Assembly (NCBI GenBank): GCA_030682715.1
Contig: JAUXNQ010000062.1
Span: 1 to 64,000 of the forward strand
DNA from: Methylotenera sp.
GTDB taxonomy: Bacteria > Pseudomonadota > Gammaproteobacteria > Burkholderiales > Methylophilaceae
Direction: 5' to 3'
Length of the DNA: 64,000 nucleotides
The notes under the pieces were generated by a model. That model made no database searches. It worked only from the letters and a program-made list of their open reading frames with translations, and was not told the DNA's origin. Below, in pieces: positions 1-64,000 of this stretch. A program made the position numbers and the translations under genes. Numbering within the stretch: position 1 is the first letter of the stretch; the number at the start of each line of letters is the position of its first letter.

Positions 1-213
1 TACTACCCCACAAAACTGCGTCAAGCAGCGTGCAAACCATTCCAATAGGGACGAAAACACCAGCTAATCACGATATTCCAGGAGATTATGGGCAATCAAA
101 GGGGCTTTTTTAATTTAGCTGCTTTTGCAAAGGTCTTTTACAGACTAAAACTGATATAAGCGTAATAGATTTTAGGCGGATTCAAGTTTGAAGTGCAATT
201 TTGAATAATCTAA
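1..213. other. Left edge, no gene recognised
   Basis: I find no convincing gene here. A 23-codon frame from the ATG at 87 has an AGGAGA just upstream but resembles nothing I know. A minus-strand frame beginning at 40 runs off the window and has no ribosome binding site. The stretch ends where the first dispersed repeat begins. Confidence 0.5.
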
Positions 214-484
214 GGTAACGCGGAATAAGTTGCCGAGCGAGATAAAGTGCACTCGCAAGGGGCGTGTCCGTTAAGACGGCTACTGAAGCAGCTCGGCTTA
301 ACGCCAAACGCGCACGGAACGCAGAAGCCGAGATGGTATGCTTTATACAGCGAGGTTGCGACAACCTTTGGTTGCGGTGTAAGCTAACTCGCAAGGCGAT
401 GTTAAGCCACTGAAAGTGGCGGCCGAAACCAAAAAACTGAGCAACGCAGCAATTTGCTCGCGCAGGCACTTATTCCGCATTTCC
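214..484. repeat. Dispersed inverted-end repeat, copy 1 (long form, 271 bp)
   Basis: Begins GGTAACGCGGAATAAGT and ends ACTTATTCCGCATTTCC, so the ends are near-perfect inverted repeats of each other. Flanks are CTAA (210-213) and TTAA (485-488), a possible 4-bp target duplication with one mismatch. This is the longest of three copies. It carries a hairpin block at about 251-307, shared with copy 3, and a second block at about 361-440 found only here, containing GCCACT/AGTGGC and CAACC/GGTTG hairpins. No transposase-like frame is present. It ends 45 bp before the hrcA start codon. Confidence 0.85.
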
Positions 485-529
485 TTAATAAGATTGCCTA
501 ATTCAGCCAACTACCTGATAATTTGAGGT

Positions 530-1540
530 GTGGACAAACGCTCGCAAATTTTACTCAAAACTTTAGTTGAACATTACATTAGTGATGGTCAGCCTATCGG
601 CTCTCGCACCCTATTACAGCACTCTGGCCTAGACGTCAGCCCTGCAACCATTCGTAACGTAATGAGCGACTTGGAACAGCTTGGGTTTATTGCCAGCCCA
701 CATACCTCTGCAGGCCGTATACCTACGCAAAAAGGTTACCGCTTATTTGTAGACTCGCTACTTACTGTAAAGCCGCTCGATACACAGATATTACAACAAC
801 TTAAAACTGGCTTGTCATCACCGAACCCTAGTGAGCTGATTGCGAATGCGGCAGATATGCTATCGCAACTGACGCAGTTTGCAGGGGTCATCATGACACC
901 AAAACGTAAGCGTGTTGCATTTAAACATCTGGAATTTTTGGCACTGTCAGAGAAAAGAATATTGGTCATTATCGTCACCAGCGATGGCAATGTACAAAAT
1001 CGCATTATCCTGACCGAAAAACCTTTTAGCGCTAGTGAACTAACGCAGGCAGGTAATTACTTTAACGCACACTTTTCTGGCCATACGTTTGAAGAAGTTC
1101 AGCAAAAGCTACATGCTGAGCTTAAGCAAATGCAGAATGACATGAACCAACTCATGACCGCTGCACTCGAAGCAAGTAGCAAGAAAACGGATGATGATGG
1201 CGTAGTGATTGCAGGCGAGCGCAATCTGCTGCAAGTGGACGACTTGTCTACCAATGTAACAAGCTTGCGCAAACTGTTCGAGATTTTTGAACGTCGCACC
1301 AGCCTGATGCAATTACTAGACAATAGCCAACGTGCAGAAGGTATACAGATATTTATCGGCGGCGAGAGTGGTTACTTACCTCTGGACGAGTGCAGCATGA
1401 TTACCGCACCGTATGAAGCAGATGGGCAAGTGGTGGGTACACTAGGCGTGATTGGCCCCACACGCATGGCATATGAACGCGTGATTCCTATTGTGGATGT
1501 CACGGCAAAACTATTATCAAACGCACTATCATCTCAGTAA
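530..1540 (+). CDS. hrcA: Heat-inducible transcription repressor HrcA
   Basis: Repressor of class I heat-shock genes that binds CIRCE operators and depends on GroEL for folding. The 336-residue length is typical. The N-terminus is a winged helix containing SRTLLQHSGLDVSPATIRN at about residues 24-42, the DNA-recognition region, followed by the GRIPTQKGYRLFVD signature. The GAF-like C-terminal domain includes the conserved VIGPTRMAYERVIPIVD near residue 310. The start is GTG with TGAGGT just upstream. Its nearest upstream neighbour is repeat copy 1, so any promoter must lie in the 45-bp gap or inside the repeat. I saw no CIRCE sequence in the window, so its targets are elsewhere. Confidence 0.97.
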   Translation: MDKRSQILLKTLVEHYISDGQPIGSRTLLQHSGLDVSPATIRNVMSDLEQLGFIASPHTSAGRIPTQKGYRLFVDSLLTVKPLDTQILQQLKTGLSSPNPSELIANAADMLSQLTQFAGVIMTPKRKRVAFKHLEFLALSEKRILVIIVTSDGNVQNRIILTEKPFSASELTQAGNYFNAHFSGHTFEEVQQKLHAELKQMQNDMNQLMTAALEASSKKTDDDGVVIAGERNLLQVDDLSTNVTSLRKLFEIFERRTSLMQLLDNSQRAEGIQIFIGGESGYLPLDECSMITAPYEADGQVVGTLGVIGPTRMAYERVIPIVDVTAKLLSNALSSQ

Positions 1541-1605
1541 AAATTATAAAAAGCAGCCTCAAGTTAAGAGGTTGATATCAAACCCATTATAAATAGATTG
1601 ATAAC

Positions 1606-2712
1606 ATGTCATATTACAACCCAGAACCAAAATACGAACATGGCGACCAGCTAAAAGTAGGCATTTTGCTTGCCAATTTAGGCACACCAGAGGCACCCAC
1701 AGCAAAAGCATTACGACCATACTTACGCCAATTTTTAAGCGATCGCCGTATTGTGGAAATTCCACGGGCGATTTGGTGGTTTATTTTAAATGGCATTATC
1801 TTAGTGATTCGCCCTAAGAAGTCAGCGGAGAAATACGCTAGTGTATGGTCTAGTGAGGGTTCACCTTTAATGGCTCATGCAAAAAAACAAACACTGTTAC
1901 TACGTGGCTTTCTGGCGCAAAAAATTAATTCACCATTTACCGTTGAGTTAGGCATGAGCTACGGCAATCCATCAATGGCAAGTGCGATTGAAAAACTAAA
2001 AGCGCAACACTGTGACCGTATTTTAGTGTTTCCCTTATACCCACAATATGCAGCAAGTAGTACAGCAAGTGCATTAGATGCTGTTTGGCGCACACTGCTC
2101 AAAACACGCAATGTGCCAGCGATTCGCACCATTAAACATTATCACGACCACCCTGCTTATATTGAAGCGTTAGCACAAAGCGTGCGCGAGCATTGGCGCA
2201 TCAATGGCAAGCCCAGCAAATTAATCATGAGCTTTCATGGTGTGCCAAAATTTCATCTACTTAAAGGGGATATGTACCACTGCGAATGCCATAAAACTGG
2301 GCGACTATTAGCAGGGGCACTTGGATTAAATAAAGATGAATATGCTATTGCATTTCAATCTCGCTTCGGTAAACAAGAATGGCTAAAACCTTACTTAGCA
2401 GGCATGCTGGAATCTTTGGGTAAAGCCAAAGTAAATCGTATCGATGTCATTTGTCCTGGTTTTTCTAGCGACTGCCTAGAAACACTAGAAGAAATTGCCA
2501 TAGAAGGTAAACACATATTTCAAAGTAATGGTGGCGGAGAATATCATTACATTCCCGCACTTAATGAAAATGATGCTTGGATACACGCCATGACAGCCAT
2601 TGCATTAGAAAACCTGCAAGGCTGGGTGAGAACTGATTGGGATGCGAATATGGCTAAAAAAGATGCTGAACTGACGAAATTAAGGGCAGAAAGTTTAGCC
2701 AATAATCAATAA
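1606..2712 (+). CDS. hemH: Ferrochelatase HemH
   Basis: Inserts Fe2+ into protoporphyrin IX, the last step of protoheme synthesis, at the inner face of the cytoplasmic membrane. The 368 residues carry the family landmarks: LLANLGTPEAPT near the N-terminus, LIMSFHGVP with the catalytic histidine near residue 210, FQSRFGKQEWLKPY, and CPGFSSDCLETLEEI with the conserved glutamates near residue 290. It lies 65 bp downstream of hrcA in the same direction, a pairing common in Betaproteobacteria, and could be cotranscribed. The next gene downstream is separated by repeat copy 2. Confidence 0.97.
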   Translation: MSYYNPEPKYEHGDQLKVGILLANLGTPEAPTAKALRPYLRQFLSDRRIVEIPRAIWWFILNGIILVIRPKKSAEKYASVWSSEGSPLMAHAKKQTLLLRGFLAQKINSPFTVELGMSYGNPSMASAIEKLKAQHCDRILVFPLYPQYAASSTASALDAVWRTLLKTRNVPAIRTIKHYHDHPAYIEALAQSVREHWRINGKPSKLIMSFHGVPKFHLLKGDMYHCECHKTGRLLAGALGLNKDEYAIAFQSRFGKQEWLKPYLAGMLESLGKAKVNRIDVICPGFSSDCLETLEEIAIEGKHIFQSNGGGEYHYIPALNENDAWIHAMTAIALENLQGWVRTDWDANMAKKDAELTKLRAESLANNQ

Positions 2713-2740
2713 GCGTTATACTGAATGCTTTATAATTTTA

Positions 2741-2883
2741 GGAAACGCGGAATAAGTCGCCGAGCGAGATAAAGTGCTAGGCGCACGGAACGCAGAAGCC
2801 GAGATAGTATGCGGTATACAGCGAGGTTGCGAGTACCGCGCAACGCAGCAATTTGCTCGCATAGGCACTTATTCCGCATTTCC
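2741..2883. repeat. Dispersed inverted-end repeat, copy 2 (short form, 143 bp)
   Basis: Begins GGAAACGCGGAATAAGT and ends ACTTATTCCGCATTTCC. It is flanked on both sides by TTTA (2737-2740 and 2884-2887). That word is not self-complementary, so it is a true 4-bp direct repeat. This is the minimal form: it lacks the 59-bp hairpin block of copies 1 and 3 and the 80-bp block of copy 1. An internal GCGGTA/TACCGC pair can form a hairpin. It sits between hemH and hldD. Confidence 0.85.
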
Positions 2884-2937
2884 TTTACTGATGCTGCTTA
2901 ATTTTTAGCAGTACAATAATAAATTAGGTATTAATCC

Positions 2938-3942
2938 ATGATAGTAATTACTGGCGGCGCTGGGATGATAGGCTCTATCATCGCATGGCATTTAAACACA
3001 AAGCTTAACCGTGATGATATCGTGATTGTCGACCGCATCACGCACGAAGAACAGTGGCAAAACCTTACCCACCGCCAATATGCGCATTACTTAGATAAAG
3101 ACCAACTCATGTCTTGGCTTGAAGGTGCGGACAGTAAAGGTCGTACTGATATTGAAGCAGTGATTCATATGGGGGCTATCAGCGCCACCACTGAACGCGA
3201 TTTTAACAAACTGGTTGAAACCAATATTCAATACTCACAAAACCTATGGTCGTGGTGCGCTAATCATCAAGTGCCATTCTTCTACGCAAGCTCGGCCGCT
3301 ACTTATGGTGATGGTAATTTGGGTTATGACGATGCAAGCATAGAAAACCTTCGCCCGCTAAATGGCTATGGCTACTCAAAACACTTTTTCGACCAATGGG
3401 CATTGCGTCAAGTTAACAAAAACTTACCAACACCACCTAATTGGGCAGGCTTTAAGTTCTTTAACGTGTATGGTCCAAATGAGTACCACAAAGAACGCAT
3501 GGCAAGCGTGGCATTCCACACTTTCAACCAGTTCAGCGAAACTGGCACGATGAAGCTTTTCAAAGGTACAAAAGCAGGGGTTGAAGACGGCATGCAAATG
3601 CGTGACTTTGTTTATGTCAAAGACGCCGCTGCCGTTGTAAACCACTTCCTTGAGTCCGCATTAGCTAAGAAATCTGTACCTAATGGCATCTACAACATTG
3701 GTACTGGTAAAGCGCGTAGCTTTAAAGACTTGGCGACGAATGTCATGCAAAGCATGAATCGTGAGCCACACATTACCTTTGTGGACATGCCGCAAGACTT
3801 ACAAGGCAAGTACCAATATTTCACAGAGGCAGCCATGAGCAAACTTGCAAGCGCGGGTTACACTCAACCATTTCATAGCCTAGAAGATGGCGTACGTGAC
3901 TATGTGCAAAATTACTTAACGCAAGAGGATAAATACTGCTAA
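2938..3942 (+). CDS. hldD: ADP-L-glycero-D-manno-heptose 6-epimerase
   Basis: Epimerises ADP-D-glycero-D-manno-heptose to the L,D form, the last step in making activated heptose for the LPS inner core. The 334-residue short-chain dehydrogenase fold starts with the NADP-binding ITGGAGMIGS at residues 4-13 and has the catalytic YGYSK motif near residue 143. FFNVYGPNEYHKERMASV in the middle is characteristic of HldD. The stop overlaps the start of gmhA by one base, so the two are probably translationally coupled. The gene opens the heptose operon directly after repeat copy 2. Confidence 0.97.
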   Translation: MIVITGGAGMIGSIIAWHLNTKLNRDDIVIVDRITHEEQWQNLTHRQYAHYLDKDQLMSWLEGADSKGRTDIEAVIHMGAISATTERDFNKLVETNIQYSQNLWSWCANHQVPFFYASSAATYGDGNLGYDDASIENLRPLNGYGYSKHFFDQWALRQVNKNLPTPPNWAGFKFFNVYGPNEYHKERMASVAFHTFNQFSETGTMKLFKGTKAGVEDGMQMRDFVYVKDAAAVVNHFLESALAKKSVPNGIYNIGTGKARSFKDLATNVMQSMNREPHITFVDMPQDLQGKYQYFTEAAMSKLASAGYTQPFHSLEDGVRDYVQNYLTQEDKYC

Positions 3943-4517
3943 TGAGTACTACCAATAAGTATGTTGATTACCTCAAAGGCGAACACGCTGCACATATGGC
4001 GATGTTCAATGCTTTAGAGCCCCTTTTTCCACTCATTAGCGATATAGGCATCGCCATGCAGAACACCATTAAAAATGGTGGGAAAATTCTACTCATGGGT
4101 AACGGTGGCAGTGCCGCAGATAGCCAGCATATTGCCGCTGAAATTGTGGGTCGGTTTAAAAAAGAGCGTAAGGGAATGCCTGCTATTGCACTCACTACCG
4201 ATACATCAATTCTCACTTCGGTTGGCAACGATTACGGCTACGACTACATTTTTGCACGGCAAATCGAAGCCCTGTGTCGCCCAGAGGACTTGGTGATTGG
4301 CCTTACAACCAGTGGCAACAGCGCAAATGTTGTTAGTGCTATTGAAGCTGCAAATGCGATTGGTGCAATCACAGTTGGCTTAACTGGTGGTACTGGCGGA
4401 AAATTGAATAACCTATGCACTTACAATATCGTTATCCCATCCAGCGTGACTGCGCGTATTCAAGAAGCACATATCTTTGTTGGGCATTCACTTTGTGAGA
4501 TTTTAGAGTCTGAATAA
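3942..4517 (+). CDS. gmhA: Sedoheptulose-7-phosphate isomerase GmhA
   Basis: Converts sedoheptulose 7-phosphate to D-glycero-D-manno-heptose 7-phosphate, the first committed step of ADP-heptose synthesis. The 191-residue protein is a single SIS domain with MGNGGSAADSQHIAAE near residue 52, which binds the sugar phosphate, TTSGNSANV near residue 120, and the C-terminal ARIQEAHIFVGHSLCE with the catalytic histidine. It overlaps hldD by one base and precedes hldE, so pathway enzymes are adjacent. The family also contains DiaA-like proteins, but the operon context fixes GmhA. Confidence 0.95.
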   Translation: MSTTNKYVDYLKGEHAAHMAMFNALEPLFPLISDIGIAMQNTIKNGGKILLMGNGGSAADSQHIAAEIVGRFKKERKGMPAIALTTDTSILTSVGNDYGYDYIFARQIEALCRPEDLVIGLTTSGNSANVVSAIEAANAIGAITVGLTGGTGGKLNNLCTYNIVIPSSVTARIQEAHIFVGHSLCEILESE

Positions 4518-4641
4518 AATACTTACATCGGAGTTACCACCCACATTAAAATCCCGATGTACTTAAAAGACACCAAACGCCTGCTTTGGTAGCAATGACT
4601 AAAACGAATATAACATTGATAGATGTATAATCTCATCCACC

Positions 4642-6102
4642 ATGACCCAACAAAAACTTCTCGATACGGTTAAACAATTCGGCAATCTCAATCAGCATGC
4701 GCTAGTCATTGGCGATGTGATGCTAGATCGTTACTTAATGGGAGAAGTAAACCGTATTTCTCCAGAAGCACCTGTTCCAGTCGTATTGATAAAATCACAA
4801 CAGGATAGAGCTGGTGGTGCCGCGAACGTAGCCGCCAATTTATCCCTACTTGGCATCAAAACCCATATCATTGGCTGTGTTGGCGCAGATAACGAAGCCA
4901 ACCTTCTGCTAAATTTAATGATTGATACCAAAATTAATATCAATCATGTGATCCGTTCAAATCAGCGCCCTACTGTCGCTAAAACCCGTATTTTAGGCGG
5001 GCATCAACAAATGATGCGATTAGATCAGGAAGACAGCACCACATTTAGCACACATGAAAACACGCAACTATTACACGCAATTGCTGAAGAAATTGCACTT
5101 AAACCCGCAGTCGTCATTTTGTCTGACTATGCAAAGGGTTTACTGAGCACTGAGGTTTGTCAGAAAATTATTGAAATGTGTAATGCACAAGGCATTACCA
5201 CACTGGTTGACCCTAAAGGGCATGATTACAGCAAATACAAAAGCGCTACAGCGCTAACACCGAACAAAAAAGAAACCGCAGAGGCCTGTGCAGTTTCTAT
5301 CCATGATGCCAACTTAATTGATAAAGCAACAGCACTCAAAAATACGTTAGACCTAGCATTTTTAGTGGTCACACGTGGCGAAGAAGGTATTTCATTGATT
5401 GATGATACCAGCCACTTATTACCAGCCACAGCTAAACAAGTGTTTGATGTTTCTGGCGCAGGTGACACTGTAATTGCTACCCTTGCGGCAGGCCTAATGC
5501 ACGCGCTCAGCCCATTAGAAGCATTGCAACTTGCCAACATTGCGGCTGGCGTTGTGGTGGGTAAAGTAGGCACAGTGCCCATTAGCCGCGATGATTTAAT
5601 TGAAGCTTTAGCCAGTGAGCAATCTTCCGAGCAAGCGCATAAAGTGTGTGACTTACCCCATCTGATACAAAAAGTAGAAGCTTGGAAAAAAGCTAATCAA
5701 AAAATCGTATTTACCAATGGCTGCTTTGATTTGCTACACGCAGGCCATGTTACTTACTTAGAAGCAGCGAAGAAACGCGGTGACAAACTGATTTTAGGGT
5801 TAAATACCGATCGCTCAGTAAGTGCGCTTAAAGGACCAACCCGCCCAGTTGTGCATGAGAACGATCGCGCACGGGTACTTGCAGCGTTAGCCTCTGTAGA
5901 TGCCGTTATACTATTTGATGAAGATACGCCACTTAGTTTAATCAATGCGGTTAAACCTCATGTGATTGCAAAGGGGAGCGACTACACAGCAGACCAAGTA
6001 GTAGGTGGAAAAGAGGTTGAATCTTGGGGTGGTGAAATTGCGTTAATTGACTTAGTGGCAGGCCGCAGTACCAGCAATATCATTAAAAAAATGAATAGTT
6101 AG
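4642..6102 (+). CDS. hldE: Bifunctional heptose-7-phosphate kinase / heptose-1-phosphate adenylyltransferase
   Basis: Phosphorylates heptose 7-phosphate at O-1 and later adenylylates heptose 1-phosphate. The 486 residues hold two domains: an N-terminal PfkB-type sugar kinase (about 1-320) with GDVMLDRY, RAGGAANVAANL and the anion-hole motif SGAGDT near residue 271, and a C-terminal nucleotidyltransferase (about 345-486) with FTNGCFDLLHAGH, whose HAGH near residue 365 is the HxGH nucleotide-binding site. The fused form is common in proteobacteria. The 124-bp gap after gmhA carries an ACATCGG/CCGATGT dyad (4524-4560) with no T-run. Confidence 0.97.
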   Translation: MTQQKLLDTVKQFGNLNQHALVIGDVMLDRYLMGEVNRISPEAPVPVVLIKSQQDRAGGAANVAANLSLLGIKTHIIGCVGADNEANLLLNLMIDTKININHVIRSNQRPTVAKTRILGGHQQMMRLDQEDSTTFSTHENTQLLHAIAEEIALKPAVVILSDYAKGLLSTEVCQKIIEMCNAQGITTLVDPKGHDYSKYKSATALTPNKKETAEACAVSIHDANLIDKATALKNTLDLAFLVVTRGEEGISLIDDTSHLLPATAKQVFDVSGAGDTVIATLAAGLMHALSPLEALQLANIAAGVVVGKVGTVPISRDDLIEALASEQSSEQAHKVCDLPHLIQKVEAWKKANQKIVFTNGCFDLLHAGHVTYLEAAKKRGDKLILGLNTDRSVSALKGPTRPVVHENDRARVLAALASVDAVILFDEDTPLSLINAVKPHVIAKGSDYTADQVVGGKEVESWGGEIALIDLVAGRSTSNIIKKMNS

Positions 6103-6151
6103 TATTCATCCATGCAAATACAAAACCAGCCGCAACTACACTAAAGCATTA

Positions 6152-7168
6152 ATGACAAATACAACCAACAAAATTCTAGTGCTTGGCCCCGCATGGGTGG
6201 GGGACATGGTAATGGCGCAAAGCCTTTTTAAAGTACTAAAAAGTAATCAGCCAGATTCTATTATCGACGTTGCAGCTCCTGCTTGGACACTGCCTTTACT
6301 AGAACGCATGCCTGAAGTTTCTGGCAAGATTCCACTACCATTTAAACATGGCGAACTCGCCTTTTTTGACAGAATAAAATTTGGAAAATCACTTAAAAAT
6401 CAAGGCTACACGCAAGCGATTATTTTAACTAACTCTCTCAAATCCGCCTTACTCCCTTGGGCTGCAAATATTAAACAGCGGACGAGCTATTTAGGTGAAA
6501 TGCGTTATGGCCTGATTAATGATATTCGGCCACTGGATAAAACCAAACTAAAAAAAACAGTCGAGCGATTCGTCAGCTTAGGTTTAGAAAAACATCAAAC
6601 CTTAGCTATTGAAATACCAATTCCCACCCTGATGCATGATAAAAACAATGCATTATCAGTGTTAAATAAAATGGGCATGAATGAGCCAACAAGCAAGATA
6701 CTTGGCTTATGCCCAGGTGCAGAGTATGGCGAGGCAAAACGTTGGCCGATTGAATACTTTGCCGAGGTAGCTAATAAAGCATTAGATCAAGGTTGGCAAG
6801 TTTGGCTATTTGGTTCGGAAAAAGATATTCCAGCAACATCTGCCATCAACCAGAAAACACAAAACCGCTGCGCTGACTTTGGTGGAAAAACCAAACTTGG
6901 TGAGGCGATTGACCTGATGGCAATGTGTGACACCATTATCAGCAATGACTCCGGCCTGATGCACGTAGCCGCAGCCTTAGACAAACACCTGATTGCGATC
7001 TATGGCTCGTCCGACCCGCACCATACACCACCGATGCACCCCAATGCAGTGGTTGAGTATCTTGGTTTGGAGTGTAGTCCATGTTTCAAACGTGAGTGCC
7101 CATTAGGGCATTTAAATTGTTTAAAACAAATCACGCCAGCCAAAATTTACACTCACATCAATATTTAG
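6152..7168 (+). CDS. waaF: ADP-heptose:LPS heptosyltransferase II
   Basis: Transfers the second L,D-heptose onto heptose I of the LPS inner core at the cytoplasmic face of the inner membrane. The 338-residue GT9 protein starts ILVLGPAWVGDMVMAQSLFK, matching WaaF, and has ISNDSGLMHVAAAL near residue 270 for ADP-heptose binding. The GSSDPHHTPPMHP segment and the cysteine-rich ECSPCFKRECPLGHLNCLKQI tail are typical of heptosyltransferase II rather than I; the latter is waaC at 27324. It lies 49 bp after hldE. Confidence 0.95.
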   Translation: MTNTTNKILVLGPAWVGDMVMAQSLFKVLKSNQPDSIIDVAAPAWTLPLLERMPEVSGKIPLPFKHGELAFFDRIKFGKSLKNQGYTQAIILTNSLKSALLPWAANIKQRTSYLGEMRYGLINDIRPLDKTKLKKTVERFVSLGLEKHQTLAIEIPIPTLMHDKNNALSVLNKMGMNEPTSKILGLCPGAEYGEAKRWPIEYFAEVANKALDQGWQVWLFGSEKDIPATSAINQKTQNRCADFGGKTKLGEAIDLMAMCDTIISNDSGLMHVAAALDKHLIAIYGSSDPHHTPPMHPNAVVEYLGLECSPCFKRECPLGHLNCLKQITPAKIYTHINI

Positions 7169-7209
7169 TTAGCGCACGCTTACTCTTTTACATATATTAA
7201 TTTAACCCT

Positions 7210-8748
7210 ATGAATTCTTTGATTAAAAAAATAGAACAAAGCCCGATTAATACACTACACGCGGTCATTATTTTGCTAGCAATGTTACTAGCGGCACAAA
7301 TGCAGTATATTCAACACGGCTGGATCAACCCAGATAGCATACTGTATTTTGAGTCTGCAAAATTGATCGCCGTTGGTCAGTGGAAAGAGGCACTACAAGT
7401 GTGGAACTGGCCACTTTACCCAATTTTAATTGCCACAGTGCACAAGATTACTTTCCTTGGTATTCAGGCATCGGCTCAAGTATTAAACGTGCTATTTTTT
7501 GGCTTATCAGCGTTTAGCTTTATCCAAATTATCCGCTTGGCAGGTGGCAAACAACTAACAATGGTAGCTGGTGCATTAATATTATTCAGCTCGCAATATA
7601 TTGTAGGCGATGTACTAGAAATGCTCATGCGTGATGAAGGTTTTTGGGCTTTCTACCTCACTTCAATTGTATTTTTTATCCGCTTTTATCAAGGTTTTAA
7701 ACTTAAAGACGCCTTACTTTGGCAGGTCAGTGCAATCATCGCTACCCTATTTAGAATAGAAGCCATCACTTATCTGGTACTACTACCTACGCTAGTGCTG
7801 GTATGTATGAATGCAGATTTAAAAACGCGTATTCGTTACTTTTTGACGAGTCATTCACTCAATCTCTTTCTAGCACTTGTTTTAGTGTTGGCGATAGCTT
7901 TTCATGGTGATTTATCCGTAAAAAACTTAGGGCGCTTGCAAGAGGTTTTTACACTGAACTTGTATGAGGAACTGACACGCCAACTGTTTTCTCATGCGGC
8001 AATCATGTCAAACGATGTGCTTGGAAAATATCTAGAAGAATTTGCGGTACAGGGGTTATTACTGACGTTTATCTACGTCATGATCGTCAAAGCCATCTCA
8101 ACTACTGGGCTGATCAACTTCATCATGGCGGTTTTTACCGTTAAAAATAGATCAGCCCTGATAGAATCAAAATCATTCCAAGTGCTCACTGCCATCGCAC
8201 TTATCAGCCTGATGAATATGGCACTCATTATTACCAAAGTGTTTGTGATGTCTAGCCGATATGTAGTGGGGCTCGCTTTTGTGCTGATGATTTTGGCGAC
8301 ATTTCAGTTTGCTAACATACTCATGCGTAGCAGCTCTCATCCTGCAAAAAAATTCCAATGGCTTGCTATTGGATTGATTGTATTCATGACGCTAAGTATC
8401 GTTAAAAACATCATGCCTAAAGCAGAGGGATATAACTATATGCAGGATGCTGCGGCATGGGTTAAAACATATAACAAAGACAACAAACCAGTGTTTTATG
8501 ATGAAACCCGTGTGCGTTACTATTTGAATGAACCATTTTCTCGCGATGCTAAATTTAACTGGCCAGCGGTTAAAAGTGCAATCGAAAATGGATCTATCAA
8601 AAATTATGACATTTTGATGATAAGTCACTCTAAAAAGCGCCCAGAGCAAGAAGTGCTTATTGCTGAACAGTTACCAGAATACTCAGAAATAAAACGTTTT
8701 AACCAATCCAAAGAAAAGAAGTCTATTGTGATATATCGAAAAAATTAA
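7210..8748 (+). CDS. Polytopic membrane glycosyltransferase-like protein (GT-C/PMT type)
   Basis: A 512-residue membrane protein with about ten hydrophobic segments, a short cytoplasmic N-terminus and a soluble C-terminal tail of roughly 100 residues. The first extramembrane loop has NPDSILYFESA at residues 40-50, with an acidic residue where GT-C transferases such as PMT/ArnT carry their catalytic aspartate, and a further acidic pair near EMLMRDEG. This suggests transfer of a sugar from a polyprenyl-phosphate donor to LPS or protein on the periplasmic side, but the substrate cannot be told. It follows waaF by 41 bp and probably closes the heptose operon. PMT family membership is inferred. 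Confidence 0.65.
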   Translation: MNSLIKKIEQSPINTLHAVIILLAMLLAAQMQYIQHGWINPDSILYFESAKLIAVGQWKEALQVWNWPLYPILIATVHKITFLGIQASAQVLNVLFFGLSAFSFIQIIRLAGGKQLTMVAGALILFSSQYIVGDVLEMLMRDEGFWAFYLTSIVFFIRFYQGFKLKDALLWQVSAIIATLFRIEAITYLVLLPTLVLVCMNADLKTRIRYFLTSHSLNLFLALVLVLAIAFHGDLSVKNLGRLQEVFTLNLYEELTRQLFSHAAIMSNDVLGKYLEEFAVQGLLLTFIYVMIVKAISTTGLINFIMAVFTVKNRSALIESKSFQVLTAIALISLMNMALIITKVFVMSSRYVVGLAFVLMILATFQFANILMRSSSHPAKKFQWLAIGLIVFMTLSIVKNIMPKAEGYNYMQDAAAWVKTYNKDNKPVFYDETRVRYYLNEPFSRDAKFNWPAVKSAIENGSIKNYDILMISHSKKRPEQEVLIAEQLPEYSEIKRFNQSKEKKSIVIYRKN

Positions 8749-8758
8749 CTCAATATGG

Positions 8759-8778
8759 TTTAAGGTATAAACCTTAAA
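8759..8778 (+). other. Small hairpin after the heptose operon
   Basis: TTTAAGGT and ACCTTAAA form an 8-bp stem with a 4-nt ATAA loop, 11 bp after the stop codon. It is AT-rich with no following T-run, so a weak or Rho-assisted 3' end is the most that can be claimed. Confidence 0.3.
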
Positions 8779-8983
8779 GATGAGCAGTAAATGCAAAGCA
8801 CAATATGATTAGACTTATGAGCTAGAACTATAAGCTGTAAATCCACTTTACAGCAATCCGTAGCTATGACTCAGGCATCGCTGCAAAGCAGATCAAAATA
8901 TTGTAAAAATCGACTTATGCATGGCAAGTTGCAGATTTAGGTAATTTAATTATGAGTCTATTGCAAACTTACTTCAATACACT

Positions 8984-9010
8984 CCAACTTTAAAAGTTGG
9001 ACAAAATTTT
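8984..9010. terminator. Candidate weak terminator between convergent genes
   Basis: CCAACT(TTAAA)AGTTGG forms a 6-bp stem, followed on the plus strand by ACAAAATTTT. It lies between the convergent membrane glycosyltransferase and acyltransferase genes and could serve either strand, but stem and T-run are both weak. Confidence 0.35.
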
Positions 9011-9021
9011 ATAAGATGAGG

Positions 9022-10905
9022 TTATAAGTTGCTCATTATATATTCGGCCAAAATGTCAGCACCTTCTTCAGTCAAATGCCCATAGTCAAAAGCAGTCAGG
9101 GCAAAAGCTGAACCAACCTGCCCTACCGCAAGACACTCATCATTTAAACAGAATCGTCCAAAGGGAGATATGTAACTCACACTATGACGCTCACAAATCT
9201 TGATCACTTTACCTTCTAAATCATAAAGCTTATTGTACAGAGGCATTTTCAAATATACCTCTTGATTTAAGCTTATGTGCTTACGTAACGCGACATCTGG
9301 CAAGGTTGGCTTCCATTGCGGAACTGGACCGATTATATACACTTTAGACTCTGGTGATACTGTTTTAATATATTTGAGCGTTTGGTCTATCCCTTGTAAA
9401 ATTAGACTATCAGCATAACCATCCCAAACTGCATGCATAAAAATCTTCGCTGGCTTTTTTTCCTTAATAAATTGACTAACAATTACATTTGCAGCAACAC
9501 ATTTCTTATTGGTTTTTGACCCATCATAATCATCGTTTAACACTGGCGGGCATCCAGCAGAAGTTAGTTGTGTAACGTGATCCGATTTTTTTCTAACGCC
9601 CGCATATAGGGCTGCCGCATGCGAATCACCCCATAGAAGTATTGATTCACTCTGACTGCCTTTTACATAGCATTGAGATGCGAAAGATACTTTTTCTGGC
9701 TCAAGTCCCAAAAAGCATGTCCCTCTTCTCCAGTCCCCTCCATGATTTCTATAGTTATTAATTTCTCTTTCTGATTCAGAAAGCCTATTTATGAATCCTT
9801 CACTATAGTATCCAGCAAGGCCAAAGCTAACAAATCCAAGTGAGCAAACTAATGCAATACTAAACACTTGTTTTCTCGTGAGAAATTTCTTATTTCTGAA
9901 AGGTTGCTCAACATATCTCCAAGTGAATGTAGATAATATAAATACTATTAGCGTTAAGAGTAACATATCAAATAATGACGGCACCTCAAAGCTAGCATGG
10001 CGATAAAGTGCAAATAATGGCTGATGCCAAAGGTACGCACTAAAGCTGATTAAACCAATCGCCACTACAGGTTTAAAAGAAAATATTCGAGCTACTATGG
10101 TTCTCTCAGTAGCGAACATGATCACTAGCATACTTCCTAATATGGGAATCAGTGTATAAAAGCTAGGAAATGGTGTGGATTTATCAAACCAAAAAATAGA
10201 TAAAACTAATAAGCAAAAGCCCAATATAGACAGCGGACTCCGGAAATTCTCGACATTCAATCCATACAAATTCTTATTAACTAGAATTGCGGCAATCGAC
10301 CCAGCCATCAACTCCCATATTCTGTACTGCAAAAGATAAAATGCTGCTGCTGGCTTCATTTGCACCATATTATGTGCATATAGCAAACTAACCATAAAAA
10401 TTGCGGCTAGTGTATGAATGATGTAGTTTTTACCATAACGCCAAAGGAAAATTAACAATAATGGAAAGAAAACATAATATTGCTCCTCTATACCAAGACT
10501 CCATGTATGAAGTAATGGTTTTAGTTCTGTAGCGACGTCGAAATAACCACTTTGCTTGTAAAAGATAGTGTTAGATAGAAAGATAGACACATATGCTAAG
10601 CTCTTACTGAAGTACTTCATGTCATAAGGACTCAACACTACCCATGCAACTGGAACACTGAGTAACATTACGAAGAAAAGCGCGGGCAATATCCTTCTTA
10701 CTCTTCTTTCATAAAATTGAATGATAGAAAAAGTACCCGACTGTATCTCTCCAAAAATAATCGTAGTAATCAAAAAGCCACTGATTACAAAAAAAATATC
10801 TACGCCGACATAGCCACCACTAACGGCTTCCACACCAGCATGGAAAAGGATCACCGAAGTGACAGCTAGCGCACGTAAACCATCTATTTCTGCACGATAT
10901 TTCAT
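9022..10905 (-). CDS. O-acyltransferase with C-terminal SGNH domain (OafA/OatA-like)
   Basis: Likely acetylates a cell-surface polysaccharide. The N-terminal part, about 350 residues, is an acyltransferase-3 membrane domain starting YRAEIDGLRALAV, then the family histidine in ILFHAG, GYVGVDIFFVISGFL and ERRVRRILPAL. About ten membrane helices follow. The last 200 residues are a periplasmic SGNH domain with LLWGDSHAAALYAG (nucleophile serine) and FDYGHLTEEGA (DxxH catalytic pair). The frame extends to a TTG at 10941, but ATG at 10905 begins exactly at the conserved MKYRAEIDGLRA, giving 627 residues. It sits with sugar-transfer genes in an AT-rich patch, so an O-antigen or exopolysaccharide substrate is plausible. 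Confidence 0.88.
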   Translation of the reverse strand: MKYRAEIDGLRALAVTSVILFHAGVEAVSGGYVGVDIFFVISGFLITTIIFGEIQSGTFSIIQFYERRVRRILPALFFVMLLSVPVAWVVLSPYDMKYFSKSLAYVSIFLSNTIFYKQSGYFDVATELKPLLHTWSLGIEEQYYVFFPLLLIFLWRYGKNYIIHTLAAIFMVSLLYAHNMVQMKPAAAFYLLQYRIWELMAGSIAAILVNKNLYGLNVENFRSPLSILGFCLLVLSIFWFDKSTPFPSFYTLIPILGSMLVIMFATERTIVARIFSFKPVVAIGLISFSAYLWHQPLFALYRHASFEVPSLFDMLLLTLIVFILSTFTWRYVEQPFRNKKFLTRKQVFSIALVCSLGFVSFGLAGYYSEGFINRLSESEREINNYRNHGGDWRRGTCFLGLEPEKVSFASQCYVKGSQSESILLWGDSHAAALYAGVRKKSDHVTQLTSAGCPPVLNDDYDGSKTNKKCVAANVIVSQFIKEKKPAKIFMHAVWDGYADSLILQGIDQTLKYIKTVSPESKVYIIGPVPQWKPTLPDVALRKHISLNQEVYLKMPLYNKLYDLEGKVIKICERHSVSYISPFGRFCLNDECLAVGQVGSAFALTAFDYGHLTEEGADILAEYIMSNL

Positions 10906-11099
10906 GAATTTTTTACTACCATTAACTAGATTCCAGAACAAGAGTGCAAGATAGGCATGTTAATTAAGCATGCCGTGATATGAAAAATACATAATATGCA
11001 TACTGAGGCACATTTACTGGCAAGGTATATTAGCTTCTCTAATCCAGCAGCGATTTGAAATTAAAAACGATATAGCAAGCATATTCCTCCTAAGCAAAA

Positions 11100-11804
11100 T
11101 CAGACTGATACCAACTTAGCACCATACTTTGTAATCCTAAGTTTGCGATAATTGGCCGCAGCAGTGTCACCTAAAATCCTTACCTCTCTAATACATGGCT
11201 CTGGCTGATCTATTTTCAATTTTTCCAAATAATTAACAGATACATTCCACCAATTAGTTTCTATGAACTTTGCAATTGTCTCTTGCGAAAATCTGTATCT
11301 AATCAACTTAGCTGGAATGCCACCATATATTGCATATGGAGGCACATCGGAAGTTACCAAAGCACGAGCACCTACAATTGCACCATCTCCAATACAGACA
11401 CCACTCATAATTATCGCATCCTGTCCGATCCAGCAATCATTACCAATGACAGTCCTATCGTTTATAGAAATCGACTGGTAATTCTTTTCTATCTGTTTGG
11501 TAAATAATGACGTACTCAGCCAATCAGTCGGATGCTTATTCTTTTCAAGGCCAATAATTACATTTTTTCCTATTGAACAAAATCGGCCTATGGTCGTATT
11601 TCCATACAACTCGCCGCCACTTCTCATATAGCTGTAGGCACCAAAGCTATGATTACCACTATGTATATCTACAGGTCCTAACTTAACATGCTCCTCCATC
11701 TGTACGATTGCGGCTTTACCCAGATTGGAGACCTTTGTTGCTAATTTACAATCATACTTAGCCAACCAGTATGCCCAATAGCGATTTTTAATTGTTCTAA
11801 TCAT
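11100..11804 (-). CDS. Hexapeptide-repeat acyltransferase (CatB/LbH-like)
   Basis: A 234-residue left-handed beta-helix acyltransferase of the xenobiotic/CatB type. The helix shows hexapeptide repeats: GNTTIGRFCSIGKNVIIG, then TVIGNDCWIGQDAIIMSGVCIGDGAIVGARALVTSDVPPYAIYGGIPAKLI, typical of acetyl-CoA-dependent sugar acetyltransferases. The short segment KNKHPTDWLSTS matches the usual loop carrying the catalytic histidine. It is 30 bp downstream of a glycosyltransferase-like gene on the same strand, so O-acetylation of a surface glycan is the best guess. Confidence 0.82.
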   Translation of the reverse strand: MIRTIKNRYWAYWLAKYDCKLATKVSNLGKAAIVQMEEHVKLGPVDIHSGNHSFGAYSYMRSGGELYGNTTIGRFCSIGKNVIIGLEKNKHPTDWLSTSLFTKQIEKNYQSISINDRTVIGNDCWIGQDAIIMSGVCIGDGAIVGARALVTSDVPPYAIYGGIPAKLIRYRFSQETIAKFIETNWWNVSVNYLEKLKIDQPEPCIREVRILGDTAAANYRKLRITKYGAKLVSV

Positions 11805-11834
11805 TTCTTTGGAAGCTATTTCTAAAAAGCCCTC

Positions 11835-12713
11835 TCACCTGAAACCATCAACAGTAATCGTGAAGGATTTGATTTCATTTTCTGCATTGGTTGCCTGAGA
11901 AGAAAAGCTTTCTTGCGTCCAAAGTGACTTCCACACCATAAAATGAAAATAAGGGAATATCTTATCACCATCAATATCATTCGTTAACCGCCCCATTTTC
12001 CAGAGCCATTTGTTCGGGAATTTTTTTGTTCCATCCACCCAGTTCAGTTTTGCATTAGGTGTGCTAAACGCCTCTACAAACTCAGCTCTCTGAAGCCATG
12101 GATCGAAGATTGCAGCGACACTCCTGACCCATTTCGGTGAGTTTTTATGGCGAAGATACACTTTACTATATGCCTTTTCATCAAAAGCAACATGTTCGTT
12201 ATTAGTGATTAGCTCCTGCCAATTGTTTACTTTCTGGTAGGCAAGACGCATATCCTGCGTATTTCTAATCAAACAAAGATGACCAGATACGCGCCGAGCC
12301 AGTGTTGAAAAGATATCTTTAGTACTTAACCTCTCTTCATCAAAATATGCTCTTAAATCTCCGTACACGACGTCCACATCACCGAAAGCCCAAAAATCAT
12401 ATCCTATCAATTCCTCTTCATGCAAATGACCAAGCAAGGGCTTTATATCACACAACTTATAAGGATTTATGGGGCTGAAAGTTATAGAAAATTTTTTTGA
12501 TATAAGCTTGCAGTAACTATCATAGGTTATATCTATCACTTTAACATTCGCAGGGCAATTACTAGGCCTGCCACAATCCGTATAAAACAACCAATTAACA
12601 GTACTATTATAGCGGCAGGTTTCCCAATAATAAGGCATCCATAATGGCCATTTGCCGAAATATGGAATCACTATACAAATATTAGATAGTTTAGCGCTTT
12701 TTTGATTGTGCAT
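11835..12713 (-). CDS. DUF6625-type glycosyltransferase-like protein
   Basis: A 292-residue soluble protein opening with ICIVIPYFGKWPLWMPYYWETC, a Rossmann-like beginning seen in small glycosyltransferase-like proteins of capsule and LPS clusters. AFGDVDVVYGDL near residue 130 contains a D-x-D that would bind the metal and nucleotide sugar in GT-A enzymes. No membrane segment is present. I recognise the general family (DUF6625) but not a defined donor or acceptor. It is divergent from the GT32-like gene at 12998, with 284 AT-rich bases between. Confidence 0.65.
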   Translation of the reverse strand: MHNQKSAKLSNICIVIPYFGKWPLWMPYYWETCRYNSTVNWLFYTDCGRPSNCPANVKVIDITYDSYCKLISKKFSITFSPINPYKLCDIKPLLGHLHEEELIGYDFWAFGDVDVVYGDLRAYFDEERLSTKDIFSTLARRVSGHLCLIRNTQDMRLAYQKVNNWQELITNNEHVAFDEKAYSKVYLRHKNSPKWVRSVAAIFDPWLQRAEFVEAFSTPNAKLNWVDGTKKFPNKWLWKMGRLTNDIDGDKIFPYFHFMVWKSLWTQESFSSQATNAENEIKSFTITVDGFR

Positions 12714-12997
12714 AGATTAACATTGCCAGTCGAATAGACGTTATAAATATAATTTTGGACTTGCTATTATTTATATAAAAAAGTGTGAAATTTAGAATGA
12801 AAACAAGATTAATTCATTAATCCAGAAGACGCTAGATAAGTTTCTAGTAAGAATAAAGAACACCAGCCCAGCCTTACAGAATTAAAAATATAATTGACTG
12901 AAGTTATGTAAATAAATTTTAATTTTCAGTTGTAAATGCATCTTTGAGATTTATAATACATATAATACTTGCATACACAGATTAAATAAATATAAAA
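12714..12997. other. AT-rich divergent intergenic region
   Basis: 284 bp between two divergently transcribed glycosyltransferase-like genes. It is strongly AT-rich and contains no gene I can support. It must hold promoters for both directions; a candidate for the rightward gene is listed separately. Confidence 0.5.
12930..12957 (+). promoter_or_regulatory. Candidate sigma-70 promoter for the GT32-like gene
   Basis: TTGTAA (12930-12935), 16-bp spacer, perfect TATAAT (12952-12957), about 40 bp upstream of the start codon at 12998. The surrounding DNA is very AT-rich, so chance matches are possible. Confidence 0.4.
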
Positions 12998-13762
12998 ATG
13001 GTTAAAGCACACTTATTTTGGGCTTACGGCAAACTTACTAAACTAGAACAATTATCAATCGTTAGCTTTGTAAAACAGGGCTACGAAGTTAATCTTTGGA
13101 CTTATGGGGACATGCCCAATGCCCCAAAGGGTGTATTAGTTAAAGATGCAAGAGAAATATTAGATGAAAGCGAAGTTTTCTTGAATCAACGTGGTTCGTA
13201 TGCTGGCTTTTCTGATTTATTTCGATATGCAGTACTTTCATCTCTGGGTGGCTTGTATGCCGATACCGATGTAATTGCACTTAAGCCTGCTTCAGATTTA
13301 CCAAAAGAAGCATTTTTAGTGACCGAACGTGCAGGAACTAAAATTAATTTAAAAAATTTACTACGGAGAGTTTTTGGCTTACAAAAAGCCGATCGGATTA
13401 ACGGCAATATCATATACAACCCGAATCCAGCGAATGGTAATCTAATCGATTTAGCTTATGCATATAGCCTTCGCTTTCCTAAAAAAGACGTTAAATGGTC
13501 AGAAATCGGGCCTAGTTTACTGACCGCAATTGTAAAAATCTATCCAGAACATGGCTTTGCAATTCAAAATCCAGACTTTGCAAATCCTATAAGCTATTCA
13601 TTCTGTCCAAAGAAGCTACTTGAAACCAACGTCAACATCCCTGACTCATCATTTTTTTTGCATTGTTACAACGAAAAGTGGCGAAGAGCAGGAAAAGATA
13701 AAAATCAAGATTACCCAGTAAATAGCTTGCTGTATAAGCTCGAGAAAAAGTTCTTAATCTAA
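12998..13762 (+). CDS. Glycosyltransferase with DXD motif (GT32-like)
   Basis: A 254-residue soluble glycosyltransferase of the sugar-binding-region/DXD type found in capsule and O-antigen loci. Key landmarks are FSDLFRYAVLSSLGGLYADTD near residues 70-90, containing the catalytic DTD, and a short C-terminal HCYNEKWRRAG resembling the usual H-x-x-x-S/W ending. It would transfer a nucleotide-activated sugar at the cytoplasmic face. It is transcribed away from the DUF6625-like gene. Donor and acceptor are unknown. Confidence 0.8.
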   Translation: MVKAHLFWAYGKLTKLEQLSIVSFVKQGYEVNLWTYGDMPNAPKGVLVKDAREILDESEVFLNQRGSYAGFSDLFRYAVLSSLGGLYADTDVIALKPASDLPKEAFLVTERAGTKINLKNLLRRVFGLQKADRINGNIIYNPNPANGNLIDLAYAYSLRFPKKDVKWSEIGPSLLTAIVKIYPEHGFAIQNPDFANPISYSFCPKKLLETNVNIPDSSFFLHCYNEKWRRAGKDKNQDYPVNSLLYKLEKKFLI

Positions 13763-13863
13763 CCCATAACCATAGGCTCAGTAGCCCTGTGTCTTAAACA
13801 CCCAAACAATAAAATTTGAGTCGCCAGTGAATTTATGACTTAGTAAATTGAAAAGATTGAAAT

Positions 13864-14559
13864 CTAATTAAATGAAACTGATTTATCCAGTGTGGATCTG
13901 AGTTTACTTTTACAGGTTTCGTTTAATTTAGCATTAGATAAATAACCTTCTTTAAAACTTTCCCAACTTGATTCACCTAGCTTAATGATGTCATCAGGAT
14001 AGCGCGTTAAGTGCTTAAAGTTTCTTGCTCTGGTATTACCAAATAATGGCCAAGGATAAATGCTCATATCAGAGATATCAATCAAACCATATTCACCCTC
14101 TGGGGTAATGACAATATTGCCCATATGTAAAGAACGGAAATGAATGCCTAATTGGTGTAGTGTTGCGACATAACGACCTAACTCAAAGACCATTTCTTGG
14201 TTGAGCAAATCACCTTCCAGCAGTTTTTTAAGGGTAAATCCAACTAAAGGCGAATACAAAACAGCCGTGTTTGTTGAATGCTCAAAATGATAAAGTTGCT
14301 TTATGTGTACGGTATTAACGCCTAAAGCCTTCAATCTTTCTGCGTTACGGGCAAACTTGCGCGCATTTGAATAAATACGCGCACCACTTAATTGTCGTCT
14401 TAATCTGAACACTTTAAGAATATCACCTGAGCTCAATTTAATGACTTTATAACCACGCTCATCTTGCTCCAGCACTTCGCCACCAGAAATCATCTGGTCA
14501 AATGTATCGTGTGTGAGCAACAAACTTGGGCGTATCCACTTATTAAGGCTAGCAATCAT
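13864..14559 (-). CDS. Small kinase-fold protein, LPS-kinase-like
   Basis: A 231-residue protein with a kinase-like C-lobe: LHQLGIHFRSLHMGNIVIT near residue 140 resembles a catalytic loop, with R-S instead of the usual R-D, and YGLIDISDMSIYP follows as the metal-binding equivalent. The N-lobe carries KVIKLSSGDILKVFRLRR, which may hold the ATP-binding lysine. The family is close to the BUD32/WaaP kinases of LPS clusters. Because the catalytic aspartate position is substituted, activity is uncertain. Its start overlaps the stop of the upstream HAD gene by 4 bp (ATGA), so the two are coupled. Confidence 0.65.
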   Translation of the reverse strand: MIASLNKWIRPSLLLTHDTFDQMISGGEVLEQDERGYKVIKLSSGDILKVFRLRRQLSGARIYSNARKFARNAERLKALGVNTVHIKQLYHFEHSTNTAVLYSPLVGFTLKKLLEGDLLNQEMVFELGRYVATLHQLGIHFRSLHMGNIVITPEGEYGLIDISDMSIYPWPLFGNTRARNFKHLTRYPDDIIKLGESSWESFKEGYLSNAKLNETCKSKLRSTLDKSVSFN

Positions 14560-15215
14560 AGTAGTTCCATCAGATTTTTAGCGACATTGATTTGATTTTT
14601 TTTACAAAAATCCTGCCAATCAGCTACCTCAGTCCAATCACTTAGAAATACAAAATCTAAACCTGCACGTGTTGAAGCTTCAAAGTCATATTTACTATCC
14701 CCAATAAACAAGGCTGGGAACTGCAAGTGGCCGTTTTCTTTTTCACGTGCTAAGACGGTATCTTTGTTATCAGGACTACCAAACAAGCCACCGTCAAAGT
14801 ACTTTGCTAAATCACGTTTAGCAAACAAAGTGCGAATCTCTTGCTGATCGCCACCTGACAATATCATCCAGCTGGCCTTTGGCGTAGCCTCTCGCAATGT
14901 GTCTAGGCCCTCTGCTATCTCGCACTCCAACAACACCACTTCGAGTTCACGTGCAAACTCATCTAATAAAATTTGAATGGCTTCTTGAGTGACAGGTTGA
15001 TGTGTAATTTCACGTAGGTAGTAATCAAACTTATGGTAACGAGAAATACCACCCAACCGAACATGATAATCAACCAAAGCTTGCGCCTGCTCATCAGTGG
15101 CGCCTAAGTGCTTAGCTGTACGAAAATATGCTTCAGTCTTAACCACGTTAGAGTCCAGCACTACGCCATCACAATCAAACACGATAGTTTTATATTTTTT
15201 GATATCTATTTGCAA
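14556..15215 (-). CDS. HAD-family phosphatase
   Basis: A 219-residue haloacid-dehalogenase-type hydrolase with the four motifs: VFDCDGVVLDSN (nucleophile Asp and acid/base Asp near residues 14-16), WMILSGG (motif II), the lysine of SPDNKDTVLA (motif III) and ALFIGDSKYDFEAS (motif IV). A helical cap lies between motifs I and II. It resembles phosphoglycolate phosphatase and beta-phosphoglucomutase relatives, but the substrate is not evident. Translational coupling to the LPS-kinase-like gene suggests a sugar phosphate linked to surface glycan synthesis. That link is inference. Confidence 0.82.
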   Translation of the reverse strand: MQIDIKKYKTIVFDCDGVVLDSNVVKTEAYFRTAKHLGATDEQAQALVDYHVRLGGISRYHKFDYYLREITHQPVTQEAIQILLDEFARELEVVLLECEIAEGLDTLREATPKASWMILSGGDQQEIRTLFAKRDLAKYFDGGLFGSPDNKDTVLAREKENGHLQFPALFIGDSKYDFEASTRAGLDFVFLSDWTEVADWQDFCKKNQINVAKNLMELL

Positions 15216-15241
15216 ACTCTATCCAAACTCTAACTCTCAAT

Positions 15242-15277
15242 AAAAAAGGGCTTTGCACTAAATTTAGTACAAAGCCC
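15242..15277 (-). terminator. Intrinsic terminator of eda
   Basis: On the minus strand GGGCTTTG and CAAAGCCC pair around an inner TACTAAATTTAGTG that extends the stem with one mismatch, followed by TTTTTTA. It lies about 60 bp after the eda stop and is a textbook Rho-independent terminator. Confidence 0.88.
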
Positions 15278-15336
15278 GATGATAGCTTTCTGATATAGCA
15301 TTTAGTGAGTTTAGCTCACTATTTCAGAGCGTTCAC

Positions 15337-15963
15337 CTAAGCCGCTTTAATCGCACTCGCTTCTTTAGCCAACTTAGTGATGTGCGCCCAATCGCCGCGT
15401 GCTACAGCATCTGCTGGTGTCAACCATGTACCACCGCAAACGACTACGTTAGGCAATGCCAAAAATTGTGGTGCGCTCTCTACAGTAACGCCACCTGTAG
15501 GACAAAATTTCACATCACCAAATGGACCAGCAAAACCTTTTAACAAGTTAATACCACCCACAGCAACTGCTGGAAATAGTTTTAAGAAGTAGTAATCATC
15601 CGCATTGGCCATCATGATTTCTGAGCCAGTAGAAACGCCTGGCAACAATGGCAAACCGATTTTACGTGCATATTGACCTAGTTCACTAGTATAGCCAGGG
15701 CTTACCGCAAACTGACAGCCAACATCTTTAGATGCTTGCGCATCTTTAAGATTACGCACGGTACCTGAACCTAAAATCGCATCTGGTACATGCTTAGCAA
15801 TTTGCTCCATACCTGCTAATGCGCATGAAGTACGTAATGTTACTTCCAATACCTTAATGCCACCTTCAAGTAATGCCTCTGCCATCGGCACAGCATCTTC
15901 TACTCTGTTAATCACAATCACTGGAATCACTGGACCGTGGTTAGCTAAATCTAATGTACTCAT
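15337..15963 (-). CDS. eda: 2-keto-3-deoxy-6-phosphogluconate aldolase
   Basis: Cleaves KDPG to pyruvate and glyceraldehyde 3-phosphate, completing the Entner-Doudoroff route. The 208-residue TIM barrel has the conserved glutamate in KVLEVTLRTS near residue 43 and the Schiff-base lysine in YYFLKLFPA near residue 130, with FCPTGGV following for phosphate binding. It lies downstream of edd on the same strand, separated by 223 bp holding an inverted repeat and a REP-like word. In methylotrophs with the ribulose monophosphate cycle this pair cleaves hexose phosphate; that role is inferred from the presumed taxonomy. Confidence 0.96.
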   Translation of the reverse strand: MSTLDLANHGPVIPVIVINRVEDAVPMAEALLEGGIKVLEVTLRTSCALAGMEQIAKHVPDAILGSGTVRNLKDAQASKDVGCQFAVSPGYTSELGQYARKIGLPLLPGVSTGSEIMMANADDYYFLKLFPAVAVGGINLLKGFAGPFGDVKFCPTGGVTVESAPQFLALPNVVVCGGTWLTPADAVARGDWAHITKLAKEASAIKAA

Positions 15964-16009
15964 TTTTTCTACCTATGATGTTAATTTATTTTTTACTGGA
16001 TTCTCACCA

Positions 16010-16028
16010 CCCTTTGACAAGCTCAGGG
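16010..16028. repeat. REP-like palindromic word
   Basis: CCCTTTGACAAGCTCAGGG followed by AACGG matches a short palindromic sequence scattered between genes in many proteobacteria. It lies in the edd-eda spacer. I see one copy only here, so repeat status rests on general knowledge. Confidence 0.45.
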
Positions 16029-16087
16029 AACGGCGGGAATGTTAGTTTAATATTTTGGTTAGTTTTATTTTGGCCAAATGGCTATTT

Positions 16088-16188
16088 AAACTTTGATAAT
16101 CAGCTGATAACTAGGCACATGAGCGCAGACAGTACGAACAGTACGGCAAGCGAAATGTAACGACGTTATCGGCTGATTTGCAAAGTTT
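16088..16188. repeat. 24-bp imperfect inverted repeat in the edd-eda spacer
   Basis: The left arm at 16088-16111 (AAACTTTGATAATCAGC then TGATAAC) and the right arm at 16165-16188 are complementary at 21 of 24 positions and enclose 53 bp. The right arm overlaps the edd stop codon. In RNA this would form a long stem directly after edd. It could be an attenuating or mRNA-end structure, or the remains of a small mobile element. Confidence 0.6.
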
Positions 16189-18001
16189 ACAACCAGGTGA
16201 CTGCACCTTCTTCGGCTGATAGTACGTTTTTACGCATACCTCCAAACAACTCACGGCCAAAACCATGTGAGTTGCTGTGGCGCTTACTATCAGAAAGCTC
16301 AGCAACTTCACGCTCAGCCCACTCATCTTCGTCAACTAGTACGTTGACCATGCCCACTGTCGCATTTAAACGGATAATATCGCCATCACGTACTTTAGCC
16401 AATGGGCCACCCGCTGACGCTTCTGGGCTTAAATGGATAGCAGCAGGAATCTTGCCTGATGCACCACTCATACGGCCATCGGTCACAATCGCCACTTTAA
16501 AGCCCTTGTTTTGCAACACAGCCAATGGCGGTGTTAACTTATGTAGCTCTGGCATGCCATTGGCCTTCGGCCCTTGGAAACGTACCACAGCAATAAAGTC
16601 TTTTTCTAGCTCACCACGGTCAAACGCAGCCAACAACTCTTCCTGCGCGTCAAACACAATGGCTGGTGCTTCAATGATGTGACGATCTTCTGGTACTGCT
16701 GAGATTTTAATCACGCTACGGCCTAAATTACCTTTGAGCAAACGTAAGCCACCAGACTCATTGAATGGGAACGCAGCCGTGCGCACGATGGTTTCATCAC
16801 TGCTTTCTTTTGGCAGATCTTTCCATACTACTTTATTATCTTCTTTGACTGGTAATTTACCGTATTCGCGTAAACCACCGTGAGCAATCGTTAATACATC
16901 AGGGAACATGTATCCTGCCTCAATCAACTCACGAATCACGAATGCTGGCCCGCCAGCAGACTGGAACTCATTCACGTCTGCTTTACCGTTAGGATAAACA
17001 CTTGCCAACAGCGGTGTTGTTTTAGCTAAATGGTAGAAATCTGTCCAGTCGATGATGATGCCAGCGGCACGCGCAATTGCGACCCAGTGAATCAAGTGAT
17101 TAGTTGAACCACCAGTTGCTAGCAAAGCAACCATAGCGTTCACAATCACATGCTCATCTACTAAGCGGCCAATCGGTGTGAAGTTTTTACTTTTAATGCT
17201 ATTCAATACCATTTTCACAGATTCACGCGTTAACAACTCGCGCAAGCCTTCGTGAGGATGTACAAATGCAGCACCTGGTACGTGTAAACCCATCGCTTCC
17301 ATCAACATTTGGTTACTATTAGCAGTACCGTAGAACGTACAGGTACCAGCACCATGATAAGCTGCTGATTCTGAAGCGAGCAATTCTTCACGACCTACTT
17401 TACCCTGCGCATACTGCTCACGTACTTTAGATTTAGTGGTGTTATCAATACCAGTGCTCATTGGGCCTGCTGGTACAAATACACAAGGCAAATGTCCGAA
17501 CTGTAAAGCACCAATCAACAGACCTGGTACGATTTTATCGCACACGCCTAATAACAATGCTGCATCATACACATCATGTGAAAGTGCAATCGCAGTACTC
17601 ATGGCAATGGTATCGCGGCTAAATAGCGACAACTCCATACCTGGTTCGCCTTGCGTAATGCCATCACACATCGCTGGTACGCCACCAGCCACTTGAACAG
17701 TCGCACCGTATTTATGTGCTTCATCGCGAATAATATCAGGATAGTTAACATAAGGCTGATGTGCCGAAAGCATCTCGTTATAGGCGGTAACAATACCGAT
17801 ATTAGGTGCTTTTTCTACCACCACACGCAACTTATCATTAGCGGGCATTGCAGCAAAAGCATGGGCTACGTTGGCACAACCTAGACGGTCTGCGCCACGT
17901 GGTCGATTAACAATATCATCCAAACGGTTCAAATAAGCCGCACGCGTTGGGCGGCTTTTCTCAATAATACGTTCAGTAACTTCTATATGGGACTGTTTCA
18001 T
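16187..18001 (-). CDS. edd: Phosphogluconate dehydratase
   Basis: Dehydrates 6-phosphogluconate to KDPG. The 604 residues match the IlvD/Edd family: GIVTAYNEMLSAHQPY near residue 70, CDGITQGEPGMELSL near 110, GVCDKIVPGL with an iron-sulfur cysteine near 152, and TCTFYGTANSNQMLMEAMG near 220. HRLH-type details and overall length fit Edd better than dihydroxyacid dehydratase. The start is ATG at 18001. It precedes eda on the same strand. Confidence 0.96.
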   Translation of the reverse strand: MKQSHIEVTERIIEKSRPTRAAYLNRLDDIVNRPRGADRLGCANVAHAFAAMPANDKLRVVVEKAPNIGIVTAYNEMLSAHQPYVNYPDIIRDEAHKYGATVQVAGGVPAMCDGITQGEPGMELSLFSRDTIAMSTAIALSHDVYDAALLLGVCDKIVPGLLIGALQFGHLPCVFVPAGPMSTGIDNTTKSKVREQYAQGKVGREELLASESAAYHGAGTCTFYGTANSNQMLMEAMGLHVPGAAFVHPHEGLRELLTRESVKMVLNSIKSKNFTPIGRLVDEHVIVNAMVALLATGGSTNHLIHWVAIARAAGIIIDWTDFYHLAKTTPLLASVYPNGKADVNEFQSAGGPAFVIRELIEAGYMFPDVLTIAHGGLREYGKLPVKEDNKVVWKDLPKESSDETIVRTAAFPFNESGGLRLLKGNLGRSVIKISAVPEDRHIIEAPAIVFDAQEELLAAFDRGELEKDFIAVVRFQGPKANGMPELHKLTPPLAVLQNKGFKVAIVTDGRMSGASGKIPAAIHLSPEASAGGPLAKVRDGDIIRLNATVGMVNVLVDEDEWAEREVAELSDSKRHSNSHGFGRELFGGMRKNVLSAEEGAVTWL

Positions 18002-18115
18002 AATTTTAGATACTCTACTCAGATAACTGACTTAACTAGCGGAACTTAATAATAAAAATGACTTACTAAGTAAAGATAAACATCAACCCCGATTATCGCT
18101 AAACTAAGGCATATC

Positions 18116-18153
18116 GTCAAACAAAAGCCGCTTATTAGCGGCTTTTGTTTGAC
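18116..18153. terminator. Perfect 17-bp hairpin, bidirectional terminator
   Basis: GTCAAACAAAAGCCGCT pairs perfectly with AGCGGCTTTTGTTTGAC around a TATT loop. The GC-rich core followed by TTTTGTTT acts as a terminator for the carbamoyltransferase gene, which ends at 18185 on the minus strand. Confidence 0.85.
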
Positions 18154-18184
18154 ATCAATCTAGACCTTCTTAATTTACATCAAA

Positions 18185-19903
18185 TCATTTTTTAGTCACT
18201 AAAACATCTTCCATCATCAAATACTCTAGGTCGCAACCATAAAACATATTCAACGCATCGGTCGGCGAACAAATCATAGGCTCACCACGACGATTTAACG
18301 AGGTATTCAGCACGACTGGTACACCACGTAACTTTTCAAGATGCTCAATCAGTTCATAGTAACGCGGGTTAGTTTCTCGCGTGACCACCTGTGCTCGCGC
18401 AGTACCATCTTCATGCACGACTTCTGGAATGCGTGGCTTCCAATGTTCGGCTACATCAAACGTAAACGTCATGTAAGGTGCTGGGTGCTCGGTCTGCAAA
18501 ATATCAGGTGCAACACGGTCAAGCATGCTCGGGCAGAACGGACGCCAGCGCTCACGATATTTAATTTGCGCATTAATACGATCAGCCACCCCAGGATAAC
18601 TTGGGTCGCCTAAAATACTACGGCAACCAAGTGAGCGCGGACCAAACTCCATACGGCCTTGTAGCCATGCAAGTGGGTTACCGCTCGCTAATAGCTCAGC
18701 ACCTTTTTGCGGTGCATTTTCAACGCGTGTAAAAATTGGTTTCTGAGGATGCGCTTCACATGCAGCGATACATTCTTCTGATGTAAAAGCTGGCCCTAAG
18801 TAGGCATGCTCCATTTTTTGAATTGAATCGCCAGCCAAGTGCGCCGCATAGGTAGCAGCTCCCAAGGAAGTACCGTTATCTCCTGATGCAGGCTGAACAA
18901 ACAACTCTTTAACATGAGGCATTGCAATAATACGTTGGTTCAATTTCACATTAAGCGCAACGCCACCCGCCATCGCAATGCGGCCAGTTTCTTTGATAAT
19001 ATCACCAAGGTAATAATCAATCATTTTCAGCGCAACATCTTCTAACAATGCCTGCACAGAAGCTGCATAGTGAATATAAGGATCATCAATTTCATCGCCA
19101 TGGCGCTTAGGACCTAGCCACTCAATTAACTCAGGCGTGAAATAATAACCCTTGCCATTTTCTTTATAGCGACGTAAGCCAACCACGTTCACCAACTCAG
19201 TATTGACGCGTAAATCACCGTTCTCAAAGGTGACTAACTTAGATAAATCATATTTACTGGCATCGCCATATGGCGCCATGCCCATGACTTTAAACTCACC
19301 ATCCAGCATCTCAAAACCAAGATACTCGGTGATTGCGCCATACATGCCACCTAATGAGTCAGGATCATAAAACTCTTTGATTTTATGGATTACTCCATTT
19401 TCACCATAGCCAAAGAATGTGGTCGCGTACTCACCTTTACCATCAATACCAACAATCGCTGTTTTTTCTTTAAATCCGCTCAAATGGTAAGCACTTGAAG
19501 CATGCGCCAAGTGATGCTCAACAGGCACGAACTTAGCGTTAGTTAAGCCTAAGTCAGCCATTAATTTTAAAGATTTATCGCGATTACGACGGAAACGGCG
19601 ATTGCCATTAAAAATCGCATCTAGCGCACGGTCTGGTGCATACCAGTGACGTTTAGCGTAATGCCAACGTGCACTCGTACTTAATGGAATTTCCGCATAA
19701 GGGAAAGCAACAATATCAACCTGTTCGGGCTTGATACCCGCTTGCTTCAAGCAAAATTTTGCAGCTTCATAGGGAAATTTGTTTTTCGCATGCTTATCGC
19801 GAATAAAACGCTCTTCTTCCGCTGCTGCAATAATTTTACCGTCGACCAAGATGGCCGCTGAAGCGTCGTGTCCTAATGCACCAGATAAACCTAAAACTAT
19901 CAT
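18185..19903 (-). CDS. Carbamoyltransferase (NodU/CmcH family), probably LPS-core directed
   Basis: Transfers a carbamoyl group from carbamoyl phosphate, via carbamoyl-AMP, to a hydroxyl. The 572 residues show the N-terminal ASKHA-type domain starting VLGLSGALGHDASAAIL, the metal-binding PVEHHLAHASSAY near residue 130, and GIDGKGEYATTFFGYG; the C-terminal domain has GGVALNVKLNQRI and WLQGRMEFGPRSLGCRSIL, both diagnostic. Its place with WaaP-type kinases mirrors the Pseudomonas aeruginosa core locus, where a family member (WapO) carbamoylates heptose II. That role here is inferred; an antibiotic or Nod-factor role is unlikely in this context. Confidence 0.88.
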   Translation of the reverse strand: MIVLGLSGALGHDASAAILVDGKIIAAAEEERFIRDKHAKNKFPYEAAKFCLKQAGIKPEQVDIVAFPYAEIPLSTSARWHYAKRHWYAPDRALDAIFNGNRRFRRNRDKSLKLMADLGLTNAKFVPVEHHLAHASSAYHLSGFKEKTAIVGIDGKGEYATTFFGYGENGVIHKIKEFYDPDSLGGMYGAITEYLGFEMLDGEFKVMGMAPYGDASKYDLSKLVTFENGDLRVNTELVNVVGLRRYKENGKGYYFTPELIEWLGPKRHGDEIDDPYIHYAASVQALLEDVALKMIDYYLGDIIKETGRIAMAGGVALNVKLNQRIIAMPHVKELFVQPASGDNGTSLGAATYAAHLAGDSIQKMEHAYLGPAFTSEECIAACEAHPQKPIFTRVENAPQKGAELLASGNPLAWLQGRMEFGPRSLGCRSILGDPSYPGVADRINAQIKYRERWRPFCPSMLDRVAPDILQTEHPAPYMTFTFDVAEHWKPRIPEVVHEDGTARAQVVTRETNPRYYELIEHLEKLRGVPVVLNTSLNRRGEPMICSPTDALNMFYGCDLEYLMMEDVLVTKK

Positions 19904-19925
19904 GTAAACATCTCAAAAACTATCA

Positions 19926-21395
19926 TTAATAATTAGACAGACCTGCTAATCGCAAAGGATGAGGATCTGCATAAACAGCAAAAAATTCTTTAATAAACGC
20001 ATTATACAGGCTAGGCTCGTCTTGCCAATTTTTCATGAAGCGTTTTAAATCTTGCACATGGGCTTTTAATGCGAAACCATCCCAATCGTGCTGGCGCATA
20101 CTGTCGAGATCAATTAACCAAGGCGAAGCATCAAGTAGCTTAATGTTGGTCGCTTTCATATCACCATGGGATATTTTAAGCAAAAAAAGTCGATAAAATA
20201 AAATGACGATATTGTGAATTGCTGTCGCTCGCGCTACTTGTTCAGGCTTTTGCTCAAAGAACAGGTTAGCATCAGGAGCCTCTAGATACTCGCTCACAAA
20301 ATAAGCTTTTCCTCTTAGCCCGAAATAACGCTGCTCAATTAATGCAATAGGCTTAGGCGTAGCGATACCAAGCAAAGTTAAACGATATGCATTTGCCCAA
20401 GAAGCTGACGCACGCGTTTTTCGCAAGGCTCGAGCAATACCATGCCAAATATTTTTGATGTTGTAACGCTTAATGACTAAGGGGACATTTTCTATATTCG
20501 CTAGTGCGACAGTACATGTATTACCACTTTTCAAGAGGGTTTGTGTATTAATCAAATCATCTAGTTTTTCGGATACCATAGATGACTGAATTAAAGGAAA
20601 TTGCGTCGATATTGCTTGGAAATGTCGTGAAGTTTGGTCAACTTCCACATCTGTGCATTTTCTGAAAACTTTGGCGTCTGCGTAACGATTAGCTGCGCCT
20701 TTGCGCTTGTGGTTGATTAACCGCAACATATGAGGATGACTTGGTAACGTATGCCTAGCACTTGCATCTGCATATACCTTAAGCAGATCAACTAACCAAG
20801 CCTGAACATCTAACACGTCAAACTTAGATAATAAGGTCGCTAAATTAGCTAAGGCACACTGCCTTGAGAGTTTAGAATAATGCCGAACACCATCACCATC
20901 TAAGGTGTAAATAGAATCATCACTGACCAAAAAGTTTTTAAGGTATAAGTCAGTTTGCAACAAATGAGCACGATGATGACCCGCAAGCTCAAGGACTAAT
21001 CGAACCGCCAAGTCAAAACGTTTATTTGAATCCGATGCACGCCAAACTACTTCAGCATTTTCAGATGGTTTAATTTCTGCAAATACCAAAACTTCAGCAT
21101 CTATCTGTTTTAGCTTATCCGCAAAAAGTAAAGGTGGCGTTTTAATATTGTGTTGGATTAACAACCCAACGCCAAGTTTATCTCGCTCGCAATAGTAATG
21201 TGCCTTTTTACCCGCAAAAAACTTGGCATACACATACTGCCCATTCCACTGCGCACGACATACGACCCGCCTACCTGGCACGAGTCGAACAACTGCCACA
21301 ATTTCAAGCTCAGTCCCATTTGTCAAAGCAACACGTGCAGATTCAATACCAAAAGTGCTTAATATCAGTTGTTGTGTCACAAATGAATGTTCCAT
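19926..21395 (-). CDS. Tandem kinase-fold protein, LPS core phosphorylation
   Basis: A 489-residue protein with two kinase-like halves. The N-terminal half has AGHHRAHLLQTDLYLKNFL near residue 145, a catalytic-loop equivalent, then YTLDGDGVR as the metal-binding motif. The C-terminal half has KISHGDMKATNIKLL near residue 410 and PWLIDLDSMRQHDW, a complete HGD...N and DLD set. The size and position next to the carbamoyltransferase recall P. aeruginosa PA5006 in the LPS core cluster. No signal peptide or membrane segment is visible. The stop is 22 bp before the carbamoyltransferase start. Which hydroxyl is phosphorylated is unknown. Confidence 0.75.
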   Translation of the reverse strand: MEHSFVTQQLILSTFGIESARVALTNGTELEIVAVVRLVPGRRVVCRAQWNGQYVYAKFFAGKKAHYYCERDKLGVGLLIQHNIKTPPLLFADKLKQIDAEVLVFAEIKPSENAEVVWRASDSNKRFDLAVRLVLELAGHHRAHLLQTDLYLKNFLVSDDSIYTLDGDGVRHYSKLSRQCALANLATLLSKFDVLDVQAWLVDLLKVYADASARHTLPSHPHMLRLINHKRKGAANRYADAKVFRKCTDVEVDQTSRHFQAISTQFPLIQSSMVSEKLDDLINTQTLLKSGNTCTVALANIENVPLVIKRYNIKNIWHGIARALRKTRASASWANAYRLTLLGIATPKPIALIEQRYFGLRGKAYFVSEYLEAPDANLFFEQKPEQVARATAIHNIVILFYRLFLLKISHGDMKATNIKLLDASPWLIDLDSMRQHDWDGFALKAHVQDLKRFMKNWQDEPSLYNAFIKEFFAVYADPHPLRLAGLSNY

Positions 21396-21516
21396 GAATA
21401 GTTTTTAGATTTAGGGCTTTGATAAGAATAGAGAGCTTATCACCAGCTAAGGGCTTGATAAAATAAACATATTACTTGAGTGCTACTTAACATTTAGCTT
21501 AATGTTATAAGTCTAA

Positions 21517-21630
21517 TTATGCGCCAATTAGCAGATTCTCACCAATACCCAGTTTAAGCTCCCAGCCTTCAGCATCAAATAGATGTGATATTATTTCCTG
21601 CTTGATATCTTCCGTATAGCAAAGAAGCAT
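21517..21630 (-). CDS. Possible 37-residue protein or antisense frame
   Basis: A short frame beginning MLLCYTEDIKQ and ending LGIGENLLIGA, starting base-to-base against the phosphoethanolamine transferase start codon. The composition looks protein-like, but no ribosome binding site precedes it and no family is recognised. It may be chance or a remnant. Confidence 0.18.
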   Translation of the reverse strand: MLLCYTEDIKQEIISHLFDAEGWELKLGIGENLLIGA

Positions 21631-21787
21631 ATGTTAAAAAGAATAACACTGAACAATAATATACAATTATCTCTTTTTCTTTTACTTTTCAGGTGTCACC
21701 CACTTTTTACTACAAGTCACTGATACAACAATCTTTGTTGGTTTCAGACAGGCGATCTATATCAGCTTATTCTGGCTGATTCCATTA
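21631..21787 (+). pseudogene. Frameshifted N-terminus of the phosphoethanolamine transferase
   Basis: From the ATG at 21631 the frame reads MLKRITLNNNIQLSLFLLLF, then hits a TGA at 21721. Skipping one T in the TTTT run at 21686-21689 restores a hydrophobic sequence SGVTHFLLQVTDTTIFVGFR that runs without a stop into the main frame at 21788. The combined protein would be about 554 residues, the usual length for EptA/CptA enzymes. The break is either a genuine mutation or a one-base homopolymer error. Confidence 0.7.
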
Positions 21788-23293
21788 ATGCTTTTCCCTA
21801 AAAAGACTAAATTAATTTCAGGGGTGATTGGTATTATTTTATGGGCGAGTTCTCTCCTTAGCCTTGGGTATTTTTGCATTTATGGGCAAGAGTTCTCCCA
21901 AAGCGTCTTGTTTATCATGTTTGAATCTAATACAGCAGAATCATCCGAGTATGTTGCTCAGTATTTCAAATGGTGGATGATGTTAGTTTTTATAGCGCAT
22001 ACATTCGTAGCTTATATGCTATGGCGCCGCGTACAACCAATAGCATTATCACAAAAAAATGCACTGATTTTCAGCAGCGTCATTTTGGCACTCACTATCG
22101 CAATACCGACGTTTAAAGATTACGTCATCAAAGGTAAATCATGGGAAGATACAGTTGATAAACTTCAGATACGTTTAGAGCCTGCTGAACCATGGCAGTT
22201 AGTTGTGGGTTACCTGCAATACAGTGAACAACTGAATAACATGCAATCTTTGCTCGCGCAAAATAGCAAATTACCTCCGATTAAAAACCTTAAAGATAAA
22301 TACGAAGGATTACCTTCAACATTAGTGCTGGTTTTAGGTGAGTCGACCAACCGACAACATATGAGCTTGTATGGTTACAACCGACCCACCACGCCTAAGC
22401 TAGACAAAATGAAAGACCAACTGTCTGTTTTTAACAATGTAATCTCTGCAAGACCATACACGATAGAAGCGCTAGAGCAAGTACTCACATTTGCAGATCA
22501 AGAACACACCGATCTAGTGCTTAAAAAACCATCATTAATGAACATGATGAAACAAGCAGGCTATAAAACCTATTGGATTACCAACCAGCAAACCATTACA
22601 AAACGAAATACAATGCTTACAACATTCTCTAAACAGATGGATGTACAGCACTATATGAATAATAGTCGCGCACAAAACTCACGAGAGTATGACGCAAATG
22701 TGTTTGAGCCTTTCCAGGAAGCACTTAATGATGAGGCCCCTCGGAAATTCATCATCATTCATCTGCTTGGCACACATATGAAATACAACTATCGCTACCC
22801 GCCAGCGTTTGAACAGTTCAAAGACAACGCAGGATTATCTGACGTTTATGACGGCCATCAGGTAGAAGTCATTAATACTTACGATAATGCAGTTTTATAT
22901 AATGACTATGTCATTTCCCACCTCATTGAAACACTTTCTGCAAAAAATAATCGCAGCTTAATGGTATATATGTCTGATCATGGGGAAGACGTTTACGACA
23001 CGCCACCTCACCAGATGCTAGGTCGCAACGAAGGAAAGCCTACATTAGCAATGTATGCTGTACCACTAATCATGTGGCAATCCTCTGCATGGAAAAATGG
23101 TACAAACACAAACTTTGAAAATTTCGTGAATCGCCCCTACAGCACTAGCCACTTTATATACACATGGGCGGATTTGGCTGGATTAAGTTTTGATGAATTT
23201 GATGCTACCAAGAGCTTAGTAAATCCAGCATTTACTGAAAGACCAGTGTGGGTTGGCAGTTCAGACAACAAAAAGTTTTTTCACCAACCCTAA
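21788..23293 (+). CDS. Phosphoethanolamine transferase (EptA/CptA-like), main reading frame
   Basis: Transfers phosphoethanolamine from phosphatidylethanolamine to LPS lipid A or core in the periplasm. The open frame of 501 residues retains the last two or three membrane helices and the whole sulfatase-fold domain: LVLGESTNRQHMSLYGYNRP with the threonine nucleophile near residue 190, then IIHLLGTHMKYNYRYP, and MVYMSDHGEDVYD with metal-binding DH. The first helix or two are encoded in another frame upstream (21631-21787). Starting at ATG 21788 would lose them, so the gene may be inactive unless the frameshift is a sequence error. Neighbouring LPS kinases suggest core modification. Confidence 0.85.
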   Translation: MLFPKKTKLISGVIGIILWASSLLSLGYFCIYGQEFSQSVLFIMFESNTAESSEYVAQYFKWWMMLVFIAHTFVAYMLWRRVQPIALSQKNALIFSSVILALTIAIPTFKDYVIKGKSWEDTVDKLQIRLEPAEPWQLVVGYLQYSEQLNNMQSLLAQNSKLPPIKNLKDKYEGLPSTLVLVLGESTNRQHMSLYGYNRPTTPKLDKMKDQLSVFNNVISARPYTIEALEQVLTFADQEHTDLVLKKPSLMNMMKQAGYKTYWITNQQTITKRNTMLTTFSKQMDVQHYMNNSRAQNSREYDANVFEPFQEALNDEAPRKFIIIHLLGTHMKYNYRYPPAFEQFKDNAGLSDVYDGHQVEVINTYDNAVLYNDYVISHLIETLSAKNNRSLMVYMSDHGEDVYDTPPHQMLGRNEGKPTLAMYAVPLIMWQSSAWKNGTNTNFENFVNRPYSTSHFIYTWADLAGLSFDEFDATKSLVNPAFTERPVWVGSSDNKKFFHQP

Positions 23294-23311
23294 CCTTTAT
23301 ACTAAAAAAAC

Positions 23312-24091
23312 TTAGCGCTGACTGCGCTTGACGATACATCGACAAATCCATTGATGAAAAGCGCTTAGGCGTTTTACTGGTGGGTTTATTAGTCCAAAGT
23401 AATGCATAAAAAAAGCTAGCTTTTGCGTCAAACGTGCACCTTCCACGTGTCGATTCAGGGCAGCAAGGTCAAAAAAAGCGCGGTATAAAAAACAAGGCGT
23501 AAATCGTGCTTTTTCTAAATCTATTAAGGCAATATCAGGCTCGTGGGCTGCATTCTTAACAAAAATGTGTTTAGGATACAGCGCACGATGTACTAACCCC
23601 AACTGATGAAAGCGCCTAAGCTCCGTTGCAAGCTTTTGAATTAAAAGGGACTGCTGCTGAGAGCTTAACTTGTCACGCCATGTGTTCATCAATAGATCTA
23701 AAGGTTGATAATCATCCAACGCCTCAGTGACCAAAATCGCGCGCTGACACCCTGCGACTTCTGACTCTGCATAAAACACTACTTTAGGTGCAGAAAATTG
23801 ATGCGATGCTAAAAACTGCAAGCGCTCAAACTCTCGCCTAAATGTGGGCTCCCCTTTGATTGGGTGCAACAAAGTTCGCCGACCATGATTTTGCTGCTTT
23901 TTAACAAACACATTGATGTTAGCCAAACCTGATTGGTTAAGTTCTAGCCGCCCTACGCCGCTCCAGCCACCGCGTCGCTGATTTGGCTCTTCAAACCAAG
24001 CAATCTCACGCGCCCACAATGACTCAAAATTATCTAACTGGTAACTTGCTAATAAGGCTTGGTGATGTGATGCAATAAATGTTTTTTTCAT
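23312..24091 (-). CDS. LPS kinase family protein (InaA/WapP-like)
   Basis: A 259-residue lipopolysaccharide kinase. The N-lobe has VGRLELNQSGLANINVFVKKQQNH with the likely ATP-binding lysine, and the opening GRRTLLHPIKGEPTFRREFE matches the family. The catalytic loop is LGLVHRALYPKHIFV near residue 163, with R-A in place of R-D, followed by DIALIDLEKARF with the metal-binding aspartate. InaA-type and Pseudomonas WapP proteins look the same. It would phosphorylate core heptose in the cytoplasm. It converges on the phosphoethanolamine transferase gene with 18 bp between stops. Confidence 0.8.
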   Translation of the reverse strand: MKKTFIASHHQALLASYQLDNFESLWAREIAWFEEPNQRRGGWSGVGRLELNQSGLANINVFVKKQQNHGRRTLLHPIKGEPTFRREFERLQFLASHQFSAPKVVFYAESEVAGCQRAILVTEALDDYQPLDLLMNTWRDKLSSQQQSLLIQKLATELRRFHQLGLVHRALYPKHIFVKNAAHEPDIALIDLEKARFTPCFLYRAFFDLAALNRHVEGARLTQKLAFFMHYFGLINPPVKRLSAFHQWICRCIVKRSQR

Positions 24092-24258
24092 TATCTGGTT
24101 TATCTATATTCATCCTGTATCAATACAAGAAATATATGCAAAGGAACGTGAGCTTACTAAATTTTAACTTATCCATACTGATTATATCAGTGAACACTTA
24201 ATTTCAAGTTTAATGCCTTTGTTTAGCAATCATCGTGGCCTATGCTATGATTCTAGCC

Positions 24259-25128
24259 ATGTTGAAATTTCTACTTAAACCATTCTCCTTACTCTCATTA
24301 CCATGCATTCATCGCCTAGGTAGCATGTTGGGCTGCCTACTATTTTGGCTGATGCCAGAGTCTAAAAAACGCATTCATGATCATTTACTACAGAGCAAAT
24401 TGGTAGAGGATGATGCTAATCTCAACCAAGTGATCAAACGCAACATGCAAGAAAATACAAAAGCATTACTTGAGAGTTTCGCATTATGGGAGAAAAAAGA
24501 TCATGAGGTATTAGGCTGGGTAAAAGAATGTAAAGGATGGCCTGAAGTTGAAGCCGCGCTGGCAAAAAACAAAGGCATCATTTTTTTAACACCGCATTTA
24601 GGTTGCTTTGAAATATGCTCCGTTTATTATGGAAAACATCACCCTGTTACCGTATTGTTTAGACCGCCCAAACAAGCATGGTTGGGACCCCTCATTAATG
24701 AAGGCAGAAGCAAAGGCTATGTAAAGCTGGCACCAGCAAACTTACATGGCGTACGCTCATTGATGCAAGCATTAAAGAAAGGCGAAGCTATCGGTATTCT
24801 GCCTGATCAAATTCCAGCATCTGGCGAAGGTGAATGGGCGGATTTTTTTGGCAAACCAGCTTACACCATGACACTTGCTAGCAAATTAGCCAATAAAACA
24901 GGTGCGGCCATTATTATGGCTTTTGGTGAGAGACTTGAGAACGGTGAAGGCTATATCGTCCATTTTAACCAACTGCAAGATAATGCAATCGCTACACCGT
25001 CCTTGCTCAACCAAGCCATTGAGGTGCAGGTAAAACAAAAACCAGCGCAATATTTGTGGCAGTATCCACGTTATAAAGTAAGAAGACACGCTGTAAAAAA
25101 AGAAACAGCAAGCACGGACAGTGTGTAA
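24259..25128 (+). CDS. Lipid A late acyltransferase (LpxL/HtrB family)
   Basis: Adds a secondary acyl chain to lipid A at the inner membrane. One hydrophobic segment lies at the N-terminus (LLSLPCIHRLGSMLGCLLFWLM). The catalytic motif is FLTPHLGCFEICSVYYG, a histidine with glutamate five residues on (H-x4-E), and GILPDQIPASGEG follows near residue 205. The frame extends upstream to a GTG at 24235 and an ATG at 24247. I chose ATG 24259 because MLKFLLKPFSLL resembles family N-termini, but the start is not certain. The size is about 289 residues. Which acyl position it serves is unknown. Confidence 0.85.
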   Translation: MLKFLLKPFSLLSLPCIHRLGSMLGCLLFWLMPESKKRIHDHLLQSKLVEDDANLNQVIKRNMQENTKALLESFALWEKKDHEVLGWVKECKGWPEVEAALAKNKGIIFLTPHLGCFEICSVYYGKHHPVTVLFRPPKQAWLGPLINEGRSKGYVKLAPANLHGVRSLMQALKKGEAIGILPDQIPASGEGEWADFFGKPAYTMTLASKLANKTGAAIIMAFGERLENGEGYIVHFNQLQDNAIATPSLLNQAIEVQVKQKPAQYLWQYPRYKVRRHAVKKETASTDSV

Positions 25129-25152
25129 ATTAGAGCAATGACGGATTTGAAT

Positions 25153-25203
25153 GCTTCATTCTACTGATTGTTTCATTCTACTGATTGCTTCAACCTACTG
25201 ACG
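25153..25203. repeat. 17-bp tandem repeat, three units
   Basis: GCTTCATTCTACTGATT, GTTTCATTCTACTGATT and a degenerate GCTTCAACCTACTGACG follow head to tail between the convergent acyltransferase and waaP. The units are non-coding in the annotated frames. Confidence 0.7.
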
Positions 25204-25259
25204 ACAATGCTATTAATAGTGCTGAGACGCAGATACAAAGCCGATTATTTAAAAGTTGG

Positions 25260-26126
25260 CTAATCCACCAAACGCTTTTCATCAGCGAGTCTTTTCTGAA
25301 ATTTATCACTATGAAATTTGGCATATAGTTTGAGCGCGCGGGTTTCAACCTGCTGCCAAAAGTGCGTAGTGCAAATACTAAAGCCCTGCCCATAGTAATG
25401 CTTAAAACGCAGATAATCACGAGGTGTTAATGCAACATCCATGCTTGAAAAGTAAAGTGCTGCGATATCTTTCATGGAATGCTGTTGTGAAGCGCTACGA
25501 TGTATCAACATACGATGCAAGTCGATCAAATAAAGTTTAATCTTTCCTCTTTTGAGCAGCTGTGCATCTAAACAAAGGTGACAAAGATAAAAGTCGCGAT
25601 GATTAACGCCACTCTCGTGAAGCTTACGTGCCAGCTTTGCCACTGCAATGATTAAACGACGTTTAAACTTAACGTCAGGTGGACTGCTCTGCCAGCTTAA
25701 ACATAAGTCTTCTAGAGAGACGATGTCACCTAAATCATCCGTGAGTATAAATGACTGCTGTATCGCAGGGTTACAACCACTCACTCCATAAGCGACCAAA
25801 GGTGTAGTTGCTATACCAATCTCATCAAGCTTTTTAATCGCATTAACTTCTGTGATTGCTCCCAAAATAGGCTTTTTAAAGCTCAATAGATTTTTGATAA
25901 TTTCGGCCCAACCAACACCAAAGTGTTGCTTGATAAAATAACTTTTCTCTCCTAACGTGAGTTGCATGGTCTTGCGCCCACGCACATCACGAAACACCTT
26001 ACCTGACAGATTCATCATGGCGGAGAATACATCGTGCCCCACAAGGTATTGCTTAATTTCGTTCGGCACTGTAACTATTTCTTTAAGTGTTTCTTTAAGT
26101 GTTTCTTTAAGTATTTTTTTAGCCAT
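25260..26126 (-). CDS. waaP: LPS core heptose kinase WaaP
   Basis: Phosphorylates heptose I of the inner core, needed for a tight outer membrane. The 289 residues from ATG 26126 include FIKQHFGVGWAEIIKNLLSFKKP, the WaaP N-lobe signature near residue 75, and the catalytic loop GVNHRDFYLCHLCLD near residue 183 with intact HRD, then IKLYLIDLHRMLIH with the metal-binding aspartate. The start overlaps the waaG stop by 8 bp, giving coupling. The N-terminus has three LKE(T/I) units encoded by a 12-bp DNA repeat. A frame extends to 26156, but ATG 26126 fits better. Confidence 0.94.
   Translation of the reverse strand: MAKKILKETLKETLKEIVTVPNEIKQYLVGHDVFSAMMNLSGKVFRDVRGRKTMQLTLGEKSYFIKQHFGVGWAEIIKNLLSFKKPILGAITEVNAIKKLDEIGIATTPLVAYGVSGCNPAIQQSFILTDDLGDIVSLEDLCLSWQSSPPDVKFKRRLIIAVAKLARKLHESGVNHRDFYLCHLCLDAQLLKRGKIKLYLIDLHRMLIHRSASQQHSMKDIAALYFSSMDVALTPRDYLRFKHYYGQGFSICTTHFWQQVETRALKLYAKFHSDKFQKRLADEKRLVD
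26078..26113. repeat. Three 12-bp units inside the waaP N-terminus
   Basis: TTTCTTTAAGTG repeats three times (last unit ends A), encoding successive LKET/LKEI on the minus strand. The unit is a multiple of three, so copy-number change would not shift the frame. Confidence 0.8.
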
Positions 26127-27273
26127 GATCGCTCTTTTTCTGCAATGCAAGCGCAATCAAAATGGCTGCCTCTGCACTTCCATCGTTCGCTTGCATAATG
26201 TCTTTTGCATATTGCAGCCCATTGGCTGACCATTGTTGTTTTTGGGCTGACTGGCGCATTTCCAAAAACTGCTGATTAAACTTTTCTTGGTTAAATGGCA
26301 TGGCATGCACAATGCCAGCATCAGCCTCTGCCACATGGCTTGCATAACCACAGCTTGCAGTGACTAATATAGGCGCCCCACATGCCATTGCTTCTAAAAT
26401 CACTAAGCCAGTATTTTCTCGATAGGCGGGATGCACACAAACATCGGCACCTTGCATCAATTGTGGAATATCTGGCCGCCCTTTTGAAATTACCACATTG
26501 TTTTGTAAACCCAGTTTTTTTGCCATGCTGTTCAAGGTGTTAGGATTATCCTGACCGACAGCCACTAATCGTGTATTGATGCGCAAATGTTCAGGCAACG
26601 CTGCTAACGCTAAAATTGCACGATCCAGACCCTTCATCGCAAAACCCGAGCCTGTGAGCAGATAGACAAAATCATCCGCACCAAACCCGAAAGACTCGCG
26701 CAAATAAGAACGCATAACTTGCTTGTCTTGCACCACAAAACGTTCTGGCGATAAAAACGGTGGTATGTAGTGATACCGTGCATCTTGAATGCCGTACCAT
26801 TTCTGAAAATGTGGCTTCTCCGTGAGTGACACAGCTAAAACTTCAGTTTTTTGTTCGTGTGCAAATATGGCCCGCTCACATGCTGCAAACCATTGATAAC
26901 GCGGTAATAGTCTATAAAAAAAACTACGCTGCTGATGCGCGCGCTCAATAAAACAAGGGTCTGCTGCAAAGTGTGCATCCAAACCAGCCATACGGTTGTA
27001 ACCAAAAACATAGTCAAACTGACCCGCCTTGATTAACTTAAACGCTGTATCAATAAATTTTTGATAGCGTTGATAATTAAATAAACCTTTTTGTGGCAAC
27101 ACATGTACTTTAATTGCAGAAGGTGCTACCGCCGCGGGCAACTCGCCATCCCAACGCATGGTGAAAATCTCCACCTCATGACCGCGCTTTACAAGCTCAT
27201 TCGCTGTACGCAACATATCGCGCTGCATACCTCCGTATGGAAAGTACTTAAAAATCAAGAATGAAAATTTCAA
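26119..27273 (-). CDS. waaG: LPS core glucosyltransferase WaaG
   Basis: Adds the first hexose to heptose II of the LPS core. The 384-residue GT-B enzyme begins FSFLIFKYFPYGGMQRDMLR, nearly the canonical WaaG start, and has ERAHQQRSFFYRLLPRYQWF near residue 130. The C-terminal GT4 domain carries LTGSGFAMKGLDRAILALA and HPAYRENTGLVILEAMACG with the E-x7-E donor-binding pair near residue 285. It is coupled to waaP by an 8-bp overlap and is divergent from waaC with about 50 bp between, so the promoters for both directions share that gap. Confidence 0.95.
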   Translation of the reverse strand: MKFSFLIFKYFPYGGMQRDMLRTANELVKRGHEVEIFTMRWDGELPAAVAPSAIKVHVLPQKGLFNYQRYQKFIDTAFKLIKAGQFDYVFGYNRMAGLDAHFAADPCFIERAHQQRSFFYRLLPRYQWFAACERAIFAHEQKTEVLAVSLTEKPHFQKWYGIQDARYHYIPPFLSPERFVVQDKQVMRSYLRESFGFGADDFVYLLTGSGFAMKGLDRAILALAALPEHLRINTRLVAVGQDNPNTLNSMAKKLGLQNNVVISKGRPDIPQLMQGADVCVHPAYRENTGLVILEAMACGAPILVTASCGYASHVAEADAGIVHAMPFNQEKFNQQFLEMRQSAQKQQWSANGLQYAKDIMQANDGSAEAAILIALALQKKSDHG

Positions 27274-27323
27274 TGTGTACTCTTACTGGTCAAAAAATAT
27301 AATTGTATGCGAAAATGCTGCAT

Positions 27324-28319
27324 ATGCCGCAGATACTGCTCGTCAAAACCTCATCCATGGGTGATGTAATTCACAACCTCCCTATCATCGCAGATATTCG
27401 TGCGCACTACCCAGACGCGCACTTTGACTGGATGGTAGAAGAAGGCTTTGCAGAAATACCTCGCTTACACTCACATGTAAACAATACGATTCCAGTTGCA
27501 GTTAGACGTTGGCGTAAATCACTGTTGCATCGTAACACTTGGCATGAGATTGCTGAACTAAAAAAACGTCTCAACCATACGCGCTATGATTTGATTATTG
27601 ATACACAAGGTTTGCTAAAAAGTGCGTTACTTGCTCAATTTGCACATGGCGATATTCATGGGATGGACTGCAAATCAGCACGTGAGCCTATTGCCAGTCT
27701 CTTTTACAAACAGAAGCATCATGTAGACAAGCAACAACACGCGGTCACTCGTAACCGAGCACTGGCCGCCCTTGCCCTTAACTACCCTATCCCAACATCA
27801 GCCCCTGACTACGGTTTAGCCGCTAGTTCGTTACAGTCAATTCAGCTAGTGCTACCAGCTCATTATGTTGTCGGCCTACACGGCACGAGTCGGGATTCAA
27901 AACTTTGGCCAATATCCAACTGGGTTGCGCTAGCACAGCACCTCAAAGAAGTAGGCTTATCACTTATATTGCCATGGTCAAATCCTGCTGAAGAGCAACG
28001 TGCGAAATTAATCGCTGAACAGGCCAGTAACACATTGGTATTACCTAAATTAAAACTCACGCCGCTTTCAATCATTTTGGCGCATGCGCAATTTAATATC
28101 GGGGTTGATACGGGATTAATGCATTTATCAACGGCGCTGGACAAGCCAAGCATTGCCATATACACCGATACAGACCCTGAATATACAGGCGTCATGGGGG
28201 GCGGCAATCACTTAGCTATTAATATTGGTGGTAAGGCGCAGATACCAAGCACCGCAGATGTATTTAACTTAGCACGCCAATTTATCAACAAGGACTTTAT
28301 CAACAAGGACACGCCGTGA
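27324..28319 (+). CDS. waaC: LPS heptosyltransferase I
   Basis: Adds the first heptose to Kdo of the LPS inner core. The GT9 protein begins QILLVKTSSMGDVIHNLPII, the clear WaaC signature, and has NIGVDTGLMHLSTALDKPSIAIYTDTDP near residue 255. The frame also has a TTG at 27303 and an ATG at 27315; ATG 27324 puts the start closest to the family norm, but no good Shine-Dalgarno supports any of them. The C-terminus ends with a duplicated FINKD from a short direct repeat. The stop overlaps the galE start (GTGA). Confidence 0.95.
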   Translation: MPQILLVKTSSMGDVIHNLPIIADIRAHYPDAHFDWMVEEGFAEIPRLHSHVNNTIPVAVRRWRKSLLHRNTWHEIAELKKRLNHTRYDLIIDTQGLLKSALLAQFAHGDIHGMDCKSAREPIASLFYKQKHHVDKQQHAVTRNRALAALALNYPIPTSAPDYGLAASSLQSIQLVLPAHYVVGLHGTSRDSKLWPISNWVALAQHLKEVGLSLILPWSNPAEEQRAKLIAEQASNTLVLPKLKLTPLSIILAHAQFNIGVDTGLMHLSTALDKPSIAIYTDTDPEYTGVMGGGNHLAINIGGKAQIPSTADVFNLARQFINKDFINKDTP

Positions 28320-29296
28320 AACCCGCGACATTTTTAGTAATAGGTGGCGCAGGCTACATTGGCTCGCATCTTGTCAAAGCCCTTATTGAGCAACAGCACC
28401 AAGTAGTGGTGGTCGACAATTTATCGGCAGGCAAAGCCTCAGCAGTACTAGGCGGTGAATTAATCGTTAATGATTTTGAAGACCGTGCATTTTTAGATAC
28501 GCTATTTAAACAACATCAATTTTCTGGCGTTTTCCACTTCGCATCACAAATCGTTGTCAGTGAATCCGTTAAAGACCCAGGAAAATACTATCGTGCCAAC
28601 ACTGCGGCAACACTCACGCTACTAGAAGCACTGCGTGACCGCCAAGCAGGTCCTTTAGTATTTTCATCCACTGCGGCAGTGTATGGTGAACCTTTATATA
28701 CCCCTATTAATGAACAGCATCCAACCAATGCGGTCAACCCATACGGGCGCAGCAAACTGATGGTAGAACAAATGCTTGCAGATTTTGCGAGTGCTTATCA
28801 ACAAAAATACATTGCACTACGTTATTTCAATGCCGCAGGTGCAGATCCACAAGCGCGCATCGGCGAACAGCATGACCCTGAAACACATTTGATTCCACTT
28901 GTGTTACAAGCAATCACAGGTAAACGTCCGCCACTGCAACTGTTTGGTCAAGACTACGACACTCCAGACGGCACCTGCATTCGTGATTACATCCATGTAG
29001 ACGACCTAGCAAGCGCACACATACTGGCAATGAACTATCTCAACAACGGTGGTGAATCAGGCGTTTTCAACCTAGGCAATGGCTTGGGCTACAGTGTGAA
29101 TGAAGTGATTCAAACTGCAAGTAATGTAACAGGGAAAGACGTTCCCCGCACCTACGCCCCAAGGCGCGCTGGAGACCCGGCACGCTTAGTTGCCGACGCT
29201 ACCCTCGCAAAAAACACGTTTGGTTGGCAGCCAAAATACAGCGAACTATCTGAAATCATCCAGCATGCATGGGCTTGGGAACTAGCAAAAAACTAA
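28316..29296 (+). CDS. galE: UDP-glucose 4-epimerase
   Basis: Interconverts UDP-glucose and UDP-galactose, probably to supply galactose for the outer core. The 326-residue extended SDR starts with the NAD-binding VIGGAGYIGSHLVKAL and has FSSTAAVYGEP, the catalytic NPYGRSKLMVEQ (Y-x3-K) near residue 145, ALRYFNAAGADP and DGTCIRDYIHVDDLASAH. The start is GTG overlapping the waaC stop by 4 bp, so it is in the same operon. It is the last LPS gene before the heat-shock cluster. Confidence 0.95.
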   Translation: MKPATFLVIGGAGYIGSHLVKALIEQQHQVVVVDNLSAGKASAVLGGELIVNDFEDRAFLDTLFKQHQFSGVFHFASQIVVSESVKDPGKYYRANTAATLTLLEALRDRQAGPLVFSSTAAVYGEPLYTPINEQHPTNAVNPYGRSKLMVEQMLADFASAYQQKYIALRYFNAAGADPQARIGEQHDPETHLIPLVLQAITGKRPPLQLFGQDYDTPDGTCIRDYIHVDDLASAHILAMNYLNNGGESGVFNLGNGLGYSVNEVIQTASNVTGKDVPRTYAPRRAGDPARLVADATLAKNTFGWQPKYSELSEIIQHAWAWELAKN

Positions 29297-29345
29297 TCCA
29301 CACTTAAATTTGATGCTATTTTTCAAATAGTTCAGCTTTTAGCTA

Positions 29346-29372
29346 TTGAAAAACTAAAACCCCACCCCATCT
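29346..29372 (+). promoter_or_regulatory. Sigma-32 heat-shock promoter for grpE
   Basis: TTGAAA (29346-29351), 13-bp spacer, CCCCATCT (29365-29372), an excellent match to the sigma-32 consensus (CTTGAAA, 11-16 bp, CCCCATnT). It lies about 70 bp upstream of the grpE start. Confidence 0.85.
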
Positions 29373-29440
29373 CCAAATAATCGTTATATTTAAACCACTA
29401 CACATTTAAACCACATAGGTTTGAAAAAAAGAGGACTGTT

Positions 29441-29953
29441 ATGCAGCAAGATCAAGAAAACCAACAACCTGAACAAGAAATCAGCACAGATACGCCAGAA
29501 GTAACCTCTCAAGAGGCGAAAATTGCTGAACTAGAAGCCGCACTTGAAGAAGCAAAAGCAAGCGTGCTATATGTAAAAGCTGAGGGCGAAAATATCCGCC
29601 GTCGTGCGGTAGATGATATTGATAAAGCCCGTAAATTTGCTTTAGAAAAGTTCTCTGGTGAATTGTTGGCAGTAAAAGATAGCTTAGATGCAGCGCTAAC
29701 AATTGAAGCGACAGAAGTGCAAAGCTACAAAGATGGTGTTGAGCTCACGGCAAAACAATTATCTAGCGTATTTGAGAAATTTAACATCGCTGAGATCAAT
29801 CCAATGGGTGAAAAGTTTGATCCAAACAAACACCAAGCAATTTCAATGTTAGAAAACAGTGGCGAACCAAACACAGTGACTAGCGTACTGCAAAAAGGCT
29901 ACACATTGAACAACCGCGTATTACGCCCTGCGCTAGTCATGGTCGCTAAATAA
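29441..29953 (+). CDS. grpE: Nucleotide exchange factor GrpE
   Basis: Releases ADP from DnaK as a homodimer. The 170 residues have an acidic, disordered N-terminus, a long coiled coil from about residue 25 ([19 protein letters not shown]), the [12 protein letters not shown] segment, and the C-terminal beta domain with [29 protein letters not shown], which touches DnaK. An AGAGGA ribosome site lies 7 bp before the ATG. A sigma-32 promoter is upstream. Confidence 0.97.
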
Positions 29954-30010
29954 TTGATGGTGACTAGATAATTATTTTTCTAAATAAATCGCTTGAGTTT
30001 AGAAAAACAC

Positions 30011-30037
30011 TTGAATTTAAAAAAACAATCACCATCT
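30011..30037 (+). promoter_or_regulatory. Second sigma-32 promoter, upstream of dnaK
   Basis: TTGAAT (30011-30016, preceded by C), 13-bp spacer, CACCATCT (30030-30037; seven of eight positions fit CCCCATnT). It lies between grpE and dnaK, about 80 bp before the dnaK start, so dnaK can be transcribed without grpE. Confidence 0.7.
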
Positions 30038-30116
30038 AGCAAATAAGGTTATGAATTAATCTGCTTTTAATCATATTAAATGCGGATAAACAAATTTAAA
30101 GTAAAAGGAAATAAAC

Positions 30117-32039
30117 ATGGGAAAAATTATTGGTATTGACTTGGGCACAACGAACTCTTGCGTAGCCGTAATGGAAGGTGGCAAGCCACGCGTGATTGAA
30201 AATGCTGAGGGCGCACGCACAACGCCTTCTATCATTGCATATCAAGAAGATGGCGAAATCTTAGCGGGCGCCCCTGCAAAACGCCAAGCAGTGACTAACC
30301 CAAAAAATACACTTTATGCGGTAAAACGTTTAATCGGTCGCCGCTTTGAAGAAAAAGAAGTGCAAAAAGACATTGGTTTGATGCCTTACTCAATTGCAAA
30401 AGCTGACAACGGCGATGCATGGGTAGAGATTCGCGGTGTGAAAATGGCTCCGCCACAAATTTCTGCTGAAGTTTTGCGTAAAATGAAAAAAACAGCTGAA
30501 GACTATTTGGGTGAAGAAGTAACAGAAGCTGTGATTACAGTGCCTGCTTACTTCAACGACAGCCAACGTCAAGCCACTAAAGATGCTGGCCGTATCGCTG
30601 GTTTAGAAGTTAAACGTATCATCAATGAACCAACGGCTGCTGCATTGGCTTTCGGTTTAGACAAACAAGAAGGCGACCGTAAAATCGCTGTGTATGACTT
30701 GGGCGGCGGTACATTCGACGTTTCTATCATTGAAATTTCAAGCATTGATGGCGAACATCAATTTGAAGTGCTTTCTACCAACGGTGATACATTCTTAGGT
30801 GGTGAAGACTTTGATAACCGCTTAATCGATTTCTTGGCTGACGAGTTCAAAAAAGAAAATGGCTTAGATTTACGCAATGACTTATTGGCAAAACAACGCT
30901 TAAAAGAAGCGGCTGAAAAAGCAAAAATTGAATTGTCTGGCGCACAACAAACTGAAGTGAACTTGCCATACATTACTGCTGATGCATCCGGGCCTAAACA
31001 CTTAGTGGTGAAAATCACTCGTGCAAAATTAGAGTCATTAGTAGATGACTTAATTGAGCGCACTATGGCGCCTTGTAAAACTGCGATTAAAGATGCTGGC
31101 GTTTCAATCGATGACATTACTGACGTGATTTTAGTTGGCGGTCAAAGCCGCATGCCTAAAGTGCAAGAAAAAGTAAAAGAGATTTTCGGTAAAGAACCAC
31201 GTAAAGACGTAAACCCTGATGAAGCGGTTGCAGTAGGTGCAGCAATTCAAGGTGGCGTGTTACAAGGTGACGTAAAAGACGTATTGTTGCTAGACGTAAC
31301 ACCATTGTCATTAGGTATTGAAACACTAGGTGGCGTGATGACTAAACTCATCAAGAAAAACACCACGATTCCTACCAAGGCATCACAAGTGTTCTCAACT
31401 GCTGATGACAACCAAAATGCAGTAACGATTCAAGTATTACAAGGTGAGCGCGAAATGGCGTCTGCTAATAAATCACTTGGTCAATTTAACTTAAGCGACA
31501 TTCCACCAGCACCACGTGGCATGCCACAAATTGAAGTAACTTTTGATATTGATGCTAACGGTATTTTGCATGTTTCAGCAAAAGACAAAGCAACTGGTAA
31601 AGAAAACAAAATCACGATCAAAGCAAACTCTGGTCTTTCTGAAGAAGAAATCAAGAAGATGGAAGAAGATGCTGTTAAATATGCCGAAGAAGACCGCAAA
31701 TTACGCGAACTTGTTGACGCACGCAATGCAGCAGACGGCATGGTTCACTCTGTGAAAAAATCACTTGCTGAGCACGGTGATAAGTTAGATGCTGCTGAAA
31801 AAGAAGCCATTGAAACTGCAATTAAAGACGTTGAAGAAGCATTAAAATCAGACGACAAAGCAGAGATTGAAGCAAAAACAGAAGCATTAACTGCAGCGTC
31901 ACAAAAACTTGGTGAGAAAGTTTACGCAGAGCAACAAGCGCAAGCGAACACTGAAAGTGCTCAACCAAGCCCAGAAGGTGAAAAAACAGTGGATGGTGAT
32001 GTAGTAGATGCAGAGTTTGAAGAAGTGAAGAAAGACTAA
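30117..32039 (+). CDS. dnaK: Chaperone DnaK (Hsp70)
   Basis: ATP-dependent chaperone acting with DnaJ and GrpE. The 640 residues have the nucleotide-binding domain with [55 protein letters not shown] and [14 protein letters not shown]; the linker [13 protein letters not shown] near residue 390; the substrate-binding domain; and the acidic tail ending [17 protein letters not shown] strong AAGGAAA ribosome site precedes the ATG. The next gene downstream in the operon is separated by an intervening-sequence-like insert. Confidence 0.99.
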
Positions 32040-32051
32040 TATCAGTAAAAG

Positions 32052-32071
32052 GTGAAATGAGAAACGTGAAA
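32052..32071 (+). repeat. Left arm of the inverted repeat around the four-helix-bundle gene
   Basis: GTGAAATGAGAAACGTGAAA, 12 bp after the dnaK stop. It is complementary at 18 of 20 positions to the right arm at 32470-32489; in the sense RNA one of the two mismatches becomes a G-U pair. The arms enclose 398 nt. Confidence 0.85.
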
Positions 32072-32100
32072 AGTAAAACCCTTTAAAAGCGAAAGCGGAC

Positions 32101-32465
32101 GTGCAGCGCAATCATAAAGATTTAAGAGTTTGGCAAGTCGCCATGCGCTTGGTTCAAGAGATTTATACGCTCACGTCTGCTTTTCCTAAAGAAGAGTTAT
32201 TTGGTTTAACGTCGCAAATGCGGCGCGCAGCCGTATCGGTACCCTCCAACATTGCTGAAGGCTCCGCACGGAACGGCACAAAAGAACTGATTCACTTTCT
32301 CAGCATCGCCTCTGGCTCATTATCTGAACTTGACACACAAAATTAGAACTAACGAAGTTACTAGGCTATAGCAGCGACATAAGTAAAATTCAAGCTTCGC
32401 TAGACGAAGCCAATGCACTAACTTTGGCGCTGGCTAAATCATTAAAAAGCAAACTGAATACTTAA
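32101..32465 (+). pseudogene. Four-helix-bundle protein of the 23S rRNA intervening-sequence (IVP/S23) family, frameshifted
   Basis: The frame from GTG 32101 reads NHKDLRVWQVAMRLVQEIY, then LTSQMRRAAVSVPSNIAEG, both hallmarks of the about 120-residue IVP family, and stops at TAG 32344 after 81 codons. A second frame opening at 32343 (QLELTKLLGYSSDISKIQ onward) continues the expected fourth helix to TAA 32463. Two extra A residues, or one missing base, in the A-run at 32339-32342 account for the break. No canonical slippery heptamer is seen, so decay is more likely than programmed frameshifting. Family members normally lie in 23S rRNA genes or as lone genes; here it lies between dnaK and dnaJ, inside a 20-bp inverted repeat. 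Confidence 0.85.
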
Positions 32466-32469
32466 CATG

Positions 32470-32489
32470 TTTCACATTTCTCGTTTCAC
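32470..32489 (+). repeat. Right arm of the inverted repeat around the four-helix-bundle gene
   Basis: TTTCACATTTCTCGTTTCAC, pairing with 32052-32071. It ends 9 bp before the dnaJ start codon and occupies the place where a Shine-Dalgarno sequence would be expected. Confidence 0.85.
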
Positions 32490-32498
32490 ATAAAAAAT

Positions 32499-33629
32499 AT
32501 GGCAGCCAAAAAAGATTACTACGAAGTCCTAGGTGTAAATAAGGACGCCTCTGAAGAAGAGATTAAAAAGGCTTATCGCAAACTTGCGATGAAGTACCAT
32601 CCTGACCGCAACCCCGACAACCCTAAAGCAGAAGATCAGTTTAAAGAGGCAAAAGAAGCCTACGAAATGCTCTCTGACGACCAAAAACGTGCTGCTTATG
32701 ATCAATACGGCCATGCTGGCGTTGACCAAAGCATGGGTGGCAGCGGTGCTGGCTTTGGTGGTGCTGGCTTCGGCGATGCGTTTGGCGACATCTTTGGCGA
32801 TATTTTTGGTGGTGGTGCACGCGGCCAACGCAGTAATGTTTATCGTGGTGCAGATTTGCGCTACAACATGGAAATCTCGCTTGAAGATGCAGCCAAAGGC
32901 ACTGAAACTAAAATTCGCATCCCAGTTCAAGCAAAATGCGACCCTTGCAACGGCACTGGTGCAAAATCAGGTAAATCACCTGTTACTTGCCCTACATGTG
33001 CAGGGCATGGTCAAGTCCGTATGCAACAAGGCTTTTTCTCTGTACAGCAAACTTGTCCTAAGTGCCACGGTACAGGCAAAGTCATTAAAGAAGAAGACAA
33101 ATGCCCTAGCTGTCATGGTGCTGGCCGCGTTAAGCAAAACAAAACACTTTCAGTCAAAATCCCAGCTGGAGTGGATGAAGGCGACAGAATTCGCTTAAGT
33201 GGCGAAGGGGAGGCTGGTGTAAACGGTGGTCCAACAGGTGATTTGTATGTCGTGATTCACCTAAAAACACACGAGATCTTCCAACGTGATGGCGGTAATT
33301 TACATTGTGAAATGCCAATTAGCTTTAGCACCGCAGCCTTAGGCGGTGAAATTGAAGTGCCAACACTAGACGGTTCAGCCAAGATGAAGATTCCTGCTGA
33401 AACCCAAACTGGCGGTGTATTTAGATTGCGTGGTAAAGGCATTAAACCGCTACGTACTAGCGACTACGGCGACTTAATGGTACATGTGGTGGTGGAAACC
33501 CCAGTAAAATTAACCACACGTCAAAAAGAGCTGTTACGAGAGTTTGAAGAAAGCACGCAAGCAGATGCGGGCAAGCACAGCCCAAAAAACAAAAGCTGGG
33601 TAGATAAGGCAAAAGACTTTTTTGGATAA
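32499..33629 (+). CDS. dnaJ: Chaperone DnaJ (Hsp40)
   Basis: Co-chaperone that delivers substrates to DnaK and stimulates its ATPase. The 376 residues show the J domain with KYHPDRNPD near residue 30, the Gly/Phe-rich linker ([20 protein letters not shown]), four CxxCxGxG zinc motifs ([32 protein letters not shown]) from about residue 148, and the C-terminal substrate-binding and dimerisation domains. No Shine-Dalgarno sequence is visible before the ATG; the right arm of the flanking inverted repeat lies there instead. A perfect 12-bp hairpin follows the stop. Confidence 0.99.
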
Positions 33630-33651
33630 ACCGAGATTTTCCATTTGACCC

Positions 33652-33679
33652 CGTCATTCCCGCCTGCGCGGGAATGACG
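33652..33679. repeat. REP-like perfect hairpin after dnaJ
   Basis: CGTCATTCCCGC and GCGGGAATGACG form a perfect 12-bp stem around a CTGC loop. The GTCATTCCCGC...GCGGGAATGAC type is a widespread extragenic palindrome in proteobacteria. It may stabilise or end the dnaK-dnaJ transcript; no T-run follows. Confidence 0.75.
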
Positions 33680-33888
33680 CTCAATTAGACAAAGCTAAGT
33701 TTCTGCAACATTGCATAGACTAAACAACTTGACACCTTGCACTAAAAATTTCCACAAATAAAAAAGTTACATACCATAAATCCATTATAAATCAATATAT
33801 TGCGCTAACCTCTTCCATTAGAAAATTTGTCTAATGGTAAATCTCAGATAAATAAAGTCGGATATTTAAAATCTTCGTTGAAAATAAA

Positions 33889-33926
33889 AAAGGCTCTGTA
33901 TGCGTTAACGCATACAGAGCCTTTTA
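33889..33926 (-). terminator. Cold-shock gene terminator, 38-bp perfect palindrome
   Basis: AAAAGGCTCTGTATGCGTT is followed immediately by its exact reverse complement. On the minus strand the stem is followed by a run of T with one A, giving a strong Rho-independent terminator about 50 bp after the cold-shock stop codon. Confidence 0.9.
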
Positions 33927-33975
33927 AGTATTGGGGACCAGATGTAGGCTAACCCAAATTTAGTTTAGATAAAAC

Positions 33976-34179
33976 TTAAGCTTTCTGAATATTTGAAGCT
34001 TGTTTACCTTTTGGGCCTTCAGTTAAATCAAAACTTACACGTTGGCCTTCTTTTAGGCTTTTATAACCTGATTCTACAATCGCTGAGAAGTGTGCGAATA
34101 AATCGTCACCACCATCATCAGGTGTAATAAAACCAAAACCTTTAGAATCATTAAACCATTTTACGGTACCTGTTGCCAT
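33976..34179 (-). CDS. Cold-shock protein, CspA family
   Basis: A 67-residue single cold-shock domain, an RNA chaperone. It has [20 protein letters not shown] (RNP1) and DLFAHFSAI (RNP2), and ends ASNIQKA. The frame is open upstream to 34290, but ATG 34179 is preceded by AAGGA and gives the exact family length. A strong promoter lies about 120 bp upstream, leaving a long leader as in other csp genes. Several paralogues usually exist, so no specific gene letter is given. Confidence 0.96.
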
Positions 34180-34526
34180 TTCATACATCCTTACATAATA
34201 CAAAGGGGGGTGCCCCAAAAAGTTTGCCTCAAGAACAGAAGTCGCAGTAACTAAATTAAAGCAGGCTACAAAAAACTCGAATTCAAACACCTAAACATAT
34301 TTATATGTTGCTTTTTCTTAGATGTCAAGAAGTTTTTTACTTCATGGTTGCTATATGTTGCGCTAAGCTCACTACGCTTGATTACTTTGTCTTGAAAGTT
34401 AATATAATTAGCTAATTTTGATGATAAAAGACGTAAAGTCTTTACAAAAAAAAACGTAAAGTGCATTATTGGATTGAATAAATTAATTGGAATTGTTTGT
34501 AAGCTCATTCAACCACGACAATCAAT
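34180..34526. other. Divergent regulatory region between the cold-shock gene and pilB
   Basis: 347 bp. It contains the cold-shock leader of about 114 nt, including a GGGGCACCCC hairpin (34207-34216) close to the start codon, and the cold-shock promoter. The pilB side is AT-rich and I could not identify a clear promoter for pilB. No gene is seen. Confidence 0.55.
34300..34328 (-). promoter_or_regulatory. Sigma-70 promoter of the cold-shock gene
   Basis: On the minus strand TTGACA (34323-34328), 17-bp spacer, TATAAA (34300-34305): ideal -35, ideal spacing and near-ideal -10. Predicted start near 34293 gives a leader of about 114 nt before ATG 34179. Confidence 0.8.
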
Positions 34527-36251
34527 ATGGCAACCGCAACCTCACAAACAAAACTAAGTGGTCTAGCTAGAACATTAATTCAAGAAAAGCTACTTTCTGA
34601 AGATGAAGCAAGAACAGTTGAAGCCCAAGCTTCAACTGTCAATGCATCGTTTATTTCACAACTGATTCAAAGTAAAAAGCTGAGCTCATTAAGCATTGCA
34701 GAAGCCTCAGCAAAAGCCTTTGGCTTTCCCTACTTTAATTTAGATGCATTCAATCCAGACTACTTACCTGCCAAACAAATTGATAGCAAACTAGCTATAA
34801 GCAACCGCGTAATAGGTCTTCAAGCGCGTAACAATATGCTGTATGTTGCAATTTCCGACCCCACTAATATCCTCGCATTAGATAGTGTTCAATTCCAAAT
34901 GGGAATGAACATTTCACCAATCGTGGTTGAAGATGACAAGCTCGGCCGCTGGATAGATAGAGTCATTCAATCTAAAGATACTAGCCTCAAATCGCTTGAT
35001 GTTGGGCAAGATGATGACTTTGGTTTTAATGATGACAGCGCGCACATCGTTGAAGATGAGCAAGTAGAAACCGAAGTTGATGATGCCCCTGTTGTTCGTT
35101 TTCTTAATAAAATGTTGCTAGATGCCATTAACATGGGGGCATCTGATTTACACTTTGAGCCATATGAGAAATTTTATCGTGTACGTTATCGGGTTGATGG
35201 TGCGCTTCGGGAGATTAGCCAACCACCACTTGCGATTAAGGAAAAATTGGCCTCACGCATCAAAGTTATCTCAAGTATGGATATATCAGAAAAGCGTATC
35301 CCGCAAGATGGTCGCATGAAGTTAGTGTTATCCAAAACACGCACTATTGATTTCCGTGTTAGTACATTACCCTTAATTCATGGTGAAAAGATTGTGATGC
35401 GGATTCTGGATCCTGCCAGTGCATCACTTGGTATTGAAGCATTAGGCTATGAGCCCATCCAAAAAGAGCGCTTACTCAATGCAGTAAGTCGGCCTTATGG
35501 CTTAGTGCTAGTCACGGGTCCAACAGGCTCAGGTAAAACAGTTTCACTTTACACATGTTTAAATATCCTCAATAAACCAGATGTTAATATTTCAACCGCT
35601 GAGGATCCATGTGAGATTCCCCTTGCTGGTATTAATCAAGTTAATGTAAATGATAAACAAGGGCTTACGTTTGCAGCCGCATTAAAGTCGTTTTTAAGGC
35701 AAGATCCAGACATCATCATGATTGGTGAAATTCGTGATTTAGAAACCGCTGATATGGCTATCAAAGCTGCGTCCACGGGTCATATGGTGCTATCCACCCT
35801 ACATACCAATGATGCGCCATCCACATTAACTCGTTTGTTGAATATGGGCGTTGCGCCGTTTAATATAGCGTCAGCAGTTTCTCTTATTACCGCGCAACGA
35901 TTGGCTAGACGCTTATGCAAACACTGCAAAACTCCCATCAACATTCCTAAAGAAGCGCTTTTAAGCGTTGGATTTATTGAAGAAGACTTCAACGAACCTT
36001 GGCAACTTTACGCTCACAACCCAGAGGGCTGTGAGTTATGTAACGGTGGCTATAAAGGGCGAGTAGGGATTTACCAAGTTATGCCAGTGACAGATGCAAT
36101 TAGCCGCATTATTATGAAAAATGGCACAGCACATGACATTGCTGACCAAGCAAGACTAGATGGCGTTAATGATTTACGTCGCTCAGGCATACTTAAGGTA
36201 ATGCAAGGCTTAACCTCCATAGAAGAAGTAGAGGCATGCACCAATGAATAA
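34527..36251 (+). CDS. pilB: Type IV pilus assembly ATPase PilB
   Basis: Cytoplasmic motor that powers pilus extension. The 574 residues contain an N-terminal MshEN-type domain, MGASDLHFEPYEKFYRVRYRVDG, the Walker A GPTGSGKT near residue 330, the Asp box TAEDPCEIPL, Walker B DPDIIMIGEIRD, the His box STLHTND, and a C-terminal four-cysteine zinc site (CKHC ... CELC near residues 466 and 504). This combination marks PilB over PilT. pilC follows by 47 bp. Confidence 0.97.
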   Translation: MATATSQTKLSGLARTLIQEKLLSEDEARTVEAQASTVNASFISQLIQSKKLSSLSIAEASAKAFGFPYFNLDAFNPDYLPAKQIDSKLAISNRVIGLQARNNMLYVAISDPTNILALDSVQFQMGMNISPIVVEDDKLGRWIDRVIQSKDTSLKSLDVGQDDDFGFNDDSAHIVEDEQVETEVDDAPVVRFLNKMLLDAINMGASDLHFEPYEKFYRVRYRVDGALREISQPPLAIKEKLASRIKVISSMDISEKRIPQDGRMKLVLSKTRTIDFRVSTLPLIHGEKIVMRILDPASASLGIEALGYEPIQKERLLNAVSRPYGLVLVTGPTGSGKTVSLYTCLNILNKPDVNISTAEDPCEIPLAGINQVNVNDKQGLTFAAALKSFLRQDPDIIMIGEIRDLETADMAIKAASTGHMVLSTLHTNDAPSTLTRLLNMGVAPFNIASAVSLITAQRLARRLCKHCKTPINIPKEALLSVGFIEEDFNEPWQLYAHNPEGCELCNGGYKGRVGIYQVMPVTDAISRIIMKNGTAHDIADQARLDGVNDLRRSGILKVMQGLTSIEEVEACTNE

Positions 36252-36298
36252 CGCTTTAAAATACCTCCATATAACAGCAAGGAACTCAGGAAATAATT

Positions 36299-37519
36299 AT
36301 GGCAGCTAATCCTAAGGCCACAAAAGAAGTTATTTACGCTTGGGTAGGTAAAGACAAAAAAGGCAAAATCATTAAAGGTGAAATGAAAGCCTCAGGCGAG
36401 TCTTTCGTAAGTGCTACATTACGTCGCCAAGGCATTACCGTCACCAAGATCAAGAAACAAAGTAGCTTTACAAGTGCGGGTAAAGTTTCAGATAAAGATG
36501 TGACATTATTTACCCGTCAACTTGCTACCATGATGAAATCTGGGGTGCCGTTGTTACAGACTTTTGATATTGTAGGCAAAGGCCATAGTAACCCTGCTGT
36601 ATCAAAACTATTAAGTGATATTAAATCTGATGTGGAAACTGGTAGTAGCCTTAGTGCCGCATTCCGTAAGTATCCATTGTACTTTGATGCACTATTTTGC
36701 AATTTAATTAGTGCGGGTGAACAAGCGGGTATTTTAGATACACTACTTGATAGACTCGCTACCTATAAAGAAAAAATTCTCGCGATTAAATCTAAAATTA
36801 AATCAGCACTCTTTTATCCAGTTTCAATTTTGGTGGTTGCATTTATCATCACCGCTGTGATTATGATTTTTGTAATACCTGCATTTAAAGAATTATTTAG
36901 TAGTTTTGGCGCCGATCTTCCAACCCCAACACTCGTCGTGATGGCTATTTCTGATATTTTTGTAGAATGGTGGTGGGCTATTTTTGGCTCTATAGGATTC
37001 GGACTCTGGTTCTTTTTCTACACGTGGAAACGCTCTGTTTCTTTCCAAGCGACTATGGATAGATTGTTATTAAAACTACCAGTGTTTGGTGAATTGGTTC
37101 GCAAAGCAACAATTGCCAGATTTGCACGTACGATGGCTACCATGTTTGCAGCTGGTGTACCATTAGTAGAAGCCCTAGATTCAGTTGCTGGTGCAGCTGG
37201 CAATCGAGTGTATTACGATGCCACAAAAAGAATTCAAAGCGAAATCAGCACAGGAACGAGTTTAACGGTTGCAATGCAAAATACAGACGTTTTCCCTAAC
37301 ATGGTGCTACAAATGACTGCGATTGGTGAGGAATCAGGCGCGTTGGATTCTATGTTGAGTAAAGTAGCCGACTTCTATGAAGGTGAAGTGGATGATGCAG
37401 TAGAAGGCCTCTCCAGTTTAATGGAACCTATTATTATGGTCGTATTGGGGGTATTAATCGGTGGCTTGGTTATTGCGATGTACTTACCTATCTTCAAACT
37501 TGGTCAGGTAGTAGGCTAA
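36299..37519 (+). CDS. pilC: Type IV pilus inner-membrane platform protein PilC
   Basis: The 406-residue GspF-family membrane protein forms the platform moved by PilB. Two repeated cytoplasmic domains start with VTLFTRQLATMMKSGVPLLQ near residue 65 and ARFARTMATMFAAGVPLVEAL near residue 267. Three membrane helices are seen (about 172, 220 and 378). It is preceded by AAGGAACT. Normally pilD (prepilin peptidase) follows pilBC; here dsbC converges on pilC instead, so pilD must lie elsewhere or be missing. Confidence 0.97.
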   Translation: MAANPKATKEVIYAWVGKDKKGKIIKGEMKASGESFVSATLRRQGITVTKIKKQSSFTSAGKVSDKDVTLFTRQLATMMKSGVPLLQTFDIVGKGHSNPAVSKLLSDIKSDVETGSSLSAAFRKYPLYFDALFCNLISAGEQAGILDTLLDRLATYKEKILAIKSKIKSALFYPVSILVVAFIITAVIMIFVIPAFKELFSSFGADLPTPTLVVMAISDIFVEWWWAIFGSIGFGLWFFFYTWKRSVSFQATMDRLLLKLPVFGELVRKATIARFARTMATMFAAGVPLVEALDSVAGAAGNRVYYDATKRIQSEISTGTSLTVAMQNTDVFPNMVLQMTAIGEESGALDSMLSKVADFYEGEVDDAVEGLSSLMEPIIMVVLGVLIGGLVIAMYLPIFKLGQVVG

Positions 37520-37582
37520 TAAAGATGAACCACTCAACGCTACCGAATTAAATTGAAGATCTTGTAAACTGAAGAACCTGAC

Positions 37583-37616
37583 TGCGGTTTTAAAAGCAAA
37601 CACTTTTAAAACCGCA
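37583..37616. terminator. Bidirectional hairpin between pilC and dsbC
   Basis: TGCGGTTTTAAAAG and CTTTTAAAACCGCA form a perfect 14-bp stem around a CAAACA loop, between two convergent stops. No long T-run follows on either strand, but position and stem make it a likely shared terminator. Confidence 0.7.
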
Positions 37617-37628
37617 TAGACGTCAGTA

Positions 37629-38345
37629 TTATTTCTTAGCAGCAGATAACATACGCTCAATTTCTTTATAAGGCTGCGCTCCTAGCATACGCTTACCATC
37701 AGAAAATATTAAGGTCGGTGTGCTCGTAACACCAATTTTTCTTGCAAGCTCCCCAACTTTCTCTAACGGAACATCACAACTGCCAGCACTGCCTGCTAGT
37801 TGATCTCTTAGTATCCAATCTTCCCATGCTTTTACACGGTCTTTAGCGCACCAAATTGATTTTGATTTGTTTGCAGCATCAGGATGCAACTGTTCGATTG
37901 GATATAAAAATGTATAAATGGTAACGTCAGTAATATTGCTAAGCTCATTACGCTCTAGCCTTTTGCAGTAAGGGCAGTCAACGTCAGAGAAAACAACCAA
38001 CTTACGACTACCATCTCCCTTAACAACCTTGATTGCCTGATTTAAAGGCAGGGTAGAGAAATCAATTTTGGTCAATTCTTCCAACCGCTCACCAGTGATA
38101 TCTTTTTTAGTTTTTGGATCAACTAAACGCCCTTCCGCAATTAAAAATGACAGTTTTTCATCGGTATAAATAATTTGGCCACCCATGAATACTTCATAAA
38201 GCCCAGCATAAGGCGTCTTTGTCACTTTTTCTACTTTAAACTTAGGGTAAGCAGCTTCAACCGCTTTTTTCACACTAGCTTCGTCCGCCACAGCAAACGT
38301 TGCAAACGCGCTTAGCAATGCAACACTGACGATCTTTTTTAACAT
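37629..38345 (-). CDS. dsbC: Thiol:disulfide interchange protein DsbC
   Basis: Periplasmic disulfide isomerase. A signal peptide (KKIVSVALLSAFATFAVADE) covers the first 20 or so residues, followed by the dimerisation domain and a thioredoxin domain whose active site is VFSDVDCPYCKRLERN near residue 122. The cis-proline segment TSTPTLIFSDG is near the end. The length of 238 residues is normal. It may help LptD and other outer-membrane proteins made from this window, an inference. Confidence 0.96.
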   Translation of the reverse strand: MLKKIVSVALLSAFATFAVADEASVKKAVEAAYPKFKVEKVTKTPYAGLYEVFMGGQIIYTDEKLSFLIAEGRLVDPKTKKDITGERLEELTKIDFSTLPLNQAIKVVKGDGSRKLVVFSDVDCPYCKRLERNELSNITDVTIYTFLYPIEQLHPDAANKSKSIWCAKDRVKAWEDWILRDQLAGSAGSCDVPLEKVGELARKIGVTSTPTLIFSDGKRMLGAQPYKEIERMLSAAKK

Positions 38346-38438
38346 CTAATTTCCTTTAAGTAATAGTAGATAACGCATAATAGGATAACGCTTCAAGCAA
38401 ATATAAAGAATACAGCTGAGCTAAATAGGGACTTCACT

Positions 38439-39635
38439 TTAGAGTGAAATAGCATTTGTAATTAAGATTTTTTTGATTGCCTGCTGATTTGTCGCAGACA
38501 ATCCCCAGTTCCTTACACCCTTGACTATAAAATGAGAGCTTTCAAACAAATGATAGAGGCCATTTGTTAAAGAGACCATGTTGAGCAAGTCAGATTTTCG
38601 TACTCTAGCATATTGTTTAAGTAAGGCTTTGTCATTAATCGGCTGATAAGTGTGCTTACTCTCCAACAAATCAAGTAAATCAATCACGTCTCTAAAACCT
38701 AAATTAACGCCCTGACCAGCCATTGGATGAACACGGTGCGCTGCATCACCTATCAATATAACTGATGAGGCCACAATCTGATTAGCTTGTTTGAGCGTTA
38801 AGGGAAAGCTTGCTGGCTTACTTATGGGTGACATAGCGCCTAAGCTGCCATTTCCTGCCCGCATTACTTCATTAGCAAATATATCAAGTGGCAACTTCAT
38901 GAGCGCCTCAGCATGTGCTGTAGGCGCAGACCAGACAATTGATATCTTATTATCTGGTAAGGGCAACCAAGCTAGTACGCCACCACTACCCGTTGCGTCA
39001 TGCGTAAACCACTGCCTTGCTGTGTGCTCATGTGACTTTTCAGTTAAGAAATTTGCAACGATTGCTGTTTGCCCATAATCTTTATGTTGCACCCCAATAT
39101 CAAGTTGCTGCCGTACCCATGAGTTAGCACCATCTGCGGCCAGCAATAAAGTACTTTCTATTGTTTGCTGATTATCCAAGGTCAACAAAGTTTGCTGTGG
39201 AGAAGATTTAATCGCTAAACACTCATGCCCCGTTAACATGCAGTCATCGCTAGCCTCTATCCATTGTAGCAGCGCATCTTTTAGTAAGCGTTCCTCTATG
39301 ATATAACCTAAGCCATCTGCATTTACATCTTCAGCATGCAACGTTAACGGTTGCGATGTTGTATCGCCCCATATTTCCATCGCCCGCATCTCAGTGATGC
39401 GATTTTTATCCATTAGCGGCCAAATACCTAACTGACTTAGCCATTGCATATTGTTAGGGCTAATTGCATAGATGCGCTGATCCCAATCATCTACTGGATA
39501 ACGCAAACGCTGCTGCGTTTGACTATCGACAAGCACAATCTGATAACCAGCTTGAGCCAAAGCTACGGTTGCAGCCAACCCCACAAGCCCAGCGCCTACT
39601 ATCGTTACATCTGTTTTTAATTGAGTGGCTGTCAT
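38439..39635 (-). CDS. Ubiquinone-biosynthesis FAD hydroxylase (UbiI/UbiF family)
   Basis: A 398-residue flavoprotein monooxygenase that hydroxylates the ubiquinone ring. It has the FAD-binding VTIVGAGLVGLAATVALAQ at the N-terminus, LLLAADGANSWVRQQLDI in the middle (DG motif) and VILIGDAAHRVHPMAGQGVNLGF near residue 290. UbiI, UbiF and UbiM paralogues cannot be told apart by reading. The start overlaps the ubiH stop by 4 bp, so the two hydroxylases are coupled and follow pepP, an arrangement also seen in E. coli. Confidence 0.88.
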   Translation of the reverse strand: MTATQLKTDVTIVGAGLVGLAATVALAQAGYQIVLVDSQTQQRLRYPVDDWDQRIYAISPNNMQWLSQLGIWPLMDKNRITEMRAMEIWGDTTSQPLTLHAEDVNADGLGYIIEERLLKDALLQWIEASDDCMLTGHECLAIKSSPQQTLLTLDNQQTIESTLLLAADGANSWVRQQLDIGVQHKDYGQTAIVANFLTEKSHEHTARQWFTHDATGSGGVLAWLPLPDNKISIVWSAPTAHAEALMKLPLDIFANEVMRAGNGSLGAMSPISKPASFPLTLKQANQIVASSVILIGDAAHRVHPMAGQGVNLGFRDVIDLLDLLESKHTYQPINDKALLKQYARVRKSDLLNMVSLTNGLYHLFESSHFIVKGVRNWGLSATNQQAIKKILITNAISL

Positions 39636-40801
39636 TTACCAAAACTCATCTTACGCACCAAGTGACGTTTAACAGGCTTAACAATATCAAACAAGCCTAA
39701 GCCTGTACTTCTTAATTTGGCAAAGCCTAAAATGTCATTAGAGAAAATATTGACAAGAAAATCTGTAAATAACAGACCATTTTTAGTATCAGTTTTTCGG
39801 CTTGCACGATATGCAGTTAACATTTCTTTAGTGCCAATGTCTCCTGCCGCAGTATTCATTATTTGTTGCGCTAGCACTTCTGCATCGCGCAGACCTACAT
39901 TAAAGCCTTGCCCTGCAACAGGGTGCATTGTTTGCGCAGCATTGCCAATCACGACAAGATGTGGCGTGTCCATCTCTTGCAGTTGCGACAACTTCAATGG
40001 AAAAGTCATACGTTTTTCTACGGTTAAGAAACGTCCGACTCTATCTCCAAATTGGGCATGAAATTGAGTTAGAAATTCAGCATCACTTAAATCAAGCAGG
40101 GGCGCTATTAACGCTTTCTTCCCTGTCCAAACCAATGAAAAATCTCGTTCGCCATTTGGTAACAGCGCCATCGGGCCATCCGAGGTAAATCGTTCATATG
40201 CAACATTATGATGGGGCAACTCAGCACTAACCTTAGTAATTAGCGCATCGTGCCCATACTCTTTGGTCTCGCGTTTTAAACCTGCGGCCTCTTCCAAACT
40301 ACGCCCACCATCTGCCAGCACTGCCAGCTGGCAGTTTAACTGAAAAACCTCACCTTGACGGCTATAGCGTATCGTGGCTTGATTTGCATCATAGGTAATC
40401 GCCTCAGCCTGCGCTTCATCAATGAACTTAACCATAGGGAAACGTTGCAGCTCAGTATTTAGCACGGTATATAAAGCACCATATGATAATACATACCCAA
40501 GCGCCTCTTGCTGATAATCAGACGCCTGCAAAACACTACGACCGAGGCTACCTTTTTGCGACACATGAATCGTGTTGATGGCGGTGGCATATACAGATAA
40601 AGACTGCCAAATACCTAGTTTTTCAAGAATCCGCCTAGTGCCATAAGACAATGCAAGCGCACGTGTGTCTTGATTTGCTGCGCCTTGCTTACGCACTTCA
40701 AGCACAGTACTGGCAATATTATGTTTAACCAACAGTAAAGATAGCACCATCCCTACCGGCCCGCCGCCTACAATCACAATATTTTCTGATGTTGATATCA
40801 T
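39632..40801 (-). CDS. ubiH: 2-octaprenyl-6-methoxyphenol hydroxylase UbiH
   Basis: Ubiquinone-ring hydroxylase. The 389 residues have IVIVGGGPVGMVLSLLL, LAVLADGGRS and LVVIGNAAQTMHPVAGQGFNVGL near residue 270; the GNAAQT variant of the usual GDAAH motif is typical of UbiH. It lies 3 bp downstream of pepP and overlaps the next hydroxylase by 4 bp. Confidence 0.92.
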   Translation of the reverse strand: MISTSENIVIVGGGPVGMVLSLLLVKHNIASTVLEVRKQGAANQDTRALALSYGTRRILEKLGIWQSLSVYATAINTIHVSQKGSLGRSVLQASDYQQEALGYVLSYGALYTVLNTELQRFPMVKFIDEAQAEAITYDANQATIRYSRQGEVFQLNCQLAVLADGGRSLEEAAGLKRETKEYGHDALITKVSAELPHHNVAYERFTSDGPMALLPNGERDFSLVWTGKKALIAPLLDLSDAEFLTQFHAQFGDRVGRFLTVEKRMTFPLKLSQLQEMDTPHLVVIGNAAQTMHPVAGQGFNVGLRDAEVLAQQIMNTAAGDIGTKEMLTAYRASRKTDTKNGLLFTDFLVNIFSNDILGFAKLRSTGLGLFDIVKPVKRHLVRKMSFGK

Positions 40802-40804
40802 TGG

Positions 40805-42109
40805 TTAACCACGCATCAGCGCCTCAATATCAGCCACAGATTTTGGCGCATCTAGTGTTAAAACTTCACATACACCATCTGTCACCAACACATCATCTTC
40901 TATGCGAATGCCAATATTCCAAAAATGTTCAGGTACATTATCTGCTGGCCTAATGTAACAACCAGGCTCCACTGTGAGTGTCATACCTGCCTCTAACTTA
41001 CGCCAATCGCCCGCTTTATCTTTATATTCGCCAGCATCATGTACATCCAGACCAAGCCAGTGCCCAGTTCGATGCATATAGAACTGACGATAAGCGCCAC
41101 TTTCAAACACTGCGTCTTTACTGCCTTGACATAGCTTCATATCAATAAAGCCTTGCACCAAAACATCTAACGCTGCTTCATGTGGTGAGTTCCAGTGATT
41201 ATTTGGTGTTGCTTGTGCAATTGCCGCGGCTTGCGCAGCCAACACTAAATCGTATATATCTCTTTGTGCCGCGCTAAACTTCCCACTCACAGGAAAAGTA
41301 CGCGTAATATCCGAAGCATACCCATCCAACTCACACCCAGCGTCAATCAGCAATAGATCGCCGTCTTCCAATATCCCATTATTGGCGTTGTAGTGCAAAG
41401 TGCAGGCATTCGCCCCGCCAGCCACAATGCTGGTGTAAGCTGGGGCCTGTGCACCTGACCGATAAAATTCATGGAGAAACTCCGCCTCAACCTCATACTC
41501 CATTTGGCCCGCACGGACATACTGCATGGCACGCGCATGAGCTCGTGAAGCAATTTTGGCAGACTGGCGCATAAGATCTAATTCGTAGTTAGATTTATAA
41601 AGCCGCATCTCATCTACTAACTTACGTACATCATTAACACAATCAGGCACACTAGCACCGCTTCTGGCTTGCGCTTTCACTTGATTTAACCAGCTAGTGA
41701 CACGAGCATCCCACGCAACATCGGCACCTAAGCTATAAAACAATTTAGGTTGATTTGCCAATAACTTAGGCATCAACTCATCCAAGGCATTAAAACTGTA
41801 TGCTTGATCAAAACCAAACTCATGCTTTGCGGCATCTGGCCCATAGCGGAAACCATCCCAAATCTCGCGCTCAATATCTTTATCGCGACAGAAAAGTATA
41901 CTTTTACTATCTTCTCCTGCTACCAATACCAACAAAGCTTCTGGCTCTTTAAACCCTGTCAGGTAGTAAAAATAGCTATCAAACCGATATGGATAATGGC
42001 TATCACGGTTTCGAATCAGCTCGGGCGAGGTTGGTATAATAGCAATACCATCATCCATCGCTTTTATCAGCTGATGACGACGCGCTTTAAATTCGTTTAA
42101 ATTAAACAT
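40805..42109 (-). CDS. pepP: Xaa-Pro aminopeptidase PepP
   Basis: Removes an N-terminal residue followed by proline. The 434-residue pita-bread metalloprotease has metal ligands in LLLIDAGCELDGYASDITRTFPV (two aspartates near residue 260), HRTGHWLGLDVHD (histidine near 355), LTVEPGCYI and GIRIEDDVLV (glutamates near 385 and 408). An N-terminal creatinase-like domain precedes. It heads the pepP-ubiH-ubi operon. Confidence 0.96.
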   Translation of the reverse strand: MFNLNEFKARRHQLIKAMDDGIAIIPTSPELIRNRDSHYPYRFDSYFYYLTGFKEPEALLVLVAGEDSKSILFCRDKDIEREIWDGFRYGPDAAKHEFGFDQAYSFNALDELMPKLLANQPKLFYSLGADVAWDARVTSWLNQVKAQARSGASVPDCVNDVRKLVDEMRLYKSNYELDLMRQSAKIASRAHARAMQYVRAGQMEYEVEAEFLHEFYRSGAQAPAYTSIVAGGANACTLHYNANNGILEDGDLLLIDAGCELDGYASDITRTFPVSGKFSAAQRDIYDLVLAAQAAAIAQATPNNHWNSPHEAALDVLVQGFIDMKLCQGSKDAVFESGAYRQFYMHRTGHWLGLDVHDAGEYKDKAGDWRKLEAGMTLTVEPGCYIRPADNVPEHFWNIGIRIEDDVLVTDGVCEVLTLDAPKSVADIEALMRG

Positions 42110-42135
42110 GTTAGGTTAGTTTCTTTTCTTAGCTT

Positions 42136-42804
42136 TCAACTCAGACCAAGCAATTGCTGATTTAGTGCCATTAATCGCTCAGGTGTTCCAATATCGTGCC
42201 AAACACCTTTGAAATGTTCCGCTGTCGCTTTATTATCTGCAATCGCTTGCCTTAATAAGGGCGCAAGCTTTGCGGGTTCTCCACGCGTAATCTCTGCAAA
42301 TAAAGTTGGATGATAGACACCAACCCCAGAAAAGGTCAGCTTAGCATCACCTTCTAACTTAATTGTTTCATTTTCAAAGACAAAATCGCCTTGACTATGC
42401 TGTGGGGGGTTATCAATTAATACTAAATGCATTAATTTATTTGGTGCCAATACAAGATGTTCAAAGGAAATATCGGTAAACACATCTCCATTAATCACAA
42501 GAAATGGCTCACTACCCAATAGCTCAAGCGCATTGGCAATGCCGCCAGCAGTCTCTAGTGCCACATGCTCTGGCGAATATTGAATGTGCAAACCCCACGC
42601 AGCACCATCGCCCAAAGCTGCTTCTATTTGGCTACCAAGGTGTGCATGATTAATCACCACCTCTTTAAACCCAGCCTGAGCCAAGCGTTGTAAGTGCCAG
42701 ACAATCAAAGGCTTTTCACCTACGGGCAACAACGGCTTAGGAGTGTGATCGGTCAGTGGTCGCATCCGCTCTCCACGCCCTGCCGCCAATATCATCGCTT
42801 TCAA
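42136..42804 (-). CDS. murU: N-acetylmuramate 1-phosphate uridylyltransferase
   Basis: Makes UDP-MurNAc from MurNAc-1-phosphate in the peptidoglycan recycling route found in Pseudomonas. The protein is about 222 residues and begins KAMILAAGRGERMRPLT, the nucleotidyltransferase signature, then KPLLPVGEKPLI and FLVINGDVFTD (metal-binding GD). The frame runs back to a TTG at 42822. The TTG at 42804 matches family N-termini (MKAMILAAG) and has AAGGTG just upstream, so I choose it. Sugar nucleotidyltransferases are hard to separate by reading, but the neighbouring amgK supports MurU. Confidence 0.85.
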   Translation of the reverse strand: MKAMILAAGRGERMRPLTDHTPKPLLPVGEKPLIVWHLQRLAQAGFKEVVINHAHLGSQIEAALGDGAAWGLHIQYSPEHVALETAGGIANALELLGSEPFLVINGDVFTDISFEHLVLAPNKLMHLVLIDNPPQHSQGDFVFENETIKLEGDAKLTFSGVGVYHPTLFAEITRGEPAKLAPLLRQAIADNKATAEHFKGVWHDIGTPERLMALNQQLLGLS

Positions 42805-42864
42805 ATTAGCACCTTTGGTCAAAAACCTATTTAATGATTATCTATTTTTAATGCAAATAGCCTA

Positions 42865-43890
42865 CTAAAAAGTATAACCAACCTGCGGTGTCGTGCCTTC
42901 AAAACTCTCTAATAGGCGCAGCATTGGTTTTAATTCAATATAGCGCTCGCACACTTTACGCAAATACGTCATCACAAGCGGCATATCTTTTAAATAACCG
43001 TCCTTACCATCACGATGGTACAACCTTGCAAAAATACCCAACACTTTAATATGGCGTTGCGCGCCCATGTACTCGAAATCACGATAAAACTCACTAAAAT
43101 CGTCAGGCACAGGAAGGTTTGCTTTTTGTGCAGCTTGCCAGTAGCGTACGCACCAATCAATAATCTGCTCTTCTTCCCAGCCGATATAGGCATCTTTCAA
43201 CAGAGACACCAGATCATAGGTAATCGGGCCATATACCGCATCCTGAAAATCCAACACGCCAGGATTATCTGCACAAACCATCAAGTTGCGCGCATGGTAG
43301 TCCCTATGCACATACACCTTACCTTGTGCCAAAATGTTTTGATTCAGTATTTCAAACATTTTATGTAGGACAGCTTGCTGTTTTTCATCTAGCGTAACAT
43401 TGAGGTGTTTGCTGATATACCAATCTGGAAAAAGCTGCATTTCACGCATGAGTAGTGCTGCATCATAATCAGGCAGTACATCTGACTTACTGGCTAACTG
43501 TAATTTAATCAGCGCCATATTGGCATCGTGATATAAAGTCGGTGCGCTTTGTTTATTTAACTGACTTAAATAAGTGACATCACCCAAATCACTCAGCAAT
43601 AAAAAGCCATTTGCTAAATCTTGAGCAATCACTTTTGGCACATGCATACCAGCCTCGCCAAACAACGATGCGATTCTCACAAAAGGCTCACAATTTTCTT
43701 GTGGCGGTGGCGCATCCATTGCAATTAAAGTCTCGTCTACCCCACTATCTGAAACTAGATGCGCTCTGAAATAACGCCTAAAGCTTGCATCGGCAGACGC
43801 TGTGCTTAGCCTAAATTCAGTATTATTTAATGTAGTTGCTAACCACTCACTTAACTGCTGTTGCCTAACATCTTGTTGACCGTTATTCAC
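42865..43890 (-). CDS. amgK: N-acetylmuramate/N-acetylglucosamine kinase AmgK
   Basis: Anomeric sugar kinase that feeds MurU. APH fold: ASFRRYFRAHLVSDSG in the N-lobe, LLLSDLGDVTYLSQL, KVYVHRDYHARNLMV (catalytic HRD...N near residue 198 from this start) and NPGVLDFQDAVYGPITYDL (DFQD metal site). The frame begins with TTG at 43950; the GTG at 43890 gives about 341 residues, closer to the family length, but neither start has a good Shine-Dalgarno. It lies next to murU and divergent from lptD, the arrangement seen in Pseudomonas. Confidence 0.88.
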   Translation of the reverse strand: MNNGQQDVRQQQLSEWLATTLNNTEFRLSTASADASFRRYFRAHLVSDSGVDETLIAMDAPPPQENCEPFVRIASLFGEAGMHVPKVIAQDLANGFLLLSDLGDVTYLSQLNKQSAPTLYHDANMALIKLQLASKSDVLPDYDAALLMREMQLFPDWYISKHLNVTLDEKQQAVLHKMFEILNQNILAQGKVYVHRDYHARNLMVCADNPGVLDFQDAVYGPITYDLVSLLKDAYIGWEEEQIIDWCVRYWQAAQKANLPVPDDFSEFYRDFEYMGAQRHIKVLGIFARLYHRDGKDGYLKDMPLVMTYLRKVCERYIELKPMLRLLESFEGTTPQVGYTF

Positions 43891-44091
43891 ATCTATCTTT
43901 CTAAATATTGATATATCTTGAGACCATGTATCGTTAACACTTCTATCCAAGTATAATTTGCTTTTAATTACAGATTAATACTGAACAACTTAAAATTTTT
44001 TAACGAAGCTTGAGGGTACCTATCCCAAGCCCAGCTAATTGCAAGGACAATTTTTTGATTGCCAAAAATTGCAATATGTGAGATTTTAACA

Positions 44092-44120
44092 TTGATAAAA
44101 TAAAACAGTTTACCTATATA
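44092..44120 (+). promoter_or_regulatory. Candidate sigma-70 promoter for lptD
   Basis: TTGATA (44092-44097), 17-bp spacer, TATATA (44115-44120), about 50 bp before the lptD ATG. I found no convincing sigma-E-type site. Confidence 0.55.
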
Positions 44121-44172
44121 AAGTGCTTCTAATTTCATCGTTAAACTCTATACATCGCCCGATGGTTTATTC

Positions 44173-46554
44173 ATGCTAAAAAGTCGTTTTTTAGCTGCCA
44201 TCTCTCCTATTGTATTTGCATGCGCATTGCAAACGCACGCCAACGAAAATGTACTGCCAGAGGTTGCACAATCAGAGAGCTTACCTGTTAATGAACAAGA
44301 GGCTGGCAGTATCGTCATCGATGGCGACAAACTAGAACTTCATCTTGATAGAAAGATGAGAGCCATCGGCAATGCATCCATCCATCAAGACGATCAAAGC
44401 GCTTATGGCGATACTATCGAATATAACGTACAAAACGATGAGTTACATGTAACAGGTAATGCCCGCATTGAAGTTGGCAATGCCATAATAACAGGGCCTG
44501 AGCTACGCATGCGTCTTTCAGAAAGCATTGGTGAAATGCGTGACGCATCGATCATCATGGAAAAGCAACCCATTACTCCCAAGCTATTAGATGACCAGAC
44601 GTCAACTTCAAAAATCAGTAGCAAGAAAAATCCATACATTGTGAGTCAAAACGCAGCTAATGCATTCTTAGACGACGAGACAGGGACTAATAATTTCAGT
44701 GGAAATCAATTATCTTCAAGACCGTCCAATGTTCGTGGGAATGCGGAAGCCATTTATTTTGATGGTGAGAACAGAAAGCGCTTGGTAGACGCACGCTACA
44801 CAACCTGCCCAGTTGGCACAGATGACTGGTATATCAAAGCAAGTGAAATAACGCTAAATAACTACACCAATTCTGGCAGTGCTAAAAATGCATACATTGA
44901 ATTTAAAGGTGTACCCCTTTTATACACACCATGGATAGATTTTTCATTTAACAATCAACGCAAAAGTGGATTACTTGCACCTACCATTGGCAGTACAAGT
45001 CGTAGTGGCTTTGAGGTATTAACACCGTTTTACTGGAATATCTCGCCCAATATGGATGCGACCCTTGCGGTACGTGCGCTAAGCAAGCGCGGAGTGCAGT
45101 TGCAAGGGGAGTTCAGGTACTTAGAAGAAAAATTTTCTGGTACCAACAGTGTGGAATATTTACCTAGCGACAGCCTAAGTAATGAAACTCGCTATTTCGC
45201 CAATCTAAAACACAGGCACCAACTGGGTAACGGATGGTCTGCTGGTTATAGCCTTGAGAAAGTATCAGATAATGAATATTTTTCAGAGCTATCCACACGA
45301 ATTGTCACGACAAGCCGTATTAACTTACCGCAACAGTTTAACGTTGATTATGCAGATGACACCTGGCGTTTCAACGCGATTGCCCAAAAGTTTCAAACCT
45401 TAGACGATCGATCATACCCATATGAGCGCCTGCCACAAATGACACTAGTAGGTGACAAGCAATATGGTCATATTAATTTAAATCTATATAGCCAACTAGT
45501 TGCTTTCGACAGCAATAAAAACAGCTCTATCAGACCAACTGGTACTCGCGCCACGCTTTACCCCAGCGTTACCGTACCATTTACACAACCTTTTGGTTAC
45601 GTCACGCCTAAATTCGGCATTCATCATACGAGTTACAATCTAGACAATGTTCCAGCTAACCAGAGCTCGCAACAGCGATCACTTCCAATATTTAGTCTAG
45701 ACAGCGGATTGTTTTTTGATAGAGATTTTAAGATTGCTAACCGAGGTTATTCACAAACCATTGAACCACGCTTATTCTATGTTTACATACCTGACCGCAA
45801 ACAATCGAACACACCAATCTTTGATACCAGCTTAGCTGACTTAAACTTTTCCTCACTGTTTAATGAAAATCAATTCACAGGCAATGACCGCATCAATGAC
45901 GCGAATCAGTTGAGCTTTGCACTGACTACGCGCTTTATTGAAAGCAGCAGTGGCACCGAACGTTTATCAGCTTCGATTGGTCAACGCTATTACTTTTCTG
46001 ACCAAGAGGTTGCGCTGGACTACAACAATCTCTCATCATTCCGCAAAAGCAACAGTTCAGACATCATTGCAGGCATTACAGGCCAATTAAAAAACAGCTG
46101 GAGAATCGACACGTTCTGGCAATACAATACTGATGACTCATCAGCAGTAAGGACAACCATGACAGGGCGATACAACCCTGAACCTGGCAAGACGCTAAAT
46201 TTAAGCTATAGCTATCGAAAAGACTTATTGGACCAATTCAACATTTCAAGCCAATGGCCACTGAGTAAAGGCTGGTATGGCATTGGCCGAGTCAACTACT
46301 CTCTTCGTGAGAAAAGTATCATCGAAACGCTTGCTGGTTTAGAGTATGATGCAGGTTGCTGGCAAGCGCGCGGCGTGGTGCAACGCGTTAGTACAGCAAC
46401 AGCAGATGCAAACTATGCATTATTCTTCCAACTTGAACTCGGCGGACTCGCTTCCATTGGTGCAAACCCATTATCAGTGATTAAACGAAATGTTCCTGGC
46501 TATGTCAGCTCTGGCTTCATTCCTGAAAACCCTCAACAATCATATTACGAGTAA
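44173..46554 (+). CDS. lptD: LPS assembly outer-membrane protein LptD
   Basis: Beta-barrel that inserts LPS in the outer leaflet with LptE. A signal peptide (about 1-24) is followed by an OstA-like periplasmic domain with IVIDGDKLELHLDRKMRAIGNAS, and from about residue 200 by the barrel domain (RYTTCPVGTDDWYIKASEITL, then GVPLLYTPWIDFSFNNQRKSGLL). The 793-residue length fits. Only two cysteines are seen in the mature protein (near residues 213 and 731), fewer than the four of E. coli, so at most one disulfide can form. surA follows after 2 bp. Confidence 0.97.
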   Translation: MLKSRFLAAISPIVFACALQTHANENVLPEVAQSESLPVNEQEAGSIVIDGDKLELHLDRKMRAIGNASIHQDDQSAYGDTIEYNVQNDELHVTGNARIEVGNAIITGPELRMRLSESIGEMRDASIIMEKQPITPKLLDDQTSTSKISSKKNPYIVSQNAANAFLDDETGTNNFSGNQLSSRPSNVRGNAEAIYFDGENRKRLVDARYTTCPVGTDDWYIKASEITLNNYTNSGSAKNAYIEFKGVPLLYTPWIDFSFNNQRKSGLLAPTIGSTSRSGFEVLTPFYWNISPNMDATLAVRALSKRGVQLQGEFRYLEEKFSGTNSVEYLPSDSLSNETRYFANLKHRHQLGNGWSAGYSLEKVSDNEYFSELSTRIVTTSRINLPQQFNVDYADDTWRFNAIAQKFQTLDDRSYPYERLPQMTLVGDKQYGHINLNLYSQLVAFDSNKNSSIRPTGTRATLYPSVTVPFTQPFGYVTPKFGIHHTSYNLDNVPANQSSQQRSLPIFSLDSGLFFDRDFKIANRGYSQTIEPRLFYVYIPDRKQSNTPIFDTSLADLNFSSLFNENQFTGNDRINDANQLSFALTTRFIESSSGTERLSASIGQRYYFSDQEVALDYNNLSSFRKSNSSDIIAGITGQLKNSWRIDTFWQYNTDDSSAVRTTMTGRYNPEPGKTLNLSYSYRKDLLDQFNISSQWPLSKGWYGIGRVNYSLREKSIIETLAGLEYDAGCWQARGVVQRVSTATADANYALFFQLELGGLASIGANPLSVIKRNVPGYVSSGFIPENPQQSYYE

Positions 46555-46556
46555 CT

Positions 46557-47858
46557 ATGTTGCGTAACTTTATTAAAATTTCATTCTTCATTGCATTTAG
46601 TTTTAACCAATACAGTGCCTTAGCTGCTGATGTGGTCAAAATGGACCGCATTGTTGCAGTTGTCGACCAAACTGTCATTACTGAACAAGAGCTAGAAAGC
46701 CGCATTACCTCGCTAAGCGCTCAATTGAGCAAACAAGGTACTGAGCTCCCAGAAGAGAGTATTCTGCGTAAGCAAATTCTTGAGCGTCTGATTTCCGATG
46801 CACTCCAACTGCAATATGCCGCACAAACAGGTATTAAAGTGGATGACACTCAGCTCGATAAAACCATTGAGCGTATCGCCGAACAGAACAAAATGACGAT
46901 TCGTGAGTTTCACGATGCACTTAATCAGGATGGCATTAGCATCCGTAAGTTTAGAGCAGACATCCGCAACGAAATCATCATCGCCAGATTGCGTGAACGT
47001 GAAGTAGAAAGCCGGGTCAATGTTAGCGAATCAGAAATCGACAACTACTTAACGACGCAAGCTTCAAGCAATCAAAATCAAGATGAATATGAAATCTCTC
47101 ATATTCTTATTCGCGTGCCTGAAGATGCAGCCCCAGAAGATGTACAAAAGGCAAAAACAAAAGTAGACGAAGCATCAGCGGCCCTAGAAGCTGGCACCAG
47201 CTTTGCAAAAGTATCTGCTAGCCTCTCTGATGCGCCAAATGCATTAGAAGGCGGCAGTATCGGCTGGAAATCAGGTTCGCAAGTACCAACCTTATTTTTA
47301 GATGCCTTAAAAACCATGCAAAAAGGCGACGTTTCAGCAGCATTACGTAGTCCTAATGGATTTCATATTCTGAAAGTGAACGACAAGCGCGGCGGCAGCT
47401 CCCCTCTCATCATTGAACAAACACATGCGCGTCATATCCTGATCAAGCTTTCTGAAATCATGTCTGAAAAAGACGCAAAACAGAAAATGGATGGCATTAA
47501 AGAGCGCCTTGATAATGGTGAAAAATTTGAAGTACTGGCTCGCCAATTTTCAGAAGATGGCACAGCATCGAATGGTGGCGACTTAGGCTGGGTCAATCCG
47601 GGCGATACCGTACCTCAGTTTGAGAAAGCAATGAATACACTTAAACCAGATGAAATCAGCGAACCTGTACTCAGCCCCTTTGGCTGGCATGTGATTCAGG
47701 TGCTAGAACGTCGTAAACAAGACATGAGTAAAGAGGCTGCGCGTTTAAAAGCACGTCAAGAAATTCGTACAAGAAAAGCGGATGAAGCTTATCAAGATTG
47801 GGTACGTGAACTTCGAGATCGCGCATTCGTAGAACTCAGACTTGAAGATAAGTTTTAA
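46557..47858 (+). CDS. surA: Periplasmic chaperone / peptidyl-prolyl isomerase SurA
   Basis: Folds outer-membrane proteins including LptD. A signal peptide ends near ALAAD (about residue 24). The SurA N-terminal domain has MDRIVAVVDQTVITEQELESR. Two parvulin domains follow, the first starting YEISHILIRVPED near residue 176, the second HARHILIKLSEIM near 290, with the C-terminal helix last. The 433-residue length is typical. It is tightly linked to lptD and precedes pdxA, as in E. coli. Confidence 0.97.
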   Translation: MLRNFIKISFFIAFSFNQYSALAADVVKMDRIVAVVDQTVITEQELESRITSLSAQLSKQGTELPEESILRKQILERLISDALQLQYAAQTGIKVDDTQLDKTIERIAEQNKMTIREFHDALNQDGISIRKFRADIRNEIIIARLREREVESRVNVSESEIDNYLTTQASSNQNQDEYEISHILIRVPEDAAPEDVQKAKTKVDEASAALEAGTSFAKVSASLSDAPNALEGGSIGWKSGSQVPTLFLDALKTMQKGDVSAALRSPNGFHILKVNDKRGGSSPLIIEQTHARHILIKLSEIMSEKDAKQKMDGIKERLDNGEKFEVLARQFSEDGTASNGGDLGWVNPGDTVPQFEKAMNTLKPDEISEPVLSPFGWHVIQVLERRKQDMSKEAARLKARQEIRTRKADEAYQDWVRELRDRAFVELRLEDKF

Positions 47859-47913
47859 TAGTACTAAATTTAACAGCACTCATTTAACAGCACTAAACCA
47901 ACACTAGACCAAA

Positions 47914-48930
47914 GTGACCAAACCATTAGCACGTATTGTTGTAACTGCAGGCGAGCCTGCTGGCATCGGCCCTGACCTGTGTGTCATGTTGGCGCATCAA
48001 CCGCTTGATGCACACTTAGTGGTGGTCGCTAACACAGAAATGCTACAGGCACGCGCTAAATCGCTTAATCTCACCCTTAATACTGTGGCATATGATGCAA
48101 ACATCAATCAAGTACACGCAGGAAACGGATCCCTTACCGTTTTAGATCAGGCAATCAATGCCCCTGTCATCGCAGCCCAATTAAATACTATCAACAGTGA
48201 TTACGTACTAGAAACCTTAAAAAAAGCGGCTTTAGGCTGCATCAAAGGTGAGTTTGATGCCATGGTCACTGCACCTGTTCATAAAGGCATTATTAACGAT
48301 GCTGGTATCGCTTTCAGCGGTCATACTGAATTCTTGGCAGAGTTAACCAATACCGCACAAGTAGTAATGATGTTAGTCGCAGGCAACCAATCAGACAGCA
48401 TGCGCGTTGCGCTTGCCACCACGCATCTGGCGTTAAAAGATGTACCGCAGGCCATTACAAAAAAGAGCCTAGAATCGACTATTCGTATTTTGCATCATGA
48501 TTTGGTCAATAAATTTGGTATTCAGAAGCCACGTATTTTAGTGGCGGGGCTGAACCCTCACGCAGGAGAAGATGGCTATCTAGGCCGTGAAGAAATAGAT
48601 GTGATTAATCCTGTATTAGTCAATCTGCGCGAAGAAGGTATGAACCTGATTGGCGCATTACCCGCTGACACCTTATTTGCAAAACACCATTTAAGAAATG
48701 CAGATGCCGTATTAGCGATGTATCATGACCAAGGGCTACCAGTGCTAAAACATGCAAGCTTTGGTGAAGGTGTTAACGTTACATTAGGCTTACCGATTAT
48801 TCGCACTTCAGTTGACCATGGCACGGCATTAGCGCTTGCTGGCACAGGCAATATTGAAATTGGCAGCTTACTAGCAGCAATCGAATTAGCGATTCAGCTC
48901 ACTCACAACAAACCATCAATCGGTTTGTAA
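47914..48930 (+). CDS. pdxA: 4-hydroxythreonine-4-phosphate dehydrogenase PdxA
   Basis: Oxidises 4-phosphohydroxy-L-threonine in pyridoxal phosphate synthesis. The 338 residues have VTAGEPAGIGPDLCVML at the start, TAPVHKGIINDAGIAFSGHTEFLAE near residue 127 (substrate and metal histidine), VAGLNPHAGEDGYLGREE, and AMYHDQGLPVLKH with later metal ligands. The start is GTG. It lies in the usual surA-pdxA-rsmA order. Confidence 0.96.
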   Translation: MTKPLARIVVTAGEPAGIGPDLCVMLAHQPLDAHLVVVANTEMLQARAKSLNLTLNTVAYDANINQVHAGNGSLTVLDQAINAPVIAAQLNTINSDYVLETLKKAALGCIKGEFDAMVTAPVHKGIINDAGIAFSGHTEFLAELTNTAQVVMMLVAGNQSDSMRVALATTHLALKDVPQAITKKSLESTIRILHHDLVNKFGIQKPRILVAGLNPHAGEDGYLGREEIDVINPVLVNLREEGMNLIGALPADTLFAKHHLRNADAVLAMYHDQGLPVLKHASFGEGVNVTLGLPIIRTSVDHGTALALAGTGNIEIGSLLAAIELAIQLTHNKPSIGL

Positions 48931-48978
48931 ATTTCACATGCACTTATTACTAAAAACCGCCTATCATCGACTAACGCT

Positions 48979-49752
48979 ATGAAACACATTGCAAAAAAGC
49001 GCTTCGGCCAAAACTTCCTGACTGACCAAGGCGTCATTTCTAGTCTAGTTGAAGCCATTTCACCAAAACAAAATGACCTCATGGTGGAGATTGGCCCAGG
49101 GTTAGGCGCATTAACCAAACCGTTGATGCAAAAACTGGATATGTTGCATGTGGTAGAAGTTGATCGTGACATCATTGCTTGGATGGAAAAAGCATATGTT
49201 CACAACAAAATCACCATCCATAACTCAGATGCACTCAAGTTTGATTTTTCTAGCCTAGGTAACGCAATTAGAGTGGTGGGCAATCTGCCTTATAACATTT
49301 CCACCCCTATCTTGTTTCACCTACTCGACAACGTAGCTGTAATCATTGATATGCACTTTATGCTACAAAAAGAAGTCGTAGAGCGAATGGTTGCAGCACC
49401 TTCTACCGCCGCTTATGGAAGACTCAGCGTCATGTTGCAATATCGCCTGCAAATGGAATATCTGTTCACAGTGCCACCCGAGGCCTTTGACCCTGCACCT
49501 AAGGTCGAGTCAGCATTTGTACGCTGTGTACCTCATATATATTTACCATATACAGCAAAAGATGAAACTTTATTTGCACAAATAGTCACCGCTGCATTTG
49601 GTCAACGCAGAAAAACGCTACGCAACACACTCAAAGGCTTATTAGATGACGATGGATTTAAGGCGGTAGGTATTGACTCACAACTTCGCGCTGAAAACCT
49701 AAGCGTTGCTGCATTCGTCAACATTAGTAACTACCTAAGCCAGAGAAGTTAA
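48979..49752 (+). CDS. rsmA: 16S rRNA dimethyladenosine transferase RsmA (KsgA)
   Basis: Dimethylates A1518 and A1519 in helix 45 of 16S rRNA. The 257 residues have KKRFGQNFLTDQGVI, the SAM site MVEIGPGLGALTKPLM near residue 36, and the catalytic VVGNLPYNISTPILFHLL near residue 98. A small C-terminal domain ends the protein. It is the last gene before repeat copy 3. Confidence 0.97.
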   Translation: MKHIAKKRFGQNFLTDQGVISSLVEAISPKQNDLMVEIGPGLGALTKPLMQKLDMLHVVEVDRDIIAWMEKAYVHNKITIHNSDALKFDFSSLGNAIRVVGNLPYNISTPILFHLLDNVAVIIDMHFMLQKEVVERMVAAPSTAAYGRLSVMLQYRLQMEYLFTVPPEAFDPAPKVESAFVRCVPHIYLPYTAKDETLFAQIVTAAFGQRRKTLRNTLKGLLDDDGFKAVGIDSQLRAENLSVAAFVNISNYLSQRS

Positions 49753-49821
49753 GTGTTAAATCATCAATATCAACAAGAAATTGGGCCGATTAATCACCTT
49801 GGTATCAATAACTTTAATTAA

Positions 49822-50022
49822 GGAAACGCGGAATAAGTCGCCGAGCGAGATAAAGTGCACCAGCAAGGGGCGCGTGTCCGTTAAGACGGCTGCTGAAGCA
49901 GTTCGGCTTAACGCCAAAGGCGCACGGAGCGCAGAAGCCGAGATAGTATGCAGTATACAGCGAGGTTTTGAGTACCGCGCAACGCAGCGATTTGCTTGCG
50001 CAGGCACTTATTCCGCATTTCC
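49822..50022. repeat. Dispersed inverted-end repeat, copy 3 (middle form, 201 bp)
   Basis: Begins GGAAACGCGGAATAAGT and ends ACTTATTCCGCATTTCC, flanked by TTAA on both sides (49818-49821 and 50023-50026). It contains the 59-bp block at about 49859-49917 that copy 2 lacks, folding as CGTTAAG...CTTAACG with an inner CTGCT/AGCAG stem. It lies between rsmA and adk. A minus-strand frame covers it and resembles the one in copy 1, but this reflects the shared repeat, not a gene. Confidence 0.85.
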
Positions 50023-50036
50023 TTAACTAGTTTTAA

Positions 50037-50774
<738 letters not shown>

Positions 50775-50844
50775 AAGTTAACTTAAACAATCGTAATAAA
50801 TGATTTTAAAACAGATTAGTAAATTAGCTATAGGAGAGGTCTTT

Positions 50845-51165
50845 ATGCTCAAAAAAACATTTGATGATGAAATGCTCGAACGTATTATTGAGGCCTCTCT
50901 TATTTACATGTGTGCATGCCCAGCACAAGTCGCAAAAGAACTGTTAGACATGCGGCAACTTTATACCTATCAACAAAACTGCTTGAGTAATAACCCATTA
51001 AACACTAAAGTACATGAGCTAATTGCCGAGACGGTAAGTGTCAATCATGAGCGCATGGAGGTCACTTTAGATTCAATTCTCACACTCGAGAACTGGGATC
51101 GTGAAACCTTGGAGATGCCAGAAGGTTTAAGGAAGTTGAGAGATAAATTAATCGAAGAGTCGTAA
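50845..51165 (+). CDS. Conserved protein of unknown function, 106 residues
   Basis: A small soluble protein with no recognised catalytic motif. It begins LKKTFDDEMLERIIEAS and has MCACPAQVAKELLDMRQLY (two cysteines, C-A-C) near residue 22. A strong TAGGAGAGGT ribosome site precedes ATG 50845; an upstream ATG at 50800 lacks one. Predicted mostly helical. I have no function for it. It is 70 bp from adk, transcribed in the same direction, and 268 bp before leuS. Confidence 0.7.
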   Translation: MLKKTFDDEMLERIIEASLIYMCACPAQVAKELLDMRQLYTYQQNCLSNNPLNTKVHELIAETVSVNHERMEVTLDSILTLENWDRETLEMPEGLRKLRDKLIEES

Positions 51166-51424
51166 CATTAGCACTAGAAAGCTAGCGTTAAAACAGCTAT
51201 TACAATTCACAAGCTTTTGCACCATACATTATGCTTATGCATTCTGAATAGTTGAGTCTAACTATCATGTCCCTCTGAGCAAATAAGCTCAGTCATGCTA
51301 AAAAATAACGACAAATAGCCAATCACACCTCATCTAACACCAGCCTATTTGATGAGCACTTTGACACTTCGCTAATTCATACCCTACAAGGTATAATTCA
51401 AGAATCTAAAAAATTAACTCTTAA

Positions 51425-53875
<2,451 letters not shown>

Positions 53876-53878
53876 ACC

Positions 53879-54400
53879 ATGCAATACCTGAACTTAACAT
53901 TTACACGTCATTTAAGTTGGGTCGTTTTAGCCACCATGCTGATTTCAGCGTGTGGCTTTCAATTGCGTGGCACAGCGCCTTTATCATTTACAAAACTGCA
54001 CGTTCAAGGAGCAGAACTCAGTATTAAAAGAGATCTAAAGCGAGCCATTGAAACCAATGGCGTTAAGGTCGTTGAACAAGCGGAAGATGCAGAAATGTTG
54101 CTTGATTTACTCAATGAAGCAAGTGAAAAACGCATTCTTTCTTTAAGTGGTGGTGGCTTGGTGAGAGAGTTTGAAGTTTACTATACAGTTAATTTCAGAA
54201 CGCGTTATGCAAGCAATCCATTATGGGGAACAGCGCAAACCATTCAAATTCGTCGCGACTTCTCATATAACGATGACTCACTATTAGGTAAATTAGAAGA
54301 AGAGACCAGATTAAATACCGACATGCGAAAAGAAGCGATCAGTGCAATATTGCGTCATCTTTCTGCTAAAACACCTTATGTACAAGAAGCAACTCAATAA
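53879..54400 (+). CDS. lptE: LPS assembly lipoprotein LptE
   Basis: Plugs the LptD barrel and binds LPS. The lipoprotein signal ends at MLISACGFQLRG, with lipidation at cysteine 25 or so. The 173-residue protein has the alternating pattern of the family, including LSLSGGGLVREFEVYYTV. The leuS-lptE-holA order is standard in proteobacteria and supports the call. Confidence 0.92.
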   Translation: MQYLNLTFTRHLSWVVLATMLISACGFQLRGTAPLSFTKLHVQGAELSIKRDLKRAIETNGVKVVEQAEDAEMLLDLLNEASEKRILSLSGGGLVREFEVYYTVNFRTRYASNPLWGTAQTIQIRRDFSYNDDSLLGKLEEETRLNTDMRKEAISAILRHLSAKTPYVQEATQ

Positions 54401-54409
54401 AGCAAGCTA

Positions 54410-55423
54410 ATGCGTTTAACCCAAGCCCAACTGGAGCCTCATTTAAAACAAGGCTTACAGCCAATCTATGTATTGGTAGGTGATGAGCCTTTAGCGCAAC
54501 GCGAGTGTCTGGACGCAATTCGTGTTGCAGCCACAGACCAAGGCTTTGATGAGCGCACTAGCTTAATCGTTGAGCGTAGTTTTAGCTGGCAACAAGTCCA
54601 AAACTTTGGTCAGTCGATTTCATTATTCTCCAGCCGCCGATTATTAGAGTTAAATATCCCCAATGGAAAACCTGGCGTAGAAGGTGCCAAAGCATTACAA
54701 GCATTAGCTGTTAAAGTATTACCAGATACCACGGTGATCATCATTTTGCCAACGCTTGAGCGGGATGCAAAAAATAGTACATGGTTTTCAGCGTTAGAAT
54801 CTCATGCGCAAGTCATTACCCTCAATGAAGTAGAGGCTGCAAACCTACCAAAATGGATTGCTAACCGCCTCGCACAACAAGGTCAGCATACCAGTATTCA
54901 AACATTAGAGTTTCTTGCTCATCAAGTTGAAGGCAATCTGCTTGCAGCAAACCAAGAAGTACAAAAACTAAGCCTGCTCTACCCACAAGGTGAACTATCA
55001 GATGAGATCGTACGCGAAGCCGTCCTTAACGTATCACGTTACGATGCGTTCCAACTCGGTGAGGCCGTACTTGCTGGCGATGCAGAGCGCACTGTAAGAA
55101 TTCTGCAAGGCCTGCAAGATGAAGGTGAAACTGCCGTTGCAGTGATGAATCCGCTCATGTGGGTATTACGCCCATTAGTACGCATTAAGCAAGCGGAAAT
55201 GCGTGGCGCTAACCTCACTACCGCGATGACCAATGCGCGCATTTATGGTGATAAACAGGCATTAGTAAAGCGTGCATTATCACGTTTAAGCTTGCGTCAG
55301 TTGGATGCAGCACTGCAAAAGTTAGCTGATATTGATAAAATGGCTAAAGGCGTGATGTCTGGAGATGCTTGGCTGGAAATATCTAGGTTATGTTTCGGCT
55401 TGGCGAAAGTACGTAGCCGCTAA
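54410..55423 (+). CDS. holA: DNA polymerase III delta subunit HolA
   Basis: Clamp-loader subunit that opens the beta clamp. The 337 residues contain IYVLVGDEPLAQRECLDAIR near residue 20, a P-loop-like region without the canonical lysine as in the family, FSSRRLLELNIPNGKPG, and the helical C-terminal collar domain. It starts 9 bp after the lptE stop. Confidence 0.94.
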   Translation: MRLTQAQLEPHLKQGLQPIYVLVGDEPLAQRECLDAIRVAATDQGFDERTSLIVERSFSWQQVQNFGQSISLFSSRRLLELNIPNGKPGVEGAKALQALAVKVLPDTTVIIILPTLERDAKNSTWFSALESHAQVITLNEVEAANLPKWIANRLAQQGQHTSIQTLEFLAHQVEGNLLAANQEVQKLSLLYPQGELSDEIVREAVLNVSRYDAFQLGEAVLAGDAERTVRILQGLQDEGETAVAVMNPLMWVLRPLVRIKQAEMRGANLTTAMTNARIYGDKQALVKRALSRLSLRQLDAALQKLADIDKMAKGVMSGDAWLEISRLCFGLAKVRSR

Positions 55424-55540
55424 CTCAGCAATAGTGAGACCTTTACTTCACTCAGTGCCTATCCGTTACACATGCGTGTGCCACAAAAATGTTTTTTGTC
55501 AGGTGCAGTAAATAGGTGCAATAAAAAAGTATAATTAATC

Positions 55541-56797
55541 ATGAACATACAACAATACATGCAAAATATTGGCATAGAAGCACGTAAAGCTTCTCGCTTA
55601 ATGGCAAGCGCCGAAACCAATCAAAAAAATATCGCACTTAAAGCAATCGCAACCGCAATTCTGCGTGAGAAAGCTACACTGCTGGCCGCGAATCAGCTCG
55701 ATTTAGATGCTGCTAAAGCCAGTGGCTTAGATGCAGCAATGTTAGACAGGCTGACCATCACTGAGAAATCCATACAAGGAATGGCCGAAGGCTTAACGCA
55801 GATTGCAAGCCTTGCCGACCCGATTGGGGAAATGAGCAATTTTAAATATCGCCCAAGTGGTATTCAAATTGGTCAAATGCGCGTTCCATTAGGTGTTATC
55901 GGCATTATTTATGAGGCACGCCCTAATGTAACTGTAGATGCGGCTGGCCTATGTATCAAATCAGGCAATGCAGCTATTCTCCGCGGCGGCAGTGAAGCTA
56001 TTCATTGCAATCAAGCACTGGCAAAACTAGTGCATGAAGGCCTTGCCGCAGCAGGTTTACCAATCACGGCAGTACAGGTAGTAGAAACCACTGACCGTGC
56101 AGCGGTAGGTGAGTTAATCACCATGAAACAATATGTAGATGTGATTGTGCCACGTGGCGGTAAAGGCTTGATTGAGCGCATTTCCAATGAGGCACGTATC
56201 CCAGTGATTAAACATTTAGATGGCAACTGTCATGTGTATGTTGATGATGATGCAGACTTTGATAAAGCTTTGCGTATTCTTGAAAACAGCAAAACGCAGC
56301 GTCTAGGCACCTGTAACACTACAGAATCATTATTGATTGCCCGTTCAGTTGCAAAAGAAATGTTGCCAAAACTAGCAGCGATGCTGACATCGCATGGGAT
56401 TGAAATTCGAGGCTGTGCTGAAACCTGTGCACTGGTGAGCCAAGCAAAACCTGCCACAGAACAAGACTACTATACAGAATATTTGGCAGCAATTATCTCG
56501 TGCAAGGTAGTAGATGGCTTAGATGAGGCTATTGCCCATATTAATCAGCACTCCTCACAACATACCGAAGCTATCGTCACTGAAAACTACACTAAAGCAC
56601 GCAGATTTTTACGTGAAGTTGATTCAAGTAGCGTGATGGTAAATGCATCTACCCGCTTTGCAGATGGCTTTGAATATGGATTAGGCGCTGAAATTGGCAT
56701 TTCAACGGATAAGCTACACGCGCGTGGCCCAGTTGGTTTGGAAGGACTCACTTCACTTAAATACATTGTGTTAGGTGATGGGCACGTCCGCGCTTAG
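55541..56797 (+). CDS. proA: Glutamate-5-semialdehyde dehydrogenase (gamma-glutamyl phosphate reductase)
   Basis: Second step of proline synthesis. The 418 residues have [36 protein letters not shown] near residue 145, the catalytic cysteine region [13 protein letters not shown] near residue 255, and the [25 protein letters not shown] end. proB is not adjacent in this window. A GGGTGG/CCACCC hairpin follows the stop. Confidence 0.97.
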
Positions 56798-56812
56798 TGC
56801 TCAAGAAATCAT

Positions 56813-56840
56813 AGGGTGGGTTGCCACGGCGAGCCACCCT
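56813..56840. other. Hairpin after proA
   Basis: AGGGTGG and CCACCCT form a 7-bp stem around a 14-nt loop, 15 bp after the proA stop. It resembles common extragenic palindromes and may mark the 3' end of the transcript; no T-run follows. Confidence 0.35.
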
Positions 56841-56903
56841 GATTTCACCTTGCATTTCACTTAATTATCTCACTTATGATTTAAAACCATCGATTTAATT
56901 CAA

Positions 56904-57554
56904 ATGAAAACCATTGGCATTTTTGGCGGCACGTTCAACCCTATTCATTTTGGGCACTTACGCATGGCGCAAGAGCTTGCAGTGGGTTTGAATATCGATT
57001 CAATACGCTTTATCCCTTCTGCAAACCCACCACATAAAAGCACACATAATATTAGCGCATCGCATCGCGCTGCGATGGTGGATTTGGCAATTGCCAACAA
57101 CCCATTATTCCACTTAGATGATCAAGAGCTAAAAAGAACTGGTCACTCATACACCATCGATACACTGCAAAACTTACGTGATGAGTTGGGGCATGAAGTT
57201 AGCATCATATTATTGATGGGGAGCGACGCTTTTACACAATTTGACACTTGGCATCGCTGGCAAGAAATCATCACGCTATGCCATATTGCAATGGTGCTAC
57301 GCCCTCAAACCAGCAAAATACAGCCTAACCCCAAGCTATCATCAACCCTAGAAAACTTTCTGCACAACCATTACACAGAAACAAGTAATGATTTACACAC
57401 TAGCCCAGCAGGCCATATCACGATGCGACAAATTACAGCGTTAGATATTTCATCAACCGCAATTCGTGATGCCTTTCAGCGCGATAACTCTGCACGCTAT
57501 TTAATGCCAGATAGCGTGATTGATTACATTCAAGCACATCAACTTTACCAATAA
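56904..57554 (+). CDS. nadD: Nicotinate-nucleotide adenylyltransferase NadD
   Basis: Adenylates nicotinate mononucleotide in NAD synthesis. The 216 residues begin GIFGGTFNPIHFGHLRMAQE with the HxGH-type nucleotide site (H-F-G-H), then FIPSANPPHKS, ILLMGSDAFTQFDTWHRW near residue 110, and end ISSTAIRDAF...LMPDSVIDYIQAH. The usual rsfS-rlmH partners do not follow. Confidence 0.96.
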   Translation: MKTIGIFGGTFNPIHFGHLRMAQELAVGLNIDSIRFIPSANPPHKSTHNISASHRAAMVDLAIANNPLFHLDDQELKRTGHSYTIDTLQNLRDELGHEVSIILLMGSDAFTQFDTWHRWQEIITLCHIAMVLRPQTSKIQPNPKLSSTLENFLHNHYTETSNDLHTSPAGHITMRQITALDISSTAIRDAFQRDNSARYLMPDSVIDYIQAHQLYQ

Positions 57555-57629
57555 GCAGTAACTCAATGTATGATTATCAGCATAAACTCAAGATGCTTTC
57601 CATACACCCTATCCATGCGAGTTAATGCC

Positions 57630-59201
57630 ATGAAATACTATCTAAAGAATATTGACCAAAGGCTGCCGCTTACTTTTATATTAGCGCTATCACTGATCGT
57701 CAGCGCCTGCGGCGTTAACCCTGTGACAAAAAAACGTGAGTTTCAATTTGTCTCCGAGTCACAGGAAATTTCTATTGGCACACAACATTATTCACCTACT
57801 CGCCAATCTCAGGGTGGTGATTATGTACTTGACCCAGAACTTACGGCATACATACAAAGTGTTGGCAATAAATTAGCTGCGGTATCCGACCGTAAACTCC
57901 CTTATGAATTTAATCTGTTAAATGATTCAGTGCCTAACGCATGGGCAATGCCGGGCGGAAAAATTGCATTTAACCGCGGCCTGCTTTATGAACTAAACAG
58001 TGAGGCAGAGTTAGCCGCTGTGATGGGTCATGAGCTAGTACATGCGGCGGCTCGACATGGCGCCCAAGGCATGGAGCGTGGCGTATTATTGCAAGGTGCG
58101 ATGATTGCCGTTGGCATTGGTGCACAGAACACAGATTATGCAAACCTGATTGTGGGCGGTGCACAGGCTGGTGCGCAATTGGTGAATAGTAAATATGGTC
58201 GTGATGCCGAAAGCGAATCAGATTTATACGGCATGCAATATATGAAAAAAGCAGGTTACGACCCATCTGCCGCCGTCACATTACAAGAGACATTTGTACG
58301 ATTAAGCGCAGACAGAAAAAGTAATTTCATCGAAGGCCTGTTTGCAAGCCACCCGCCTTCACAAGCCCGTGTAGATGCAAATAAAGAAACGCTTAAACTA
58401 ATTGGCGCTGGTGGAGAATGGGGTAAAGAGATTTATGCTAAGAAAACAGCTAAATTAAGAGCAACCCAAGGTGCTTACAAAGCCTATGACGATGCAGTTA
58501 AAGCCCTTAGTGAAAAAAATATTGATAAAGCTAAATCTCTGGTTAACCAAGCTATCGCAGGTGAGCCACGCGAGGCACGCTTTCAGGAGTTGTTAGGCGA
58601 CATTGCACTGACAGAGAAAAAGCCACAAGATGCCTTAAAACTTTACGCAAAAGCCATCAATATGCAGCCTGATTACTTCAAGCCTCACATCCAAAGCGGC
58701 ATTGCCTTATTCAATATGGGTAAAAAGACAGAAGCAGAGCCGTTTCTAAAACGCGCCAATGAGTTATTGCCGACGGCACCTGGACACGCATTATTAGGCC
58801 AAATTGCGGAAAGCAGAGGCCAAACTGAGGTTGCGTTGCAGCACTATCAAGTAGCTGCTGGTTCCAACTCAGATATCGGTAAAGATGCTATCGCCAGAGC
58901 GGTACGGTTAGATTTGCCACGCAACCCAGCCAAATACATCAAATCAGGCATACAGAGTGATAATTTAGGCAATTTATTTGCAGTCGTTCAAAATGATACG
59001 CCAGTAGCGCTAAGCCGTGTGCAAGTGCGCGTCATTCAATATAACGAAAATGGACGCGCGATTGGGCAGAGTCAGCCACTATGGATTAATGGGGTTGCCT
59101 CTGGCAAACGAAATCAGGTTTCTGTAGGGACTCGAATTACAGATGCCAAAGCGATCAACTTGTATAAAGTCGTCGTTGAAAGTGCCAGCATCACAGAATA
59201 A
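57630..59201 (+). CDS. M48 metalloprotease lipoprotein with TPR repeats (BepA-like)
   Basis: Periplasmic zinc protease, likely for outer-membrane quality control. The signal peptide ends in LSLIVSACGVNP, a lipobox with cysteine near residue 29 from ATG 57630; the frame has two earlier ATGs (57570, 57615) without this advantage. Zinc site VMGHELVHAAARHG (HExxH near residue 134) and the third ligand in DAESESDLYGMQYM near 195. TPR-like repeats occupy about 290-420, followed by a beta-rich tail. E. coli BepA has a similar layout. It converges on bioD. Confidence 0.85.
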   Translation: MKYYLKNIDQRLPLTFILALSLIVSACGVNPVTKKREFQFVSESQEISIGTQHYSPTRQSQGGDYVLDPELTAYIQSVGNKLAAVSDRKLPYEFNLLNDSVPNAWAMPGGKIAFNRGLLYELNSEAELAAVMGHELVHAAARHGAQGMERGVLLQGAMIAVGIGAQNTDYANLIVGGAQAGAQLVNSKYGRDAESESDLYGMQYMKKAGYDPSAAVTLQETFVRLSADRKSNFIEGLFASHPPSQARVDANKETLKLIGAGGEWGKEIYAKKTAKLRATQGAYKAYDDAVKALSEKNIDKAKSLVNQAIAGEPREARFQELLGDIALTEKKPQDALKLYAKAINMQPDYFKPHIQSGIALFNMGKKTEAEPFLKRANELLPTAPGHALLGQIAESRGQTEVALQHYQVAAGSNSDIGKDAIARAVRLDLPRNPAKYIKSGIQSDNLGNLFAVVQNDTPVALSRVQVRVIQYNENGRAIGQSQPLWINGVASGKRNQVSVGTRITDAKAINLYKVVVESASITE

Positions 59202-59205
59202 ATTT

Positions 59206-59222
59206 GCTTAAGTAAGCTTTTT
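59206..59222 (+). terminator. Weak terminator after the M48 protease gene
   Basis: GCTTAAGTAAGC is a short perfect palindrome followed by five T. The stem is small, so the call is tentative. Its position just after the stop fits. Confidence 0.35.
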
Positions 59223-59234
59223 GAGAAAAGACGA

Positions 59235-59900
59235 TTACTTTGCCATCAATAAATCGGTGTTGAAATGTACGTCTTTTTGCCAGCGCACTACACTGATACA
59301 TGGTGTGGCAATACGTTGCTGCAAGCTCGCTAAGTTTTCTTCGAAAACAGGCATCTCAGCATCCACTTGATTAGCTACCCAGCCAGCCAATGTTAATCCG
59401 CAGGCTTTGATAGCCGCTACCGTGAGCAAGGCATGGTTAATACAACCTAAGCGCATACCTACCACCAATATAATAGGAATATTCAATGTGACCGCCAAAT
59501 CGGCTAAGGTCTCCTGCCTATTCAATGGCACAAGAAAACCACCCGCACCCTCTACGACCACGACCTCAGCTAATTGCGTTAACTCATGGTATGCCTGCTT
59601 AATCTTTCCACAATCAATAATCTCCCCTGCTTGCTCTGCGGCAATATGGGGGGCAATGGCTGGTGCAAAACGATACGGATTAATCAGATCTAACGGGGCA
59701 ACAACATTACTCGCTACGGATAATGCAAGCACGTCATCATTCAGTAAGTCACCATCGGCTGTCAATGTACAACCTGAAGCAATCGGCTTCATGCCTATTG
59801 TTTGATGCCCTTTTGTAGCAAAGTGCTTGACCAACGCACTAGCAACATAGGTCTTGCCGACATTGGTATCAGTGCCAATAATAAAATAGGATTGTTTCAT
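59235..59900 (-). CDS. bioD: Dethiobiotin synthase
   Basis: Closes the ureido ring of dethiobiotin from DAPA, CO2 and ATP. The 221 residues start FIIGTDTNVGKTYVASALVK (P-loop), then GMKPIASGC, VVEGAGGFLVPL near residue 120 and GWVANQVD. It is the last gene of the minus-strand biotin operon. Confidence 0.96.
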   Translation of the reverse strand: MKQSYFIIGTDTNVGKTYVASALVKHFATKGHQTIGMKPIASGCTLTADGDLLNDDVLALSVASNVVAPLDLINPYRFAPAIAPHIAAEQAGEIIDCGKIKQAYHELTQLAEVVVVEGAGGFLVPLNRQETLADLAVTLNIPIILVVGMRLGCINHALLTVAAIKACGLTLAGWVANQVDAEMPVFEENLASLQQRIATPCISVVRWQKDVHFNTDLLMAK

Positions 59901-59931
59901 GCTGATTAATTAGGCAACAACACCAATAACA

Positions 59932-60837
59932 TTAGTATTTCTTACGTGTAAAATTAATGGGTACGGCACCATCTGGCAACATTTCTTTATCTTTCGCGCG
60001 CCATGCATGCCCATACACCACTTCAAATGTCGCAGGCAATTTTCCATCTTGTCTAAACTGCTCGTACTCAGCCTCTAATTTTGCAAAGAAACTACGCCCC
60101 AATAAACCTCGGGCACGGCCATCCGTAGCATTATGCGCACCGATATTTTTAAGATCACGCATCACGCTTTTCACATCATCGTAAGTGAGCGTAAATCGCT
60201 CAACATCCAATACGGGCGCACTAAAGCCCGCCCGCACCAAGGCATCGCCAATATCATGCATATCAATAAATCGGCTTACACTCGTGTACTCACTACCACT
60301 CGCCGCACTAGTTGCCACCCTTAACTCACGTAATGTATCAGGGCCAAACGTACTAAACATCAACAAACCTTCTGGCTGCAATACTCGGTGAAACTGTTGT
60401 AAAGCCGCATCTAAATCATTACACCACTGTATCGCTAGATTTGACCATACCAAACTGATACTTGAGTTGGTGATAGGCAAAGCCTCGATATCCGCACAAA
60501 CCAAGCGTTGTTTGGTGATACCGACTAGAGACTTGAGTAAAGGTAAGACGCCAATACTCGAGTATGTCTTACGGGTCTGTTGCAACATAGGGTATGCAAA
60601 ATCTAGTGACACTACTTGTGATGCTGGGTATTTTCTTTGTAGCGCATGACTACCTAATCCAGTACCACAACCAGCATCCAAGATCACCTGCGGATTTAAT
60701 TTAACCAAATCTAGGCGAGTTAACATTTCCTCACGCACCTGCTTTTGCAAAATGGCAGCCGCATCGTAAGTTTCAGCAGCACGGCCAAATGAAGCGCGCG
60801 CACGCGCTTTGTCTATGCGATAAATATCGTCCGTCAT
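59932..60837 (-). CDS. bioC: Malonyl-ACP O-methyltransferase BioC
   Basis: Methylates malonyl-ACP so that it can enter fatty acid synthesis as a pimeloyl precursor. The 301 residues begin RIDKARARASFGRAAETYD, typical of BioC, and have the SAM site VILDAGCGTGLGSHAL near residue 49, then VWSNLAIQWCNDL and FSTFGPDTLREL. It lies between bioH and bioD. Confidence 0.94.
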   Translation of the reverse strand: MTDDIYRIDKARARASFGRAAETYDAAAILQKQVREEMLTRLDLVKLNPQVILDAGCGTGLGSHALQRKYPASQVVSLDFAYPMLQQTRKTYSSIGVLPLLKSLVGITKQRLVCADIEALPITNSSISLVWSNLAIQWCNDLDAALQQFHRVLQPEGLLMFSTFGPDTLRELRVATSAASGSEYTSVSRFIDMHDIGDALVRAGFSAPVLDVERFTLTYDDVKSVMRDLKNIGAHNATDGRARGLLGRSFFAKLEAEYEQFRQDGKLPATFEVVYGHAWRAKDKEMLPDGAVPINFTRKKY

Positions 60838-60842
60838 GTTAA

Positions 60843-61655
60843 TTACTGCGCTTGGGGTTCTAAAAATTGGACAACCGCATCAATAAACTGCTCTTGATGT
60901 GATAAAAATGGTGCATGAGATGCACCAGCCATCACACGTAAAAAACCTACAGGTAGCGTTTTCATCATCCAGTGCGCCGCCTGAACAGGGGCTAAAGTAT
61001 CACGGTCTCCGTGTACTAATAACGTAGGTTTTCTTAAGTGTTCGATTTCTGCACGTAAATCTGTTTCTAACAATATATTCAGTGCACGATATAAGGTTTG
61101 CGATGTTGGCGTTGGACGCTCAGCAAATTTATTACGCAATAATTTAACGGTACTTCTTGCGTCATTCGACCCCATGCACTGCAAGGTTAGAAACTGCGTC
61201 ATGGTTTTGTGATAATCTTCATTGACGCTATCTGCAAAGTTACCAAACACTTCTGGCTCAATGCCAATATCCCAAGTGGATTTATATTCCACGCTTTCTT
61301 GATCAAAACTCTTATTCACAAAACATGGCGTAGCGCCAACAAGCACTAATCTACGTACTAAATCTGGATAATCTAGTGCTATTCGCATTGCAACCTGTGC
61401 GCCTAAAGACCAACCAACAACATCCGCATGGGCAGGCAAAACTTCTGCCACTTTTTCAGCCGTAGCATGTAAATGAAACGGCTCTATTGGGCGGCTTAAA
61501 CCCATGCCTGGCAAATCAATGATATGTAGCGTGAATAGCTTGCTTAGTTTTTTGACCAAAGGCTGCCATACTGCACCATTCATTCCCCATCCATGTAGTA
61601 ATACAAGATTAGGGCCAGTGCCTATCACTTCAACATGCAGGTGGTTAGCAATCAT
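60843..61655 (-). CDS. bioH: Pimeloyl-ACP methyl ester carboxylesterase BioH
   Basis: Removes the methyl group when the pimeloyl chain is finished. The 270-residue alpha/beta hydrolase has LVLLHGWGMNGAVW, the nucleophile elbow VVGWSLGAQVAMRIA near residue 82, the acid in LVHGDRDTLAP near 219 and the histidine in MAGASHAPFLSH near 245. The start overlaps the bioF stop by 4 bp, consistent with an operon; this pairing with bioC gives a complete BioC-BioH route. Confidence 0.95.
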   Translation of the reverse strand: MIANHLHVEVIGTGPNLVLLHGWGMNGAVWQPLVKKLSKLFTLHIIDLPGMGLSRPIEPFHLHATAEKVAEVLPAHADVVGWSLGAQVAMRIALDYPDLVRRLVLVGATPCFVNKSFDQESVEYKSTWDIGIEPEVFGNFADSVNEDYHKTMTQFLTLQCMGSNDARSTVKLLRNKFAERPTPTSQTLYRALNILLETDLRAEIEHLRKPTLLVHGDRDTLAPVQAAHWMMKTLPVGFLRVMAGASHAPFLSHQEQFIDAVVQFLEPQAQ

Positions 61656-62815
61656 GCGGTGAGCTCACTTTCAGCCTGATGAATCGCTTCAACAAGCTTC
61701 TTCATATCATCTAATGTGTGTGCCGCCGATAGCGATATGCGCAGCCTTGCAGTACCCACAGGCACGGTAGGCGGACGGATTGCTGGCACTAAAATGCCAC
61801 AAGTTTGTAAATACTCACTTAGCGCCAATGCCTCTTTATTGCAGCCTACAACCAAGGGCTGAATTGACGTATCAGAATCCATTAGCTGCCATTGATTGAG
61901 CTTAAGATTATTTTTCAAATAGGCGATTGAGCGATTAAGATTTGCACGCAAATCATCACCCTGCTCAATCAACTTAACAGAGGCTGAAAGCGTGGCTGAC
62001 AAAGCTGGCGGTGCAGGTGTGGAATACACATAACTCTTAGCTTTTTGAATCAGATAATCAATCACAACTTGCTCACCCGCCACAAAAGCACCTGCAACGC
62101 CAGCGGCTTTACCTAATGTTGCCATCATGATGATACGTGGTGATTTAATCTTAAAGTGGCTCAATGACCCTTTCCCATGCTCACCTAACACACCAAAACC
62201 ATGCGCATCATCTAAATACAGATAAGCGTCATATTTCTCGCAAAGTGCTAGATATTCAGGGATAGGCGCTATGTCGCCATCCATGCTAAACACGGCATCC
62301 GCAGCAATCAATTTATGTTTAGCAGTACTAGCCTGTAGCAACTTTTCTAACGCAGCAACATCATTGTGTGGGTAACGTTGAAACTCGGCATGTGAGAAAT
62401 AAGCACCGTCATTTAAACAGGCATGATTTAACTTATCTGCGAATATTGCATCGCCTCGACCTGTCAGCGCACCAAGCACGCCAATATTTGCCATATAACC
62501 AGTAGAAAACAGCAGCGCGGCAGGCAGCTCAACAAATGCTGCAAGCTGCTTTTCTAATGCATCATGATAGCGATGATGCCCAGTAATCAAATTAGAGGCA
62601 CCGCTCCCGACACCAGAATCTCCAGCGGCTTTTTGCATGGCTTCAATTAAATCAGGGTGATTCGCCAAGCCTAGGTAATCATTACTGCAAAAAGAAAGAT
62701 ACGGTTGCTCATTTGCAACAATATGCTCTGCCTGTGGCGAATCTAACAAACGACGTTGGCGCAACAAACCATCGGCTTTGCGCTGGTCGAGTTCACGTTG
62801 TAAAGAAACTAACAT
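61652..62815 (-). CDS. bioF: 8-amino-7-oxononanoate synthase
   Basis: PLP enzyme that condenses pimeloyl-ACP with alanine. The 387 residues have FCSNDYLGLANHPDL near residue 42, GVGSGASNLITGHHRYHDALE, LDDAHGFGVLGEHGKG near residue 205 and the PLP lysine in ATLGKAAGVAGAFVAG near 240. It overlaps bioH and follows bioB by 8 bp. Confidence 0.97.
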   Translation of the reverse strand: MLVSLQRELDQRKADGLLRQRRLLDSPQAEHIVANEQPYLSFCSNDYLGLANHPDLIEAMQKAAGDSGVGSGASNLITGHHRYHDALEKQLAAFVELPAALLFSTGYMANIGVLGALTGRGDAIFADKLNHACLNDGAYFSHAEFQRYPHNDVAALEKLLQASTAKHKLIAADAVFSMDGDIAPIPEYLALCEKYDAYLYLDDAHGFGVLGEHGKGSLSHFKIKSPRIIMMATLGKAAGVAGAFVAGEQVVIDYLIQKAKSYVYSTPAPPALSATLSASVKLIEQGDDLRANLNRSIAYLKNNLKLNQWQLMDSDTSIQPLVVGCNKEALALSEYLQTCGILVPAIRPPTVPVGTARLRISLSAAHTLDDMKKLVEAIHQAESELTA

Positions 62816-62823
62816 TGTGTGTA

Positions 62824-63879
62824 TTAAATCTTGTTAATGCCAAGTTTGGCAAATAATTGCTTATCAGTCTCAGCTTCAGGATTACCTGTCGTTAGCAATT
62901 TCTCACCATAGAAAATACTGTTTGCACCCGCCAAAAAGCATAATGTCTGTATGCCTTCATGCATACTCTGACGCCCAGCAGATAAGCGCACAAAACTGTT
63001 TGGCATGGTAATGCGAGCCGCCGCGATTGTACGTACAAACTCTAATGGGTCTAGCTCTTCAGTTCCGTGTAAGGGTGTACCTTCTACTTGGGTTAATAGG
63101 TTAATAGGCACACTTTCTGGTGGGCGCTCCATATTAGCCAGCTGCGCCAGCAAACCAGCACGTTGATTACGTGATTCGCCCATCCCAATAATACCGCCAC
63201 TGCACACGTTGATATCAACGCTACGTACACGGTCTAATGTTTCTAATCGGTCTTGGTAAGTACGCGTAGTAATCACTTCACCGTAAAACTCTGGTGCAGT
63301 ATCCAAGTTATGATTGTAATAATCTAAACCCGCGTCTTTTAACTGCTCTGCTTGTCCTTCTTTTAACATACCCAAGGTTGCGCAAGTTTCTAGGCCCATC
63401 GCTTTAACTTCCGCAATCATTTTAAGCACAGGCTCTAAATCACGCTGTTTTGGGCCGCGCCAAGCAGCGCCCATACAGAAACGGCTGGCACCATTGTCTT
63501 TTGCCTCTTGTGCAGCCGCCAGCACATCATCCAAAGCCATTAATGGCTCACTTTCAACTTCCGTATGATAACGGGCAGCTTGCGGACAATAACCGCAATC
63601 TTCAGAACAACCACCAGTTTTAATCGAAAGTAAGGTACTAACCTGAACCGCATTAGGATCAAAGTTCGCACGATGTACTGTTTGCGCACGATGCATCAAA
63701 TCACTGAAAGGCATCTCAAATAACTCAACAATCTCAGCTACACTCCAACGATTGACTGTGTTTTCTTCATGCGAGTGCGACCCACATGATTTATTTAAAC
63801 CTGCTTTTAGGTGATCTGCATTGATAACCGCTTCATTAATAGGTGCTGTTACTTCTGAATGGGTAGATGACTCGAGCAT
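62824..63879 (-). CDS. bioB: Biotin synthase
   Basis: Radical SAM enzyme that inserts sulfur into dethiobiotin. The 351 residues carry [16 protein letters not shown] near residue 87, the CxxxCxxC cluster site, then [28 protein letters not shown], and [13 protein letters not shown]. An AAGGAA ribosome site lies a few bases before ATG 63879. The first 40 residues or so are a His- and Ser-rich extension that looks less conserved. It heads the bioBFHCD operon. Confidence 0.97.
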
Positions 63880-63956
63880 TGTATTTCCTTGTATATTTAC
63901 TAAGGTATCTTCACAAATGTGGTGATTAAGTGAAATTGAGATAGAATTTAAGCGTG

Positions 63957-63986
63957 ATTATACATTGTCAATAAAAGTGACTGCAA
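63957..63986 (-). promoter_or_regulatory. Candidate promoter of the biotin operon
   Basis: On the minus strand a perfect TATAAT (63957-63962) lies 18 bp after TTGCAG (63981-63986), a poor -35. The leader would be about 70 nt. I did not find a BirA-type operator (TTGTAAACC...GGTTTACAA). Confidence 0.4.
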
Positions 63987-64000
63987 ATTTTGAACAATAG

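Follow-up and report, generated by a model that had tools for sequence, protein, structure and literature searches.

The spacer between dnaK and dnaJ in the genome G000 (this 2.45-Mb Methylotenera assembly; the window is the stretch of 64,000 nucleotides analysed here) holds what is, as judged from its sequence, an element of the intervening-sequence (IVS) type situated outside rRNA. Intervening sequences have mostly been treated as a curiosity of rRNA, and their origin is obscure. The element is rather probably a compact mobile unit, an IVP/S23p gene framed by inverted arrays of degenerate heptamers, which would loop out of the transcript and whose arrays the protein would recognise. Its gene is broken in G000, and its nearest relative is not that of the flanking genes. 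Heptamer arrays of the same design frame many other IVP genes, including copies in rRNA, and also exist in gene-less form.

Anatomy of the dnaK–dnaJ element

The features of the interval are collected in Table 1, with G112 and G117 as related genomes of the genus. The arms GTGAAATGAGAAACGTGAAA (32052–32071) and its imperfect inverse (32470–32489) pair at 18 of 20 positions, with one G–U and one A–C mismatch, which bears out the 20-bp imperfect inverted repeat of the original prediction. As a measure of the extent of the arms, this 20-nt repeat stands on its own terms but falls short on the left, where the array continues through five degenerate heptamers detected by a 15-of-21 lag-7 scan. With five units on the left and three on the right, the element belongs to the proposed class of heptamer-armed IVP elements, as does the G112 copy.

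Table 1 Features of the dnaK–dnaJ interval, in window coordinates
Feature	Position	Strand	Remarks
dnaK, 640 aa	30117..32039	+	Upstream neighbour, from the ORF list
5′ array, five degenerate heptamers (GTAAAAG GTGAAAT GAGAAAC GTGAAAA GTAAAAC)	32045..32079	+	Contains the arm 32052–32071
5′ part of the PF05635 (23S_rRNA_IVP, S23p, four-helix-bundle) gene	32101..32346	+	GTG start, 81 aa
3′ remainder of the IVP gene, shifted in frame, LELTKLLGYSSDISKIQ...LNT*	32343..32465	+	Matches the C-terminal half of the G112 protein
3′ array, three inverse heptamers (GTGAAAC GAGAAAT GTGAAAC)	32466..32489	-	Four units in G112
Whole replaced spacer, 459 nt	32040..32498	+	463 nt in G112; unrelated 101 nt in G117
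dnaJ, 376 aa	32499..33629	+	Downstream neighbour

A degenerate pattern of the arm, allowing up to 3 mismatches, matched four times in the 64 kb of the window, always at the two arms and partly with overlap (0.07 matches expected); at up to 2 mismatches the two arms are the only matches in the 2.45-Mb assembly. The arm score of 15.6 exceeded 2000 of 2000 base shuffles; measured against the null applied to other IVP loci, it falls above the 95% point (13.0) and below the 99% point (18.2). The arms are paired in the predicted RNA fold (z −4.5), and a stem of the kind that defines 23S rRNA intervening sequences should be able to close on this model.

The enclosed frame matches PF05635 over profile positions 1–77 with 110.9 bits (E 7e-32; curated cut-off 33.8 bits), and the profile of this family matches the solved entries 2gsc and 2rld. 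A gene of the four-helix-bundle IVP family is therefore enclosed by the arms, as had been proposed, but not as an open frame: in G000 it is frameshifted, the ORF stopping at 81 aa and the rest continuing in another frame, whereas the gene at the same site in G112 is intact. An assembly error in an A-run may be the source of the frameshift. The two copies also differ by one heptamer unit, the extra unit lying in the right array of G112. No other ORF of at least 60 aa was found on the + strand inside the element, and no Rfam match at gathering score occurs in the locus (L018, window positions 30300–34300).

The original prediction had further pointed to TAAAA on both flanks as a possible target duplication. 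The left TAAAA is part of the decaying heptamer array (GTAAAAG), and the pair is absent from the dnaK–dnaJ copies L010 and L011; there is no target duplication. Like MITEs and insertion sequences, elements of this kind have inverted ends, gene-less short versions and signs of horizontal spread; unlike them, the element has no transposase, shows no target duplication and has arms that vary by locus. With one PF05635 match and one arm pair in the whole of G000, recent multi-copy transposition was rejected.

Conflict between the element and its flanks

The element of G000 is 97.9% identical to that of G112, whereas both flanking genes are closer to G117: dnaK is 94.1% identical to G117 (1400 nt) and 86.5% to G112 (1740 nt), and dnaJ 91.9% and 80.6%, respectively. 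The affinity switches almost exactly at the dnaK stop and the dnaJ start, to within a few bases. A dnaK–dnaJ probe matched in 51 of the 52 genomes of the genus, and the related strains without the insert, which were expected to reveal its exact ends, do exist: besides G000 and G112, all 28 spacers read in other genomes of the genus are empty of the IVP gene. Twenty-seven of these are 91–186 nt long and one is 1322 nt (G134, a genome with no IVP gene). The comparison also alters the picture of a simple insertion, since the difference from the empty-site strain G117 takes in the entire intergenic spacer, from the dnaK stop to the dnaJ start.

At guaB–guaA, G000 groups with G117 in flanks and spacer alike, so the conflict at dnaK–dnaJ is local. 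A second discordant pair is found at guaB–guaA itself, where G112 and G168 have an identical 85-nt spacer (L188, L193) between compared stretches of guaB and guaA that are 84.0% and 78.3% identical. This spacer is a gene-less inverted GTGAAAY array, forming a hairpin, and G168 has no IVP gene. In a control, element-free spacers sometimes exceeded their own flanks in identity, the largest excesses being +9 and +10 points. The two element pairs, at +10.7 and +17.3 points, rank highest at their sites, and the other IVP-bearing pairs at guaB–guaA show little or none (+4.4, +2.0, −2.8 and −8.7). Because spacer-versus-flank identity alone is not decisive, the case for transfer rests on the conflict with the nearest relative of the flanks. 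This conflict points to horizontal arrival: the element probably reached G000 from outside, apparently from another species, and replaced the former dnaK–dnaJ spacer.

The distribution of the IVP gene is patchy, with 7 of 52 genomes in the genus and 13 of 150 sampled genomes in the bacterial family. Three genera have an IVP gene at the dnaK–dnaJ site (G000 and G112; G025; G045 and G055), and the dnaK side of a further IVP copy, in G002, was recognised by eye. The three intact proteins from this site cluster with support of 90/83, which is below the level that the tree program itself stars. The guaB–guaA site is occupied in five genomes of the genus and in further genera (L004, L006, L008); the protein of G021 at this site clusters with that of G028 at another (support 89/93), and both copies have GGGGCTA-type arms.

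The empty dnaK–dnaJ spacers (L020–L047) contain several unrelated types of hairpin by eye, among them AGTCGTTAG arrays with a terminator-like stem, CTAGGGG arrays and CACAGAG arrays, so the spacer may be a place of exchange for hairpin cassettes. GTGAAAY arrays without an IVP gene were also seen in G006 (L235, L229) and G168 (L222, L232), neither of which has the gene; they lie beside an nrdR-like start, before a gmhB-like gene and beside ilvC/ilvN-like genes (named by eye), and a single arm lies in a 23S–5S spacer. Matches to the GTGAAA pattern at up to 3 mismatches outnumber those to a reversed control in G112 (13 versus 1), G168 (14 versus 1), G006 (11 versus 4) and G060 (8 versus 1), with no such excess in G000 (5 versus 5) or in most of the other 15 genomes searched. 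A strict scan of 400 kb (about 14%) of G117, which also misses the window's own arms, found no heptamer arrays. A looser scan of G117 that detects the window's left array found two sites, no more than at control periods; the idea that such arrays are common throughout the genus was rejected.

Heptamer arrays around IVP genes

A set of 121 IVP loci from many phyla was assembled from 11 loci of the family, 80 named genomes (the best 80 of 591 relatives) and 30 loci of a phylum sample, in which the IVP family occurs in 52 of 299 genomes. The arm table omits four of 15 family rows (L001, L014, L015 and L017), which were the own copy, truncated or split, and 119 of the 121 loci were scored, L095 and L143 having short flanks. 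The null was obtained by pairing left and right flanks of different loci; p-values are descriptive, because the loci are not independent and some are orthologs.

Inverted-arm scores exceeded the 95% point of the null in 96 of 119 loci and the 99% point in 65, compared with 15 and 7 of 208 flank pairs of neighbouring genes, and 23 of the 119 fell below the 95% line. The search of other genomes for four-helix-bundle genes with flanking arms outside rRNA, which had been proposed as a check, thus returned many. Of the 119 loci, 77 have 7 as their best lag upstream and 74 downstream; inside the gene this lag leads in only 13, and in far flanks in 8 of 114. In a scan of 123 loci (four copies from the genus added) that sought arrays independently on each side, two-sided lag-7 arrays were found in 58 and were absent from 65; far flanks gave 1 of 112, lag 8 gave 9 of 123, and each other lag from 4 to 13 gave at most 2. 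These array pairs match better inverted than direct in 51 of 58 cases, with 2 ties. The unit itself is specific to the locus, with 54 different consensus heptamers among the 59 loci whose left arms show a clear period of 7.

Of 108 IVP genes with neighbours classified from mechanical ORF calls, 77 lie in the sense and 5 in the antisense direction between co-directional genes, and 26 lie between convergent or divergent genes; 88 of the 108 have gaps shorter than 300 nt on both sides. Elsewhere in these loci, ORFs with co-directional neighbours are sense in 95 cases, with 27 antisense (among ORFs of up to 180 aa, 25 versus 12), so the sense bias of IVP genes is stronger than that of their surroundings. 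At 50 of 96 loci, each of the three frames of the left arm contains a stop codon; base shuffles give 16.6 ± 3.5 such loci, and the opposite strand 18 of 96. As 7 is not a multiple of 3, three stop-holding units close every reading frame. Start codons (ATG/GTG) are ten times denser on the sense strand of the 5′ array than on the other strand of these 96 loci.

The element in the window differs from the 23S rRNA intervening sequence in lying between dnaK and dnaJ; it resembles it in the S23p/IVP family, the inverted arms around the ORF, the adjoining heptamers and the decay-prone ORF. Its residence in a protein-coding operon, as first described, does not set it apart: a conserved 23S motif, sought with up to 4 substitutions in flanks of limited length, was seen at none of the 121 loci. 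Copies inside rRNA were met in G396, which has two identical IVP copies with the 23S motif, one of which, when run against Rfam, fell inside LSU rRNA; both are framed by inverted arrays of a TCAGGAA-like heptamer. Passages of PMC4990558 describe an rRNA intervening sequence with tandem heptamers of varying number before S23p, a 28-bp stem and excision by RNase III; the dnaK–dnaJ stem, by comparison, is 20 nt long with one A–C and one G–U. The G396 arrays, taken with the heptamers and stem of that report, indicate that rRNA and intergenic copies share one design, and the claim that the dnaK–dnaJ unit is of the same kind as the rRNA intervening sequence holds on protein family, inverted arms and heptamer architecture alike.

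The G396 copies, in repeated 23S genes, are the only identical IVP pair met. Among the other pairs above 85%, most align across almost all of the sequence compared (87–95%), in the manner of orthologs, and a few align only in part. IVP matches were present in 31 of 72,556 plasmid records and in none of 50,697 phage records, and a phage vehicle was rejected on the latter count. The six cyanobacterial plasmid copies opened among these 31 have inverted arms of about 7-nt units. One lies between cas6 and cas4 on a Pseudanabaena galeata plasmid (L292), and another, on a Nostoc edaphicum plasmid (L290), is flanked by two ribonucleotide reductase genes of the opposite strand. According to a figure legend of PMC10910872, 23S rRNA IVP is one of the proteins newly linked to CRISPR adaptation modules.

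A Rhodanobacter IVP copy (L091) has GGGATTC arms. STRRs, repeats of cyanobacteria, are comparable to heptanucleotide repeats. The latter, as described in parts of PMC4692102 (Xanthomonas and Nostoc), PMC2700814 (Geobacter) and PMC4679880 (Beggiatoaceae), are mostly intergenic arrays, like those around IVP genes, and in Xanthomonas they form inverted pairs (70 and 75 cases, PMC4692102). Excerpts of the main texts of these three papers contain no link of heptamer repeats to IVP or S23 (for PMC2700814, to IVP), and no general link between IVP genes and heptamer arrays was found in the openly accessible, published articles covered.

Function of the arrays and a possible wider class

The most likely course of events in the cell starts from the element being carried in the sense direction within the host transcript. 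Pairing between the two arrays would make the element loop out, and the looped-out element could be cut by RNase III, as in rRNA. Looping out (and cutting) would let it sit harmlessly between two genes, and the IVP protein may recognise the heptamer arrays and help to keep or spread the element.

The main rival to looping out is a role of the arrays at the DNA level, as inverted terminal, iteron-like binding sites for an IVP oligomer, RNA pairing being incidental and sense orientation reflecting only that a promoterless gene is read from the host operon. Two tests of the arms agree with it. Mismatches between arms are compatible with G–U in 114 cases and not in 172 (25 versus 38 by loci), giving no G–U bias in the sense RNA, and the unit variants of one arm do not recur in mirror order in the other (z 0.14 ± 0.18, 43 loci; a first version of the test, with z 1.06, was discarded because its arms had been picked by the alignment under test). 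With both results negative, selection for one exact RNA stem is not supported; the arms share a unit but do not arrange its variants in matching order, as might be expected of interchangeable units. Unit length also differs in another protein family, GxxExxY (see below), and loci with more similar IVP proteins have slightly more similar heptamers (68 loci, Mantel r 0.24, p 0.0005), although this correlation comes mostly from close relatives, the partial r falling to 0.11 (p 0.025) with pairs above 50% identity excluded. Against a purely DNA-level role stand the complementarity of the arms, which is far above chance, and the published rRNA case (parts of PMC4990558), in which the arms are excised as RNA stems. 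A DNA-level element is considered rather unlikely on this balance.

It is improbable that the host keeps the unit as an operon-spacer device, an intercistronic hairpin with an all-frame translation stop that separates dnaK and dnaJ expression and has the gene as a passenger. Such a device would fit the other hairpins often found in empty dnaK–dnaJ spacers, many of them terminator-like by eye, the excess of left arms with all-frame stops, and the gene-less heptamer hairpins at guaB–guaA and elsewhere; yet the patchy presence in the genus, the element/flank conflict and the decay of the gene better fit a mobile element, and the role would be impossible inside 23S rRNA, where the same IVP unit occurs in G396. 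Least probable by far is a retroelement-like unit, with IVP as an Avd-like partner of a reverse transcriptase and insertion through RNA. The sense orientation of IVP genes would suit it, as would the resemblance of PF05635 to Avd of diversity-generating retroelements, described as homologous in a passage of PMC10053308. RVT_1, however, occurs in 16 of 52 IVP genomes (a hand-counted overlap) versus 97 of 299 genomes overall, a non-significant difference (the two counts come from 299-genome samples that share identifiers and are probably the same), and G000 has no RVT_1 match; a reverse-transcriptase partner was rejected on both grounds. The mobile element that loops out of the transcript thus remains the preferred reading.

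A parallel to the IVP arrays is seen in the GxxExxY genes (PF13366), present in 32 of 200 genomes. Of 30 sampled loci (L253–L282), most of them from one bacterial family, 28 were scored (L276 and L279 skipped). Inverted arms with a CRCRRAG-like core lie above the 13.0 line in 24 of the 28 and pass the family's own null in 19. Two-sided arrays occur at lag 9 in 7 of 28 loci and at lag 10 in 7 of 28, with none at lag 7; as the best lag, 9 ranks first upstream (10 of 28) and loses that lead downstream (4 of 28). G000 itself holds one GxxExxY locus (L272, G000:C46:70713-71054), and gene-less arrays resembling those of GxxExxY fill guaB–guaA in G000 and G117 (L192, L196).

Because IVP arrays have 7-nt units and GxxExxY arrays 9–10-nt units, unit length seems tied to the protein family. 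A tentative extension, on the doubtful side of even, is a class of minimal elements made of a small protein and inverted arrays whose unit length is set by the protein (7 nt for IVP, 9 or 10 nt for the unrelated PD-(D/E)XK proteins of the GxxExxY family), the arrays being written, homogenised or moved out of register by the protein or its process. If true, this would explain the locus-specific units, the arms that agree in unit and not in order, the gene-less hairpins and many intergenic heptamer repeats, and rRNA intervening sequences would be a small, rRNA-resident corner of a class of protein–array elements.

The findings place intervening sequences within a widespread family of intergenic elements and connect two literatures, on IVS/S23p and on bacterial heptanucleotide repeats, that are unlinked in the parts of PMC4692102, PMC2700814 and PMC4679880 covered here. 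The matched filled and empty dnaK–dnaJ sites provide an example pointing to horizontal arrival. The data also suggest a candidate role for orphan IVP proteins, the binding or reshaping of their own heptamer arrays, and the pairing of GxxExxY with 9–10-nt units suggests that a general principle is involved.
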